This document shows positions 1 through 43,426 of a DNA stretch of 43,426 nt, piece after piece. Source of the stretch: Thermodesulfobacteriota bacterium. Its GTDB lineage: Bacteria; Desulfobacterota_D; UBA1144; Nemesobacterales; UBA2774. The position numbers and the translations under genes are program-made. The first letter of the stretch is position 1, and the number at the start of each line of letters is the position of its first letter. The stretch is from the NCBI GenBank assembly GCA_021604765.1, contig BQJP01000023.1, forward strand, positions 1 to 43,426. Direction: 5' to 3'. A model generated the notes under the pieces. It was not told where the DNA came from, searched no databases, and saw only the letters and a list, made by a program, of their open reading frames with translations.

Positions 1-364
1 CTGTGCTTATATGGCCAGCGCTGTAATCTTCCATAATAGTGGCTCCATCTTGATCAGCCAAAGTCACCAAGTTACATCTCAAGGTAACATCAGTTGCTCC
101 TAGCTCGACCCCCATACTTGCTCCTTCAAGGGGTGATCTGCCAGTGTAATAGACCATTGGGTCGTATCCAAGAACTGTTAGATTTCCAACGTCACTTCCA
201 GGCGGAAGAGGGTCAGGAATGGTTTTAACCATTCCAAACTTCATTGCGCATTTAGCAATTTTGTCCAAATTAGGAGTGTTAGCGACTTCTAGAGGGGTCT
301 TACCACCAAGCTCTGGAAGCAAATGGTCAGGCATTCCATCGCCTTGCAAGATTACATATTTCAT
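1..364 (-). CDS. apgM: 2,3-bisphosphoglycerate-independent phosphoglycerate mutase, archaeal type (N-terminal part)
   Basis: Reading the minus strand from the ATG at 362-364 gives an open frame that runs off the left edge; about 121 codons are present. The protein opens MKYVILQGDGMPDHLLPELG and contains NTPNLDKIAK, GSDVGNLTVLGYDP and YYTGRSPLEGASMG. These are typical of the ApgM branch of the alkaline-phosphatase superfamily, which interconverts 3- and 2-phosphoglycerate in glycolysis and gluconeogenesis. The early Asp of GDGMPD is a predicted metal ligand. The nucleophile Ser is probably in GSDVGN. The gene lies 33 bases downstream of lipA on the same strand and may be co-transcribed. The C-terminal part is outside the window. 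Confidence 0.9.
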   Translation of the reverse strand, partial: MKYVILQGDGMPDHLLPELGGKTPLEVANTPNLDKIAKCAMKFGMVKTIPDPLPPGSDVGNLTVLGYDPMVYYTGRSPLEGASMGVELGATDVTLRCNLVTLADQDGATIMEDYSAGHIST

Positions 365-397
365 AGTCAAAAGATGTTAAATGCTTTTAGGAATTTA

Positions 398-1378
398 TCA
401 AGGAGTTTTTTGTTCCAACAGTGGTAATTCAGAAAAACTTTGCGCTTCATTATTGTTCGTGTCGTTTGAAAGCTTAAGAACCTGTTTCTCGGCATGATAA
501 GAGCTTCTGACAAGCGGACCCGCTTCTATGTGTGGGATTCCAATTACATTTTCACCGAAGGCTTTTAATGAATCAAATTCTAGTGGATGATAAAACTTTG
601 AAACCGGCAAATGATCAATCGTAGGTTGCAAGTACTGCCCTATTGTTACAATATCACATCCTACTTCTTTTAAATCTCTCAATGTTTGTAAAACCTCGTC
701 CATTTCCTCACTTAAACCAACCATAATGCCAGACTTGGTAAGCATGGATTCATTACCTCTTTGTTTGCTCTCAGAGAGAACTTTCAAAGACCAAGCATAG
801 TTTGCCTGAGGTCGGACGGATCTTTTTCTTCCGCTAGTTGTGGTTTGCTGCAAACGGTAGAGCCTTGGTACAGTCTCGATATTATGGTTAAGTACATCAG
901 GTCCAGCTTCTAGTATCTGATTAAGCGCTTGTGAATCGCCCTTGAAGTCTGGTATTAACACTTCAATTTTTACTTCCTGATTACTTCCTCTAACTTCTTT
1001 TATAGTTTCAGCGAATATACATGCGCTGTCGAAGTTTTTATCATCTCTATTAACAGAAGTGATTACAACATGTGTTATGTTTGCGTTATTTTCAATAAGA
1101 CTATTTACTGCCTGAGCAACTCTCTTTGGCTCTTTCCAATCAAGCTCGCCGCCATTTCCGGTCTTCACATGGCAGAATCCACAACTCCTAGTGCATGTAT
1201 CACCAAGGATCATAAATGTTAGAGTTCCAGCACTCCAACACTCTCCTATGTTAGGACAACGGGCTTCCTGGCAAACTGTGTGGAGATTGAGCTCTTTGGT
1301 CAGGTTTTTAAGGTGTGTGTAATTCTTACCCGAAGGAAGCTTAGCCTTGATCCAGCTTGGTTTTCCTTTGCTACGCAT
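398..1378 (-). CDS. lipA: lipoyl synthase
   Basis: A radical-SAM enzyme that inserts two sulfurs into protein-bound octanoyl groups to make lipoyl cofactor. Both iron-sulfur motifs are visible: the auxiliary cluster cysteines C36, C41 and C47 (CQEARCPNIGEC) and the radical-SAM cysteines C62, C66 and C69 (CTRSCGFC). The conserved C-terminal RSSYHA lies at residues 291-296. At 326 residues it is slightly longer than most LipA. Part of the excess is an insertion of about 11 residues (LQQTTTSGRKRS, roughly 176-187) between the conserved PRLYR and VRPQANY segments; another part is a Glu/Ser-rich tail after residue 300. No lipB is nearby. A 12-base palindrome (1398-1409) lies just upstream of the start. 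The family assignment is firm; the effect of the insertion is unknown. Confidence 0.97.
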   Translation of the reverse strand: MRSKGKPSWIKAKLPSGKNYTHLKNLTKELNLHTVCQEARCPNIGECWSAGTLTFMILGDTCTRSCGFCHVKTGNGGELDWKEPKRVAQAVNSLIENNANITHVVITSVNRDDKNFDSACIFAETIKEVRGSNQEVKIEVLIPDFKGDSQALNQILEAGPDVLNHNIETVPRLYRLQQTTTSGRKRSVRPQANYAWSLKVLSESKQRGNESMLTKSGIMVGLSEEMDEVLQTLRDLKEVGCDIVTIGQYLQPTIDHLPVSKFYHPLEFDSLKAFGENVIGIPHIEAGPLVRSSYHAEKQVLKLSNDTNNNEAQSFSELPLLEQKTP

Positions 1379-1444
1379 GTTTATAGTATAAACACCAACT
1401 CAGCTGAGTAAATATAGTTATTATTCCTTTTTTCTCACCTAGGT

Positions 1445-1846
1445 TTATGAGGAGGGTGGAGAAAAAGGATTAGATGAAGATTCGGAATCCGAACTTTCTT
1501 CATCTTCTGCTGGTGTTGATGTTATTGGAGCAGAAGCGGAGGGCTGAGTTTTTTGTGATAACTCAGCTACGTGTGCTTCTAGTTCTCTTATCCTTCTACT
1601 TTTTTGTCTCGAGTCGGAGCCAGAAGATATAATCTGTAGAGCGCCGAAAATAAGCGCTACAACTACACCTAATACAAAAGCCGACAGGATGAGCACGATG
1701 TTCTTAGTAATATATGGCCCGATCATATACTGATTCAGGTCCATTTGCAGTTGGAATTGGTGTGTGAATACTTCAAGGTTCTGTGTGTAGATAATTGCGA
1801 AGAATACGATAATTAGAACTATTATTATTAATCTTATGAATCTCAT
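1445..1846 (-). CDS. LapA-like (DUF1049) inner-membrane protein
   Basis: A 133-residue protein with two predicted membrane segments, near residues 4-22 and 48-75. They are separated by a loop containing TQNLEVFTHQFQLQMD, the usual LapA/DUF1049 layout. After the second helix comes a basic, coiled-coil-like stretch (SRRIRELEAHVAELSQK) and then a Ser/Pro/Glu-rich low-complexity tail. In gammaproteobacteria LapA (YciS) works with LapB in controlling lipopolysaccharide synthesis. No LapB is in this window, so that role is inferred from family only. The gene starts 10 bases after the HIT gene and closes the aroA-cmk-rpsA-sppA-HIT run. Confidence 0.8.
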   Translation of the reverse strand: MRFIRLIIIVLIIVFFAIIYTQNLEVFTHQFQLQMDLNQYMIGPYITKNIVLILSAFVLGVVVALIFGALQIISSGSDSRQKSRRIRELEAHVAELSQKTQPSASAPITSTPAEDEESSDSESSSNPFSPPSS

Positions 1847-1856
1847 TGCTCACCTC

Positions 1857-2342
1857 TCAATTATTTTTTATTTGCTCACTTAGCGTCTTATATGTATCTT
1901 CAAGATACTCAGGCATTACCTTTACATCTCCGATTAATGGCATGAAATTAGTGTCCCCATTCCACCTGGGTACTATGTGGAAGTGCAAATGATCATCAAT
2001 GCCGGCACCTCCGGCAGTACCTAAGTTCATACCTACATTAAAACCGTCTGGATTCATTATATCTAATATTTCAATACATTTCGTTGTTAAATTCATAAGT
2101 TCAAGTCTTTCGTCATCATTTAGCTCTGACATATTGTTTGTATGTCTGTATGGAACAGCCATAAGGTGTCCGTTTGAATATGGATAACGGTTCATAATTA
2201 TGAAACTACTCTCGCCTTTAAATAGAATGAGGTTTTCTTTATCATTTCCTTCTTTTGGTTTATCACAAAAAATACATCCATTATCTTTTTCCCCGGTTAT
2301 GTATTCAATTCTCCAGGGAGCCCAAAGCGTTTTCATATTCAA
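1857..2342 (-). CDS. HIT-family nucleotide hydrolase/phosphorylase
   Basis: A histidine-triad protein of about 160 residues. The motif HLHFHIVPRW carries H118, H120 and H122, and an N-terminal CIFC pair (C23, C26) is a likely zinc site, as in bacterial HIT proteins related to Ap4A phosphorylase. The middle contains NRYPYSNGHLMAVPYRH, also typical. Members act on nucleoside polyphosphates or adenylated nucleotides; the substrate cannot be told here. Two starts are possible: a TTG at 2340-2342 overlapping the sppA stop codon, or an ATG two codons later at 2334-2336. Residue numbers use the TTG. The overlap with sppA suggests translational coupling. Confidence 0.9.
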   Translation of the reverse strand: MNMKTLWAPWRIEYITGEKDNGCIFCDKPKEGNDKENLILFKGESSFIIMNRYPYSNGHLMAVPYRHTNNMSELNDDERLELMNLTTKCIEILDIMNPDGFNVGMNLGTAGGAGIDDHLHFHIVPRWNGDTNFMPLIGDVKVMPEYLEDTYKTLSEQIKNN

Positions 2343-3220
2343 TTAATTATATCGACTAGATAGAAAAGTCCAAAACGAGATTTTATAGGGACACTAGTTA
2401 ATATGTTGGTATCAATTTTTGAGTTGAGAAGATCAAACAGCTTAGATCTCTTTTTTGGGAAATTTACTACTTCTGGTTTCCCCTCGATTCCCCCCAATTC
2501 TCCAGCCGTGATTACTGCATCGTTGATTGTCCCTAGCTCATCTATTAATTTAAGGTTTAGAGCTTGCTCTCCGGTATATATCTTCCCATCTGCTACCCTA
2601 TCTATCTGTTTAGGATCAAGGTCTCGAGAACTAGCTACTGCCGCTTTGAATTGATCATAAACATTATCTATTAATTGTTGTATATACTGTTTGTCTTCAT
2701 TATTCATTTCTCTAAAAGCGGACCCAACGTCTTTGTATTTACCGCTCTTAATGACTTCAACATCTATCTTTGCCCAGTCCAACAGTTTTTCGTAGCTGGC
2801 AAACTGAGCGATCACGCCAATACTTCCTGTAATAGCGCCAGGGTTGGCGTAGATCTTCTCGGCGGCGCATGCTATATAGTAGCCACCTGAGGCTCCAACG
2901 CCTCCTATGCTTGCAACTATTGGGAGTTCGTTACCTAGTTGTTTAAGCTCACTGAATATTTCCTGAGATGGGCCCACAGCACCGCCTGGAGAATCTATTC
3001 TTACCACAAGCGCTTTAATATCATCGTCTTCGGTTATTGATTCAATGCTTTCAAGGTATATCTGGGAATCAAGAATAACATCCTCGACTCTAAGGACTGC
3101 AACTTTGTCTCCTGAGGAAAAGCTGCTTTCACCGGACAACAAAAGCCCGCTTCCGATTCCGGCTAGAAATATAAAAATAAATAGAAAGATTAATACTATG
3201 GCAAGAAAGAATCCCCTCAC
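2339..3220 (-). CDS. sppA: signal peptide peptidase SppA
   Basis: A 293-residue membrane-anchored serine protease of the S49 family that degrades signal peptides left after secretion. An N-terminal membrane anchor spans about residues 3-28. The Ser-Lys dyad is visible: S111 in GVGASGGYY and a lysine in KSGKYKDVGS (K161 or K163). The conserved IDSPGGAVGPSQEIF segment precedes it. The length fits the short single-domain form found in many bacteria rather than the 67-kDa enterobacterial form. The start codon is GTG (3218-3220), 2 bases after the rpsA stop. Both this spacing and the overlap with the HIT gene argue for one operon. Confidence 0.95.
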   Translation of the reverse strand: MRGFFLAIVLIFLFIFIFLAGIGSGLLLSGESSFSSGDKVAVLRVEDVILDSQIYLESIESITEDDDIKALVVRIDSPGGAVGPSQEIFSELKQLGNELPIVASIGGVGASGGYYIACAAEKIYANPGAITGSIGVIAQFASYEKLLDWAKIDVEVIKSGKYKDVGSAFREMNNEDKQYIQQLIDNVYDQFKAAVASSRDLDPKQIDRVADGKIYTGEQALNLKLIDELGTINDAVITAGELGGIEGKPEVVNFPKKRSKLFDLLNSKIDTNILTSVPIKSRFGLFYLVDIIN

Positions 3221-3222
3221 GT

Positions 3223-4908
3223 TTAGGCTACCTCGTCATCATTAATTGTTTTTAGTTGTTTACCAAGAAGATCTCCAAGTGTAGCATTAGGTTCTGCCTG
3301 AGAAGAATTAAAGTCAGATACCCTTTCTTTCTCAACTTTCTGAGTATGTCTTTTAACGCTTAAATTCACTTGTCTGTTTCTTCTATCAAAGCCAACTACC
3401 TGGGCAGTAATTTCATCTCCTGGGCTGAGTTTCTTTAGTGCGTCAGAGTCATCTTTATCCTGACCAAGCTCATTTGCTCTAATATATCCTTCTATATTGT
3501 CATCAAGTTCTATAACAACCCCTCTGTCTTTAACCTCTTTAACTTTCCCAGTCACAGCAGATTTGCCCTGTTTGTATTTTTGTTGTGCATCTTCCCAAGG
3601 ATCACCGCTGAGTTGTTTTACACCGAGCCCGACTCTTTCATTCTTTTCATCCACGTTTAAGACTACAACATCTATTTCATCGCCTTTTTTATAAGATTCT
3701 TCAGGATTAACTCTTCCTGTCCAGGAGATATTGTCCGGTCTTACGAGTCCGACAATGTTCTCTGCAACTTCTACAAAGATACCTCTATCTGTAACATTTC
3801 TTATCGTTCCTTTTAATACCGATTTAGGAGGATTTTCATTTTTAAAGAGCTGCCAAGGACTAGGTTCGATTTGTTTTAAGCTTAATGAAATTCGTCTATT
3901 TTCCTGACTAACCTCGAGAACCATCGCTTCAACGATGCTCCCCGCCTCAATTATCTCTTTTGGATGTCTGAATCTTTTGGTCCAGGTTATCTCTGAGACG
4001 TGAACGAGCCCTTCAATGCCAGGCTCAAGCTGCACAAAAACACCAAAATCCATTAATGATGCTGCTTTCCCTTTAACCACACTTCCCGGTTGATATTTTT
4101 GGCTTACTGAATCCCAAGGGTCTGGAGTTACTGCTTTAAGACTCAGAGTTACTTTCTCCTCACCCTGAATGGTCAAAATTTTTGTATTTATTTCTTGGTC
4201 GGCCGATATGACATCACTGGGGTGGTTAATCCTGCCCCAGGAGAGCTCGCTTATTGGAATAAATCCTTCCAATCCTCCCAAGTCTACAAAAACTCCCTGG
4301 TTAATTATATTTACAACCTTTCCTTGAATTTCCATTCCCTCTTCAAGTTTTGAAAGTGTCTCCTTTTTCAAAGTCTCTCTTTGCTCTTCTAAGAATGCTC
4401 TTCTCGAGACTACTATATCTCTATTTGTAAACTTAATAATTCTTACTTCAAGTTTATTGCCTACAGCACTATCAGGATTTGATTGTGGTCTGATATCTAG
4501 CTGAGAAGCGGGTAGAAAAGCCCTTATTTCGGATTTCTCCCCAATGTCGGCTATAAAACCACCTTTTACTTTTTGAAGGATTATCGCTTCAATTAGCTCA
4601 CCACTATCATATTTTTCTTGTATTACTTTATTTTCTATAAGCAAGCCGGCTTTTCTTCGTGATAGCCTGGGCAGCCCATGGTCGTATCTTTCCAACATTA
4701 CTTCGACTTCATCGCCAACTTTTACTGCAAGCTCCCCACTTTTTCCTAAGAATTCCTCTGTCGGAGCAACACCTTCAGATTTTGAGCCGAAATCGATAAA
4801 TACATCATCCTTATCAACTCTGACCACTAAACCTGTAAATAATTTGCCCACTTCGGGCGCATTCATACTTTCATCAACTAGATCTGCAAAATTTTTCTCT
4901 TCTACCAT
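3223..4908 (-). CDS. rpsA: 30S ribosomal protein S1
   Basis: At 561 residues this matches the standard six-domain S1. Six S1/OB repeats can be followed, beginning near residues 22, 105, 192, 277, 362 and 449, each with the usual G-x-V-x(n)-G-V/A-F-V/I-x-L/I/F pattern (for example GSVVKGKAASLMDFGVFVQL). The fourth and fifth repeats carry the VSEITW and DNISW blocks typical of the mRNA-binding domains. S1 unwinds and docks mRNA on the small subunit. A full S1 matters here because several genes in the window have non-AUG starts or weak Shine-Dalgarno sequences. The gene sits in the common cmk-rpsA-sppA order. Confidence 0.97.
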   Translation of the reverse strand: MVEEKNFADLVDESMNAPEVGKLFTGLVVRVDKDDVFIDFGSKSEGVAPTEEFLGKSGELAVKVGDEVEVMLERYDHGLPRLSRRKAGLLIENKVIQEKYDSGELIEAIILQKVKGGFIADIGEKSEIRAFLPASQLDIRPQSNPDSAVGNKLEVRIIKFTNRDIVVSRRAFLEEQRETLKKETLSKLEEGMEIQGKVVNIINQGVFVDLGGLEGFIPISELSWGRINHPSDVISADQEINTKILTIQGEEKVTLSLKAVTPDPWDSVSQKYQPGSVVKGKAASLMDFGVFVQLEPGIEGLVHVSEITWTKRFRHPKEIIEAGSIVEAMVLEVSQENRRISLSLKQIEPSPWQLFKNENPPKSVLKGTIRNVTDRGIFVEVAENIVGLVRPDNISWTGRVNPEESYKKGDEIDVVVLNVDEKNERVGLGVKQLSGDPWEDAQQKYKQGKSAVTGKVKEVKDRGVVIELDDNIEGYIRANELGQDKDDSDALKKLSPGDEITAQVVGFDRRNRQVNLSVKRHTQKVEKERVSDFNSSQAEPNATLGDLLGKQLKTINDDEVA

Positions 4909-4994
4909 AGTCCTGCCTTCTGTTATTTAGATGTGATCAAATTTACCGTTCGAGATTCATTGTTAGAATTACAATTAGCTAGAGTAGATTTCGT

Positions 4995-5663
4995 TTACTC
5001 ACCTTTAACTTCTCTAATAATTCTGTTTATAACTTCGTCGGTATTAAGATTTGTAGTATCTATTATTACTGCATTCGGGGCTGGATGCAAGGGAGATTCT
5101 AGGCGCTCTTTGTCCTGTTTATCCCTTAATTCTATCTCTTTTATCATATTTTCTAAGTCTCTATCTATATTATTTTCCATTAATTGTTTTTTTCTTCTGA
5201 TTGCTCTTTCCTCGAGAGTAGCTTCTAAATAAAACTTAATATCGGCATCCGGAAATACATAAGTTCCCATATCCCTTCCCTCAACCACAATATTGCCGTT
5301 TAAGCCTATTTCCCTCTGTAGTTCAACAAGTTTTTTTCTAACCGAGCCCTTAGTTGCTACATCGGATGAAATACGAGAGATTTCAGGTGATCTGATTTCA
5401 TCAGTAATGTCTTCATCATTCAGTATGATTTTAAGAACATTGTTTTTATTATTCAAAATTCTAATGTTAGTAGTTTTTAACAAACTCAATAGCTCATTTT
5501 CATTATTTATGTTAATTGGCTTTCTTTTTACTTGAAGCGCGACTGCTCTATACATAGCTCCGGTATCCAAGTACATAAGACCTAGAATGTTTGCTACAGA
5601 TTTTGCAACAGTACTTTTTCCAACCCCTGAGGGGCCGTCGATTGTTATGATTCCATTATTCAT
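4995..5663 (-). CDS. cmk: cytidylate kinase
   Basis: A 222-residue P-loop kinase that phosphorylates CMP and dCMP to the diphosphates. The P-loop is GPSGVGKST at residues 10-18, followed by the YLDTGAMYRAVAL nucleotide-binding segment typical of CMP kinase. Later, VVEGRDMGTYVFPDADIKFYL and a lid-type region rich in Arg/Lys (EERAIRRKKQ) are present. Length is normal. It lies between aroA (41 bases upstream) and rpsA (86 bases downstream), an order conserved in many proteobacteria and related phyla. Confidence 0.96.
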   Translation of the reverse strand: MNNGIITIDGPSGVGKSTVAKSVANILGLMYLDTGAMYRAVALQVKRKPININNENELLSLLKTTNIRILNNKNNVLKIILNDEDITDEIRSPEISRISSDVATKGSVRKKLVELQREIGLNGNIVVEGRDMGTYVFPDADIKFYLEATLEERAIRRKKQLMENNIDRDLENMIKEIELRDKQDKERLESPLHPAPNAVIIDTTNLNTDEVINRIIREVKGE

Positions 5664-5704
5664 AAGTTTTTAATCATCTGATTTTTAATACTAGGATAAT
5701 TCAT

Positions 5705-6994
5705 TTATTGGCGGAGTTCATCTATAACTTCAAAAAAGCCCGGATAAGATACAGAAACACAGTCTGCGTCAATTATCTCGATTTCTCCTTTTGCTCTAAG
5801 GGCAGCTATTGCAATAGACATGGCTATTCTATGGTCACCCCAGCTAGAACATACGGCCCCGTTTAGAGAATTGGTTCCAATAATCGACATGCCGTCTTCA
5901 AACTCTTCAATTTGTACTCCCAATTTTCTAAGCTCTGTAGACATAGCGTGAATTCGGTCTGTTTCTTTTACTCTGAGCTCTTTGGCGTCTTTTATTAATG
6001 TCTTTCCTTCTGCAAAGGATGCCGCCACTGCTACAACAGGTAGTTCATCAATGGTTTTGGGTATAAGGTCTCCACAGATTTCTGTAGAATGAAGGTTGCT
6101 TGAGCGTACAACTATATCCCCTATAGGTTCTCCATTTACATCTCTTTGATTAATAATCTCAAGGTCTCCACCCATATTTTTTAAAATATCAATTATTCCT
6201 GCTCTCAACGGGTTAATTCCCACATTTTTAATTAGAATCTCAGAACCAGGAATAATTAGTGCGCCAACAATGAAAAATGCAGCTGAAGATATATCAGACG
6301 GTACAACAATTTCTCCGGGATTAATTTGGGAGATGGTATTAATTTTAATGCTATTTCTGTTTTTCGTGATTGGGACTCCAAGATAAGTAAGCATTCTCTC
6401 TGTATGGTCTCTTGAAGCTGAAGGTTCAATTACTTCTGTTTCCCCTTCGGCATACATTCCTGCAAGGAGTATTGCAGATTTCACCTGAGCGCTAGCAACC
6501 GGCAGTTTATAACTGATTGCTTTGAGGTTGTTTCCAGTAATGGTTAGAGGGAGCTTGTTGCTGTCTTCATTCCCAGTAATCTTAGCGCCCATTTGAGTAA
6601 GGGGATCAACGACCCTTCTCATTGGTCTGGCTTGGAGGTATTTGTCCCCTGTCAGGGTTGTTGTAAATTGTTGTGGGCTTAGGAGTCCAATTAAAAGTCT
6701 AGTAGTAGTCCCCGAGTTGCCACAGTCAATAATTTTCTCTGGTTTCTTTAAGCCATTGATACCGTTTCCTTTTACTATTGCCTGAGTTCCCTTAATTTCA
6801 ATTTTAGCTCCAAGAGCTCGCATAGCGTTTGCAGTAGAAAGGGCATCGTCAGATATCAAGAAGTCTCTAACTAAAGATGTCCCTTTAGCTAGCGAACAAA
6901 GCATGAGAGATCTGTGAGATATTGATTTATCACCCGGAGGAGTTATTTCTCCTTTCAGAGGTGATGAATTCCCTTTTATTATTCTATTAGACAT
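5705..6994 (-). CDS. aroA: 3-phosphoshikimate 1-carboxyvinyltransferase (EPSP synthase)
   Basis: A 429-residue enzyme of the shikimate pathway that joins phosphoenolpyruvate to shikimate 3-phosphate. PGDKSISHRSLML lies near the N terminus, CGNSGTTTRLL near residue 90, and KELRVKETDRIHAM near residue 340. The segments ASAQVKSAILLAGM and SRDHTERML match the Bacillus subtilis-like group rather than the E. coli-like class I enzyme. The glycine at the position usually linked to glyphosate tolerance (GNSGT) is kept, so tolerance cannot be predicted. It is the first gene of the minus-strand run and is divergent from the secreted protein at 7084. The 89-base gap must hold both promoters. Confidence 0.96.
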   Translation of the reverse strand: MSNRIIKGNSSPLKGEITPPGDKSISHRSLMLCSLAKGTSLVRDFLISDDALSTANAMRALGAKIEIKGTQAIVKGNGINGLKKPEKIIDCGNSGTTTRLLIGLLSPQQFTTTLTGDKYLQARPMRRVVDPLTQMGAKITGNEDSNKLPLTITGNNLKAISYKLPVASAQVKSAILLAGMYAEGETEVIEPSASRDHTERMLTYLGVPITKNRNSIKINTISQINPGEIVVPSDISSAAFFIVGALIIPGSEILIKNVGINPLRAGIIDILKNMGGDLEIINQRDVNGEPIGDIVVRSSNLHSTEICGDLIPKTIDELPVVAVAASFAEGKTLIKDAKELRVKETDRIHAMSTELRKLGVQIEEFEDGMSIIGTNSLNGAVCSSWGDHRIAMSIAIAALRAKGEIEIIDADCVSVSYPGFFEVIDELRQ

Positions 6995-7026
6995 AGCTTA
7001 GATCTTTATAATATATTCTGTGAGTA

Positions 7027-7055
7027 TTGTGCCTGATTATTACTATACTTAAAAT
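7027..7055 (+). promoter_or_regulatory. possible sigma-70-type promoter for the secreted protein at 7084
   Basis: TTGTGC at 7027-7032 and TAAAAT at 7050-7055 are separated by 17 bases, about 30 bases upstream of the ATG. The match is moderate and the whole gap is AT-rich, so chance is possible. Confidence 0.3.
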
Positions 7056-7083
7056 TATGTAAGTTATACTCAAATAGGACACT

Positions 7084-8055
7084 ATGATGATTATGCAATA
7101 TAAAATTAGACTATCCTCTTTATTTCTAGCTATAACTGCTATTACATTCATGCTTTATGGAGGAAATAGCAGTGCTGAGCTATGTAGTAAATGGAGCGAA
7201 GGGAAAAAGGCAGGTGTTTTGGATCATAATCTAATCAATGAAGCAAGTGGTGTTGAAGCTTCAAGGAAGTTCCCCGGCAGACTTTATCATATTAACGACT
7301 CCGGCGGCGGGCATTTTTTCTATATCTCTGATGTTAAAGGTGACCAAACCAAAAAAATAAGAATAGACGGGAAAGCCATAAAAAAATCAGATTTCGAAGC
7401 TGTAAGTGTTGGAAAATGTTTTGATAAGTCTTGTTTGTTTATCGGTGACATCGGTGACAATACAATTACAAAGGACTCTGTAGAAATTATTGTTATTGAA
7501 GAATTAGAAGACTACGAAACCTCTATAGAACCACTTTATAGAATCAAGTTTCAATACCCTGATCAACCCCATAACGCAGAAGGAATGGCCCTTCATCCGA
7601 ACGGTGACATATATATTATTACTAAAGAAGAAAATCTGAGAGATCTTGAGGCTTATCCTGCAAAGGTCTTTAAATTGCCCGCTGAAAAGTGGCAACAAAA
7701 AGGAAACACCAATCATAAGTTAATATATGTTGGTGATATAGATTTACGAATAATTAATCCCTCAGGAACTGCATATGGCCAGGTTGTTTCATCTCTAGAT
7801 ATATCTCCTGACGGAAAGAAATTTATGATTTTAACATACGAGAATGCAATAGAATTCAATATAGATCTTTCAAACCAAAAGATAAAACCAACTGCCCAAT
7901 TGCAAAAAGGAATAGACTATAATTTAATTGATATTAAGTCATTGCCTCAACAAGAAAGCATTGCGTATTTACAGGATGGCAAGGCTTTTTTATATAATAC
8001 GGAATATCACTGGTTTGAAGCCCCAATAATGAGAGTTGACTGTCTGGATCATTAA
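7084..8055 (+). CDS. secreted protein of unknown function, probable beta-propeller fold
   Basis: A 323-residue protein with an N-terminal signal peptide: basic start, hydrophobic segment at about residues 11-27, likely cleavage near SSA-E. It has repeated strand-loop units such as GRLYHINDSGGGHFFYISD, NAEGMALHPNGDIYIITKEE and SSLDISPDGKKFMILTYEN, which resemble propeller blades of the NHL/SMP-30/YncE kind. Four early cysteines (in ELCSKW, VGKCFDKSCLF) and one near the C terminus (VDCLDH) could form disulfides after export. I do not recognise a named family. Possible starts are the first or second ATG (7084 or 7087) or the ATG at 7093; the signal peptide works with any. It converges on the LysE-type gene with 7 bases between them. 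Confidence 0.75.
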   Translation: MMIMQYKIRLSSLFLAITAITFMLYGGNSSAELCSKWSEGKKAGVLDHNLINEASGVEASRKFPGRLYHINDSGGGHFFYISDVKGDQTKKIRIDGKAIKKSDFEAVSVGKCFDKSCLFIGDIGDNTITKDSVEIIVIEELEDYETSIEPLYRIKFQYPDQPHNAEGMALHPNGDIYIITKEENLRDLEAYPAKVFKLPAEKWQQKGNTNHKLIYVGDIDLRIINPSGTAYGQVVSSLDISPDGKKFMILTYENAIEFNIDLSNQKIKPTAQLQKGIDYNLIDIKSLPQQESIAYLQDGKAFLYNTEYHWFEAPIMRVDCLDH

Positions 8056-8062
8056 TATTTAG

Positions 8063-8686
8063 TTAGGATCTCCTCGCCAAAGCTAGTCCAGCTCCCGCTA
8101 TGATGAACAATGTACCACTTACACGATTATGTAGCTTGCCAAATTTTAGTAACAAAGGACGCATTTTCCCCGCAAGTATAGCCCAAGTGCTATCAACAAT
8201 CGAGATGATGGTAATAAGTGTCACTGAAAGGACAATCATTTGAAGCGCTATATTGCCTTTCGGAGAAACAAACTGAGGGAGATATGCGCCAAAAAAGAGT
8301 AGTGTTTTTGGATTAGTTGCTGAAATCCAGAAACCACTCCAGTAGAGTTCCTTGTGGGCTTTTGCTTTTTTCTCTGCCTCGATCATAAGGTTATCATTAG
8401 CTGTAAAAAACCAATGCATAATGCCCCGGTAGAGAAGATACAGAACCCCAAACCACCTTAACAACTCAAATGCTGAAGCCATAACTGTTAACAGAGTAGC
8501 CGCGCCAATAATAGTAATACTTAGTTGGGGCAACATGGCCGAACTTGTTCCAGCGACACTCACAAGTCCCGACCGTGTGCCGTGTGCGACACTGTTGGCA
8601 ACAATTAATGCTACATTAGGGCCAGGTATAAGCCCTAACACAATACAGGTTCCAACAAATAATAAGTATATATCCAGGTCTATCAT
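8063..8686 (-). CDS. LysE/RhtB-family amino acid exporter
   Basis: A 207-residue inner-membrane protein with about six hydrophobic segments. The family signature LIPGPNVALIVANSVAHGTR lies at about residues 19-38, and SATNPKTLLFFGAYLPQF at about residues 122-139. The family exports amino acids such as lysine, arginine, homoserine or threonine; the substrate is not predictable here. Length is typical (about 205). It lies 52 bases from the AEC transporter gene on the same strand, so the two may be co-transcribed. Confidence 0.9.
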   Translation of the reverse strand: MIDLDIYLLFVGTCIVLGLIPGPNVALIVANSVAHGTRSGLVSVAGTSSAMLPQLSITIIGAATLLTVMASAFELLRWFGVLYLLYRGIMHWFFTANDNLMIEAEKKAKAHKELYWSGFWISATNPKTLLFFGAYLPQFVSPKGNIALQMIVLSVTLITIISIVDSTWAILAGKMRPLLLKFGKLHNRVSGTLFIIAGAGLALARRS

Positions 8687-8738
8687 ATGAAGTCTATTAT
8701 CTTAATTCGAAAATATTCTCTTAGAAAGCAATGTGACC

Positions 8739-9614
8739 TTAATTCAATAAAAAAGCAAGAATAATGGGTGTGGTTAGAATTGATATTATGGTGCCGGCCA
8801 GAATTATCGATGCAACAGTTTTAGAATCCTGATTATATTTCTCTGCAAGAACAAAGTTAAAAACTGCAGGAGGCATAGCTGATTGAAGAATTATTACTTG
8901 TGCTACTACTCCCTCTAGCTTTAATATCCACACTACTAGTAGCCCGGCCATTACACCAACCAAAACTCTCATACCGCCAAATAAAAATGACCTGCCTACC
9001 TTGTTTAAGTGTACTTCAGAGAGTTTATATCCTAATGCAAAAATCATAGACGGTATGCTTGCTTCCCCTAGCAGATGCACAGCTCTGTCTATAGCAATTG
9101 GAACCTGAATTTCTGCAACACTTATTAATAAACCTAAAATGGCTGAGTAAATGAGTGGAAGTTTAAATATTTCAAGTGGGCTTTTATCATAGTTCAAGAT
9201 CATTATTCCTACTGAATAATGAAGGACAGTAGTTGAGACCATATAGAGTATTCCAATGTAGAAACCGGTTTCTCCAAATGCGAATAGAATCAAAGGAAGA
9301 CCCATATTACCGGTATTTGCAAAGAGAATTGGAGATAAATAGACCTTTATCGGTAAACCCATTTTCTTGATTGTCAGGTATCCAATAATTGAAGTTACGG
9401 TAACAATAATGCAAACCGAAACAAATACGGTTGCGGCTAAGCTTATTTCAATTTTGTCATGGGATAGAGAGGAAAGAATGAGAGCCGGGGTAGCAAGATA
9501 AATTACAAAATCATTGACAGCAGAAAGATCTATTTTTTTTAATTTTCCGAAAAGATAGCCTAAAGCTGCTATAAGAAAAACAGGCAGAACTACATTTATT
9601 ATTACAATTGAAAT
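8739..9614 (-). CDS. AEC-family (auxin efflux carrier-like) transporter with apparent ATT start
   Basis: The frame that has its first ATG at 9360-9362 gives 207 residues, too short for this family (about 300) and lacking the first helices. In the same frame, upstream codons encode a clear AEC N terminus: NVVLPVFLIAALGYLFGK, then LATPALILSSLS and a further helix. The frame is open back to a TGA at 9633-9635 but has no ATG, GTG or TTG in that stretch. A GGAG (9622-9625) sits 7 bases before an ATT codon (9612-9614), giving a 291-residue protein with normal topology. I place the start there as inference. ATG TAG and TTG TAA in other frames cannot serve. The alternatives are a base-call error turning ATG into ATT, or a truncated protein. 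The family is thought to export small organic anions. Confidence 0.75.
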   Translation of the reverse strand: MSIVIINVVLPVFLIAALGYLFGKLKKIDLSAVNDFVIYLATPALILSSLSHDKIEISLAATVFVSVCIIVTVTSIIGYLTIKKMGLPIKVYLSPILFANTGNMGLPLILFAFGETGFYIGILYMVSTTVLHYSVGIMILNYDKSPLEIFKLPLIYSAILGLLISVAEIQVPIAIDRAVHLLGEASIPSMIFALGYKLSEVHLNKVGRSFLFGGMRVLVGVMAGLLVVWILKLEGVVAQVIILQSAMPPAVFNFVLAEKYNQDSKTVASIILAGTIISILTTPIILAFLLN

Positions 9615-9714
9615 ATTATTACTCCGATTTTTTCAGACTAGGATATTTATTTTATAGAGAATGTAAATTAATTTGAGAAACTTTTTAGTAGGTACAAATT
9701 AATGAGAAAAGCGA

Positions 9715-10692
9715 TTACCACCTAACTACTGAAGCGCCCCAAGTGAACCCAGCGCCGAATGCAGAAAAAACCACTATATCTCCTTTTTTAAGTCTGCCGC
9801 TCTTAACAGCCTCATCAAGCGCTATAGGAACTGAAGCAGAGGAAGTATTTCCGTATCTGTCCAGATTACTAAAGACTTTTTCTTCGGGCAGTTCAAGGCG
9901 TCTTCTAACTGCATCAATAATTCTATAGTTAGCCTGGTGAGGAATTAACAGATCAATTTCATCAGGAGTTATACCTGCCTGCCTTATAGCCTCAAGAGAT
10001 GATGACTCAAGGGCTTTTACAGCTTCTTTAAATACTTCTCTTCCTTCCATCTTTAAAAAGTGGTCGCCGTTTTTAAGACTTTCCTCAGAAGTAGGTATAC
10101 GAGAGCCTCCAGCAGGCATCCAGAGTAAGTCCCAGTAATCCCCGTTAGATCCAAGACAAGAAGACATTATTCCAGGTGTGTCTGATGCAGAAATAACAGC
10201 CGCTCCCGCTCCATCTCCAAACAATATACATGTTGTCCGATCATCATAATTCATAATCTTAGATAAGACTTCTGCTCCAACAACTAGAAGGTTTTTATTG
10301 GTTCCACCCTGAATCATTCCTTTTGCTACATGTAGTGCATATAAAAACCCTGAACATCCGGCAGAAACATCAAAAGCAAAAGCATTTTTAGCACCAAGTT
10401 GGCTTTGGAGTACACAGGCCGTTGAAGGGAAAATATGGTCAGGAGTAATTGTACCTACGATAATTCCGTCTATGTCTTCAATATCCATAGAGGCATCTTC
10501 TAGTGCTTTGACACAAGCTTCATAAGCAAGATCGGATGAGGCTATATTAGACTCAGCTATTCTACGTTCAGAAATACCTGTTCTAGTGCGTATCCACTCA
10601 TCTGAAGTATCGATCATCTTCTCAAAGTCTAAGTTGGATAATACTTTTTCTGGTGCGGAAGAACCGATTCCGAGAAACTTTACAAAACTCAA
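9715..10692 (-). CDS. fabH: beta-ketoacyl-ACP synthase III
   Basis: A 325-residue condensing enzyme that starts fatty acid synthesis by joining acetyl-CoA (or a similar primer) to malonyl-ACP. The catalytic triad is complete: C113 (VSAGCSGF), H252 (PHQANYRI) and N282 (RYGNTSSAS). The N terminus SFVKFLGIGSSAPEKVLSN and GTITPDHIFPSTACVLQ are typical. The usual plsX-rpmF neighbours are absent. The start is a TTG (10690-10692) with AAGGAG 11 bases upstream. An in-frame ATT two codons earlier lies 5 bases after GGAG, so initiation there cannot be excluded. Confidence 0.95.
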   Translation of the reverse strand: MSFVKFLGIGSSAPEKVLSNLDFEKMIDTSDEWIRTRTGISERRIAESNIASSDLAYEACVKALEDASMDIEDIDGIIVGTITPDHIFPSTACVLQSQLGAKNAFAFDVSAGCSGFLYALHVAKGMIQGGTNKNLLVVGAEVLSKIMNYDDRTTCILFGDGAGAAVISASDTPGIMSSCLGSNGDYWDLLWMPAGGSRIPTSEESLKNGDHFLKMEGREVFKEAVKALESSSLEAIRQAGITPDEIDLLIPHQANYRIIDAVRRRLELPEEKVFSNLDRYGNTSSASVPIALDEAVKSGRLKKGDIVVFSAFGAGFTWGASVVRW

Positions 10693-10773
10693 GTTAATTG
10701 ATGCTCCTTAAGTTATTGATAGGATGTTTAAGAATGATGGCATATTATCAGGCAATCAACCTATTTTGTCAAA

Positions 10774-11241
10774 CTAAGCAGACACTTTGTTAATGAGAGA
10801 GTTAAACTTTAGTTTGTCATCTTTCGTAAGCTCAATTTTCTTTGAGTGTAAAACGCGATCATTATATAAGAGCATATCAAATTGATCTTGATCCCTGAGT
10901 TTGTTTAGCAAATCAAGCTCTTCAGGAGACTCGGTGTTGAAAAAATAGTCGAATTTAAATGCCTTATTGGATGCTGTATTTAAATTTATATGTAGTCCCA
11001 ATGATGGAAATTCAGGTCGTTCTATCAACTCGAAATCCAAAATTATTCTATTGATATTGTTTAATTGGGCGATTTCCTCTTGAGAACTAATAATAACAAG
11101 CGCTGCTTTTTGGTCTAAAGAAATAAACAAGCAGCCGGATTCAATCATAGAAAGAGATATTTCAGTGTCGAAAGGCAGTTCTATATTATTTATATTGCTA
11201 TCTGAATTTTTAAATAGAGGCTTTAAGATCAATGATGACAA
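10774..11241 (-). CDS. protein of unknown function, 155 residues
   Basis: The gene starts at a TTG (11239-11241) placed 6 bases after a strong AGGAG. There is no signal peptide or membrane helix. The protein is acidic, rich in Leu, Ile, Asn and Asp, with alternating hydrophobic runs (SGCLFISLDQKAALVIISSQ, NRIILDFELIERPEF) and a C-terminal half rich in charged residues (SPEELDLLNKLRDQDQFDML). This suggests a small mixed alpha/beta cytoplasmic protein. I do not recognise a family. It lies 81 bases upstream of fabH on the same strand and may be co-transcribed, but it does not look like YceD. Confidence 0.7.
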   Translation of the reverse strand: MSSLILKPLFKNSDSNINNIELPFDTEISLSMIESGCLFISLDQKAALVIISSQEEIAQLNNINRIILDFELIERPEFPSLGLHINLNTASNKAFKFDYFFNTESPEELDLLNKLRDQDQFDMLLYNDRVLHSKKIELTKDDKLKFNSLINKVSA

Positions 11242-11550
11242 TTTTTTCTCCTACAAATTGTACTAATTCAAACCATAAAATAACGCAATAATTTAATGTC
11301 AAATTATAGTCATTTTTAGGCATTATTCATAATCAAATTATGAATATGGGATATTTTTTGGTCAGAAATGCAAATTTTCGCTTGACATTTACCTATAAAA
11401 TTTATTAGTATCAAGGTATCAGATAGATGAAGATATGGGATTGGGATTAATATAAATTAAACAACCACCACCATAAATGTTAGGTTTCTATTCGCTTTTT
11501 GAAATCGAATGTTATAGAATTATTATTATTGCAATAAGGAGGAGATAAAG
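11242..11550. other. 309-base intergenic region between divergent genes
   Basis: AT-rich spacer with no credible coding frame or tRNA. It holds the ribosome binding site of the 155-residue protein at its left end, and a likely plus-strand promoter at 11382-11411. A leader of about 130 bases runs from there to the ATG at 11551. A short stem ATTCG...CGAAT occurs around 11489-11509. The leader ends in a strong AAGGAGGAG ribosome binding site (11536-11544). No known riboswitch was recognised in the leader. Confidence 0.6.
11382..11411 (+). promoter_or_regulatory. probable sigma-70-type promoter for the small membrane protein
   Basis: A perfect TTGACA at 11382-11387 is followed by TAGTAT at 11406-11411 (18-base spacing) or TATTAG at 11403-11408 (15-base spacing). 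Transcription would start near 11418 and give a leader of about 130 bases. Confidence 0.5.
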
Positions 11551-11820
11551 ATGTGGACACTAATTGTACTTGGCTTGGTTTTTCTGGGTTGGTATATCAT
11601 GTCACCGCAAGGAGAGGCTGGTGCCGCAGCTGCGCCTGAAGCCGCAGATGCTCCCGATGCACCACCACCATCGGCAGATTCAGCTGTAACAGATGGTAGT
11701 GAATTTTCTTCAGCTGAGGCTGCATCTGGAGATGCTGCCCCGGCAGATGCTCCAGCAGCAGAAGCCCCCGCTGAAAGCGGAGGATCTGGTGACGATGATC
11801 CATTTAAGGCTCCGGGATAA
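11551..11820 (+). CDS. small membrane-anchored Ala/Pro/Asp-rich protein
   Basis: An 89-residue protein. Residues 1-17 (MWTLIVLGLVFLGWYIM) form a single membrane helix with almost no cytoplasmic residues. The remaining roughly 70 residues are low-complexity and acidic, dominated by Ala, Pro, Asp, Glu, Ser and Gly, ending DDDPFKAPG. It should be an N-terminally anchored protein with a long disordered tail in the periplasm. The strong Shine-Dalgarno (AAGGAGGAG, 7 bases from the ATG) and the TTGACA promoter suggest high expression. The coding region is visibly more GC-rich than its neighbours because of the Ala/Pro codons. I do not recognise a family, and the antisense reading of the same stretch is a shadow. 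Confidence 0.8.
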   Translation: MWTLIVLGLVFLGWYIMSPQGEAGAAAAPEAADAPDAPPPSADSAVTDGSEFSSAEAASGDAAPADAPAAEAPAESGGSGDDDPFKAPG

Positions 11821-11894
11821 AGATAGTATAAGCACGAAGTTATTAACTTGTTTAGGTTAATCTAGCTTCTCTATTCCTGGACCTAAATTGCAAT

Positions 11895-12896
11895 TTAGAC
11901 AATTATTTCTTTTTTGGTTTTTATCAATAACCAAAGAAAGAATATTCCGCCTATAGAAGCTGTAATTATACCGACTGGTATTTCAACTGGTGAAATTACA
12001 GTCCTGGATAATGTATCAGCAGCGGTTAAAAATATCGCTCCAAGAAGAAAGGAGCTTGGCAGGATTATTCTATTATCCACTCCCAACAGCATTCTCAATA
12101 TATGAGGAATGATGAGTCCAACAAAACCGATTGGACCGGTAACTGCTATTACGGCTCCTGCGGCAAGTGATGTTGCAAAATAAATCTTTTTCTCCATCCT
12201 TCTGACATTAACACCAAGAGATGCTGCCACATCATCACCAAGTCCAAATAAATTCATTTCTTTTGTTAATGAAAGTAAAATTGCACATCCTGGTATTACA
12301 AATATCAGTGTTTTCCAAACCGTATCGAATCCAACAACATCCAAACTGCCCATTATCCAGCGCATTGTTTGAAGAGATTCCGTGAAACTGGAAAAAAATT
12401 GTATAAACATTACGACTGCCGCATATAAGAAGTTAGCAACAACCCCAGCCAGAAGTAATCTGCCTGTTGCAACTACTCCACCCACTTTGGAAATTGAATA
12501 AACGAACAACATGGTAAGTATAGAAAAAACAAAAGCTGATATAGAAACCATCGAAAATCCTAAAATACCTACTGCTAGACCTGATCTAATTGCTAATAGC
12601 GCTCCAAGGGAGGCTCCTCCAGATATTCCTAATGTAAAAGGGGAAGCTAGTGGGTTTCTAAAAAGAGCTTGTAGAGCGGCTCCAGCTATCGCAAGAGTGC
12701 CTCCAGCAATAGTTGCCATTAGTATCCTGGGGATCCTAATTTCCAAAAAAATAGTTTTAGACAGTTCGTCTGCATTCGAAATAGCATCTAGTGGTCCTAT
12801 GTTGTAGGTTCCACTAAACAGCGCTATGAATACTGTGATTATCCATAAAATGAATAAAATTGTTATCGAGATTGCAAATTTTCTGTTCGAGCTCAT
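11895..12896 (-). CDS. btuC: cobalamin ABC transporter permease
   Basis: A 333-residue FecCD/BtuC-family permease with about ten membrane segments. Characteristic blocks are RIPRILMATIAGGTLAIAGA (residues 53-72), NPLASPFTLGISGGASLGAL (about 82-101), and GPIGFVGLIIPHILRMLLG in the coupling region near residue 255. It would form the inner-membrane channel for the BtuF-bound substrate together with BtuD. On sequence alone the family also includes siderophore and haem permeases. The cobalamin call rests on the riboswitch-controlled operon and the btuB gene. It is the last gene of the operon, 51 bases after btuD. A 16-base palindrome without a T-run (11883-11898) covers its stop codon. Confidence 0.88.
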   Translation of the reverse strand: MSSNRKFAISITILFILWIITVFIALFSGTYNIGPLDAISNADELSKTIFLEIRIPRILMATIAGGTLAIAGAALQALFRNPLASPFTLGISGGASLGALLAIRSGLAVGILGFSMVSISAFVFSILTMLFVYSISKVGGVVATGRLLLAGVVANFLYAAVVMFIQFFSSFTESLQTMRWIMGSLDVVGFDTVWKTLIFVIPGCAILLSLTKEMNLFGLGDDVAASLGVNVRRMEKKIYFATSLAAGAVIAVTGPIGFVGLIIPHILRMLLGVDNRIILPSSFLLGAIFLTAADTLSRTVISPVEIPVGIITASIGGIFFLWLLIKTKKEIIV

Positions 12897-12947
12897 ATTC
12901 AGTAAGTTAAACCAGTCTTTCCCTAGCTAGAATATTATTTGTGAGAT

Positions 12948-13721
12948 TTATTGATTAGGAAATACAAAAACTCTCCCGTTTTCCTTTTTTACCGTAACTT
13001 CAATTCCGTAAGCTGAGCTTAATAATTCACTATCAATTATTTGATCACTTTTTCCTTCAGCTAAGGTATTGCCATCTTTAAGTATCATAATATCATCGAA
13101 GTAAAATAGTGATGAAAATATGTCATGTGTAGCTGCGATTATTGATATTCCCTTATTATCTTTCAGTTCTCTCAATATATTCATTATTTCAGTTCTATGC
13201 TTTACATCAAGATATGTTGCCGGTTCATCTAAAATCATAATCTCAGGTTCTTGTACAAGACCTCGGGCTATAGAGGCAAGCTGTCTTTCACCTGAGGAGA
13301 CTTCACTTATCAACCGGTCTTTAAGATGTGATATTCCAACAGTTTCCAGAGCGTTTAGAGCAATGTCTTTATCAATGTCCCTCTCGAATTCGAACCTGCC
13401 TATGTATGGCGCTCTACCCATTAGAACAATTTCTTTCACAGTAAATGGAAAGGCAAACATCGGGTCTTGAGGTATATATGCTATTCCCTTGGCAATTTCT
13501 CTTCTATCCATTTTGGAGAGTTCTTGATCATTAAAGACGGCACTGCCGATTTTAGGTTTAAGCACTCCACATAGGATTTTAAGTAGAGTGGATTTTCCAG
13601 CCCCATTAGCGCCCAAAATTCCAAGCATATTTCCGGGCTGTATTGATAGGCTGATACCGTTTAGAACATTAGTACCATTATAAGAAAATCCTATGTCGCT
13701 GCAATTAATTATGGTTTCCAT
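12948..13721 (-). CDS. btuD: cobalamin ABC transporter ATP-binding protein
   Basis: A 257-residue ABC ATPase. Walker A is GANGAGKST (37-45), the Q-loop is near AYIPQDPMF, the signature is SSGER (142-146) with a non-standard first two residues, Walker B is IMILDEP (161-167) and the switch histidine is H199. It powers the BtuC channel from the cytoplasmic side. Its start overlaps the end of btuF by 17 bases, which points to translational coupling. Specificity for cobalamin is inferred from operon context; the same subfamily also serves iron-siderophore uptake. Confidence 0.88.
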   Translation of the reverse strand: METIINCSDIGFSYNGTNVLNGISLSIQPGNMLGILGANGAGKSTLLKILCGVLKPKIGSAVFNDQELSKMDRREIAKGIAYIPQDPMFAFPFTVKEIVLMGRAPYIGRFEFERDIDKDIALNALETVGISHLKDRLISEVSSGERQLASIARGLVQEPEIMILDEPATYLDVKHRTEIMNILRELKDNKGISIIAATHDIFSSLFYFDDIMILKDGNTLAEGKSDQIIDSELLSSAYGIEVTVKKENGRVFVFPNQ

Positions 13722-14589
13722 ATTTCTTTTTTAACTCTGGGTGCAGAATATCAGATAATATTTGAGCCCCATCAACGATTCTTTGGCTTGGATGTAGCAG
13801 AACTTTGCTTGATAGAATATGCACCTGGTTATTCTTTACAGCGTCTACCTGGTTAAGACTGCTCCAGATCTCTAGAATTTCATCCTCTTTATCCATTTTT
13901 TGATGATTTATTTCTATTATTACATCAGGATCAAAAGAAAAAATGGCTTCTTTTGTGATCTTGAGCGCATTTCTTTCATTTTTCACCACATTTTCTCCAC
14001 CAGCCAAAGTGATGAGCTCATCAATGTAATTATTTCTTCCTATAACATATATGTCTTCCAGAGTTCCGGGATTTCTTCCCACTACAATTAATACACTTTG
14101 TTTATTTAAACTCTTAGTTTTCTCTTCTATTTGATTAAGCTTAGTATCTATGTGATCAGTTAATTTTTGAGCTTCTTCTTCCTTGCCAAGTATTATTCCT
14201 AATTCGGTGATGGATTGTATTATGTCAGCGATTGAATCATTACTTTTAGCTGTGAATGTCTTAAGACCCAGACTCCGGAGTTTATCTCCGAAACTAATAT
14301 CCTGATCTTTCATTAATACAACCAGATCAGGTTTTAAAACCAAAATGGCTTCATAGTTGGGATTAATCCACCCACCCACTTTTGGTAGGTCCTTAACCTC
14401 AGTAGGATATTCATCATAAATTGTTACACCCACAATCTGATCTAAATATCCAAGCGCATATATCACTTGAGTTAGGTTTGGAGATAAGGAAACTATACGC
14501 TGTGGATTATTGTCTGAGAGGCTATAACTAGCTGTAATGATTACAAATACAGTTGCTAAGAATGTTCTTTGTATTAACTTTGATATCAT
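13705..14589 (-). CDS. btuF: periplasmic cobalamin-binding protein
   Basis: A 294-residue substrate-binding protein of the helical-backbone type (BtuF/FhuD cluster). The signal peptide covers about residues 1-24 (FLATVFVIITASYSLS core). The mature part has the family pattern RIVSLSPNLTQVIYALG, then PKVGGWINPNYEAILVLKPDLVV and a C-terminal HPSQRIVDGAQIL. It delivers the ligand to BtuCD in the periplasm. It is a secreted paralogue of the next gene upstream, which has no signal peptide and ends 2 bases before this gene starts. Confidence 0.87.
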   Translation of the reverse strand: MISKLIQRTFLATVFVIITASYSLSDNNPQRIVSLSPNLTQVIYALGYLDQIVGVTIYDEYPTEVKDLPKVGGWINPNYEAILVLKPDLVVLMKDQDISFGDKLRSLGLKTFTAKSNDSIADIIQSITELGIILGKEEEAQKLTDHIDTKLNQIEEKTKSLNKQSVLIVVGRNPGTLEDIYVIGRNNYIDELITLAGGENVVKNERNALKITKEAIFSFDPDVIIEINHQKMDKEDEILEIWSSLNQVDAVKNNQVHILSSKVLLHPSQRIVDGAQILSDILHPELKKKYGNHN

Positions 14590-14591
14590 GT

Positions 14592-15539
14592 TTATCCTGA
14601 AAATAATTGTAACTGCATATAGTTTCTGAGATTAATAATTGACTCTGGGGGAGGACTATAGTTCTTAATGATTTCAGGGTGTATGGCTTTTGCCAGTATT
14701 TCAAGTCCATCCACTATTCTTGGTCCCGGTCTGCTGAAATATGAGTTTGCATCTACAACATAAATCTCTCCTTTATTTGTTGCTGGAAGAGAAAACCACT
14801 CGTCTTTAGAAGTTACGGTATCCAATTCGTCAATGGTTTTTTCTATATCAAAACCGCAGGGCATTATAAATAGCATATGAGGTGCGAAATCTACAATTTC
14901 TTCCCAAGTGGCTTTAAATGAAGGTTCTCCAGGCTTTCCTAAACCGTTTTCTCCACCAGCAATTTCTACCATCTCGGGCACCCAATGACCTCCGACAAAA
15001 GGAGGGTCAAGCCACTCGAGACAAAACACCCTTGGACGGTCTCTCTCGTTTTCAAGTTGTGATCTGACTCTTTCTACTCTTGCTTTGAGACTGTCTGTAA
15101 TCTCCTTTGCCCTTTCCTGTGTTCCTGTAGCTTCGCCTATTGTGGTTATAGTATCGAAGATTTCATATATCGTTGTCGGTTCTAAAGAAATTATCTCCGG
15201 AGTATGTCCTAGTACCTCTAGTGCCTCCATGACCTGATTGCCGGATACTGCGCACACTTCACACAGCTTCTGAGTCAGGATAATATCGGGGTTAGCTTCT
15301 TTAAGAGCTTCTTTATCTACAAGATAAGTACTCTTTCCTTCAGATGCATTTTTCATTACAAGATCATCTATTTCCTTACTAGATAGCTTTTTGTGGTCAA
15401 GGAAGCTCATGATAACAACTTTCTTTTCTTTAACCTCAGGCGGATAATTACACTCATGCGTTACTCCCACCAGGTTGTCGCCCAGACCCAGCTCATAAAC
15501 AATTTCAGTAGTACTAGGAAGAAATGAACAAATACGCAT
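14592..15539 (-). CDS. signal-less BtuF-like cobalamin/metal-complex binding protein
   Basis: A 315-residue protein of the same helical-backbone receptor fold as BtuF (opening MRICSFLPSTTEIVYELGLG; later PSFKATWEEIVDFAPHMLFI and RPGPRIVDGLEIL). It begins directly at the fold, and a stop codon lies in frame just upstream (15543-15545), so there is no signal peptide and it should stay in the cytoplasm. Two cysteines form a CxxC (KLCEVCAVSG, C93 and C96), with a further Cys in IMPCGFD. These could bind a metal or the corrinoid, but that is inference. It stands between the propeller lipoprotein and btuF in the riboswitch operon. It could be an intracellular cobalamin carrier or reservoir. Similar signal-less proteins are known in other bacteria, but their role is unclear to me. 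Confidence 0.75.
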   Translation of the reverse strand: MRICSFLPSTTEIVYELGLGDNLVGVTHECNYPPEVKEKKVVIMSFLDHKKLSSKEIDDLVMKNASEGKSTYLVDKEALKEANPDIILTQKLCEVCAVSGNQVMEALEVLGHTPEIISLEPTTIYEIFDTITTIGEATGTQERAKEITDSLKARVERVRSQLENERDRPRVFCLEWLDPPFVGGHWVPEMVEIAGGENGLGKPGEPSFKATWEEIVDFAPHMLFIMPCGFDIEKTIDELDTVTSKDEWFSLPATNKGEIYVVDANSYFSRPGPRIVDGLEILAKAIHPEIIKNYSPPPESIINLRNYMQLQLFSG

Positions 15540-15565
15540 AGTTTAAATCCCCATCTTATCATGAT

Positions 15566-15595
15566 TTGGGGAGAGGTAGTTTATGCCTCTCCCAA
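15566..15595 (-). other. stem-loop in the intergenic spacer of the B12 operon
   Basis: GGGAGAGG (15569-15576) pairs perfectly with CCTCTCCC (15586-15593) around a 9-base loop; two further A-T pairs extend the stem past one bulge. On the minus strand it lies after the propeller lipoprotein gene. It is not followed by a U-run, so it is more likely a processing or mRNA-stabilising hairpin, or a weak attenuator, than a full terminator. Confidence 0.6.
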
Positions 15596-15635
15596 TACAA
15601 TTATCATTAACTGGATTGCTTACTTATGCAAATCC

Positions 15636-17129
15636 TTACTGCGTCTGAAGAGTTGTATCTACTGATCCCAACTGTTCGCTAATACCTGTTATAAAATATA
15701 GATCTGCTCCGGTGAAGTCTACTCCAGACTCTCCAGATCTGATAGCAAGTGACTGTACACCATCAAAAAGCTGTGAATTAGGACTATCACCTCTAAGACC
15801 TGCAGGAAATGGGGTTATATAGGGGAAAGGGTCTACTTGATCATTACTTGTATCCAGAACAGCTATCTGGTCTGAATTAAAAAGTGTGGTGAAAAGCAAA
15901 CCGTCTTTTATTGCTAGGTCAGCTGTGTTATTAAGATCACTGAGATCAGTGATAATTATCGGATTAGCTGTACCGTTAATTACTGTGCCTTCAAACAGGT
16001 CGACTTTTAAAAGCGCTCCTACCAAGCCTAATCCTGTGTAGCCGAATCCATCAGAAGTAGCGGTCAAATTATTAGGAAGGCATACAGTTGGGTTTTGCTG
16101 GCTCAATGGAATATCAATAGTATCAAAGACTGAATCATCCAAGGTATCGATTATATCGATTGACGGTGGGAAACTGGTATCACAGGTAAACTCAAAAGTA
16201 TCAAAGTCGAATAATATATTTCCGTTGTTTAGGGCATATAGTATCTCATCAATTTCTACCATACTACTAGTGTTAGCACCTGAAGCATTGATAGTACCTA
16301 TAACCTGATTGGTCGCGGTGTTTAAGACAGTAACAAAACCGTTGCCATTGGGGTTGAAATTGTCATCCAAGTTATTGTTAGTTATATAAACTTTATTGTT
16401 TACAACTTTGACACCAGCCGGTTCCTCAAAAGTATTGGAAGGCACATTAATAACATTTTGGCATGGTTGTGTATTTCCCTGATCCTCTGCACTAACAATT
16501 AGCGTCTGACAAACACCACTAAAAATGTTTACTACAGCAACACTCTGACCAATGTTATTCGCAACATAAGCTTGGTCATTTCCAAAGAAATCCATAGATA
16601 TTGGGTTAGATCCAGGGGGAACAACTATTGTTCCAAGAAATTGAGGAGGATTCTGGTTTAATTCAAATATTTGAATATTATTTGAAAACCCGTTTATTAC
16701 GTAAGCTCTGCTTCCACGTATTTTAATATCAGCAGGAACGCTACCCAGAGTTGCTAAATTACGTTCTACTGCATTTCTTAGAAGTGTTACCCCTATTTCA
16801 ATGTCTATAACAACATTTTCGTTATTAGTTACTAGCACATTGAATAAATCATTTGTGTTCCCCGTAAATGTTGGATCAAAACTGCCGTCGGCAAGTCCAA
16901 AAGTAGTCTTAGTTTCTGAGGTACTTAAATTAGTAACTTCAACCGTGCTTCCCGGTGGTACAGATCCTGCAGTGCCACCGACTTTGATAGTTTGACTTGT
17001 CCCGGTTCGTTCGGCTACAGCCAAAATATCACCTGTCGGAACAAAGCCTCCTCCATCTCCTCCGCTGTCACAACCTATAAAAACTGCTCCAAAAAAACTA
17101 AAAACAAAAATTGTTAATAATAGTTTCAT
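15636..17129 (-). CDS. seven-bladed beta-propeller lipoprotein in the cobalamin operon (BtuG-like by context)
   Basis: A 497-residue protein. Residues 1-20 are a lipoprotein signal ending in the lipobox FIGC with Cys20, followed by a Gly/Asp-rich linker (DSGGDGGG). Residues about 35-115 look like a small beta-sandwich (GGTAGSVPPGSTVEVTNLST). From about residue 130 to the end there are seven YncE-like strand repeats, including GSRAYVINGFSNNIQIFEL, NDQAYVANNIGQSVAVVNI, NKVYITNNN...GFVTVLNTATN, EILYALNNG, GFGYTGLGLVGALLKVDL, DGLLFTTLFNSDQIAVLDT and ADLYFITG. It lies 36 bases downstream of btuB under the same riboswitch. In Bacteroides, the BtuG lipoprotein is a propeller beside BtuB that captures cobalamin at the cell surface. 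Function here is inferred from fold and position only. Several paired cysteines may form disulfides. Confidence 0.75.
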   Translation of the reverse strand: MKLLLTIFVFSFFGAVFIGCDSGGDGGGFVPTGDILAVAERTGTSQTIKVGGTAGSVPPGSTVEVTNLSTSETKTTFGLADGSFDPTFTGNTNDLFNVLVTNNENVVIDIEIGVTLLRNAVERNLATLGSVPADIKIRGSRAYVINGFSNNIQIFELNQNPPQFLGTIVVPPGSNPISMDFFGNDQAYVANNIGQSVAVVNIFSGVCQTLIVSAEDQGNTQPCQNVINVPSNTFEEPAGVKVVNNKVYITNNNLDDNFNPNGNGFVTVLNTATNQVIGTINASGANTSSMVEIDEILYALNNGNILFDFDTFEFTCDTSFPPSIDIIDTLDDSVFDTIDIPLSQQNPTVCLPNNLTATSDGFGYTGLGLVGALLKVDLFEGTVINGTANPIIITDLSDLNNTADLAIKDGLLFTTLFNSDQIAVLDTSNDQVDPFPYITPFPAGLRGDSPNSQLFDGVQSLAIRSGESGVDFTGADLYFITGISEQLGSVDTTLQTQ

Positions 17130-17165
17130 CCTATTATCCTCCTTTGAGTTGTTATATTTAGAATT

Positions 17166-19052
17166 TTATTTTTCAAAATTAACTCCTGCTGTTATAAAAA
17201 AAGTTCTTCCCGGAAGTGGGAAATCTAATGCATCCCTTACATCCAAGTTATTAAAGAGATTCTTCACTTCAAAAGTTGCAAATACACTTTTCCATTCGCC
17301 TTTAAGACCGATATTGTGTGTTGTCCTCGGATCTGTAGTGCGAGAGTTAGGAAATGCACTTAACGGAATGCTGTCTACGTAATGACTTTCCCAAAATACA
17401 GCTGCTATGCTATGGCTAAGCACTGCTCTGAAATCAGCTTTGTTTCTAGGTCTGCCGGGTAACTGAGCTCCAGTTTCATCAATCTCACCTGACAAGAATG
17501 TATAAGCACCATATAACTCAAGGAAATCAAAAGGTCTTAGTATCAAGCTTGTTTCAACTCCCTGCTCATCAACATTCCCAACATTTCGTGGCTCTATCCT
17601 TTGAGCGCTTATGAAGACAAATAAAATAAGATCATCTATATGGCTTCTAAAATATGTGACTTCGAGAGCAGCCTTGGGATGTGAAATTAATACGCCGATA
17701 TCAAAATCATACGAGGTCTCCGGTTTAAGATCAGGATTACCGCCTATAAAACCTTCTTCGGGAAAAAAGAGCTCACCAAAACTAGGCGCTCTGAATGATC
17801 TTCCTAAATTCGCTTTGAATGATAGATAATTCTTTGGCGATACGACGATTCCGAGTCTAGGTGAAAATCCTACATCTGTAGTAGTTTCATCCTGATGGGT
17901 TGTCCAAATGTCTAATCGCAAGACCGGATTAATTAACAAAATTTCATCAAATAAACTGATTTCATCACTTGCGAATGCGCTGTATGTAAATCGTTTTGGA
18001 TTATCAAAATCATCATCGCTTAAAAATTCCGCTCTCGCCTCAGTTGCAAAAGTAATAGTCTGATTATATGGTGCAAACCAGGTGAGTCTTGGGTTGATGC
18101 CGAATGCGTTTGTTTTGCTCAATGTGTCAATGGGAACTCCAATAGTTGGGGTTGGGTTTGTAAATTTAAGATAATCAAATCTGTTATATAGATTAATATC
18201 CAGATCAAGCTCTGGTCTTACAAACTGTTCTTTTGAGATATTTACACTGGTCAGGTTTCTTGCATCTTTCTGCGTAGCATTGGGCTGCTGAAATTCTCCT
18301 AGACCCGGCACTCCTCTGTCATCATAAAAGAACTCGTTTAATAAGCTTATCTCCCAGCCGTTATCAAAATCGTAAGCGAGTTTTGCCAGAAAGCTCTCGG
18401 AATGGAAATCGTTATTAATTCTTTTGAGTGTCAGGTCATTGACCGATTTGAATTTAAAATCACCTTCGCTTTGGGCATGAGCAAATGACAATAAATAACT
18501 AAAATTTCCTATCTTTTGAGCTCTTCCAATATTAAGAGCAAAAGTTTCATAAGAGCCGTAGGTTGCTGAGCCAAAAGTAAATGGTTCATCAGTGGGCTTG
18601 GTTATAATATTAACTACGCCGCCCAATGCGTCGGTGCCCGCAAAGGCGGATGCACCGCCCCTTATTACTTCAAACTTGTCAACATAACCAACTGGTATTG
18701 TAGAAAGATCTACACCCCCGCCTAAAGGGTTATTTAATCTCACTCCGTCTAAAAGAATGACTACTTGATCACTCGATGACCCTCGAATGGACATTGTCTT
18801 TAGTTGTCCGAACCCACCGAAGTCTCTTACCACTACTCCCGGAGAAAATGATAAAAGTTCGGCTGCCGTTTTGTATTCGCCTGTAAAGTTCTCAACTTCT
18901 ATTATGGTAGAGAATGCGGACGGGTAGTTAAGAGGAGGCTCAATTGGCGTGTCCTCGACAATAACAGTTTCTAATGTTGTATCTTCATTTTCCTGAGCTG
19001 TTGCTATAGAAGCTAGGAAAATTAAAAGTGCGGTTAGTAATAACCTGATTAT
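17166..19052 (-). CDS. btuB: TonB-dependent cobalamin receptor with a near-cognate start codon
   Basis: An outer-membrane 22-stranded receptor of about 628 residues. The signal peptide (RLLLTALLIFLASIATA) is followed by a TonB-box-like ETVIVEDTP. The plug has GVVVRDFGGFGQLKTMSIRG, VVILLDGVRLNN and GASAFAGTDALGGVVNIIT. The barrel ends PLPGRTFFITAGVNFEK. A GTG at 18831-18833 lies inside the plug and cannot be the start. Upstream, the frame stays open to a TAA at 19065-19067 and holds no ATG, GTG or TTG at the signal peptide. A GGAGG (19058-19062) lies 5 bases before ATA (19050-19052) and 8 bases before ATC (19047-19049); one of these is the likely start, or the base call is wrong. Cobalamin specificity comes from the riboswitch. 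Confidence 0.88.
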   Translation of the reverse strand: MIRLLLTALLIFLASIATAQENEDTTLETVIVEDTPIEPPLNYPSAFSTIIEVENFTGEYKTAAELLSFSPGVVVRDFGGFGQLKTMSIRGSSSDQVVILLDGVRLNNPLGGGVDLSTIPVGYVDKFEVIRGGASAFAGTDALGGVVNIITKPTDEPFTFGSATYGSYETFALNIGRAQKIGNFSYLLSFAHAQSEGDFKFKSVNDLTLKRINNDFHSESFLAKLAYDFDNGWEISLLNEFFYDDRGVPGLGEFQQPNATQKDARNLTSVNISKEQFVRPELDLDINLYNRFDYLKFTNPTPTIGVPIDTLSKTNAFGINPRLTWFAPYNQTITFATEARAEFLSDDDFDNPKRFTYSAFASDEISLFDEILLINPVLRLDIWTTHQDETTTDVGFSPRLGIVVSPKNYLSFKANLGRSFRAPSFGELFFPEEGFIGGNPDLKPETSYDFDIGVLISHPKAALEVTYFRSHIDDLILFVFISAQRIEPRNVGNVDEQGVETSLILRPFDFLELYGAYTFLSGEIDETGAQLPGRPRNKADFRAVLSHSIAAVFWESHYVDSIPLSAFPNSRTTDPRTTHNIGLKGEWKSVFATFEVKNLFNNLDVRDALDFPLPGRTFFITAGVNFEK

Positions 19053-19060
19053 GAATACCT

Positions 19061-19080
19061 CCGGTTATCTAAATAACCGG
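19061..19080 (-). promoter_or_regulatory. hairpin at the btuB ribosome binding site (riboswitch expression platform)
   Basis: CCGGTTAT, loop TTAG, ATAACCGG: a perfect 8-base stem whose 3' arm ends in the first bases of the GGAGG Shine-Dalgarno. Just upstream, CCTCCCGG (19077-19084) can alternatively pair with CCGGAGG. A G-run, GGGGGGAG (19113-19120), can pair with the C-rich segment. These mutually exclusive pairings fit a riboswitch controlling ribosome access. No U-run follows, so control looks translational. The pairing scheme is inferred from the sequence. Confidence 0.65.
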
Positions 19081-19138
19081 GAGGCGGAATGTGTTTAATA
19101 CCCATTTACCTTCTCCCCCCGAAGAAAAGTAAGAAATT

Positions 19139-19319
19139 AGTACTAAGGCAGGTGTTCTGGCTTGTAGCCTCGGGACTCCTTTGCGCCTTCCCAGAATAAT
19201 TCCAGTGACATAATGCAAAGGACTTTACGGACTACTTACAGCAGCGAGTGGGCTGCACCGGATTCTCACCGGATTTCCCATTTAGGCTCTAGAGCCATGC
19301 TCTAAAGCAACCTCGTACT
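19139..19319 (-). ncRNA. cobalamin riboswitch (AdoCbl-type aptamer)
   Basis: The minus strand holds the conserved core: GTCACTGG (19202-19209), TGGGAAGGCGCAAAGGAGTC, CCGAGGCTACAAGCCAG and the closing ACACCTGCC. AATCCGGTGAGAATCCGGTG and GCAGCCCACTCGCTGCTGT form the expected central helices. AGTAC at 19315-19319 pairs with GTACT at 19139-19143 as the closing P1 stem. It precedes btuB and the five genes after it, so high cobalamin should shut off the uptake operon. Confidence 0.96.
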
Positions 19320-19353
19320 TTAAATTTTAAAAGATCTATAAAATAGAATTTAC

Positions 19354-19383
19354 ATAATAACTCTATAATTGTTCACGTGTCAA
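19354..19383 (-). promoter_or_regulatory. promoter of the cobalamin uptake operon
   Basis: On the minus strand, TTGACA (19378-19383) and TATTAT (19354-19359) are separated by 18 bases. The expected start of transcription, near 19347, is about 28 bases before the aptamer. Confidence 0.7.
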
Positions 19384-19419
19384 GAAAAGCTTCAAAACCA
19401 GGAGGTTAATTTCCCTTTC

Positions 19420-20442
19420 TTATCTAATATGGGGTATTACTTCTTTACCAAAGATCTCTATACAGTTTGAGATCATTTCATGAGTAGCCTGTGGGAATAC
19501 CATTCGGTATGAAATGTATTTGATTCCTAGTTCATCTCGGTACATCTCTATTTCTTTTATACAGTCCTCCGGGGTTCCTATGATGAAACGTTCTTCAGCA
19601 AGATGTTCAAAAAGAGGGTCCTCTAAATCTTTTAATTGTTGACCTCTTACAAACATCTTAACGCCAAGGGTAAAGTAAAATTTATACATGCTGATAATGA
19701 AATTATTTCCACCCTCAATAGCTTTACTTCTATCATGGTCTACAAATGTCTCTCTTAATAGAATATGCTCGACATCATCAGGATTTCTGCCAGCTTTTTT
19801 GGCTTCGTCGTTGTAATATTCAAGGGTGTCTCTAACCATATCAACAGTTCTCCCTGGGCCAATAAGTAGAGGGTAACCATACCTTCCCGCTCTTCTTATT
19901 GCAGGCTCTTCAAATGCCCCAATATATAGCGGAATAGGATTTTGCACTGGTTTAGGAGTTAACGTCATATTCTCAAAACTATGTCTCTTGCCTTCATATG
20001 AAAATGTTTCTCCCCCGAGTGCTTTCTCGAGTACTTCTATTCCCTCATCCATTCTTGAGGGTCGTTGTTTCATGGGCACACCCATGCCTTCGAACTCTTC
20101 TTTTCTATAACCTAGCACTACACCGAGATCAAACCTTCCATTTGAAATGTTGTCTACGACTGCTGCGTCTTCGGCAACTCTAACGGGATTATGTAGTGGA
20201 AGAATTATTCCAGAGGAGCCAATTCTAATTTTGGAGGTAACAGCTGACATTGCTCCAGCTATAACTGCGGGGGATGGACAGTAGCCATCTTCAAGGAAAT
20301 GATGTTCAGAAATCCATGCGGAATCAAAATTTACTTCTTCTGCGAGCTTAACCTGTTCAAGCGTATTTTTATAAAGCTCCGGATGCGTATAAGGTAGCTC
20401 AGGGTGTGTTTGCATACCGAAAAGTCCGATACCGAATTTCAT
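19420..20442 (-). CDS. luciferase-like monooxygenase family oxidoreductase
   Basis: A 340-residue TIM-barrel flavin enzyme of the LLM family. The opening KFGIGLFGMQTHPELPYTHP and the block NFDSAWISEHHFLEDGY (about 39-55) resemble LuxA-like alkanal monooxygenases. IRIGSSGIILPLHNPVRVAE and NGRFDLGVVLGYRKEEFEGM are family landmarks, and the C-terminal PEDCIKEIEMYRDELGIKYI is usual. The cofactor may be FMN or F420. The substrate is unknown. It has a strong AAGGAGG ribosome binding site 8 bases before the ATG. It is divergent from the DUF1801 gene, and its stop lies about 35 bases upstream of the btuB promoter. Confidence 0.88.
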   Translation of the reverse strand: MKFGIGLFGMQTHPELPYTHPELYKNTLEQVKLAEEVNFDSAWISEHHFLEDGYCPSPAVIAGAMSAVTSKIRIGSSGIILPLHNPVRVAEDAAVVDNISNGRFDLGVVLGYRKEEFEGMGVPMKQRPSRMDEGIEVLEKALGGETFSYEGKRHSFENMTLTPKPVQNPIPLYIGAFEEPAIRRAGRYGYPLLIGPGRTVDMVRDTLEYYNDEAKKAGRNPDDVEHILLRETFVDHDRSKAIEGGNNFIISMYKFYFTLGVKMFVRGQQLKDLEDPLFEHLAEERFIIGTPEDCIKEIEMYRDELGIKYISYRMVFPQATHEMISNCIEIFGKEVIPHIR

Positions 20443-20522
20443 TTCAAACCCTCCTTGTTTTTTTTATTCTGGCTAAGAATTATAACATCAACTTGGATTA
20501 TGCATTAAAATGAATAGATACT

Positions 20523-20852
20523 ATGGATAAAAAAGTTGATGAATATATAGAAAAACAAAAATCCCCTCAAAAAGAAGTATGTGGAAAGCTCAGGGAGATT
20601 ATTTTCAATATCTTTCCTGATATTAAAGAGGAGATGAAATGGGGGGTGCCTTCTTATGAGGATGGTAAGTATTATTTTGTTGCACTTAAGACACATGTAA
20701 ATTTAGGTTTTTCTTTAAAAGGCTTATCAAAAGAGGAAATAGCTCTTTTTGAGGGCGGCGGTAAAACAATGAAACATATAAAAATTAGCTCTTTAAAAGA
20801 TATTGATAAAAACAGAGTTGTTGAATTATTAAAGCTTGTAAAGAAAAAATAG
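20523..20852 (+). CDS. DUF1801 domain protein
   Basis: A 109-residue cytoplasmic protein matching the DUF1801 (YdhG-like) pattern: DKKVDEYIEKQKSPQKEVCG at the start, PDIKEEMKWGVPSYEDGKYY in the middle (the E-x(2)-KWGxPxY block), and KHIKISSLKDID near the end. The domain has a frataxin-like/MmcQ-like fold; its biochemical role is unknown. It stands alone between two luciferase-like genes, with about 146 bases before the next plus-strand start. Confidence 0.85.
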   Translation: MDKKVDEYIEKQKSPQKEVCGKLREIIFNIFPDIKEEMKWGVPSYEDGKYYFVALKTHVNLGFSLKGLSKEEIALFEGGGKTMKHIKISSLKDIDKNRVVELLKLVKKK

Positions 20853-20998
20853 TTTCTAATATCTCGGCTCTTTCCTGATTTTACTACTGACCCCACGACA
20901 TTTCCATTGTTGACCTAGGTTTCTTTAACAGTAGGTATTGTGTTTTTTATCTTCATGTGTTTATAATGAGGGGAATAATTAATCAAAGAGGTGTCAAA

Positions 20999-22051
20999 AT
21001 GGCAAAAGATATAAAATTTGGACTAGCTGCTCCTATGCCGGGTGCTGATTTAGATGGATTAATAGATTTTTCAGTCAAGGCAGATGAACTAGGTTTTGAT
21101 GGTGTTTGGTACCCGGACCACGTTGTGTTTGTATCGCCCACGGAAGCACACGAGGCCTGGACAGTGGCGACGGCTGCAGCGATGAAAACAAATAATATTA
21201 GTCTAGGAACAGTTTCCGATCCGCATAGAATGCATCCAGCAGTATTTGCGCAAAGACTAGCCACAATTGACCATATTTCTAAGGGCAGAGTTAAGCTTAC
21301 CCTTGGAGTAGGCGAGTCTATGAATTTAGATGCCTATGGGATTGGTTGGAATAGACCCCTTGCGCGATTAAGAGAGGCAATGACTGTAATGCAGACACTA
21401 TGGGCAACAGAGGGGCCTTGTGATTTTGAGGGGGAGTTCTTTAATCTAAAAGAAGCTTTTTTACAGGTAAAACCCTATCAGAGAAACAGGATTCCTATCT
21501 ATATGGCTACCCACGGTCCCAAGGGGCTCAAGCTCACAGGTGAATTGGGGGACGGATGGCTTCCATTTGATCTAACTCCTGGTCTTTATGCACAGTATCT
21601 TGCACTTGTTAAAGAAGGGGCTGAAGGTGTGGGACGTAGTTTAGACGGGATTGATGTCGGACTATGGGTATTTACATCACTTGGTGCGAATGAAGATGAA
21701 GCTTATAAAACGCTAGAGCCATTTAAATACGTTCTTTGTATGCAGGACCAGCTTAAAAAAGCCGGATACGATGTCGATATCCCCGAAGAATATCATGGGC
21801 TTGATTACTTTAATATTATTCCTCAGGATGAAGAAGGCAGGAATAAATTCAGAGAATTAGGACAGTTCTACCCTAGAGAGGCTATTCTTGATTTCACTAT
21901 TACTGGATCAAAGCAGGACTGTATCAACAAAATTGAGAAGTTCGTTGATGCCGGAGTAAAGAACTTTGTACTTTTCTATCGGTTTAGTCCCGATCCTGCA
22001 CTAGCACTTGAAACTTATGCTAAGGAAATCATTCCTTACTTCAAGGGCTGA
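20999..22051 (+). CDS. F420-dependent-type luciferase-like oxidoreductase
   Basis: A 350-residue TIM-barrel enzyme of the LLM family. I chose the ATG at 20999 (MAKDIKFGLAAPMPGADLDG) because a GAGGTG sits just upstream and the protein then begins at the first barrel strand; an upstream ATG at 20957 would add 14 poorly conserved residues. LGFDGVWYPDHVVF, ISLGTVSDPHRMHPAVFAQ, RVKLTLGVGESMNLDAYGI and a C-terminal SKQDCINKIEKFVDAGVKNF fit F420-dependent reductases related to methylene-tetrahydromethanopterin reductase (Mer). An F420 link is supported by npdG at 33501. Substrate unknown. It ends at an intrinsic terminator. Confidence 0.88.
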   Translation: MAKDIKFGLAAPMPGADLDGLIDFSVKADELGFDGVWYPDHVVFVSPTEAHEAWTVATAAAMKTNNISLGTVSDPHRMHPAVFAQRLATIDHISKGRVKLTLGVGESMNLDAYGIGWNRPLARLREAMTVMQTLWATEGPCDFEGEFFNLKEAFLQVKPYQRNRIPIYMATHGPKGLKLTGELGDGWLPFDLTPGLYAQYLALVKEGAEGVGRSLDGIDVGLWVFTSLGANEDEAYKTLEPFKYVLCMQDQLKKAGYDVDIPEEYHGLDYFNIIPQDEEGRNKFRELGQFYPREAILDFTITGSKQDCINKIEKFVDAGVKNFVLFYRFSPDPALALETYAKEIIPYFKG

Positions 22052-22070
22052 TTAGCAAATTTAATATTAG

Positions 22071-22110
22071 AAAAAAGATAGGGGTGGTATTTCGATATCA
22101 CCCCTTTTTT
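22071..22110. terminator. bidirectional intrinsic terminator with UUCG loop
   Basis: AGGGGTGGTAT (22080-22090) pairs with ATATCACCCCT (22095-22105) around a TTCG tetraloop, 11 pairs with one G-U. T6 follows on the plus strand (22105-22110) and A6 precedes it (22071-22076), so it can stop both converging genes. It touches the stop codon of the peptide-binding lipoprotein. Confidence 0.92.
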
Positions 22111-23704
22111 ATTGTTCTCTGTTGTTGTCCAAAGAAACATTCTTAAACAGAACCATATCTAGAGGGTTTGGTACTAGCCCAATTACATAAGGCTTAATTA
22201 AGTTCTGCTGGGTTGTTATATAAAATGGTGCAATAGGTGAATCAGTTTCTGTAAGGATTTTTTGCGCTTGATTATAAATTACTACTCTCTTATCAGGGTC
22301 AGTTTCAGCAGCAGCTTTCTCTACTAAGGCATCATACTCTTCGTTGCACCACTGAGTTCTGTTATTACCTGAGTTACAAGTAAACAGGCTCATAAAGTTA
22401 TGAGGATCAGGAAAATCTGCACCCCAGCCAGCTCTATGAATTTCTGGTGGGTTGGTATTAATTGTGCTTAGATAAACTTTCCACTCTTCATTAATAAGAT
22501 TGACCCTTACTCCTAAATACTCTTTCCACATACTCTGAAGCGCTTCAGCTATGACTCTGTTAAAACTCACATCTGGCCATAAAAACGTAGCCTCCGGGAA
22601 ATCCTTTCCATCAGGGTAACCTGCTTCGGCGAGCCATTCTTTAGCCTGCTCAGGATTAAAATCTACTCCTATATCTGCATTATAGCCCAGCATATCCTTC
22701 GGAATCCATGAAGTAGTAGTGATCCCTGCACCTTGTATTAAACCTATAATGCTATCTCTGTCTATAGAAGCAGAAAAGGCTTTTCTAACAAGTGGATTAT
22801 CAAAAGGTGGTTTCTCTACGTTAAACGCAATATAGTTAGTTCTAAACTGTGGTGTGCTTTTAAAATCATTCAGGTCTTTTAGTCTTGGAACCTCAAGTGG
22901 TGGAATACTCTTGCTGTCGGCAAAATCAAGCTCCCCGCTTTCATATAGAGCAAGTGCAGATGATGGGTTTTCATTCATTACCATATTTACATTCTCAATA
23001 GACGGTTTCGGTCCCCAATAATTAGGGTTTATTTGTATGAGCATATTATCGTGGTGTCGCCACGCTGATAATTTATATGGTCCCAGAGTCACAATATTTT
23101 CAGGCTCAGTCCATCTAATACCGTGTTTTTCCACAACGTCTTGCCTCATTGGAAATGTTGACATAAATACTAAAAGACTCGGAAAGTAAGAAGCCTGTCG
23201 TCTTAATTTTACTTCCAGTGTTTGATCATCTAATGCTTTAACTCCAACTTTGGCCGGGTCGTCAATTTTTCCAGTGTTGTATTCTTCAGCGTTTTCGACA
23301 TCGTATAGGAAATAAGCATAATGCCCTCCTGTGACGGGATTAAGTATGCGTTTCCAGGAGTATTCAAAATCATGAGCTTTAAGTGGTTCTCCATCCGACC
23401 ACTTTACATTTTCTCTTATTTTAAAAGTATAAGTTGTACCGTCCTCACTAATCTCCCAACTCTCGGCGAGAGCAGGTTGCGGAATAAGAGAGTCATCAAA
23501 TTTTGTAAGTCCCTCCATCAGATTATTCAAAATGTTATATGAGGTTCCATCCATTGCCAGAGACCAGTCTAAGGTTGGGGGCTCATTACCTATATTTACA
23601 TTAATTGTATTTTTATCTGTACCGCCTTCTGGGGTATTGTCATTCGTTGTACACCCTAAAATTAAGAATGCGCCTATAAGTATTAAGAGTAGATAGTTTT
23701 TCAT
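22109..23704 (-). CDS. ABC-type peptide-binding lipoprotein (OppA/DppA family)
   Basis: A 531-residue class C substrate-binding protein. The lipoprotein signal ends in LILGC (Cys18). Family blocks follow: NEPPTLDWSLAMDGTSYNIL, GLTKFDDSLIPQPALAESWE, YTFKIRENVKWSDGEPLKAH (about 93-112) and NYIAFNVEKPPFDNPLVRKA. It should bind oligopeptides or related ligands in the periplasm and hand them to a DppBCDF-type transporter. No permease or ATPase gene is adjacent, so it is an orphan here. It lies 19 bases downstream of the ABM gene on the same strand. Confidence 0.92.
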   Translation of the reverse strand: MKNYLLLILIGAFLILGCTTNDNTPEGGTDKNTINVNIGNEPPTLDWSLAMDGTSYNILNNLMEGLTKFDDSLIPQPALAESWEISEDGTTYTFKIRENVKWSDGEPLKAHDFEYSWKRILNPVTGGHYAYFLYDVENAEEYNTGKIDDPAKVGVKALDDQTLEVKLRRQASYFPSLLVFMSTFPMRQDVVEKHGIRWTEPENIVTLGPYKLSAWRHHDNMLIQINPNYWGPKPSIENVNMVMNENPSSALALYESGELDFADSKSIPPLEVPRLKDLNDFKSTPQFRTNYIAFNVEKPPFDNPLVRKAFSASIDRDSIIGLIQGAGITTTSWIPKDMLGYNADIGVDFNPEQAKEWLAEAGYPDGKDFPEATFLWPDVSFNRVIAEALQSMWKEYLGVRVNLINEEWKVYLSTINTNPPEIHRAGWGADFPDPHNFMSLFTCNSGNNRTQWCNEEYDALVEKAAAETDPDKRVVIYNQAQKILTETDSPIAPFYITTQQNLIKPYVIGLVPNPLDMVLFKNVSLDNNREQ

Positions 23705-23723
23705 TATTATCGTCCTATGATGG

Positions 23724-24026
23724 TTAAGATATTATAGTTTCGCTCTCTATTTCGTAAGATACAAGGCTGGGTTCACCTTCTATTAATTCAGGAACCTTTG
23801 TTGCAAATTCTTTGAAATGAGGTTCTTCAAAATGAAGTTCTAAATCTTCACGACTTCTCCACTTCTCATAAAATGTGAAGGAATCTTCAGAGAATGGATC
23901 TTGTAAAAATTCATAAACAATGCAACCCTCTTCATTGTTAGATGGTCCGATAGCATTTTTAGCCAGCTCTATAAGTTGCTCTCTGCATCCAGGTTTCGTT
24001 TTGAATTTGGCAATGAGTATCAGCAT
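23724..24026 (-). CDS. antibiotic biosynthesis monooxygenase (ABM) domain protein
   Basis: A 100-residue protein that is a single ABM dimeric ferredoxin-like domain: MLILIAKFKTKPGCREQLIE, EEGCIVYEFLQDPFSEDSFT, FYEKWRSREDLELHFEEPHF. This resembles YgiN-type quinol monooxygenases and other small ABM proteins. The acceptor is unknown. It is first in a short minus-strand pair with the peptide-binding lipoprotein and is divergent from the carboxymuconolactone decarboxylase-like gene. Confidence 0.85.
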   Translation of the reverse strand: MLILIAKFKTKPGCREQLIELAKNAIGPSNNEEGCIVYEFLQDPFSEDSFTFYEKWRSREDLELHFEEPHFKEFATKVPELIEGEPSLVSYEIESETIIS

Positions 24027-24131
24027 GATTTCTCCTTTACAAAATTAGGTGTAGAACGTAGTATAGCCAGTGCTAATTATACTTAAATCAGAGATAAACT
24101 AAATTTTACGATTTTTAGTAAGGAGGCAATC

Positions 24132-24515
24132 ATGTCAGATAACAAATACGAACAGGGTTTGAAAAAACTCGAGGAAATTTCTCCGGGAGCTGCAGAGAGA
24201 ACAAAGCAGAGTCTAAACGATATAGCTCCTGATATGGTCAAGTATTTGATGGAGTTTGTGTTTGGTGAAATAGCATGCCGTCCTGGGCTTGATATGAGGG
24301 CGCGTGAAATTACCGCAGTTGCAGCTCTTGCGGCATTAGGTACTGCGCCAAATCAGTTAAAGGTTCATATAAAAGGCGCATTGACTTGTGGATGTACAAG
24401 AGAAGAAGTAGTTGAGGTATTAATGCAGGTCTTGGTTTATGCTGGTTTCCCTGCAGCTTTGACTGGGCTCAGATTAGCAAAAGAAGTTTTCAAAGAAATA
24501 GACGAAGCATCGTAA
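24132..24515 (+). CDS. carboxymuconolactone decarboxylase family protein
   Basis: A 127-residue all-helical protein. The block REITAVAALAALGTAPNQLK, HIKGALTCGCTREEVVEVLM and VYAGFPAAL match the CMD family as in PcaC. H79 is kept, with cysteines at C86 and C88 (CGC) rather than the CxxC of AhpD-type peroxidase members. A pcaC role is possible, but no protocatechuate pathway genes are nearby, so only the family is claimed. A strong AAGGAGG lies 6 bases before the ATG. The gene converges on oprB with 2 bases between stops. Confidence 0.9.
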   Translation: MSDNKYEQGLKKLEEISPGAAERTKQSLNDIAPDMVKYLMEFVFGEIACRPGLDMRAREITAVAALAALGTAPNQLKVHIKGALTCGCTREEVVEVLMQVLVYAGFPAALTGLRLAKEVFKEIDEAS

Positions 24516-24517
24516 AC

Positions 24518-25975
24518 TTATATATTGATGCCCATTTGAAATCCTATTACTAGAGCGTTTGGTATATCTCCTGTACCACCAGGTTTTATTACATACTGGA
24601 CATCGGGCTGGATATTTAGCCACTCAGTAAGCTGGATTTTATACATCCACTCAAGCACCATTTCAAAATCTTCTGAGCCTGTTATTTCTGATTGTATTAT
24701 AAATTCAGTTGGCTGGCGAGGAGTTGGGGATAGCTTGCTACTGTATTTTCCATACACAAGTCCAAATCCTGCATAATCCTGCTCGCGGCCAGGTATGAGT
24801 CCTTTATAAACTAGACCGCCATTCATGAAAAATGGAAATGTGTTGATGTCACTATCAGGAGCGAAAAGTAAAGAAACAAATGGAGTAAGACCTTGATTTC
24901 TAGTCCCGCTTTCATGATAAATCATTTGGTCCAACAGTATATAAAAACCAAAGTTGCCATTCTTTGTTGCACCAGATTTAGTAAAATCATTGAAATCACC
25001 TGTTTGGTAATAAGCACCGATTTTATAGCTTCCAGGAAGCCCTCTTGATTCTAAAAGAGCGTTTAGATGATATCCTGTCTCAGCTATTAACAGATATGGG
25101 TCATCAAAGCTAAAGTCAGCTCCGTGATGTTTGTTTTTAGTACGATCAGGGTTGGCATTATATACACCTGCCATTATGTATGATTGCTTAGTAGGTCTAC
25201 TTTTAACTCTAATGCCCCAGGTTGCATTTGGATATGCTGAGAATCCAACATTGAAAAATATACCAACCGGGTTTCCATCTATTCCATTTTGTACAAACAG
25301 CCAGTAAAGTGGGGATGAGAGAAACTCGTCGCCGCCAGCAATTCGTCCTAACCTAATATTTAATTTATCTTCAAACAAAGACTGCTGTATGCTTAAATCG
25401 ACCAACTTGAAAGTACGCCCGCAGCAGAGCTGGGCAACATCAAAAGTATTACCAATGTCTCTTCTTGTAAGGCTACGGCCGCTTCTTTGAGAAGCTGAGA
25501 TGTGAATACGCCCCCCTTTCCAGCCCATGAGCTGTTCGGTATGAATTAATAAGTCCAGGCCGATATTGTGAAAGTAAGCAAATCCCTTTTTATCGCCCCC
25601 TGCTGGATTACCCTGAAAATCAGCAACGTAAGTCATTGTAGGCACAATCCCCAGATTCTTGATCCTTGTTCTAAGGCCTCCCCAGTCTCCTGTTAAGAAC
25701 TTTCTTTTAAATAGTTCTTTTTCCTCATTTTTGATAAACAATTTGTCAAATTCTCTAATGGATGGGTAGTTTTCAAGCAAGAAAACCAAATTTGGCAACA
25801 TATCTCTTAAGTAATATGGAACGTTATCTGAGTATTCAATTGAATTTGATAGTTCTGAATCAAGATTATGGGCAACAGGAACATCATCAGTCTCGGCATG
25901 TAGATTTTTAGGGATATAAAAAATTACGGCAAATAAAAAGGTAAGTTGTAAGATGAGGAAACGTTTTTTAAACAT
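24518..25975 (-). CDS. OprB-family carbohydrate-selective porin
   Basis: About 485 residues from the ATG at 25973-25975, chosen because a signal peptide begins there (FKKRFLILQLTFLFAVIFY core, likely cut after HAE or nearby). A longer frame upstream lies inside the sugar porter gene and is not needed. The mature protein is rich in beta strands, with FLTGDWGGLRTRIKNLGIVP and DLLIHTEQLMGWKGGRIHIS, both typical of OprB. The last stretch has EITGSEDFEMVLEWMYKIQL and QPDVQYVIKPGGTGD. It should pass sugars across the outer membrane. Its ATG overlaps the last 8 bases of the sugar porter gene, so the pair is translationally linked. Confidence 0.9.
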   Translation of the reverse strand: MFKKRFLILQLTFLFAVIFYIPKNLHAETDDVPVAHNLDSELSNSIEYSDNVPYYLRDMLPNLVFLLENYPSIREFDKLFIKNEEKELFKRKFLTGDWGGLRTRIKNLGIVPTMTYVADFQGNPAGGDKKGFAYFHNIGLDLLIHTEQLMGWKGGRIHISASQRSGRSLTRRDIGNTFDVAQLCCGRTFKLVDLSIQQSLFEDKLNIRLGRIAGGDEFLSSPLYWLFVQNGIDGNPVGIFFNVGFSAYPNATWGIRVKSRPTKQSYIMAGVYNANPDRTKNKHHGADFSFDDPYLLIAETGYHLNALLESRGLPGSYKIGAYYQTGDFNDFTKSGATKNGNFGFYILLDQMIYHESGTRNQGLTPFVSLLFAPDSDINTFPFFMNGGLVYKGLIPGREQDYAGFGLVYGKYSSKLSPTPRQPTEFIIQSEITGSEDFEMVLEWMYKIQLTEWLNIQPDVQYVIKPGGTGDIPNALVIGFQMGINI

Positions 25976-27353
25976 GGAACTTTTCCTTTTTAGCTTCTTC
26001 AATTGCTTCAAGAGACAAACCTTTTGTTTCCGGAACCAGTCTCCATACAAAAAATAATCCTAGAATCCCTACCAGAGCATATAACCAAAATGTATAGGAA
26101 GTTCCTATGGCATTAAGCAGAGATAGGAAGGTAAATGAAACAATTAAGTTACAACCCCAGCTAGTCATTGTGGCTATGCTCACTGCTCTACCTCTTAACT
26201 GGAGTGGAAAAATTTCTGTCATCATAAGCCATGGAATTGGCCCGAATGAGAAAGCAAAACATGCTATATAGATCCATACGGCAATCACGGTAATAGTACC
26301 TATCTCACTACTCGAAGTACTGCCTATGAGTTTATAAGCAATTCCCATCCCGGTTAAAGATAAGATCATTCCAATCAATCCTGCATACATCAAGGGTTTT
26401 CGGCCGACTTTATCAATCAGCCAGATTGCAATGAAAGTTGCCAGTACATTAACCACCCCAACACTCACTGTTGCCCATATAGCTGCTTTTGACGATTCCA
26501 TTCCTGCATCTTTAAATATTATAGGTGCATAATAAATTACAGTGTTTATTCCGACAAACTGTTGAATAATAAATAGCCCAACTGCAATAATTAATGCAAA
26601 ACTTGCTGGTGGTTTAAAAAGAGCGGCAAAACTTCCTTCGGATTCTGTAGCAATTACAGATTGAATATCCTCGATCTCTGTGCTAACTTGTGTAGTATCA
26701 CCTTCATAAATTTTATTTAGAATTTTTTTAGCATCTTCAAGTCTTCCCCTTTTTATAAGCCACCTTGGGCTATCTGGAAGACCAAACATACCAATTAGCA
26801 AGACAACTGCAGGTATAAAACTGCTCCCAAGCATGAATCTCCAGTTGCCTGAAGCTGTAAATGCTAGGTCTACAAAATATGCAGCTAGTATGCCAATCGT
26901 AATTGCTAACTGAAAAAGAGTTACCAAACTTCCTCTTATCCTTGCCGGAGATACTTCTGCAATATACAAAGGTGCTGAGGCAGATGCCCCACCAATTGCC
27001 AGACCTAAAACAAATCTTGAGATCTCTAGGAATAGTTCGGAAGGTGATAATGCAGATGCAACTGATCCAACTATATACAGTAATGACGCCAGAACTACCA
27101 TTCTTTTACGCCCAAGTTTGTCGGCAAGCATGCCGTTGATGAGTGCTCCAATAACTCCACCCACTAAAACCATAGAGACAACAGTTTCTTTTCCTATGGT
27201 TGTTAGTTGAAAAGATTTCGCAATGAACTCAAGAGCACCGCTTATAATGCCAGTATCAAATCCTGCCAGTAAGCCAGCAAGTGCAGCAATTGCAGAAGCG
27301 AATATAACAATTATGTTAATTTTTTGATTTGATTCTTTATTTTTATTGGACAT
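25968..27353 (-). CDS. MFS sugar porter
   Basis: A 461-residue major facilitator protein with 12 membrane segments. Sugar porter signatures are present: AGFDTGIISGALEF in helix 1, the DKLGRKR loop between helices 2 and 3, PLYIAEVSPARIRGSLV after helix 4, the QQFVGINTVIYYAP block in helix 7 and WRLVPETKGLSLEAIEEAK at the C terminus. This is the XylE/GalP/AraE type, a proton-coupled hexose or pentose symporter. It has its own promoter and is followed by an overlapping OprB porin, so together they form an outer-plus-inner-membrane sugar uptake unit. Confidence 0.95.
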   Translation of the reverse strand: MSNKNKESNQKINIIVIFASAIAALAGLLAGFDTGIISGALEFIAKSFQLTTIGKETVVSMVLVGGVIGALINGMLADKLGRKRMVVLASLLYIVGSVASALSPSELFLEISRFVLGLAIGGASASAPLYIAEVSPARIRGSLVTLFQLAITIGILAAYFVDLAFTASGNWRFMLGSSFIPAVVLLIGMFGLPDSPRWLIKRGRLEDAKKILNKIYEGDTTQVSTEIEDIQSVIATESEGSFAALFKPPASFALIIAVGLFIIQQFVGINTVIYYAPIIFKDAGMESSKAAIWATVSVGVVNVLATFIAIWLIDKVGRKPLMYAGLIGMILSLTGMGIAYKLIGSTSSSEIGTITVIAVWIYIACFAFSFGPIPWLMMTEIFPLQLRGRAVSIATMTSWGCNLIVSFTFLSLLNAIGTSYTFWLYALVGILGLFFVWRLVPETKGLSLEAIEEAKKEKFHV

Positions 27354-27382
27354 TAAACTATTAAATCCTCTGGTTAAATTTC

Positions 27383-27412
27383 ATTATAAGTCTTTTCGTA
27401 TTTTAAAGTCAA
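27383..27412 (-). promoter_or_regulatory. promoter of the sugar porter-porin pair
   Basis: On the minus strand TTGACT (27407-27412) and a perfect TATAAT (27383-27388) are separated by 18 bases, about 30 bases upstream of the ATG. A short inverted repeat, CATAT-N5-ATATG (27426-27440), lies just upstream of the -35 box and could be an operator; that is speculative. Confidence 0.65.
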
Positions 27413-27480
27413 CAGCTCGATCGCTCATATCTATAATATGAATTGATCCTAATTACCAATTCGCTCTATTGTTTAGTTTT

Positions 27481-27489
27481 TGATATAAT
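27481..27489 (+). promoter_or_regulatory. extended -10 promoter for the SYLF lipoprotein operon
   Basis: TGATATAAT (TG at 27481-27482, TATAAT at 27484-27489) is a perfect extended -10 element. No clear -35 is seen 17 bases upstream, as expected for this promoter type. It lies 55 bases before the ATG. Confidence 0.55.
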
Positions 27490-27543
27490 AAACAAAGGGC
27501 GGTCTGGTGATCAATAATAACAAAATTTTTTCTGGAGGATTTT

Positions 27544-28122
27544 ATGAGAACTTATACTCTAGTTTTATCTTTTTTAATAGTTGGATTAATAGTTGGCGCA
27601 TGTGCCAGACCTAAAGGGGATACCCCACAAGAGAAAAGAGATTTTGTTCAGCAGATGAAGAACAATACATTGGCTGAATTGTATGCAAAAAAACCTTACG
27701 CTAAGGAATTAATACAGAACGCTTCAGGTTACGCAGTATTCAGTAATTTTAATACTCAGTTGCTTATTGTTGGATCTGGTAACGGTTATGGAGTAGCGGT
27801 AGACAATTCAAACGGTGACAACATTTACATGAAAATGGCAGAAGGCGGTGTTGGACTAGGGGTTGCACTCAAAGATTTCAGAGAAGTAATCGTATTTAAC
27901 AACAAGGCCGTGTTTAATCAATTCATAACTGAGGGATGGACTTATGGGGCTCAAGGTGATGCTGCTGCGAAGTATAAGGATGACGGTGGCGCCACAAGCG
28001 CTGAGGTTCCCCTAGACTCTGATGTTGTAGTTTTTCAGATGACAAAAGATGGCATAGCTCTTAGAGCTACTATAGGAGCTTCTAAAGTCTGGATAGATGA
28101 CGAATTAAATAATCCCAACTAA
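27544..28122 (+). CDS. SYLF/Ysc84-domain lipoprotein
   Basis: A 192-residue protein with a lipoprotein signal ending in VGAC (Cys20). The rest is one SYLF domain: KELIQNASGYAVFSNFN, GSGNGYGVAVDNSNGDNIYM, GGVGLGVALKDFREVIVFNN and the final GIALRATIGASKVW. SYLF domains bind lipids in eukaryotes; bacterial lipoprotein members (BPSL1445-like) have no settled role. The location should be the inner or outer membrane, facing the periplasm. A GGAGG lies 7 bases before the ATG. mscS follows after 50 bases on the same strand. Confidence 0.88.
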   Translation: MRTYTLVLSFLIVGLIVGACARPKGDTPQEKRDFVQQMKNNTLAELYAKKPYAKELIQNASGYAVFSNFNTQLLIVGSGNGYGVAVDNSNGDNIYMKMAEGGVGLGVALKDFREVIVFNNKAVFNQFITEGWTYGAQGDAAAKYKDDGGATSAEVPLDSDVVVFQMTKDGIALRATIGASKVWIDDELNNPN

Positions 28123-28172
28123 ACATAGATAGAAGCTATATTTAGATTGAGAAAAACTAACTTCAGAAAGAT

Positions 28173-29486
28173 ATGAAAGAACGTTTAGATGCTATTAATG
28201 AAGTTCTCTTCAATTTGCTAAAAAGACTGCTTCCAAATGTAGAAGCCAACAGTTTGCTCTCTATATTAATAACAGCAGTCGTAGCTACAATTTTAGCAGC
28301 CCTTATTTTTATTATAATTAGGGGTCTTACCGGGTTTATAGAAAAGAAAGTTTTATCCCTTCATTTTCAGAAGATTAGAACTCTGAGATTTCAAAATCAA
28401 GAAATACTTACCGGTAGTCAAATTGCCTGGGGTATTAGTAGGTTATTCCGCTGGTTTCGTTACTTTGCTTATCTCGTAATAATTTATCTTTATATAAATA
28501 CAATCTTCAGTTTTTTCCCTAAGACAAGAGGTGTATCTGCAAAACTTTTTGATTATTTTATTGATGCTATTAGCTTTGTTTTAGGTGCAGCATGGGGCTA
28601 CTTACCCAATTTAGTCACTTTAATAGTGATATTCGCATTTGGCTATTATTTAATTAAGCTAACGCGGTTATTTTTCAAAGGCGTTGAAGAAGGAAGGATC
28701 TCCTTATCTGGTTTTTATCCTGAGTGGGCATCGCCTACTTACGCTATCTCTCGTTTTTTAATCATCGCTTTTTTAATCATCGTTGCTTTTCCCTATCTGC
28801 CCGGAAAGGATTCTCCAGCTTTTCAAGCGGTTTCAATTTTCTTTGGCGTACTGATTTCATTAGGATCTACAGGAGCTGTTTCAAATGTAGTTGCTGGAAT
28901 TGTTCTAACTTATATGAGGGCGTTTAAAATCGGAGACACGGTTCAGATAGCTGACACAAATGGGGACATCGTTGAAAAAACTATGTTTGTTACAAGAATA
29001 AGAACAGTTAAGAATGTTGAGATAACTGTTCCGAACGCAATGGTTTTAAATGACCACATTATTAATTACAGCGCACTTGCCGAAAACGAGGGACTTGTGC
29101 TGCATTCCAAAGTAACAATAGGGTATGACGTTCCTTGGAAAGAGGTTCACGATCTACTCAAAGAAGCAGCAAAAGCTACGGAGGGTTTGGAAAAAGAACC
29201 TGAGCCATTTGTATTACAGACAGCACTAAATGATTTTTATGTTGAGTATGAAATTAATGCCTACACCAAATTACCTAGAATAATGTCTAGAACCTATAAT
29301 GAGCTACACCGAAATATTCAGGACAAATTTAATGAAGCGGGAGTAGAGATTGCCTCACCGAGTATCACAATGTATCGTGACGGCAATCAATCAAATATTC
29401 CAGATGATTATCTGCCTAAAGATCACAAGCCTCCTCAAACAGGATTATGGCCTCTGATTCAGACTCCTAAAAAACCAGAGAAATAA
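28173..29486 (+). CDS. MscS-family mechanosensitive ion channel
   Basis: A 437-residue membrane protein with about six predicted helices. The pore helix region reads FFGVLISLGSTGAVSNVVAG and is followed by GDTVQIADTNGDIVEKTMFV, the MscS beta domain, then VPNAMVLNDHIINYSA. It ends in an alpha/beta domain (KEVHDLLKEAAKATEGLEKE). It should release solutes on hypo-osmotic shock. Residues around 195-205 come from a near-perfect 15-base tandem duplication (28752-28780) encoding LIIAFLIIVAF. It is probably co-transcribed with the SYLF lipoprotein. Confidence 0.92.
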   Translation: MKERLDAINEVLFNLLKRLLPNVEANSLLSILITAVVATILAALIFIIIRGLTGFIEKKVLSLHFQKIRTLRFQNQEILTGSQIAWGISRLFRWFRYFAYLVIIYLYINTIFSFFPKTRGVSAKLFDYFIDAISFVLGAAWGYLPNLVTLIVIFAFGYYLIKLTRLFFKGVEEGRISLSGFYPEWASPTYAISRFLIIAFLIIVAFPYLPGKDSPAFQAVSIFFGVLISLGSTGAVSNVVAGIVLTYMRAFKIGDTVQIADTNGDIVEKTMFVTRIRTVKNVEITVPNAMVLNDHIINYSALAENEGLVLHSKVTIGYDVPWKEVHDLLKEAAKATEGLEKEPEPFVLQTALNDFYVEYEINAYTKLPRIMSRTYNELHRNIQDKFNEAGVEIASPSITMYRDGNQSNIPDDYLPKDHKPPQTGLWPLIQTPKKPEK

Positions 29487-29543
29487 TAGTTATCTTATAA
29501 TCAGTTAGATCTATCATAAAATTTTGGAGCCACGTCTTCTTAT

Positions 29544-30149
29544 ATGAATCATAAAATCGTCTTAGCGTCCACTTCACCTAGAAGAAAAGATCTGCTCGAG
29601 AGTGTCGGAATTCAATTTGAAATTATAGCTCCATCTTCAGATGAATCTTTACTGAGCAAAGAGAATCCAGAGGAATACGCTCTTAGATTATCCAGAGAAA
29701 AAGCGCTATCAGTTTCTCAGAATCTAGATGAAAATACATTAGTAATTGGGGCTGATACTATAGTTGTTGTAGACAATAAAATTCTAAGCAAGCCCAAAGA
29801 TGAACAAGATGCAAAGATTATGCTGAGCAACATTTCTGGTAGAGCACATCATGTGCTAACTGCATTTTCAATAACCAAAGGAGAGGATGAAATTCTCCAC
29901 ACGCATATTGTGGGTACTGAGGTGATCGTTAAAACTCTTGAACCACAAGAGATAGAAGGTTACATTAAAACCCAAGAGCCAATGGATAAAGCAGGTGCTT
30001 ACGGCATTCAAGGCGTTGGTGCCTTTATGGTTAAGGAAGTCAGAGGCTCATATACAAATGTTGTAGGTCTTCCATTGTTGGAGGTCTTAGAAGCATTAAA
30101 GAAACTTGGAGCACTTGAGCTTTTTAGCGGCGATGGATTTAGAAAGTAA
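29544..30149 (+). CDS. maf: Maf-family nucleoside triphosphate pyrophosphatase
   Basis: A 201-residue cytosolic enzyme that removes modified or non-standard nucleotides (dTTP/UTP- or m7GTP-type substrates). The opening ASTSPRRKDLLESVG, GADTIVVVDNKILSKPKDEQ and AGAYGIQGVGAFMVKEVRGS are the three conserved blocks. The combination GADTIVV plus AYGIQG points to the YhdE-like (dTTP/UTPase) branch. The 3' end overlaps the start of yggS by 17 bases. Confidence 0.93.
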   Translation: MNHKIVLASTSPRRKDLLESVGIQFEIIAPSSDESLLSKENPEEYALRLSREKALSVSQNLDENTLVIGADTIVVVDNKILSKPKDEQDAKIMLSNISGRAHHVLTAFSITKGEDEILHTHIVGTEVIVKTLEPQEIEGYIKTQEPMDKAGAYGIQGVGAFMVKEVRGSYTNVVGLPLLEVLEALKKLGALELFSGDGFRK

Positions 30150-30822
30150 TATAAAAGATATCAATCAGAGAATTAAAGAGGCTGCACAAAGAGCAGGACG
30201 AGACCCAAGTAAAATAAAACTCGTAGCAGTAACAAAAAGGGTTGAGGTCAAGCGAGTTAAACAAGCTTTAGATCTTGGAATTAATACATTTGGTGAAAAT
30301 TATGCTCAGGAGTTCAGAGATAAATCCAAGATGCTATCAGAGCAGATAGATAGTCAAATTAACTGGCACTTTATTGGCCAGTTACAAAAAAACAAAGTTA
30401 AATATATTATCGGAAAAGTCGAGTTGGTTCATTCTCTCGACTCACTTTCTGTGGCTAAAGAGATAAATAAACGAGCAGAAAGTTTAGAAATAACAGTACC
30501 GGTGCTCATAGAGGTCGATACTAGTGGAGAAGAATCCAAAGGAGGTATTTTTCCGGCAAACTTAAAAGAGTTTTTAAGCGAGCTGGATAAGTTTTCTTCC
30601 ATAAAAGTTTGTGGACTTATGACAATGCCACCGTATTTTAATAATGTTGAAATGGCTAGACCGTATTTTGTTAAACTAAGAGAACTCAGAGATGAATTAG
30701 TAAATTCGTTTCCTGATTTAAAAGAACTATCTATGGGAATGAGTGGGGATTTTGAGATAGCAATTGAAGAAGGTGCTACAATAATAAGAGTAGGGTCAGC
30801 AATTTTTGGTGAAAGACATTAG
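30133..30822 (+). CDS. yggS: YggS-family pyridoxal phosphate homeostasis protein
   Basis: A 229-residue single-domain PLP-binding protein of the alanine racemase N-terminal fold. The Schiff-base lysine is K35 in LVAVTKRV. INTFGENYAQEF, NWHFIGQLQKNKVKYI and LSMGMSGDFEIAIEEGAT are conserved. I prefer the ATG at 30133 (MDLESNIKDI), which makes a normal-length protein overlapping maf by 17 bases. A TTG at 30106 would only add residues encoded within maf. It keeps free PLP in balance and sits next to proC and yggT, as in many bacteria. Confidence 0.94.
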   Translation: MDLESNIKDINQRIKEAAQRAGRDPSKIKLVAVTKRVEVKRVKQALDLGINTFGENYAQEFRDKSKMLSEQIDSQINWHFIGQLQKNKVKYIIGKVELVHSLDSLSVAKEINKRAESLEITVPVLIEVDTSGEESKGGIFPANLKEFLSELDKFSSIKVCGLMTMPPYFNNVEMARPYFVKLRELRDELVNSFPDLKELSMGMSGDFEIAIEEGATIIRVGSAIFGERH

Positions 30823-30838
30823 TAAACGAGATATATCG

Positions 30839-31654
30839 ATGAATAAAATAGGATTTATTGGCGCAGGTAATATGGCAGAAGCTCTTATTAAGGGGCTTAT
30901 TTTATCAGGCATTTTTAGAAGTGATCAGATTATAATAAGAGATATTGCTAAGAAAAGAGTTGAGCATATAAAAAAGACCTATAAAGTCAAAGTTGCTAGC
31001 GATAATAAACAGCTTGTTGAAGAATCAAATTTTATACTCCTTGCTGTGAAACCTAATCACATATCAAAAGTTGTAACAGAAATAGATGAATCTATAGCTT
31101 CTAAAAAGGTTTTAATATCAATAGCAGCTGGAGTTAAGACAAGTTCAATCACAAACTTGCTTAAAAAGAAATCAAAGGTAGTGAGAGTTATGCCTAATAC
31201 TCCTGCATTGGTACAAGAGGGCGCATCTGTTTTTTATTGCAATGAAAACGTCACTTCCAGAGAGAAAAAGCAAGTACAAAAAATCTTAGAGTCTGTTGGA
31301 CTTGCAGTAATTGTCGAAAATGAAGGGCTTTTAGACCCTGTAACCGGACTTAGCGGAAGCGGGCCTGCATATGTATCAATTTTTATAGAAGCGCTTTCCG
31401 ACGGAGGCGTTAAGATGGGTCTTCCAAGAGATCTGGCCCATAAACTAGCAGCCCAAACAGTATACGGCACCGCTAAAATGATAATTGAGGGTGATGCACA
31501 TCCGGCTCAATTTAAAGATAAGGTCTCATCTCCGGGTGGAACGACTATTGAAGGCATACATCATCTGGAAAAAGGTGGATTTCGCTCAAGCACTATTTCA
31601 GCGGTAGAAGCTGCAACCCGTAGATCAAAGGAACTTTCAAAGGGAGAAAAGTAA
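30839..31654 (+). CDS. proC: pyrroline-5-carboxylate reductase
   Basis: A 271-residue NAD(P)H-dependent enzyme making the last step of proline synthesis. The Rossmann motif IGFIGAGNMAEALIKG is at residues 4-19. AVKPNHISKV, RVMPNTPALVQEGASVF and the C-terminal GLSGSGPAYVSIFIEALSDG and VSSPGGTTIEGIHHLEKG are all present. The ATG at 30839 is used because it begins exactly at the Rossmann fold; an upstream GTG (30806) lies inside yggS. The last base overlaps the yggT ATG (TAATG). Confidence 0.96.
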   Translation: MNKIGFIGAGNMAEALIKGLILSGIFRSDQIIIRDIAKKRVEHIKKTYKVKVASDNKQLVEESNFILLAVKPNHISKVVTEIDESIASKKVLISIAAGVKTSSITNLLKKKSKVVRVMPNTPALVQEGASVFYCNENVTSREKKQVQKILESVGLAVIVENEGLLDPVTGLSGSGPAYVSIFIEALSDGGVKMGLPRDLAHKLAAQTVYGTAKMIIEGDAHPAQFKDKVSSPGGTTIEGIHHLEKGGFRSSTISAVEAATRRSKELSKGEK

Positions 31655-31953
31655 TGGACATAATTGGTGGAAATTTTTTAGAAGGTATTGCTGAGGTTCT
31701 TAATCTAGCACTTACAATTTATTTATATATCATCGTTGCTAGAGCAATAATTTCTTGGGTAAGTCCTAGTCCTTATAATCCTATTGTCCAATTTTTGTAT
31801 CGAGTTACCGAACCTGTGCTTATGTATGCAAGAAGAATAATACCACCCATCGGAGGTACACTTGATCTGTCTCCACTTGTAGTAATTGCTGTAATTTATT
31901 TCTTGAAAACGTTTTTAGTTCAATCTATAGCTGATTTGGCCACTAGGTTCTAA
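31654..31953 (+). CDS. yggT: YggT-family membrane protein
   Basis: A 99-residue inner-membrane protein with two hydrophobic segments and the family block ARAIISWVSPSPYNPIVQFL between them, followed by YRVTEPVLMYARRIIPPIGG. The family is found next to proC/yggS in many bacteria and near cell-division genes in others; its function is not settled. Its stop codon (31951-31953) lies in the loop of the terminator that ends this operon. Confidence 0.92.
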   Translation: MDIIGGNFLEGIAEVLNLALTIYLYIIVARAIISWVSPSPYNPIVQFLYRVTEPVLMYARRIIPPIGGTLDLSPLVVIAVIYFLKTFLVQSIADLATRF

Positions 31954-31971
31954 TTAAAACCTAGATTTTTT
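31943..31971 (+). terminator. intrinsic terminator overlapping the yggT stop codon
   Basis: CTAGGTT (31943-31949) pairs with AACCTAG (31958-31964) around an 8-base loop that contains the TAA stop; T6 follows at 31966-31971. It should end the SYLF-mscS-maf-yggS-proC-yggT transcript. Confidence 0.8.
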
Positions 31972-32010
31972 GTGACTCTCTTTAGTAATCGATAAAGATA
32001 ACTGAAAGAC

Positions 32011-32790
32011 ATGCCCCAAATATCAATCCAAGGAAAATCCATACATTATCAAGAAGGAGAGATGTTTGATAGATCTCGTCCTACTCTCTTGTTTGTTCAT
32101 GGAGCTGGGCAAAGGGCGTACACCTGGAGATTTCAAGAGGACTTATTTAGAAACCACCCGAAATTTAATTACATAGCTCTCAATTTACCAGGACGAGCTG
32201 GTTCAGAAGGAGAAGGGCTCAATACCCTAGAAGAGTATAAAAACTTTTTGTTAGAACTTATCAGTACATTGGAATTAAATAATATTATTTTAGTTGGTCA
32301 TTCTATGGGCGGTGGAATTGCTATGCTTGTGGCGATTGAACACCCTGAATTGCTGAAAGCATTAGTTTTAGTTGCGACAAGCGCTAAGCTAAGTGTCGCT
32401 CGTGAGACGCTTGAAAAAGTTCGGGACAATTACGAAGAGTTTTATAAGATATCACCAACCAGAGCATTCGCAGAAGAATCTCCGGATTCTCTTAAACAGG
32501 AATATCAAAAAGGCTTAATTGATACCGGATCAGAGGTTTGCTATGGAGATTTAATAGCTTGCAACGAGTTTGATATAACGAAAGAGGTTGAGAAAATCCA
32601 TCTTCCAACTCTAATTATTTCTGCTGACAAGGACATTATGACCCCTGCAAAGTATGGAGAATTTCTCCATCAAAAAATATATGGATCTGAATTTCATGTT
32701 ATAAAAGGCTCAGGTCACTTTGTTATGCAGGAAAAAGCTCACGAGTTTAATACCATTCTAGAAGACTTTCTAAATGATTTTATTGAGTAA
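32011..32790 (+). CDS. alpha/beta-hydrolase fold protein
   Basis: A 259-residue cytosolic hydrolase. The oxyanion block is HGAG (30-33), the nucleophile elbow GHSMGG has Ser98, the acid is probably Asp in SADKDIMTP and the histidine is in KGSGHFVMQEK. This is a complete catalytic set. The substrate is unknown; many relatives are esterases or C-C hydrolases. The gene begins 40 bases after the yggT terminator and so probably has its own promoter. Confidence 0.9.
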   Translation: MPQISIQGKSIHYQEGEMFDRSRPTLLFVHGAGQRAYTWRFQEDLFRNHPKFNYIALNLPGRAGSEGEGLNTLEEYKNFLLELISTLELNNIILVGHSMGGGIAMLVAIEHPELLKALVLVATSAKLSVARETLEKVRDNYEEFYKISPTRAFAEESPDSLKQEYQKGLIDTGSEVCYGDLIACNEFDITKEVEKIHLPTLIISADKDIMTPAKYGEFLHQKIYGSEFHVIKGSGHFVMQEKAHEFNTILEDFLNDFIE

Positions 32791-32924
32791 TACAAAGCAC
32801 TTAAGATGAGTTTTTTTAATAAAAACTATTGAATTCTTAGATACTTGTCATTATATTTATATCGGGTGATGTATAAAAGATGTTTATATTAAGCAGCTGA
32901 TTTCGAGGGCTAGAGGTAGTTAGT

Positions 32925-33410
32925 ATGCGGGTTTGTTTATGGGTTTTTGTATTAATAATAGTTATAGGATCAGGTTTGAGTTCATTTGGCGGTGAATTAA
33001 TAGCCCAACGTTCTCCGATTGTAGTGAATCCAATAGACGGAAATAGTACTTTTTCCGAAGAGGATAGTTCCGTCTGTCTAGATTATGAAACAAGAACGTC
33101 TTCTAATACTTGCGAGCCTGATTTACAAGTTGAAACAAAAACAGAAACCCAAACAGAAACGAACTCTTCATCATCAGACGATACTGTTTATAACGATAAC
33201 GATGAGCAGATTTCTTTACTGCCAAATCCAGAGGTTGAGTTTGTGGATGAGTATATGATTAAGTTTGATAGTTTTAAGTCCAAGGATACTATTTTTTATG
33301 GCGGAGTTGTTCCTTTTGTAGCACTTCCGGACGGTGAACTTGCAAACCAAGATAGTTTTTTTAATGAAGAAAGTGTCTCCGTATTCCTTTACCTAAAAAG
33401 AAAATTTTAA
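32925..33410 (+). CDS. secreted acidic low-complexity protein of unknown function
   Basis: A 161-residue protein with a signal peptide (hydrophobic core VFVLIIVIGSGLSSF). The middle is low-complexity, with repeated Thr-Glu pairs (VETKTETQTETN) followed by SSSSDD and DNDE. Two cysteines (SVCLDYE, NTCEPD) could form a disulfide. The C-terminal 60 residues are more ordered (YMIKFDSFKSKDTIFYGGVV) and end in basic residues (LKRKF). I recognise no family. It stands alone between the hydrolase and npdG with about 90 or more bases on each side. Confidence 0.65.
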   Translation: MRVCLWVFVLIIVIGSGLSSFGGELIAQRSPIVVNPIDGNSTFSEEDSSVCLDYETRTSSNTCEPDLQVETKTETQTETNSSSSDDTVYNDNDEQISLLPNPEVEFVDEYMIKFDSFKSKDTIFYGGVVPFVALPDGELANQDSFFNEESVSVFLYLKRKF

Positions 33411-33500
33411 TTAGACACTGCTACTTTTCTTCTTCCTACCTTTACTAGAGATTCAATTTTGTTACACTAAATGAAATTTTAGTTATAGGAGAGACATAAA

Positions 33501-34160
33501 ATGAAGATAGCACTATTGGGTGGTACAGGAGATATAGCTGAAGGACTAGTGCTTAGATGGTCCAAGGCAGGGCATGAAATTATCGTAGGGTCGAGGAGTG
33601 AAGAAAAAGCTCAAACTATTACTGACGAATACAAAGAGAAGTTAGCGAGCTTAGGTATTGAAGGGCAGATTACAGGAATGGCAAATGCTGACGCAGCCAA
33701 AGCTGCCGAAGTTGTGATTATCAGTATTCCTCCTGAGTATGCCGCATCAACAATCGAATCAATCAAAGACAGCTTCACCAATCAGGTAGTTGTTACACCA
33801 GTTGTTCCTATGTCTAGACATGAAGACAAAGCATTCATGTTTGAGCCGCCAGAGCACGGATCTTGTGCACTAGAGATACAGGCAGCACTTCCTGAGACTG
33901 CAAGGCTTGTATCCGCATATCATAACCTTCCGGCTAAAGAGCTTAGCCAAGTCGAAGAGGATCTAGATTATGATGTGGTAATTTGCGGAGATGATGAAGA
34001 GGCAAAAGCAATTGTTACAAAAATCACAGAAGATATGCCTACAATGAGAGTACTAGATGCGGGACCACTAAAACTCTCTCCAATGATCGAGGCTATTACA
34101 CCACTTATTGTTAATTTAAACGTTAAGCACAAAAAACATTTTTCTGTAAAATTTGTCTAA
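33501..34160 (+). CDS. npdG: F420-dependent NADP oxidoreductase (NpdG-like)
   Basis: A 219-residue Rossmann protein. The opening KIALLGGTGDIAEGLVLRWS has the GGTGD variant of the dinucleotide motif typical of F420H2:NADP reductase, followed by GHEIIVGSRSEEKA with the Ser/Arg NADP-binding pair. VVISIPPEYAASTIESI and SAYHNLPAKEL also fit, as does the C-terminal LDAGPLKLSPMIEAITPLIV. The enzyme passes hydride between F420 and NADP. It supports F420 use in this organism, in line with the luciferase-like gene at 20999. A GGAGAG lies 8 bases before the ATG and a terminator follows. Confidence 0.9.
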   Translation: MKIALLGGTGDIAEGLVLRWSKAGHEIIVGSRSEEKAQTITDEYKEKLASLGIEGQITGMANADAAKAAEVVIISIPPEYAASTIESIKDSFTNQVVVTPVVPMSRHEDKAFMFEPPEHGSCALEIQAALPETARLVSAYHNLPAKELSQVEEDLDYDVVICGDDEEAKAIVTKITEDMPTMRVLDAGPLKLSPMIEAITPLIVNLNVKHKKHFSVKFV

Positions 34161-34169
34161 TAAATTTCA

Positions 34170-34197
34170 GGGGCAGTTTTCAGACTGTCCCTTTTTT
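34170..34197. terminator. intrinsic terminator between npdG and yjbQ
   Basis: GGGGCAGT (34170-34177) pairs with ACTGTCCC (34184-34191) around a 6-base loop, with one G-U pair, followed by T6 (34192-34197). It serves npdG on the plus strand. The minus-strand gene yjbQ ends inside the T-run, but the minus strand has no long U-run after the stem. Confidence 0.88.
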
Positions 34198-34615
34198 ACT
34201 CTCCCATAATTTGAAGAATAATCTCTCTTGATCTAGGCCTAGTATCAAAATCTACAAATATTATCTGCTGCCATGTCCCTAACAATAATCTAGATGAAGT
34301 AAAAGGAACTGTTAACGAAGCTCCCTGAAGAGCCGCTCTTACATGAGAGTAACCGTTACCGTCTCCCCATCTGGCGTCATGATGATATCCAATATCTTTT
34401 GGAGCAATTCTCTCGATTGCTTCCTGATAATCCCTGATCGCTCCGCTCTCGTATTCAATCGTGGTGACACCCGCTGTCGATCCGGGGATAAAAATCGTCA
34501 CTGCTCCCGATGATACTCCAGAATCACTTACACCCTTAGCAACCTCTTGAGTGATATCTATTAAATCACTATCACCATTTGTTTCCAGTCTAAGACCCTG
34601 AGTTATTACAGCCAC
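34196..34615 (-). CDS. YjbQ/UPF0047 family protein
   Basis: A 139-residue protein covering the complete UPF0047 domain. SGAVTIFIPGSTAGVTTIEY, HHDARWGDGNGYSHVRAAL and LLLGTWQQIIFVDFDTRPRS are the conserved blocks, with clustered His and Asp that may bind a metal. Weak thiamine-phosphate synthase activity has been reported for the family, but the physiological role is unclear. The start is GTG (34613-34615), 10 bases after the stop of the metallo-beta-lactamase-like gene, so the two are probably co-transcribed. Confidence 0.92.
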   Translation of the reverse strand: MAVITQGLRLETNGDSDLIDITQEVAKGVSDSGVSSGAVTIFIPGSTAGVTTIEYESGAIRDYQEAIERIAPKDIGYHHDARWGDGNGYSHVRAALQGASLTVPFTSSRLLLGTWQQIIFVDFDTRPRSREIILQIMGE

Positions 34616-34625
34616 TCTGCATCTC

Positions 34626-35594
34626 CTATAAAAGATTTAGTTGAGTAGGTTTTTCAAGCGCAATCGCTTCATATCCATTGTTTTGTAATGTTTTAGCAAA
34701 CTCGTTGGCATATTTGTCAATTAGATAAACTTTTTCCGGATTTACTTTTTCCACATATTTCAGAAGTTCATCATATCCGGCTCGAGTACTGAAAGTGAAT
34801 GCTCTATCCGCATTAAATTCAGATGTAATAGAGGATAATTCTTCTGTACCGCTCTCAATAATAATTGCTGATTTCTTACTCTTGATTTTATGGATGTTAG
34901 CGGAATCAATTTTTTCCAGTGGCATGATTACAACTTGTTCTTCAATATCTTCAGATTGTAGAAGCTCATAATCACCAAAACTTACTCCCAGTTCTTCGTA
35001 TATTTTGGTAACATTATAAATTGATTTATGTAATCTGAGCTTAAACCCGCTTTCTCCTAGTGCTTTAATAATATCTTGTGCCACACCCATGGTATTAGCC
35101 ATTAGCATTGGTGTCGAATTTGAAGATAAAGCTTCCCCAATAAATTTTATTAAGGGCTCCATGGATTCCTCGAATCTAGGAAAAATATACTCTGGTAATC
35201 CGAAGGAGCATTTTAAAACCAGAACATTGCAATGTTTAATACTTATACTCTCCGCCGTAGGCAGTTCCTTTAAATTTATGTCTCCAGAATAGATCAACGT
35301 CTTTTCGCTTTTATCGACAATTATCTGAGCAGAACCTAACATATGGCCTGAGGGAATCAGTTCAACCTGGAGATTGCCGAGAGAGAAGGGCCTGTAGAAT
35401 GGGCAAGCAAGAAGTACTGATTTTTTAACCTTCTTTTCTAAAAACTTAATAGTTTCATGTGTCGCTATAATTTTTTCAGGTGGAGTAAATTTATCTATAT
35501 CTGCGTTGGAAATGAAAGAAAGCCTTGCTTTCTTTTTGGAATCAAACCACAGACCAGTGCCTTTTAAGTGTATTCCATTGTTATATTCAATCAT
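34626..35594 (-). CDS. degenerate metallo-beta-lactamase-fold exonuclease-like protein
   Basis: A 322-residue protein aligning by eye with mRNA 3'-processing or ligase-associated MBL exonucleases (COG1236-like). The order of blocks is kept, but most metal ligands are gone. The usual HxHxDH is here NADIDK (residues 30-35), so three of its four ligands are changed. H84 in SGHMLGSAQI and D105 in YSGDIN remain. The usual ESTYG block is KCSFG (128-132), and the late SxHAD motif is STRAGYDEL (269-277), losing His and Asp. It is therefore probably not a zinc nuclease and may be a nucleic-acid-binding or structural relative. The C terminus ends PTQLNLL. It lies upstream of yjbQ. Confidence 0.72.
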   Translation of the reverse strand: MIEYNNGIHLKGTGLWFDSKKKARLSFISNADIDKFTPPEKIIATHETIKFLEKKVKKSVLLACPFYRPFSLGNLQVELIPSGHMLGSAQIIVDKSEKTLIYSGDINLKELPTAESISIKHCNVLVLKCSFGLPEYIFPRFEESMEPLIKFIGEALSSNSTPMLMANTMGVAQDIIKALGESGFKLRLHKSIYNVTKIYEELGVSFGDYELLQSEDIEEQVVIMPLEKIDSANIHKIKSKKSAIIIESGTEELSSITSEFNADRAFTFSTRAGYDELLKYVEKVNPEKVYLIDKYANEFAKTLQNNGYEAIALEKPTQLNLL

Positions 35595-35668
35595 TAAGGT
35601 TGATTAGAGTTTACTTTTGGGAGGCATGGTTTTCAAGCCAAAATAAGCAGCCGTTCGGATATTATAAA

Positions 35669-36082
35669 TTATTCAATCACTACGTCTAAAATAAATTCTT
35701 CTTGCACGAATTTCCATTTTCCGTTTTCTTTAACAAGATATACAATTCCATCGATAGGTTCATTGCTAGAAGTATCGACACCATCAACTGTTAATATAGC
35801 CGTATCACCATCAATTTTAGAAGAAATTGCTTTTATTTTAATCTTCTTTCTCTCTTCTTTTACGATTTCGAGGAAGAGAGCTTCATCTTCTTTTGTTATT
35901 TCGCCCATTTGGTTTATGTTGTTTTGCGATAGGTAAGGTTTTAGATCATTAATGGATTTAGCTTTTTTTGTTGTTTCTACATAGGAATTATAAAATTTGA
36001 TAGTTTCATCTTCTTGGGCAATTGCAGTTGATGAAATCAAAATACTAAATAATAGTGCAAAAGATATAGTATATTTTCTCAT
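35669..36082 (-). CDS. small secreted protein, possible NTF2-like fold
   Basis: A 137-residue protein with a clear signal peptide (ISFALLFSILISSTAIA, cut before QEDET). The mature part is one helix-rich segment (EEALFLEIVKEERKK-like) followed by strands that read KIKAISSKIDGDTAILTVDG and GIVYLVKENGKWKFVQEEF. The last pattern, ending with xLVKENGKWK, is common in DUF4878/SnoaL-like periplasmic proteins. Function is unknown. It is divergent from the M42 aminopeptidase, and their -35 boxes overlap. Confidence 0.75.
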   Translation of the reverse strand: MRKYTISFALLFSILISSTAIAQEDETIKFYNSYVETTKKAKSINDLKPYLSQNNINQMGEITKEDEALFLEIVKEERKKIKIKAISSKIDGDTAILTVDGVDTSSNEPIDGIVYLVKENGKWKFVQEEFILDVVIE

Positions 36083-36130
36083 TTCTTTCTCCGTAATTTT
36101 AATGATATTAGTCAGTCATTTTTTTTCTAA

Positions 36131-36159
36131 AGAATACCAAGCACATATATTGTTGACAA
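36131..36159 (-). promoter_or_regulatory. promoter of the small secreted protein
   Basis: On the minus strand TTGTCA (36154-36159) and TATTCT (36131-36136) are 17 bases apart. The -35 box shares five bases with that of the plus-strand promoter. Confidence 0.6.
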
Positions 36160-36182
36160 GGAATACTTATAGCGGTGATAAT
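36153..36182 (+). promoter_or_regulatory. promoter of the M42 peptidase (and perhaps uvrA) unit
   Basis: A perfect TTGACA (36153-36158) and GATAAT (36177-36182) are 18 bases apart, about 70 bases before the ATG at 36252. Confidence 0.6.
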
Positions 36183-36251
36183 TTTCAGGACGATTTTTAA
36201 AATCAATTACAAAAAACTCACATAAAAATTATAGTTCTAGGAGAGTAATTT

Positions 36252-37325
36252 ATGGATAAGACTGAAAATCTACTTAAAGATCTCACTGAAGCGCACGGTA
36301 TTCCCGGATATGAAGCAGAGGTGCGCAAGGTTATTAGAGATTATTTCAAAACCATAGGCGAAATAGAAGAAGATAATATGGGAAGTCTTATCTGTAAGAA
36401 ACTTGGTAAAGACCCCTCTCCTAAAATAATGTTAGCCGGACATATGGACGAGGTTGGATTTATGGTTAAACACATATCATCAGACGGGTATATAAGATTC
36501 ACCACTTTAGGTGGTTGGTGGGATCAAGTACTACTCAGCCAACGTGTGGCAATAAAAACAGGAAAAGGCGACGTAATAGGGGTAATAGGGGCAAAACCAC
36601 CACATCTTCTTTCTCTTGAGGAAAGAAATAAAGTAGTTGTAAGGAAGAATATGTACATTGATATAGGCGCTACGTCTGAGAAAGATGTCGAGAAAGCGGG
36701 AGTAAGAGTTGGCGACCCAATAGTACCTGTAAGTGAGTTTACTGTTTTAGCTAATCCTAAAACTTACATGTGTAAGGCATTTGATGACCGTGTTGGTTGC
36801 GGTGTTGTTATTTCAGCTCTGAGTTCACTCAAAAAGAGTCATCCCAACACTCTCTATGGAGTTGCAACTGTGCAAGAAGAGGTTGGAGTAAGGGGAGCGA
36901 CCACAAGTGTAGATATGGTTGATCCGGATATAGCAATAATCCTTGAGTCAGATATTGCGGGAGATGTTCCAGGAATAAAACCAGATGAATCTTCAACAAA
37001 ATTTGCAGGCGGACCTTCTTTGCTTTTATATGACGCTCGCATGATACCGAATTTAAAACTTAGAGATTTAGTAATTGATACTGCCAAGAAAAATAAGATA
37101 CCTCTTCAATTTACTACTATGGAAGGAGGGGCTACGGATGGTTCTGTTATCCATCTTCATAAATATGGAGTGCCTACAGTAGTGTTAGGTGTGCCTTCCA
37201 GACATATCCATAGCCACAATTCAATTATTCATAGAGACGATTTTGACTATACTGTTAAGCTTTTAAAAGCTGTTGTTCAAAAGCTAGATAAAAAAACTGT
37301 TCAAGAAATTAAGTCGTTCAGATAA
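36252..37325 (+). CDS. M42-family metal-dependent aminopeptidase
   Basis: A 357-residue cytosolic metallopeptidase of the tetrahedral aminopeptidase type. The dimetal site can be followed: AGHMDEVGFMV (His and Asp), the bridging Asp of KAFDDRVGCGV, the Glu pair of VQEEVGVRGA, Asp of ESDIAGD, and the final His in PSRHIHSHNS. The loop VIGVIGAKPPHLLSLEER is also usual. Members cut short peptides from the N terminus after proteasome or Lon action; some were once named glucanases (FrvX). A GGAG lies 7 bases before the ATG. uvrA follows after 88 bases. Confidence 0.94.
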   Translation: MDKTENLLKDLTEAHGIPGYEAEVRKVIRDYFKTIGEIEEDNMGSLICKKLGKDPSPKIMLAGHMDEVGFMVKHISSDGYIRFTTLGGWWDQVLLSQRVAIKTGKGDVIGVIGAKPPHLLSLEERNKVVVRKNMYIDIGATSEKDVEKAGVRVGDPIVPVSEFTVLANPKTYMCKAFDDRVGCGVVISALSSLKKSHPNTLYGVATVQEEVGVRGATTSVDMVDPDIAIILESDIAGDVPGIKPDESSTKFAGGPSLLLYDARMIPNLKLRDLVIDTAKKNKIPLQFTTMEGGATDGSVIHLHKYGVPTVVLGVPSRHIHSHNSIIHRDDFDYTVKLLKAVVQKLDKKTVQEIKSFR

Positions 37326-37360
37326 TCATTCTAAACTTAACATAGGTTTCAAGTTTTATT

Positions 37361-37379
37361 ATGATAAAGAGATTATCAT
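37361..37379. promoter_or_regulatory. palindrome upstream of uvrA
   Basis: ATGATAA (37361-37367) and TTATCAT (37373-37379) form a perfect inverted repeat around AGAGA, 35 bases before the uvrA start. No T-run follows, so it is not a standard terminator. It may be an operator, or a hairpin in the leader. Confidence 0.45.
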
Positions 37380-37413
37380 GACTCTCTAAATTGCTGGTAA
37401 ACTTAAGGACACT

Positions 37414-40242
37414 TTGGAATTCATAAAAATTACTGGAGCAAGAGAACATAACTTGCAGGATGTCTCTCTTTCTATTCCCAGAGGAAAACTTGTAGTTATA
37501 ACCGGGGTCAGCGGTTCTGGTAAATCTTCGCTTGCCTTCGATACAATATTTGCGGAAGGTCAGAGAAGGTATATGGAATCTTTGTCTGCCTACGCAAGAC
37601 AGTTTGTAGAGAAAATCGATAAGCCCGATGTGGATTCCATTGAAGGCCTTTCTCCTTCCATTTCTGTAGATCAAAAAACATTTCAAAGAAATCCCAGGTC
37701 AACTGTAGGAACAATAACAGAGATTTACGATTTCCTGCGGCTCTTATTTGCCCGTATAGGAAAACCTTATTGTTATAAATGCGGAGTAGAGATCTCTGCA
37801 CAAAGCCTCGATAAAATGGTGGAGCGTGTTTCGTCGCTTGGTAAGGGAGAAAAAATTTCAATCTACTCCCCGATAGTTCAGGGAAGAAAGGGTGAATACA
37901 GAAAAGAGCTCGAGGAGCTTAGATCTGAGGGATATCTAAGGGTCAGGATTAACGGCGATATATATGACCTGGATGAAGAAGTTAGCATTAATAAGAACAA
38001 GAAACATACTATAGAGCTTTTGGTGGATGTGGCTGTAATCCGCTCAGAGAATATGGCAGAGAGAATAAGAGAGTCTTTGCAAATCGCTTTAAAACGCTCA
38101 GGTGGCGTAGCTGTTGTAGAATCAGAAAAAGGTGAACAGTTTACTTTCAGCGATAAGTTCGCGTGCCCACAGTGCGGCATGAGTTATCCCGAGATCTCTC
38201 CCCGACTATTTTCTTTTAACAGTCCCTACGGTTCCTGCAAAGCATGTCACGGTATCGGGACAAATTCTTTTTGTGATCCAGAGCTCTTGATTGATCCTGA
38301 TCTCTCAATATCGGATGGAGCAATCATACCCTGGAGAAATTCAAGCTATTTTAAACAGATTATCGATAATGTGTCAGAATACTACGGTTTCAGTCTGACT
38401 ACTCCATTTAATAAACTTCCCGCAAAAATCAAGAAAATAATTGTATACGGTTCAGGCGATGAAGAGGTTATGTTCTACAAGGAAAGAAAAGGTAGGGTTC
38501 TAAAATACTGGGAAACTTATTCAGGAGTATTAGGAATAACATCTCAGTGGTTTAAGGAGACCGAATCTCCAGAGATAAGAGAGAAATTATCTCAGTATAT
38601 GAGAACCTCAACATGCACTGTATGTGACGGTTCTAGGCTTAGAAAAGAAGCGCTCTCAATTTTTGTAGAGGATAAATCAATTTATGATTTTGCTATGATG
38701 CCAGTCGAAAATGCGCTTGAATTCTTTACAAATCTTAAGCTTAAAGGCCGAGATGAGGTAATAGGAGAAAGAGTAATAAAAGAAATTAAGTCCCGACTCA
38801 GGTTTCTAGATGATGTTGGGCTCAGCTACCTTTCTTTAGACCGCTCAGCCCCAACTCTATCTGGCGGTGAAGCTCAGAGGATAAGACTTGCCACTCAGGT
38901 TGGATCAAAACTTACAGGCATTACATATGTACTAGACGAACCTACAATAGGTCTTCATTCTAGAGATAATTTGAGGCTTATAGAAACTCTTAAATCCTTA
39001 AGAGACAGCGGCAATTCAATAATAGTTGTGGAACATGATGAGGAAACTATAAGAAATGCTGATTTCGTTGTTGATATTGGCCCAGGTGCTGGTGAAAAAG
39101 GGGGAGAAATTGTATCAGCGGGTGGAGTCGTCAACTTAACACAAAACAAATCTTCTCTTACAGGTGGTTACTTATCCGGAGGACTAGAGATTGTTTTGCC
39201 GAAGTCACGAAGGAAACCAAAGGGGCATATATCTATCAAGGGCGCCGTAGAACATAATTTGAAAAATATTGATGTTGATTTTCCTTTGGGAGTATTTACT
39301 TGTGTTACCGGCGTTTCAGGATCGGGTAAAAGCACTCTTGTTATTGATACACTCTATAATGCACTCAGCCGTTCTATATACAATAGTAAGGAGCTGATCG
39401 GTAAGCATAAGAAAATAAACGGTTTTAAGAATATTGATAAGGTTCTAAATGTAGAACAAAGCCCTATTGGAAGAACTCCTAGATCCAATCCCGCCACATA
39501 TACAGGTCTGTTCTCTCCAATCAGAGATCTGTTCTCCATGCTCCCTCAAGCGAACGCAAGGGGTTATAAACCTGGCAGATTCAGCTTTAATGTAAGTGAT
39601 GGCAGGTGCAGTGTATGCGGGGGTCATGGGACTGAAAAAATTGAGATGCACTTTCTACCTGATGTATATGTAACTTGTGAGAGATGTGGTGGGAGCAGAT
39701 ACAATTCAGAGACGCTTGAGATTAAATACAATGGTAAGAGCATTGCGGATGTGCTGGATATGACAGTTAGCGAAGCTCATAAGTTTTTTAAAAATGTTCC
39801 TAATTTAAAGTCTAAGCTTGAGGTGCTTGAAGCGGTTGGACTAGAGTACATTAGGTTGGGTCAAGCCGCAACTACACTTTCGGGAGGAGAAGCTCAGCGA
39901 ATAAAACTTTCAAAAGAGCTTTCAAGGCGCGATACAGGAAACACCATATACATACTTGACGAGCCCACAATTGGTCTTCATTTTGATGATGTTAGAAAAC
40001 TTCTTTTAGTTATCCAAGAGCTGACTAACAAAGGCAATACTGTAATAGTTATCGAACATAACCTTGATGTGATAAAATGTGCTGATCATTTAATAGATAT
40101 GGGTCCAGAGGGTGGTGAGGCAGGAGGGCAGATCGTAGCTCAAGGGACTCCTGAGAAAGTATCAAAGGTTAAAGGTTCTTATACGGGTATGTTTTTGAAA
40201 AAGATTTTAGCAAACAAGAAAAGTAGTAAGGGATCACACTAG
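37414..40242 (+). CDS. uvrA: excinuclease ABC subunit A
   Basis: A 942-residue DNA damage-recognition ATPase of nucleotide excision repair. The first Walker A is TGVSGSGKSSLAFDT and the second TGVSGSGKSTLVIDT, each with its paired signature (TLSGGEAQRI, twice) and Walker B (YVLDEPTIGLHSRD, YILDEPTIGLHFDD). The zinc-binding cysteines are in CPQCGMSYPEI...CKACHGIG and in CSVCGGHG...CERCGG. The opening is EFIKITGAREHNLQDVSLSI. The start is TTG (37414-37416), with AAGGA just upstream. Length is normal. uppP begins immediately after its stop. Confidence 0.98.
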   Translation: MEFIKITGAREHNLQDVSLSIPRGKLVVITGVSGSGKSSLAFDTIFAEGQRRYMESLSAYARQFVEKIDKPDVDSIEGLSPSISVDQKTFQRNPRSTVGTITEIYDFLRLLFARIGKPYCYKCGVEISAQSLDKMVERVSSLGKGEKISIYSPIVQGRKGEYRKELEELRSEGYLRVRINGDIYDLDEEVSINKNKKHTIELLVDVAVIRSENMAERIRESLQIALKRSGGVAVVESEKGEQFTFSDKFACPQCGMSYPEISPRLFSFNSPYGSCKACHGIGTNSFCDPELLIDPDLSISDGAIIPWRNSSYFKQIIDNVSEYYGFSLTTPFNKLPAKIKKIIVYGSGDEEVMFYKERKGRVLKYWETYSGVLGITSQWFKETESPEIREKLSQYMRTSTCTVCDGSRLRKEALSIFVEDKSIYDFAMMPVENALEFFTNLKLKGRDEVIGERVIKEIKSRLRFLDDVGLSYLSLDRSAPTLSGGEAQRIRLATQVGSKLTGITYVLDEPTIGLHSRDNLRLIETLKSLRDSGNSIIVVEHDEETIRNADFVVDIGPGAGEKGGEIVSAGGVVNLTQNKSSLTGGYLSGGLEIVLPKSRRKPKGHISIKGAVEHNLKNIDVDFPLGVFTCVTGVSGSGKSTLVIDTLYNALSRSIYNSKELIGKHKKINGFKNIDKVLNVEQSPIGRTPRSNPATYTGLFSPIRDLFSMLPQANARGYKPGRFSFNVSDGRCSVCGGHGTEKIEMHFLPDVYVTCERCGGSRYNSETLEIKYNGKSIADVLDMTVSEAHKFFKNVPNLKSKLEVLEAVGLEYIRLGQAATTLSGGEAQRIKLSKELSRRDTGNTIYILDEPTIGLHFDDVRKLLLVIQELTNKGNTVIVIEHNLDVIKCADHLIDMGPEGGEAGGQIVAQGTPEKVSKVKGSYTGMFLKKILANKKSSKGSH

Positions 40243-41046
40243 TTGGATTTATTGCAATCGATAATATTAGGAGCTATTCAGGGGATTACCGAGTTTTTAC
40301 CGGTAAGCAGCACGGCACATCTGGCGCTCTTTCCCTGGTTTTTCTCCTGGACGGATAATGGGCTTCCTTTTAATGTCGCTCTTCATATGGGAAGTCTTAT
40401 CGCTATCATCTATTATTTCTGGTGTGATTGGATTTTGATAATAAAGGAATTTGTTCAGAGCGTTCTTAGTTGGAGTTTCGAGGGACGTCCTAATGGAAAA
40501 ACCGGTTTGTATCTTATAATTGCAACTATCCCTGGTGGTTTGGCAGGTGTGCTTTTCGAAGAATATGCTGCAGGGCTTCTTAGGCATCCTCTGTCAATTG
40601 CTCTCTCCCTTTCATTCTTTGGTGTAATCCTTTATTTCTCAGACAGGTTCTCTAAAAAAAGCAAAACGGTTAGAGGAATGAATATGGTTGATTGTATTGT
40701 AATTGGCCTTTCTCAGGCGTTTGCAATCATTCCTGGGGTTTCACGCTCTGGAGTAACAATTTCAGGGGCTATGTTTAGAAATCTAAACCGTGAAGAAGCA
40801 GCAAAATTCTCCTTTTTATTGGGGGCACCACTGATTGCTGGGGCAGGAGTGTTTGAAGCGCGACACCTGGAGTACTCTGCTGTGATGAGTATACCCTTTA
40901 TAGCCGGAGTTTTAGCCTCAGCAGTTTTTGCATTCCTGGCTATTAAATTCTTGTTGAGATTTGTAAGAAAATCCAGCTATACGGTTTTTGTAGTATACAG
41001 ACTGGCACTTGCGGTCCTGATAGCTTTTCTATATTTGATGAGATAA
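40243..41046 (+). CDS. uppP: undecaprenyl-diphosphatase
   Basis: A 267-residue integral membrane phosphatase of the BacA type that recycles undecaprenyl diphosphate for cell-wall synthesis. GAIQGITEFLPVSSTAHLAL (residues 9-28) carries the active-site Glu and Ser, and FAIIPGVSRSGVTISGAMF the second conserved motif with Arg. There are about eight membrane helices. It starts with TTG directly after the uvrA TAG, so translation of the two genes is likely coupled; AAGGGA lies 9 bases upstream. Confidence 0.95.
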   Translation: MDLLQSIILGAIQGITEFLPVSSTAHLALFPWFFSWTDNGLPFNVALHMGSLIAIIYYFWCDWILIIKEFVQSVLSWSFEGRPNGKTGLYLIIATIPGGLAGVLFEEYAAGLLRHPLSIALSLSFFGVILYFSDRFSKKSKTVRGMNMVDCIVIGLSQAFAIIPGVSRSGVTISGAMFRNLNREEAAKFSFLLGAPLIAGAGVFEARHLEYSAVMSIPFIAGVLASAVFAFLAIKFLLRFVRKSSYTVFVVYRLALAVLIAFLYLMR

Positions 41047-41109
41047 CCGCTCACAATAACTTCAAATATTTAGACAATTCCTATAGTATTAATAAATGAG
41101 GTTACAAGA

Positions 41110-41823
41110 TTGATCGCACTGCTTACAGCAACATGGGATGAGATCAGGCTTTTAAAAAGGGAAATACAAATTTCTGAGCAAGGGACAAGTGGTGACTTGG
41201 AATACCTTCTTGGCAATCTATATGGCCAGTCTGTTATTGTAGCTGAGCTGGGCGTTGGAATAAGAAGAGCCAGAGTCGGGACTAGTTTTGTTATTCAAAA
41301 ATTCAAGCCATCTCTAATTATTGTTGGAGGCTTTGGCGGTGCTCTTAGTTCAGATCTTAATGTGGGGGATATTGTTTTAGGAGAATCCGTAACTAGTTTA
41401 AAGAAAAATGAATCTCTAGAGCTCTCTTGTGATATATCTGTCTCAGACTTAGATTTTAAAAAGGGACCAATTCTAAGTGAGAGCAGATTTATTAACGAAC
41501 CGGATCAAAAAAAGAATTTATTCGAGGCCTCTAATGCATTAGTTGTAGATATGGAAACATGGGGGGTCTCAGAAGCTGCTCAGCAAAGCAAAACTCCAGT
41601 GATTTCAATTCGTGCTGTTTCTGATGAGCATAACGAGAGATTGCCCGATATGGCAGCATTATATGGAAACAACGGTCAGTTTGATTTTGCAAAAGCAGAT
41701 AATTATTTTAAAGCAGCTCCGGATTTATTATCACCATATTTAAAATTTAGGTTCACAAACTCTCCCATGGCATCAGATTCACTGACTAAATTTCTTTCAG
41801 CTCTTATTCCAAATTTATTGTGA
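41110..41823 (+). CDS. nucleoside phosphorylase/MTA-SAH nucleosidase superfamily protein
   Basis: A 237-residue protein of the PNP/UDP phosphorylase fold. IALLTATWDEIRLLKREIQI resembles the MtnN opening (x-ALxAMxxE), SLIIVGGFGGALSSDLNVGD is the phosphorylase core, and NALVVDMETWGVSEAAQQ contains the DMET motif that binds ribose in this family, followed by ISIRAVSDEHNERLPD. It may be a futalosine hydrolase-, MtnN- or hopanoid-associated HpnG-like enzyme; the sequence alone does not decide. The start is TTG (41110-41112); upstream ATG codons hit a stop. It is 63 bases after uppP. Confidence 0.8.
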   Translation: MIALLTATWDEIRLLKREIQISEQGTSGDLEYLLGNLYGQSVIVAELGVGIRRARVGTSFVIQKFKPSLIIVGGFGGALSSDLNVGDIVLGESVTSLKKNESLELSCDISVSDLDFKKGPILSESRFINEPDQKKNLFEASNALVVDMETWGVSEAAQQSKTPVISIRAVSDEHNERLPDMAALYGNNGQFDFAKADNYFKAAPDLLSPYLKFRFTNSPMASDSLTKFLSALIPNLL

Positions 41824-41878
41824 TGCGGCAAAGATATACTTTCTTTACATCCATAGCTATCGGAGTAATCTTTTTAAC

Positions 41879-43426
41879 ATGATATTTAAATTGTTCAAAT
41901 TAGAGAATCTTTATTTTTCAGTCCTAATAATAGGTTTTCTTTTATCGTCAGTTGTTGCATCAATATCCTCAGCACAAGAATCTGAGAGGAGTGACCTTGT
42001 AGTGCTTAAAGCAATGCAAGACGAGCTTAACCGCTCACAGCAAAAGCTTAAGCTAGAGGGCTATGAGACGCCCTATTTTATTAGTTATCAGATCAAGGAT
42101 AATGAATTTTATAGCATCAAAGGGAAGTACGGCGCGATAGCTTCTTCAGATAATGACAGGATCAGGCGTTTGTATGTGGATGTAAGGGTTGGGGATTATG
42201 ATTTTGATAATTCCATTAAGGGCATATCCGGTGGTAGAGTTCCTTTTCATGACGCTTCTGAAGTACCCGTCGATAACGATCCTGATGCAATAAGAGCGGC
42301 ACTCTGGCAAGTAACTGATCACACATATAAAGAAGCTTTAACCCAGTATTTTAATAAAAAGGCTAATAATGTTCAGGAGATAAAGGCTCTTGAATCTAAA
42401 AGCTTCACACGCGAGAAAAGTCATACATACTTCGGCCCTGAGCTTGAATTAGTTTTCAATGCCCAAGAATGGGAAGACAAGATAAGGGATATTTCTTCCG
42501 TCTATAAAAACTATAAAGAGCTTACCAATGCAGATATTGTAATAACTGCTCAACAAGAAACCGTGTATTTCGTTAATACTGAGGGAACTAGCTATATAAG
42601 AGACGAGCTTCTTTATTCTATTGATGCTCAGGTGGTTACAAGAGCTGAAGATGGTAAGGAGATAACTAACTACAGAAATCTATATTATGTTTCACCCAAA
42701 GATATTCCAAGTGTAAAAGAGATTAAAAAAGTAGTAAAAGAGATGATAGAAGAAACACTCGAGATGAGAAGTGCAGAAGTTCTCTCACCTGTGAGTGTGC
42801 CCGCATTGCTTGAACCCGAAGCTGCTGGTGTGGTGTTCCACGAGGCTGTAGGGCACCGCCTTGAGGGCGAGAGGCAAATTAATGATGAAGAAGGGCAGAC
42901 TTTTAAAGAAAAAGTAGGACAGAAAGTTATACCGCCTTTCATTTCCATAATTGATGATCCATCTATGAAAGACTTCAATGGTACTCATCTGATGGGATAT
43001 TATCCCTTTGATGATCAAGGAGTGCCAGGGGAAAGAGTTGTTCTAATAGATAACGGGGTATTAAGAAACTTTTTGCTCTCCAGAACTCCAGTTAATGGTT
43101 TTGAGAGATCAAATGGTCACGGACGTGCATCTTACGGGCGCGCGCCAATAGCCCGTATGAGTAATACCATAATTGAATCGGACACTGAGTATTCAAAAGA
43201 AAAATTAAAAGAGCTTCTTATAGAAGAGGTAAAACGTCAGAATAAGCCATTTGGCCTATTAATAAAGAGCATGAAAGGGGGAGAAACCAATACTTCTTCC
43301 TATAATTTCCAGGCTTACAGAGCAACGCCGGTAGTAATCTACAAAGTAGATCCTAAAACAGGCGAGGAGACTCCAGTCAGAGATATAGAGATCGTAGGAA
43401 CGCCTTTAGTTTCAATCAACAAAATT
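41879..43426 (+). CDS. exported TldD/PmbA-family metallopeptidase (right end cut)
   Basis: The frame from the ATG at 41879-41881 stays open to the window edge (516 codons). Residues 1-33 form a signal peptide (core LYFSVLIIGFLLSSVVASIS, then SAQ). Further on come DELNRSQQKLKLEGYETPYF, IVITAQQETVYFVNTEGTSY and the metal motif HEAVGHRLEGE with H321 and H325 (HExxxH). LLSRTPVNGFERSNGHGRA near residue 400 is also a TldD hallmark. Family members in E. coli are cytosolic and mature microcins and CcdA, so export is unusual. The C terminus is missing. A GGAG lies 13 bases before the ATG, so translation may be weak or the start may differ. Confidence 0.88.
   Translation, partial: MIFKLFKLENLYFSVLIIGFLLSSVVASISSAQESERSDLVVLKAMQDELNRSQQKLKLEGYETPYFISYQIKDNEFYSIKGKYGAIASSDNDRIRRLYVDVRVGDYDFDNSIKGISGGRVPFHDASEVPVDNDPDAIRAALWQVTDHTYKEALTQYFNKKANNVQEIKALESKSFTREKSHTYFGPELELVFNAQEWEDKIRDISSVYKNYKELTNADIVITAQQETVYFVNTEGTSYIRDELLYSIDAQVVTRAEDGKEITNYRNLYYVSPKDIPSVKEIKKVVKEMIEETLEMRSAEVLSPVSVPALLEPEAAGVVFHEAVGHRLEGERQINDEEGQTFKEKVGQKVIPPFISIIDDPSMKDFNGTHLMGYYPFDDQGVPGERVVLIDNGVLRNFLLSRTPVNGFERSNGHGRASYGRAPIARMSNTIIESDTEYSKEKLKELLIEEVKRQNKPFGLLIKSMKGGETNTSSYNFQAYRATPVVIYKVDPKTGEETPVRDIEIVGTPLVSINKI

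Follow-up and report, generated by a model that had tools for sequence, protein, structure and literature searches.

The second gene of a cobalamin riboswitch-controlled btuB operon in a Thermodesulfobacteriota genome encodes a 497-amino-acid lipoprotein that is probably a BtuG-like, vitamin B12-capturing partner of the outer membrane receptor BtuB, found here outside Bacteroidetes. BtuG homologues and lipoprotein-capped TonB transporters have been stated to be exclusive to Bacteroidetes and tied to gut competition (PMC6143338, PMC10404256), and no paper describing BtuG outside Bacteroidetes was found in the open-access literature. The BtuG-like reading is favored because of the linkage of the gene to btuB, the position of BtuG proteins as nearest solved relatives, the recurrence of riboswitch/BtuB linkage in other lineages and a split in the phylogenetic tree; an acidic charge as in BtuG2 and the probable need of the host for B12 speak for it as well. 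The initial annotation of the stretch of DNA analyzed (43,426 nucleotides, hereafter the window) had proposed such a capture lipoprotein, and the btuB linkage, together with sequence and fold comparisons in which BtuG comes first, lends support to that proposal. On the minus strand, the gene order is cobalamin riboswitch, btuB, lipoprotein gene, btuF1, btuF2, btuD and btuC, with the lipoprotein gene starting 36 bases past btuB and btuF1 96 bases past the lipoprotein gene. The features, with positions in the window, are the following:

19354-19383, minus strand: putative sigma-70-like promoter (TTGACA-18-TATTAT; 11 of 12 consensus positions), directly upstream of the riboswitch
19130-19330, minus strand: cobalamin riboswitch aptamer (RF00174; 92 bits, E=1.1e-21; full-length, model positions 1-189 of 189)
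19057-19084, minus strand: hairpin CCUCCCGGUUA-loop-UAACCGGAGG enclosing the btuB ribosome-binding site, between aptamer and btuB
17166-19052, minus strand: btuB, TonB-dependent B12 receptor (plug PF07715 and barrel PF00593)
15636-17129, minus strand: second operon gene, for the putative BtuG-like lipoprotein of 497 amino acids (24 genomes of the order; PDB profile matches to BtuG1/2/3)
17070-17129, minus strand: signal peptide and lipobox (VFIG-C20), ending at Cys20, with invariant lipid Cys
17034-17069, minus strand: Gly/acid-rich linker, residues 21-32, its character conserved in all orthologues
16779-17033, minus strand: N-terminal beta-sandwich (Ig or carboxypeptidase-regulatory-like), residues 33-117, seven modelled strands
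15639-16778, minus strand: beta-propeller domain, residues 118-497 (blades 1-4 modelled, others from sequence repeats)
14592-15539, minus strand: btuF1, periplasmic-binding-protein-like (PF01497)
13705-14589, minus strand: btuF2, periplasmic binding protein with signal peptide (PF01497, E=1.4e-36)
12948-13721, minus strand: btuD, ABC ATPase (PF00005)
11895-12896, minus strand: btuC, FecCD-type permease (PF01032, E=2.6e-87)

The riboswitch score exceeds the RF00174 gathering threshold of 31.5 bits, and this is the single cobalamin riboswitch found in the host genome. With a full-length aptamer followed by btuB and then the lipoprotein gene, the riboswitch-controlled btuB operon described initially is confirmed. 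The promoter call is weak because matches of this kind are overall not above chance, and terminator predictions in the window are likewise at chance level. Almost all of the 16 leaders examined can form a stem over the G-rich ribosome-binding stretch, and in relatives (e.g., L042 and L044) the arms of the hairpin differ in sequence yet stay complementary, which makes translational control the likely mode. The hairpin masking the btuB ribosome-binding site is thus likely to be a translational switch. The btuB frame itself contains no ATG, GTG or TTG start and opens at ATA/ATC behind GGAGG, as it does in sister species. Within the genus, the start at 19052 (minus strand) reads ATA/ATC in three species, ATT in a fourth, where an in-frame stop lies just ahead, and ATC in L051, and other genera use GTG, TTG or ATG; a rare btuB initiation codon is conserved under the riboswitch in the genus of the window. 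The closest NCBIfam model of the btuB product is TIGR01779 (TonB-B12), with a score under the equivalog cut-off. Further downstream, the annotated btuF1 frame (14592-15539, minus strand) has no evident signal peptide despite its BtuF-like character.

The association of the lipoprotein with btuB is conserved throughout the order. The lipoprotein is present in 24 genomes, all of the same order, and btuB directly precedes its gene at every locus with an assembled upstream side (18 plus the window), so that the btuB neighborhood pointed out in the initial annotation is kept in relatives. A cobalamin riboswitch precedes btuB wherever the btuB leader lies on the contig (16 of 16, plus the window), and btuF1 adjoins the lipoprotein gene in nearly all orthologous loci, even in those without btuF2, btuD and btuC. 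Orthologous btuB genes without the lipoprotein gene beside them occur only in G011 and G030, in both of which the btuB match stops no more than 3 bases short of the end of the contig. As a control, none of five unrelated propellers of the same phylum is located beside BtuB, as opposed to 15 out of 15 for the lipoprotein family.

The primary structure of the lipoprotein is equally well conserved. The lipid Cys is present in all 18 full-length orthologues, and four Cys residues of the propeller (Cys207, Cys223, Cys316 and Cys350) are invariant among them. AlphaFold2 modelling was based on four sequences (the window and three loci) and produced the beta-sandwich and blades 1-4 with fair confidence. 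The sandwich comprises seven strands at residues 35-116 (pLDDT about 50-88) and matches PF13620 weakly in six of the 18 family members. Both the lipobox at Cys20 and a beta-sandwich ahead of the propeller had been read correctly from the sequence. Past residue ~340 the pLDDT drops below 40, and blades 5-7 are missing from the model owing to the shallow four-sequence alignment. Three further blades can be read from sequence repeats in the last third of the protein, and over about 265 residues the alignment between a multi-lineage profile and BtuG1, a solved seven-bladed propeller, is co-linear. The seven-bladed propeller claimed initially therefore stands for the four blades modelled, whereas blades 5-7 come from the repeats, which makes a total of seven likely although not proven.

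To compare the lipoprotein with known propellers, a family profile built from the 18 full-length orthologues was searched against the PDB up to E=10. The top matches are BtuG1 (8ptf, 8ptd, 8blw; E=3e-8), followed by BtuG2 and BtuG3, with an NHL protein at 1e-3 falling between BtuG entries; neither YncE nor 1l0q, a generic YVTN protein, appears up to this limit. Foldseek searches with two separate partial models returned BtuG first each time, and the first twelve matches of the second model are all BtuG, a result not fully independent of the sequence search because Foldseek weighs sequence as well as shape. The likeness to BtuG suggested at the outset is thus recovered both by the family profile and by Foldseek with partial models. 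However, hhalign scores a generic YVTN propeller as high as BtuG1 and the multi-lineage profile matches 1l0q ahead of BtuG, both of which count against a BtuG-specific kinship; since hhalign is not discriminating, the case for common descent with BtuG specifically is carried by other tests. A Pfam scan of the window lipoprotein called no family. PF16819, in which BtuG1 falls, is not matched by the window protein and is weakly matched by four of the 18 orthologues (best E=4e-4), and its cut-off is passed by three riboswitch-linked relatives from other lineages.

These results bear on whether the protein could instead be a common YVTN/YncE propeller whose role is a different one, be it structural, redox or enzymatic, and whose co-regulation with B12 uptake is coincidental. 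Such an explanation would fit the hhalign result and the fact that the pocket residues could not be mapped, but it is very improbable given that the linkage to btuB and the riboswitch recurs in many lineages and that the tree sets btu-linked proteins apart from generic propellers. E. coli YncE and YVTN propellers belong to the same fold superfamily as the window lipoprotein but differ from it in having neither a lipid anchor nor a B12 operon; the E. coli YncE gene adjoins a TonB receptor gene. The E. coli BtuB-BtuF-BtuCD system resembles the window operon in its receptor, binding protein and ABC importer, and differs in lacking a propeller partner. XusB of the Bacteroides XusAB system, a xenosiderophore lid, is also a lipoprotein with a propeller that partners a TonB-dependent receptor (PMC13142918), but it has a siderophore ligand, belongs to DUF4374 and is not matched in the family-profile PDB search.

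The BtuG-like reading draws on the closest parallel, which is with BtuG1/2/3 of B. thetaiotaomicron (8blw, 8bmx, 8okv; also 3dsm of B. uniformis; PF16819/DUF5074). Like these proteins, the window protein is a strongly acidic lipoprotein propeller whose gene lies beside btuB with a cobalamin riboswitch, and BtuG is its best match in sequence and fold. Unlike BtuG (about 23% identity to BtuG1), it comes from a non-Bacteroidetes genome, and its family has an Ig-like domain before the propeller and four conserved Cys, is practically without Trp, carries no Bacteroidetes export signal and is not called by PF16819. The net charge of the mature protein is about -40 (family range -36 to -62), compared with -18e for BtuG2 (PMC10404256). 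Acidity is also found in other exported proteins of the window, albeit at a lower level per residue, which counts against the charge argument. Tryptophan is missing from 16 of the 18 orthologues and occurs once in each of the remaining two, and since Trp194 and Trp272 are part of the pocket of BtuG2, this near-absence counts against a BtuG-like role. The linker after the lipid Cys is of the CDSGGDGGG type and does not contain a Bacteroidetes lipoprotein export signal, e.g., the MKWD found after the Cys of BtuG2 (PMC6143338). By analogy, the lipoprotein probably works like BtuG, yet outside PF16819 and without this export signal and the pocket tryptophans.

The linker and the gene order are also relevant to the orientation of the protein. 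In most orthologues the residue that follows the lipid Cys is an Asp or Glu, and in enterobacteria an Asp at this position keeps lipoproteins off the outer membrane. No surface-export signal for lipoproteins is known in this lineage, which counts against a surface lid. The protein could be a periplasm-facing lipoprotein whose propeller relays the corrinoid from BtuB to BtuF, in agreement with the location of its gene between btuB and btuF. We consider this relay unlikely, although less so than an ordinary propeller, as the periplasm already has two BtuF-like proteins at its service, type IX secretion tails occur on related btu-linked propellers and the relatives with the closest solved structures act as surface lids. 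BtuG itself binds corrinoids very tightly, in the femtomolar range, and forms a stable lid on BtuB at the cell surface. For the BtuG-like capture protein, B12 binding, a surface orientation, a complex with BtuB and a lid mechanism are all proposed by analogy. In the corresponding model, deduced from riboswitch and hairpin as far as control is concerned, scarcity of B12 would lead the riboswitch to free the btuB ribosome-binding site, resulting in expression of the operon. The lipoprotein would be lipidated at Cys20 and seated on the outer membrane beside BtuB, where the acidic face of its propeller would bind corrinoids and pass them to BtuB as a lid, in the manner of Bacteroides BtuG, after which BtuF and BtuCD would finish import.

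The host appears to have use for such a system. Its genome encodes MetH, methylmalonyl-CoA mutase, IcmF and TonB, and CbiC was looked for in it and not found; with MetH and the mutases present, the host probably needs imported B12. No PF00593 match other than the btuB product was found in the host genome (G000, 3.4 Mb), which thus has one TonB-dependent receptor barrel versus three TonB C-terminal domains. Its gene content suggests a host that scavenges B12 and uses its TonB system mainly for B12 import. The records of two genus-mates list them as Deltaproteobacteria and Thermodesulfobacteriales metagenome-assembled genomes, and the host is therefore not a member of Bacteroidetes, in keeping with the initial impression of the window. 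Transfer of a BtuBG module from Bacteroidetes into this lineage, which had been considered from the start, would explain that the nearest solved relatives come from Bacteroides. It seems scarcely credible, however, because the BtuB family profile matches E. coli BtuB best in the PDB (E=3e-36), ahead of the Bacteroides BtuBs, identity to BtuG1 is as low as stated above, and in a small maximum-likelihood tree the lipoprotein family forms one deep, well-supported group within its own order and is placed outside the Bacteroidetes BtuGs. A transferred system is thus not supported, the lipoprotein being old and conserved in the order.

Similar propellers also occur beyond this order. A blind search of 291 genomes with the family profile (E<=1e-8) matched 17 genomes outside the phylum, with a cobalamin riboswitch at 16 of the 17 places and a BtuB-like receptor at 14. 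A second query was a stretch of 229 residues from Bacteroides BtuG1, as given in the alignment output of the PDB search. It matched 18 genomes, nine of which share places with the family-profile search; of the nine matches elsewhere, six also have a cobalamin riboswitch. In the maximum-likelihood tree, a branch (97/97) splits generic YVTN propellers from btu-linked proteins plus BtuG. With the generic YVTN proteins as outgroup, the tree agrees with B12 propellers having arisen once, its branches being long and its root assumed. Some btu-linked relatives have a C-terminal tail of the type IX secretion or FlgD-like kind, which points to work outside the outer membrane; some have a dockerin and some a lipobox. 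Six full 16S rRNAs of the out-group genomes are 73-82% identical to each other, and in none of them is a site for the Bacteroidetes probes CF319a or BAC303 found at 0-1 mismatch. At least one match (L149, G110) looks like an ordinary Bacteroidetes BtuG, and at another locus (L099, G147) no B12 genes are located next to the propeller.

On balance, we lean slightly towards BtuG being a single branch of an ancient, broadly distributed family of propellers that catch B12, accompany BtuB in many phyla and reach the surface by different routes, which would include a lipid anchor here and type IX secretion tails, dockerin-type or simple export signals elsewhere. Lipoprotein-capped TonB transporters would then not be a Bacteroidetes invention, and B12 capture at the cell surface would be a general strategy. 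Hints of wider B12 propellers already exist, since DUF4465 B12-binding proteins in eight clades are often found near PF16819 propellers according to a 2026 paper (PMC13398666). For the order of the window, the analysis provides a likely function for a family left unnamed by Pfam and names proteins that can be tested.

Several relatives show additional architectures. In L102, L105 and L106 a common domain of ~190 residues (GHGGEI..F.DN.IVD..G.DF.VFEN) lies C-terminal to the propeller, a position comparable to that of the BtuH domain fused to BtuG1. Neither Pfam nor the set of solved structures contains a match to it, and in L105 it is not a known B12-binding domain. In L100 (9344-12379, minus strand), a BtuC permease and a BtuB receptor share one open frame of 1012 amino acids, which represents either a fusion or an assembly error. 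Finally, in L103 (5425-10877, minus strand) one BtuB is flanked by two BtuG-like propellers under one cobalamin riboswitch.

Follow-up and report, generated by a model that had tools for sequence, protein, structure and literature searches.

A conserved beta-CASP pseudo-nuclease of Candidatus Dadabacteria with a candidate sliding-clamp-binding tail

The 43,426-nucleotide stretch of DNA analysed here (hereafter the window) encodes a small metallo-beta-lactamase (MBL)/beta-CASP protein that has lost its metal site and ends in a candidate sliding-clamp-binding motif. We consider it probable (roughly 0.6) that the protein stems from a family of clamp-tethered nucleases, and that Dadabacteria, like some lineages elsewhere, lost catalysis but kept the tether and now have a non-cutting modulator. 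Observed here are the fold, as modelled, the loss of the site in all aligned orthologues, purifying selection, and the conservation and phyletic pattern of the tail. The features concerned are located in the window as follows:

34626 to 35594, minus strand: pseudo-nuclease ORF of 322 aa with an ATG start and an unbroken frame; mini beta-CASP metallo-beta-lactamase fold, as predicted, without a metal site
34196 to 34615, minus strand: yjbQ (UPF0047, TIGR00149), 10 bases downstream of the pseudo-nuclease on the same strand
35490 to 35507, minus strand: degenerate motif 2, NADIDK (residues 30-35), instead of HxHxDH; first and last His missing in 29 of 29 Dadabacteria rows
35343 to 35345, minus strand: H84, former motif 3 ligand, retained here but shared by just 5 of 29 Dadabacteria rows (alignment count)
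35280 to 35282, minus strand: D105, former bridging ligand, retained here and shared by 17 of 29 Dadabacteria rows (alignment count)
35199 to 35213, minus strand: KCSFG (residues 128-132), instead of E-S/A-T-F/Y-G (alignment with relatives)
34770 to 34790, minus strand: STRAGYD (residues 269-275), instead of SDHAD, with His replaced by Arg at 271
34629 to 34643, minus strand: QLNLL (residues 318-322), candidate motif for binding the sliding clamp, located in a flexible tail (alignment, consensus, low pLDDT)

The frame is unbroken and is accompanied by yjbQ, both as stated in the initial annotation of this DNA. In 13 of the 14 Dadabacteria loci compared yjbQ is the next gene, the exception being L038, which has no yjbQ; this neighbour says little about the function of the pseudo-nuclease. 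Convergent with yjbQ, an F420-dependent NADP oxidoreductase-like protein is encoded at 33501-34160 of the window (plus strand), and its gene is found nearby in all 14 loci. No conserved replication or repair neighbour was detected at the loci compared, which counts against a tether to the clamp.

Search of NCBIfam led to one strong full-length relative, TIGR04122 (E-value = 7.3e-41), while Pfam gave only a sub-threshold RMMBL domain. Membership of the window protein in TIGR04122 was rejected, because its 140 bits lie below the cut-off of 325; active relatives fall below the cut-off too (P0002 with 207 bits, L128 with 208 bits), and a true member, P0003, scores 481. TIGR04122 is a ligase-associated DNA damage response exonuclease, the MBL protein of the ligase/Lhr/phosphoesterase cluster. 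The window protein shares with it full-length homology, size and block order, but it has no ligase neighbour, no metal site and, unlike any of 13 TIGR04122 proteins, a clamp-type tail. A ligase cluster of the TIGR04122 type does not recur beside the Dadabacteria gene in the loci compared. One Dadabacteria genome (L034, 6962-9555 of G034:C7) bears a true TIGR04122 exonuclease (481 bits) besides its own pseudo-nuclease, and a TIGR04120 ATP-dependent ligase (656 bits) comes immediately after the exonuclease. A plasmid search with the window protein returned TIGR04122-type matches and one split Legionella gene adjoining a ligase.

The AlphaFold2 model, for which the window protein was aligned to 24 relatives, had a mean pLDDT of 89.7 and a pTM of 0.89, with pLDDT dropping to 67 and then 52 in the last two blocks (residues 311-322). 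Foldseek matched the model to CPSF73, TTHA0252, Cas14, RNase J and SNM1A (E-value = 1.3e-16 to the CPSF73 chain), and VIA-align superposed it on the archaeal KH-CPSF with Z 31.4 and an rmsd of 3.2 over 321 aligned residues. On the evidence of the model, the window protein is a small MBL/beta-CASP protein with the fold of the superfamily, as the initial annotation had proposed; the superposition agrees with that proposal and the matches of both programs rule out another fold. The full-length TIGR04122 match together with the fold search excludes a chance resemblance.

Ligand blocks are numbered here by what we take to be the beta-CASP motif scheme. The earlier readings NADIDK, KCSFG and STRAGYD were all correct by sequence and alignment. 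Of the claim that only H84 and D105 remain, the presence of both holds, but D34, the Asp of HxHxDH, is retained as well. The window protein does not carry the HxHxDH and further metal ligands of an active nuclease, an intact HxHxDH occurs in none of the aligned Dadabacteria orthologues, and a search among these relatives for the full ligand set found it in none of them. Even H84 and D105 vary among Dadabacteria; L006, of the same genus as the window protein, has T84 and N105, so that ligand positions are still eroding within the genus. In the Dadabacteria alignment, variability exceeds that of 84-92% of sites at the former ligand columns 34, 35 and 84 and also at columns 293-294. The protein might still be an enzyme, its site rebuilt with another metal or replaced by a metal-free chemistry via D18, C129 or H271: D18 is invariant and C129 near-invariant (one exception) across the 29 rows, His stands at 271 in 23 of them, and purifying selection is strong. 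We regard this as improbable, since no conserved ligand set has taken the place of the lost one at these variable columns and the window protein itself has lost H271. K171 is present in 22 of the 29 rows and is V in the window protein; it belongs to the GKAQ[DE] loop, presumably located on the substrate side of beta-CASP proteins, and the retention of this loop in most relatives agrees with nucleic acid binding rather than showing it.

Relatives with an intact site are found in phyla other than Dadabacteria. In the phylum of genome G084, which we take to be Myxococcota, matches with an E-value of 1e-20 or better come from 150 of 193 genomes, some of which carry a second, TIGR04122-type copy. 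Intact-site proteins also occur in the Zixibacteria phylum, where 38 of 132 genomes have a match of 1e-35 or better, and in archaea, where 16 of 194 genomes have one of 1e-25 or better; several further bacterial genomes contain them too. A tree computed without the motif and tail columns placed Dadabacteria in one clade (support 98), beside the Zixibacteria protein L128 with its full active site (92), and the bacterial clade holding Dadabacteria (99) was set apart from TIGR04122 (99). The family is a sister group of TIGR04122, and its members in other phyla mostly have the full active site.

An orthologue was detected in 32 of the 57 genomes of Candidatus Dadabacteria; that of G004, cut by a contig end, was dropped before counting, and the frame is intact in all 31 full-length orthologues. 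Several Dadabacteria families lack the gene; the reduced-genome family f8 has it in 0 of 14 genomes and some other Dadabacteria genomes are also without it, therefore it is not essential across Dadabacteria, which we counted against a clamp tether. In genus g10 of family f6, which is not the genus of the window protein, 45 of 55 pairs were unsaturated; their dN/dS had a median of 0.082 and ranged from 0.032 to 0.161. Three unsaturated pairs inside the genus of the window protein gave about 0.11 to 0.18; for the window gene paired with its closest relatives, dS was saturated (1.6 to 3.1) or dN/dS was not computable. The whole protein is under purifying selection, and since the metal site is lost in every aligned Dadabacteria relative, it is a maintained pseudoenzyme, in agreement with the earlier suggestion. 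Decay in one genome was rejected, because orthologues occur in 32 of 57 genomes, all those aligned have lost the site, and selection is purifying. That the gene is a decaying remnant heading for loss throughout would accord with the erosion of ligand positions within the genus (T84 and N105 of L006) and with its absence from several Dadabacteria lineages, but it is very hard to reconcile with 31 intact frames, a dN/dS of about 0.08 in the related genus, and a tree in which the site loss predates the gene-bearing families in the sample.

The conserved C-terminal motif, absent from the initial annotation, appears to be the strongest functional clue. All 29 aligned Dadabacteria end in Q-L-x-L-[LFI], with Q318, L319 and L321 invariant and N320, at the x position, more variable than 93% of sites; judged by sequence, invariant Q and L around a variable x at a flexible end is the pattern of a short linear motif. 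Excerpts of PMC13254535 give the bacterial clamp consensus as Q-phi-x-[LM]-[FL] or Q-phi-x-[LM]-x-[FL], and excerpts of PMC12309361 give it as QL[SD]LF or, more generally, QxxLF. We searched for the motif within the last 15 residues in a strict and a looser form, and shuffled tails provided the chance level. The published client consensus is conserved in Dadabacteria, where 30 of 31 tails match its strict form (shuffled tails 0.86) and 31 of 31 the looser one. In the presumed Myxococcota the strict form is present in 14 of 21 rows (shuffled tails 0.74; looser form 18), and in rows from other phyla in 6 of 9 (0.44; looser form 8). Active relatives and the other degenerate ones thus usually have the motif too. 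None of the 13 TIGR04122 proteins has either form (shuffled tails 0.01 for the strict one). The seven presumed myxococcotal rows that miss the strict consensus count against a clamp tether, as do the Zixibacteria-phylum members, which score 0 of 34 (shuffled tails 0.09; looser form 22) although the closest active relative in the tree belongs to that phylum. Many of these tails read N-[YLIM]-[DE]-L-F and thereby retain the last two residues of the motif. The archaeal tails were scored for Qxx[LIM]xx[FYWH], which we take to be the PIP pattern, and 6 of 14 have it (shuffles 0.12); the eight without it count against a tether as well. Archaeal L131, L133, L134, L137, L138 and L139 combine an intact site with a PIP-like C-terminal motif.

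The 21 presumed myxococcotal rows were chosen for spread among the 150 matching genomes, not at random, and the 13 TIGR04122 controls were assigned by their annotation and by the style of motifs other than the tail. Of 17 archaeal rows, L135 and L136 were left out as near copies of L134, and L146 because its frame is short. Also left out were two near copies from the G084 phylum, L051 and L074, as well as L196, whose tail is the same as that of L167, the split gene L099, and L152, which runs off its contig.

Two of the 38 non-overlapping ORFs in the window have the consensus at their C-terminus, the pseudo-nuclease and a BtuF-like protein (14592-15539, minus strand) that ends in MQLQLFSG. A chance C-terminal match in one of the 37 other ORFs counts against the clamp reading of the tail, and QLQLF looks like chance: it is retained in 6 of 30 BtuF-like orthologues (window copy included), all at 85% identity or more in a set spanning 57-100%. 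The BtuF-like protein is more conserved overall than the pseudo-nuclease, yet its QLQLF decays, whereas the tail motif of the pseudo-nuclease is kept across relatives of 36-71% identity.

CPSF100 and IntS9-type proteins are maintained inactive beta-CASP proteins, and the initial annotation compared the window protein to CPSF100. Such partners act in RNA processing, are larger and are paired with an active paralogue, which was not seen here. A search of the genome with TIGR04122 for an active paralogue, as had been suggested, did find one other MBL/beta-CASP protein, a 472-aa RNase with an active-looking, intact site (G000:C15, L032 1045-2463), but it is of another type and the genome gives no sign of a pairing with the pseudo-nuclease. 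A maintained pseudoenzyme acting as a CPSF100-like partner of this RNase, its tail being a structural element or a contact for another protein, would explain the CPSF-type fold neighbours and the presence of an active beta-CASP RNase. We find this explanation rather unlikely, given the family's affinity to the DNA-repair exonuclease TIGR04122, the lack of RNA-processing gene linkage at the loci compared, and a tail that fits the clamp consensus in bacteria, resembles a PIP box in some archaea and is missing from TIGR04122. With this DNA-repair exonuclease as the nearest family, and not an RNA-processing beta-CASP protein, the parallel to CPSF100 is not supported.

A likeness may also be found in human SNM1A (DCLRE1A), which, according to excerpts of PMC7607226, docks on PCNA via a PIP box. 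Both proteins have the MBL/beta-CASP fold, and in the window protein docking on the sliding clamp by a short motif is a candidate feature. SNM1A is an active 5'-3' exonuclease with a PIP box and a UBZ, while the window protein has lost catalysis and its motif is C-terminal and of the bacterial type. The window tail also fits the consensus of beta-clamp clients such as PolC (QLSLF), DnaE and RecB (QVEMEF), as they appear in excerpts of PMC12309361 and PMC13254535; these are active enzymes with demonstrated clamp binding, whereas the window protein is a candidate client by its motif. The genome encodes DnaN at G000:C2:111067-112161, and its DnaE has a canonical-type motif, QHSLF, at residue 920 of the frame.

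These comparisons suggest the following course for a clamp-tethered origin. Most bacterial members of the family have a clamp-type motif (QLxL[FL] or variants) at the C-terminus, and some archaeal members have a PIP-box-like motif in its place; either would dock the nuclease on the sliding clamp, much as SNM1A is docked on PCNA. In the ancestor of Dadabacteria the metal site would have been lost once, with fold and tail staying under selection. We infer that the tail binds the DnaN clamp, with PTQLNLL entering the DnaN pocket, and that the body of the protein still binds DNA. The empty beta-CASP cleft could then sit on DNA, or the protein could hold its place against other clamp clients. It may thereby occupy or modulate the clamp; this outcome, a non-cutting modulator, is the weakest step of the proposal. 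The present role is probably that of a docking or blocking protein.

Pseudoenzymes are familiar in signalling and in eukaryotic RNA processing and far less so in the replication and repair apparatus of bacteria. Should the tail indeed bind the clamp, the pseudo-nuclease would be a natural experiment, with docking taken apart from catalysis by evolution. It would also indicate that culturable bacteria, very probably including Myxococcus and Anaeromyxobacter, possess an active nuclease family that is as yet uncharacterised. No report of a clamp motif in this family, or of this pseudoenzyme, was found in the openly licensed PMC literature, which is weak evidence of novelty.

More tentatively, and at somewhat less than even odds, bacteria and archaea may have in common an unrecognised family of beta-CASP DNA nucleases tethered to the sliding clamp. 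This prokaryotic counterpart of SNM1A, its motif fitted to the clamp of each domain, would repeatedly have given rise to proteins that stay on the clamp without cutting, the tether being kept more strongly than catalysis. With seven ligand positions scored and regain disallowed, the site was lost in three clades, namely Dadabacteria and two groups in the presumed Myxococcota, one of eight rows and the other of a single row; the grouping of the eight rows is weakly supported (56). Five of the degenerate loci (L086, L088, L093, L094 and L095) adjoin a glycosyltransferase-type gene (Pfam on four of the five), and some have histidine-kinase-like genes near. At other loci of the same phylum, a pseudouridine synthase gene is often found near the active relatives.
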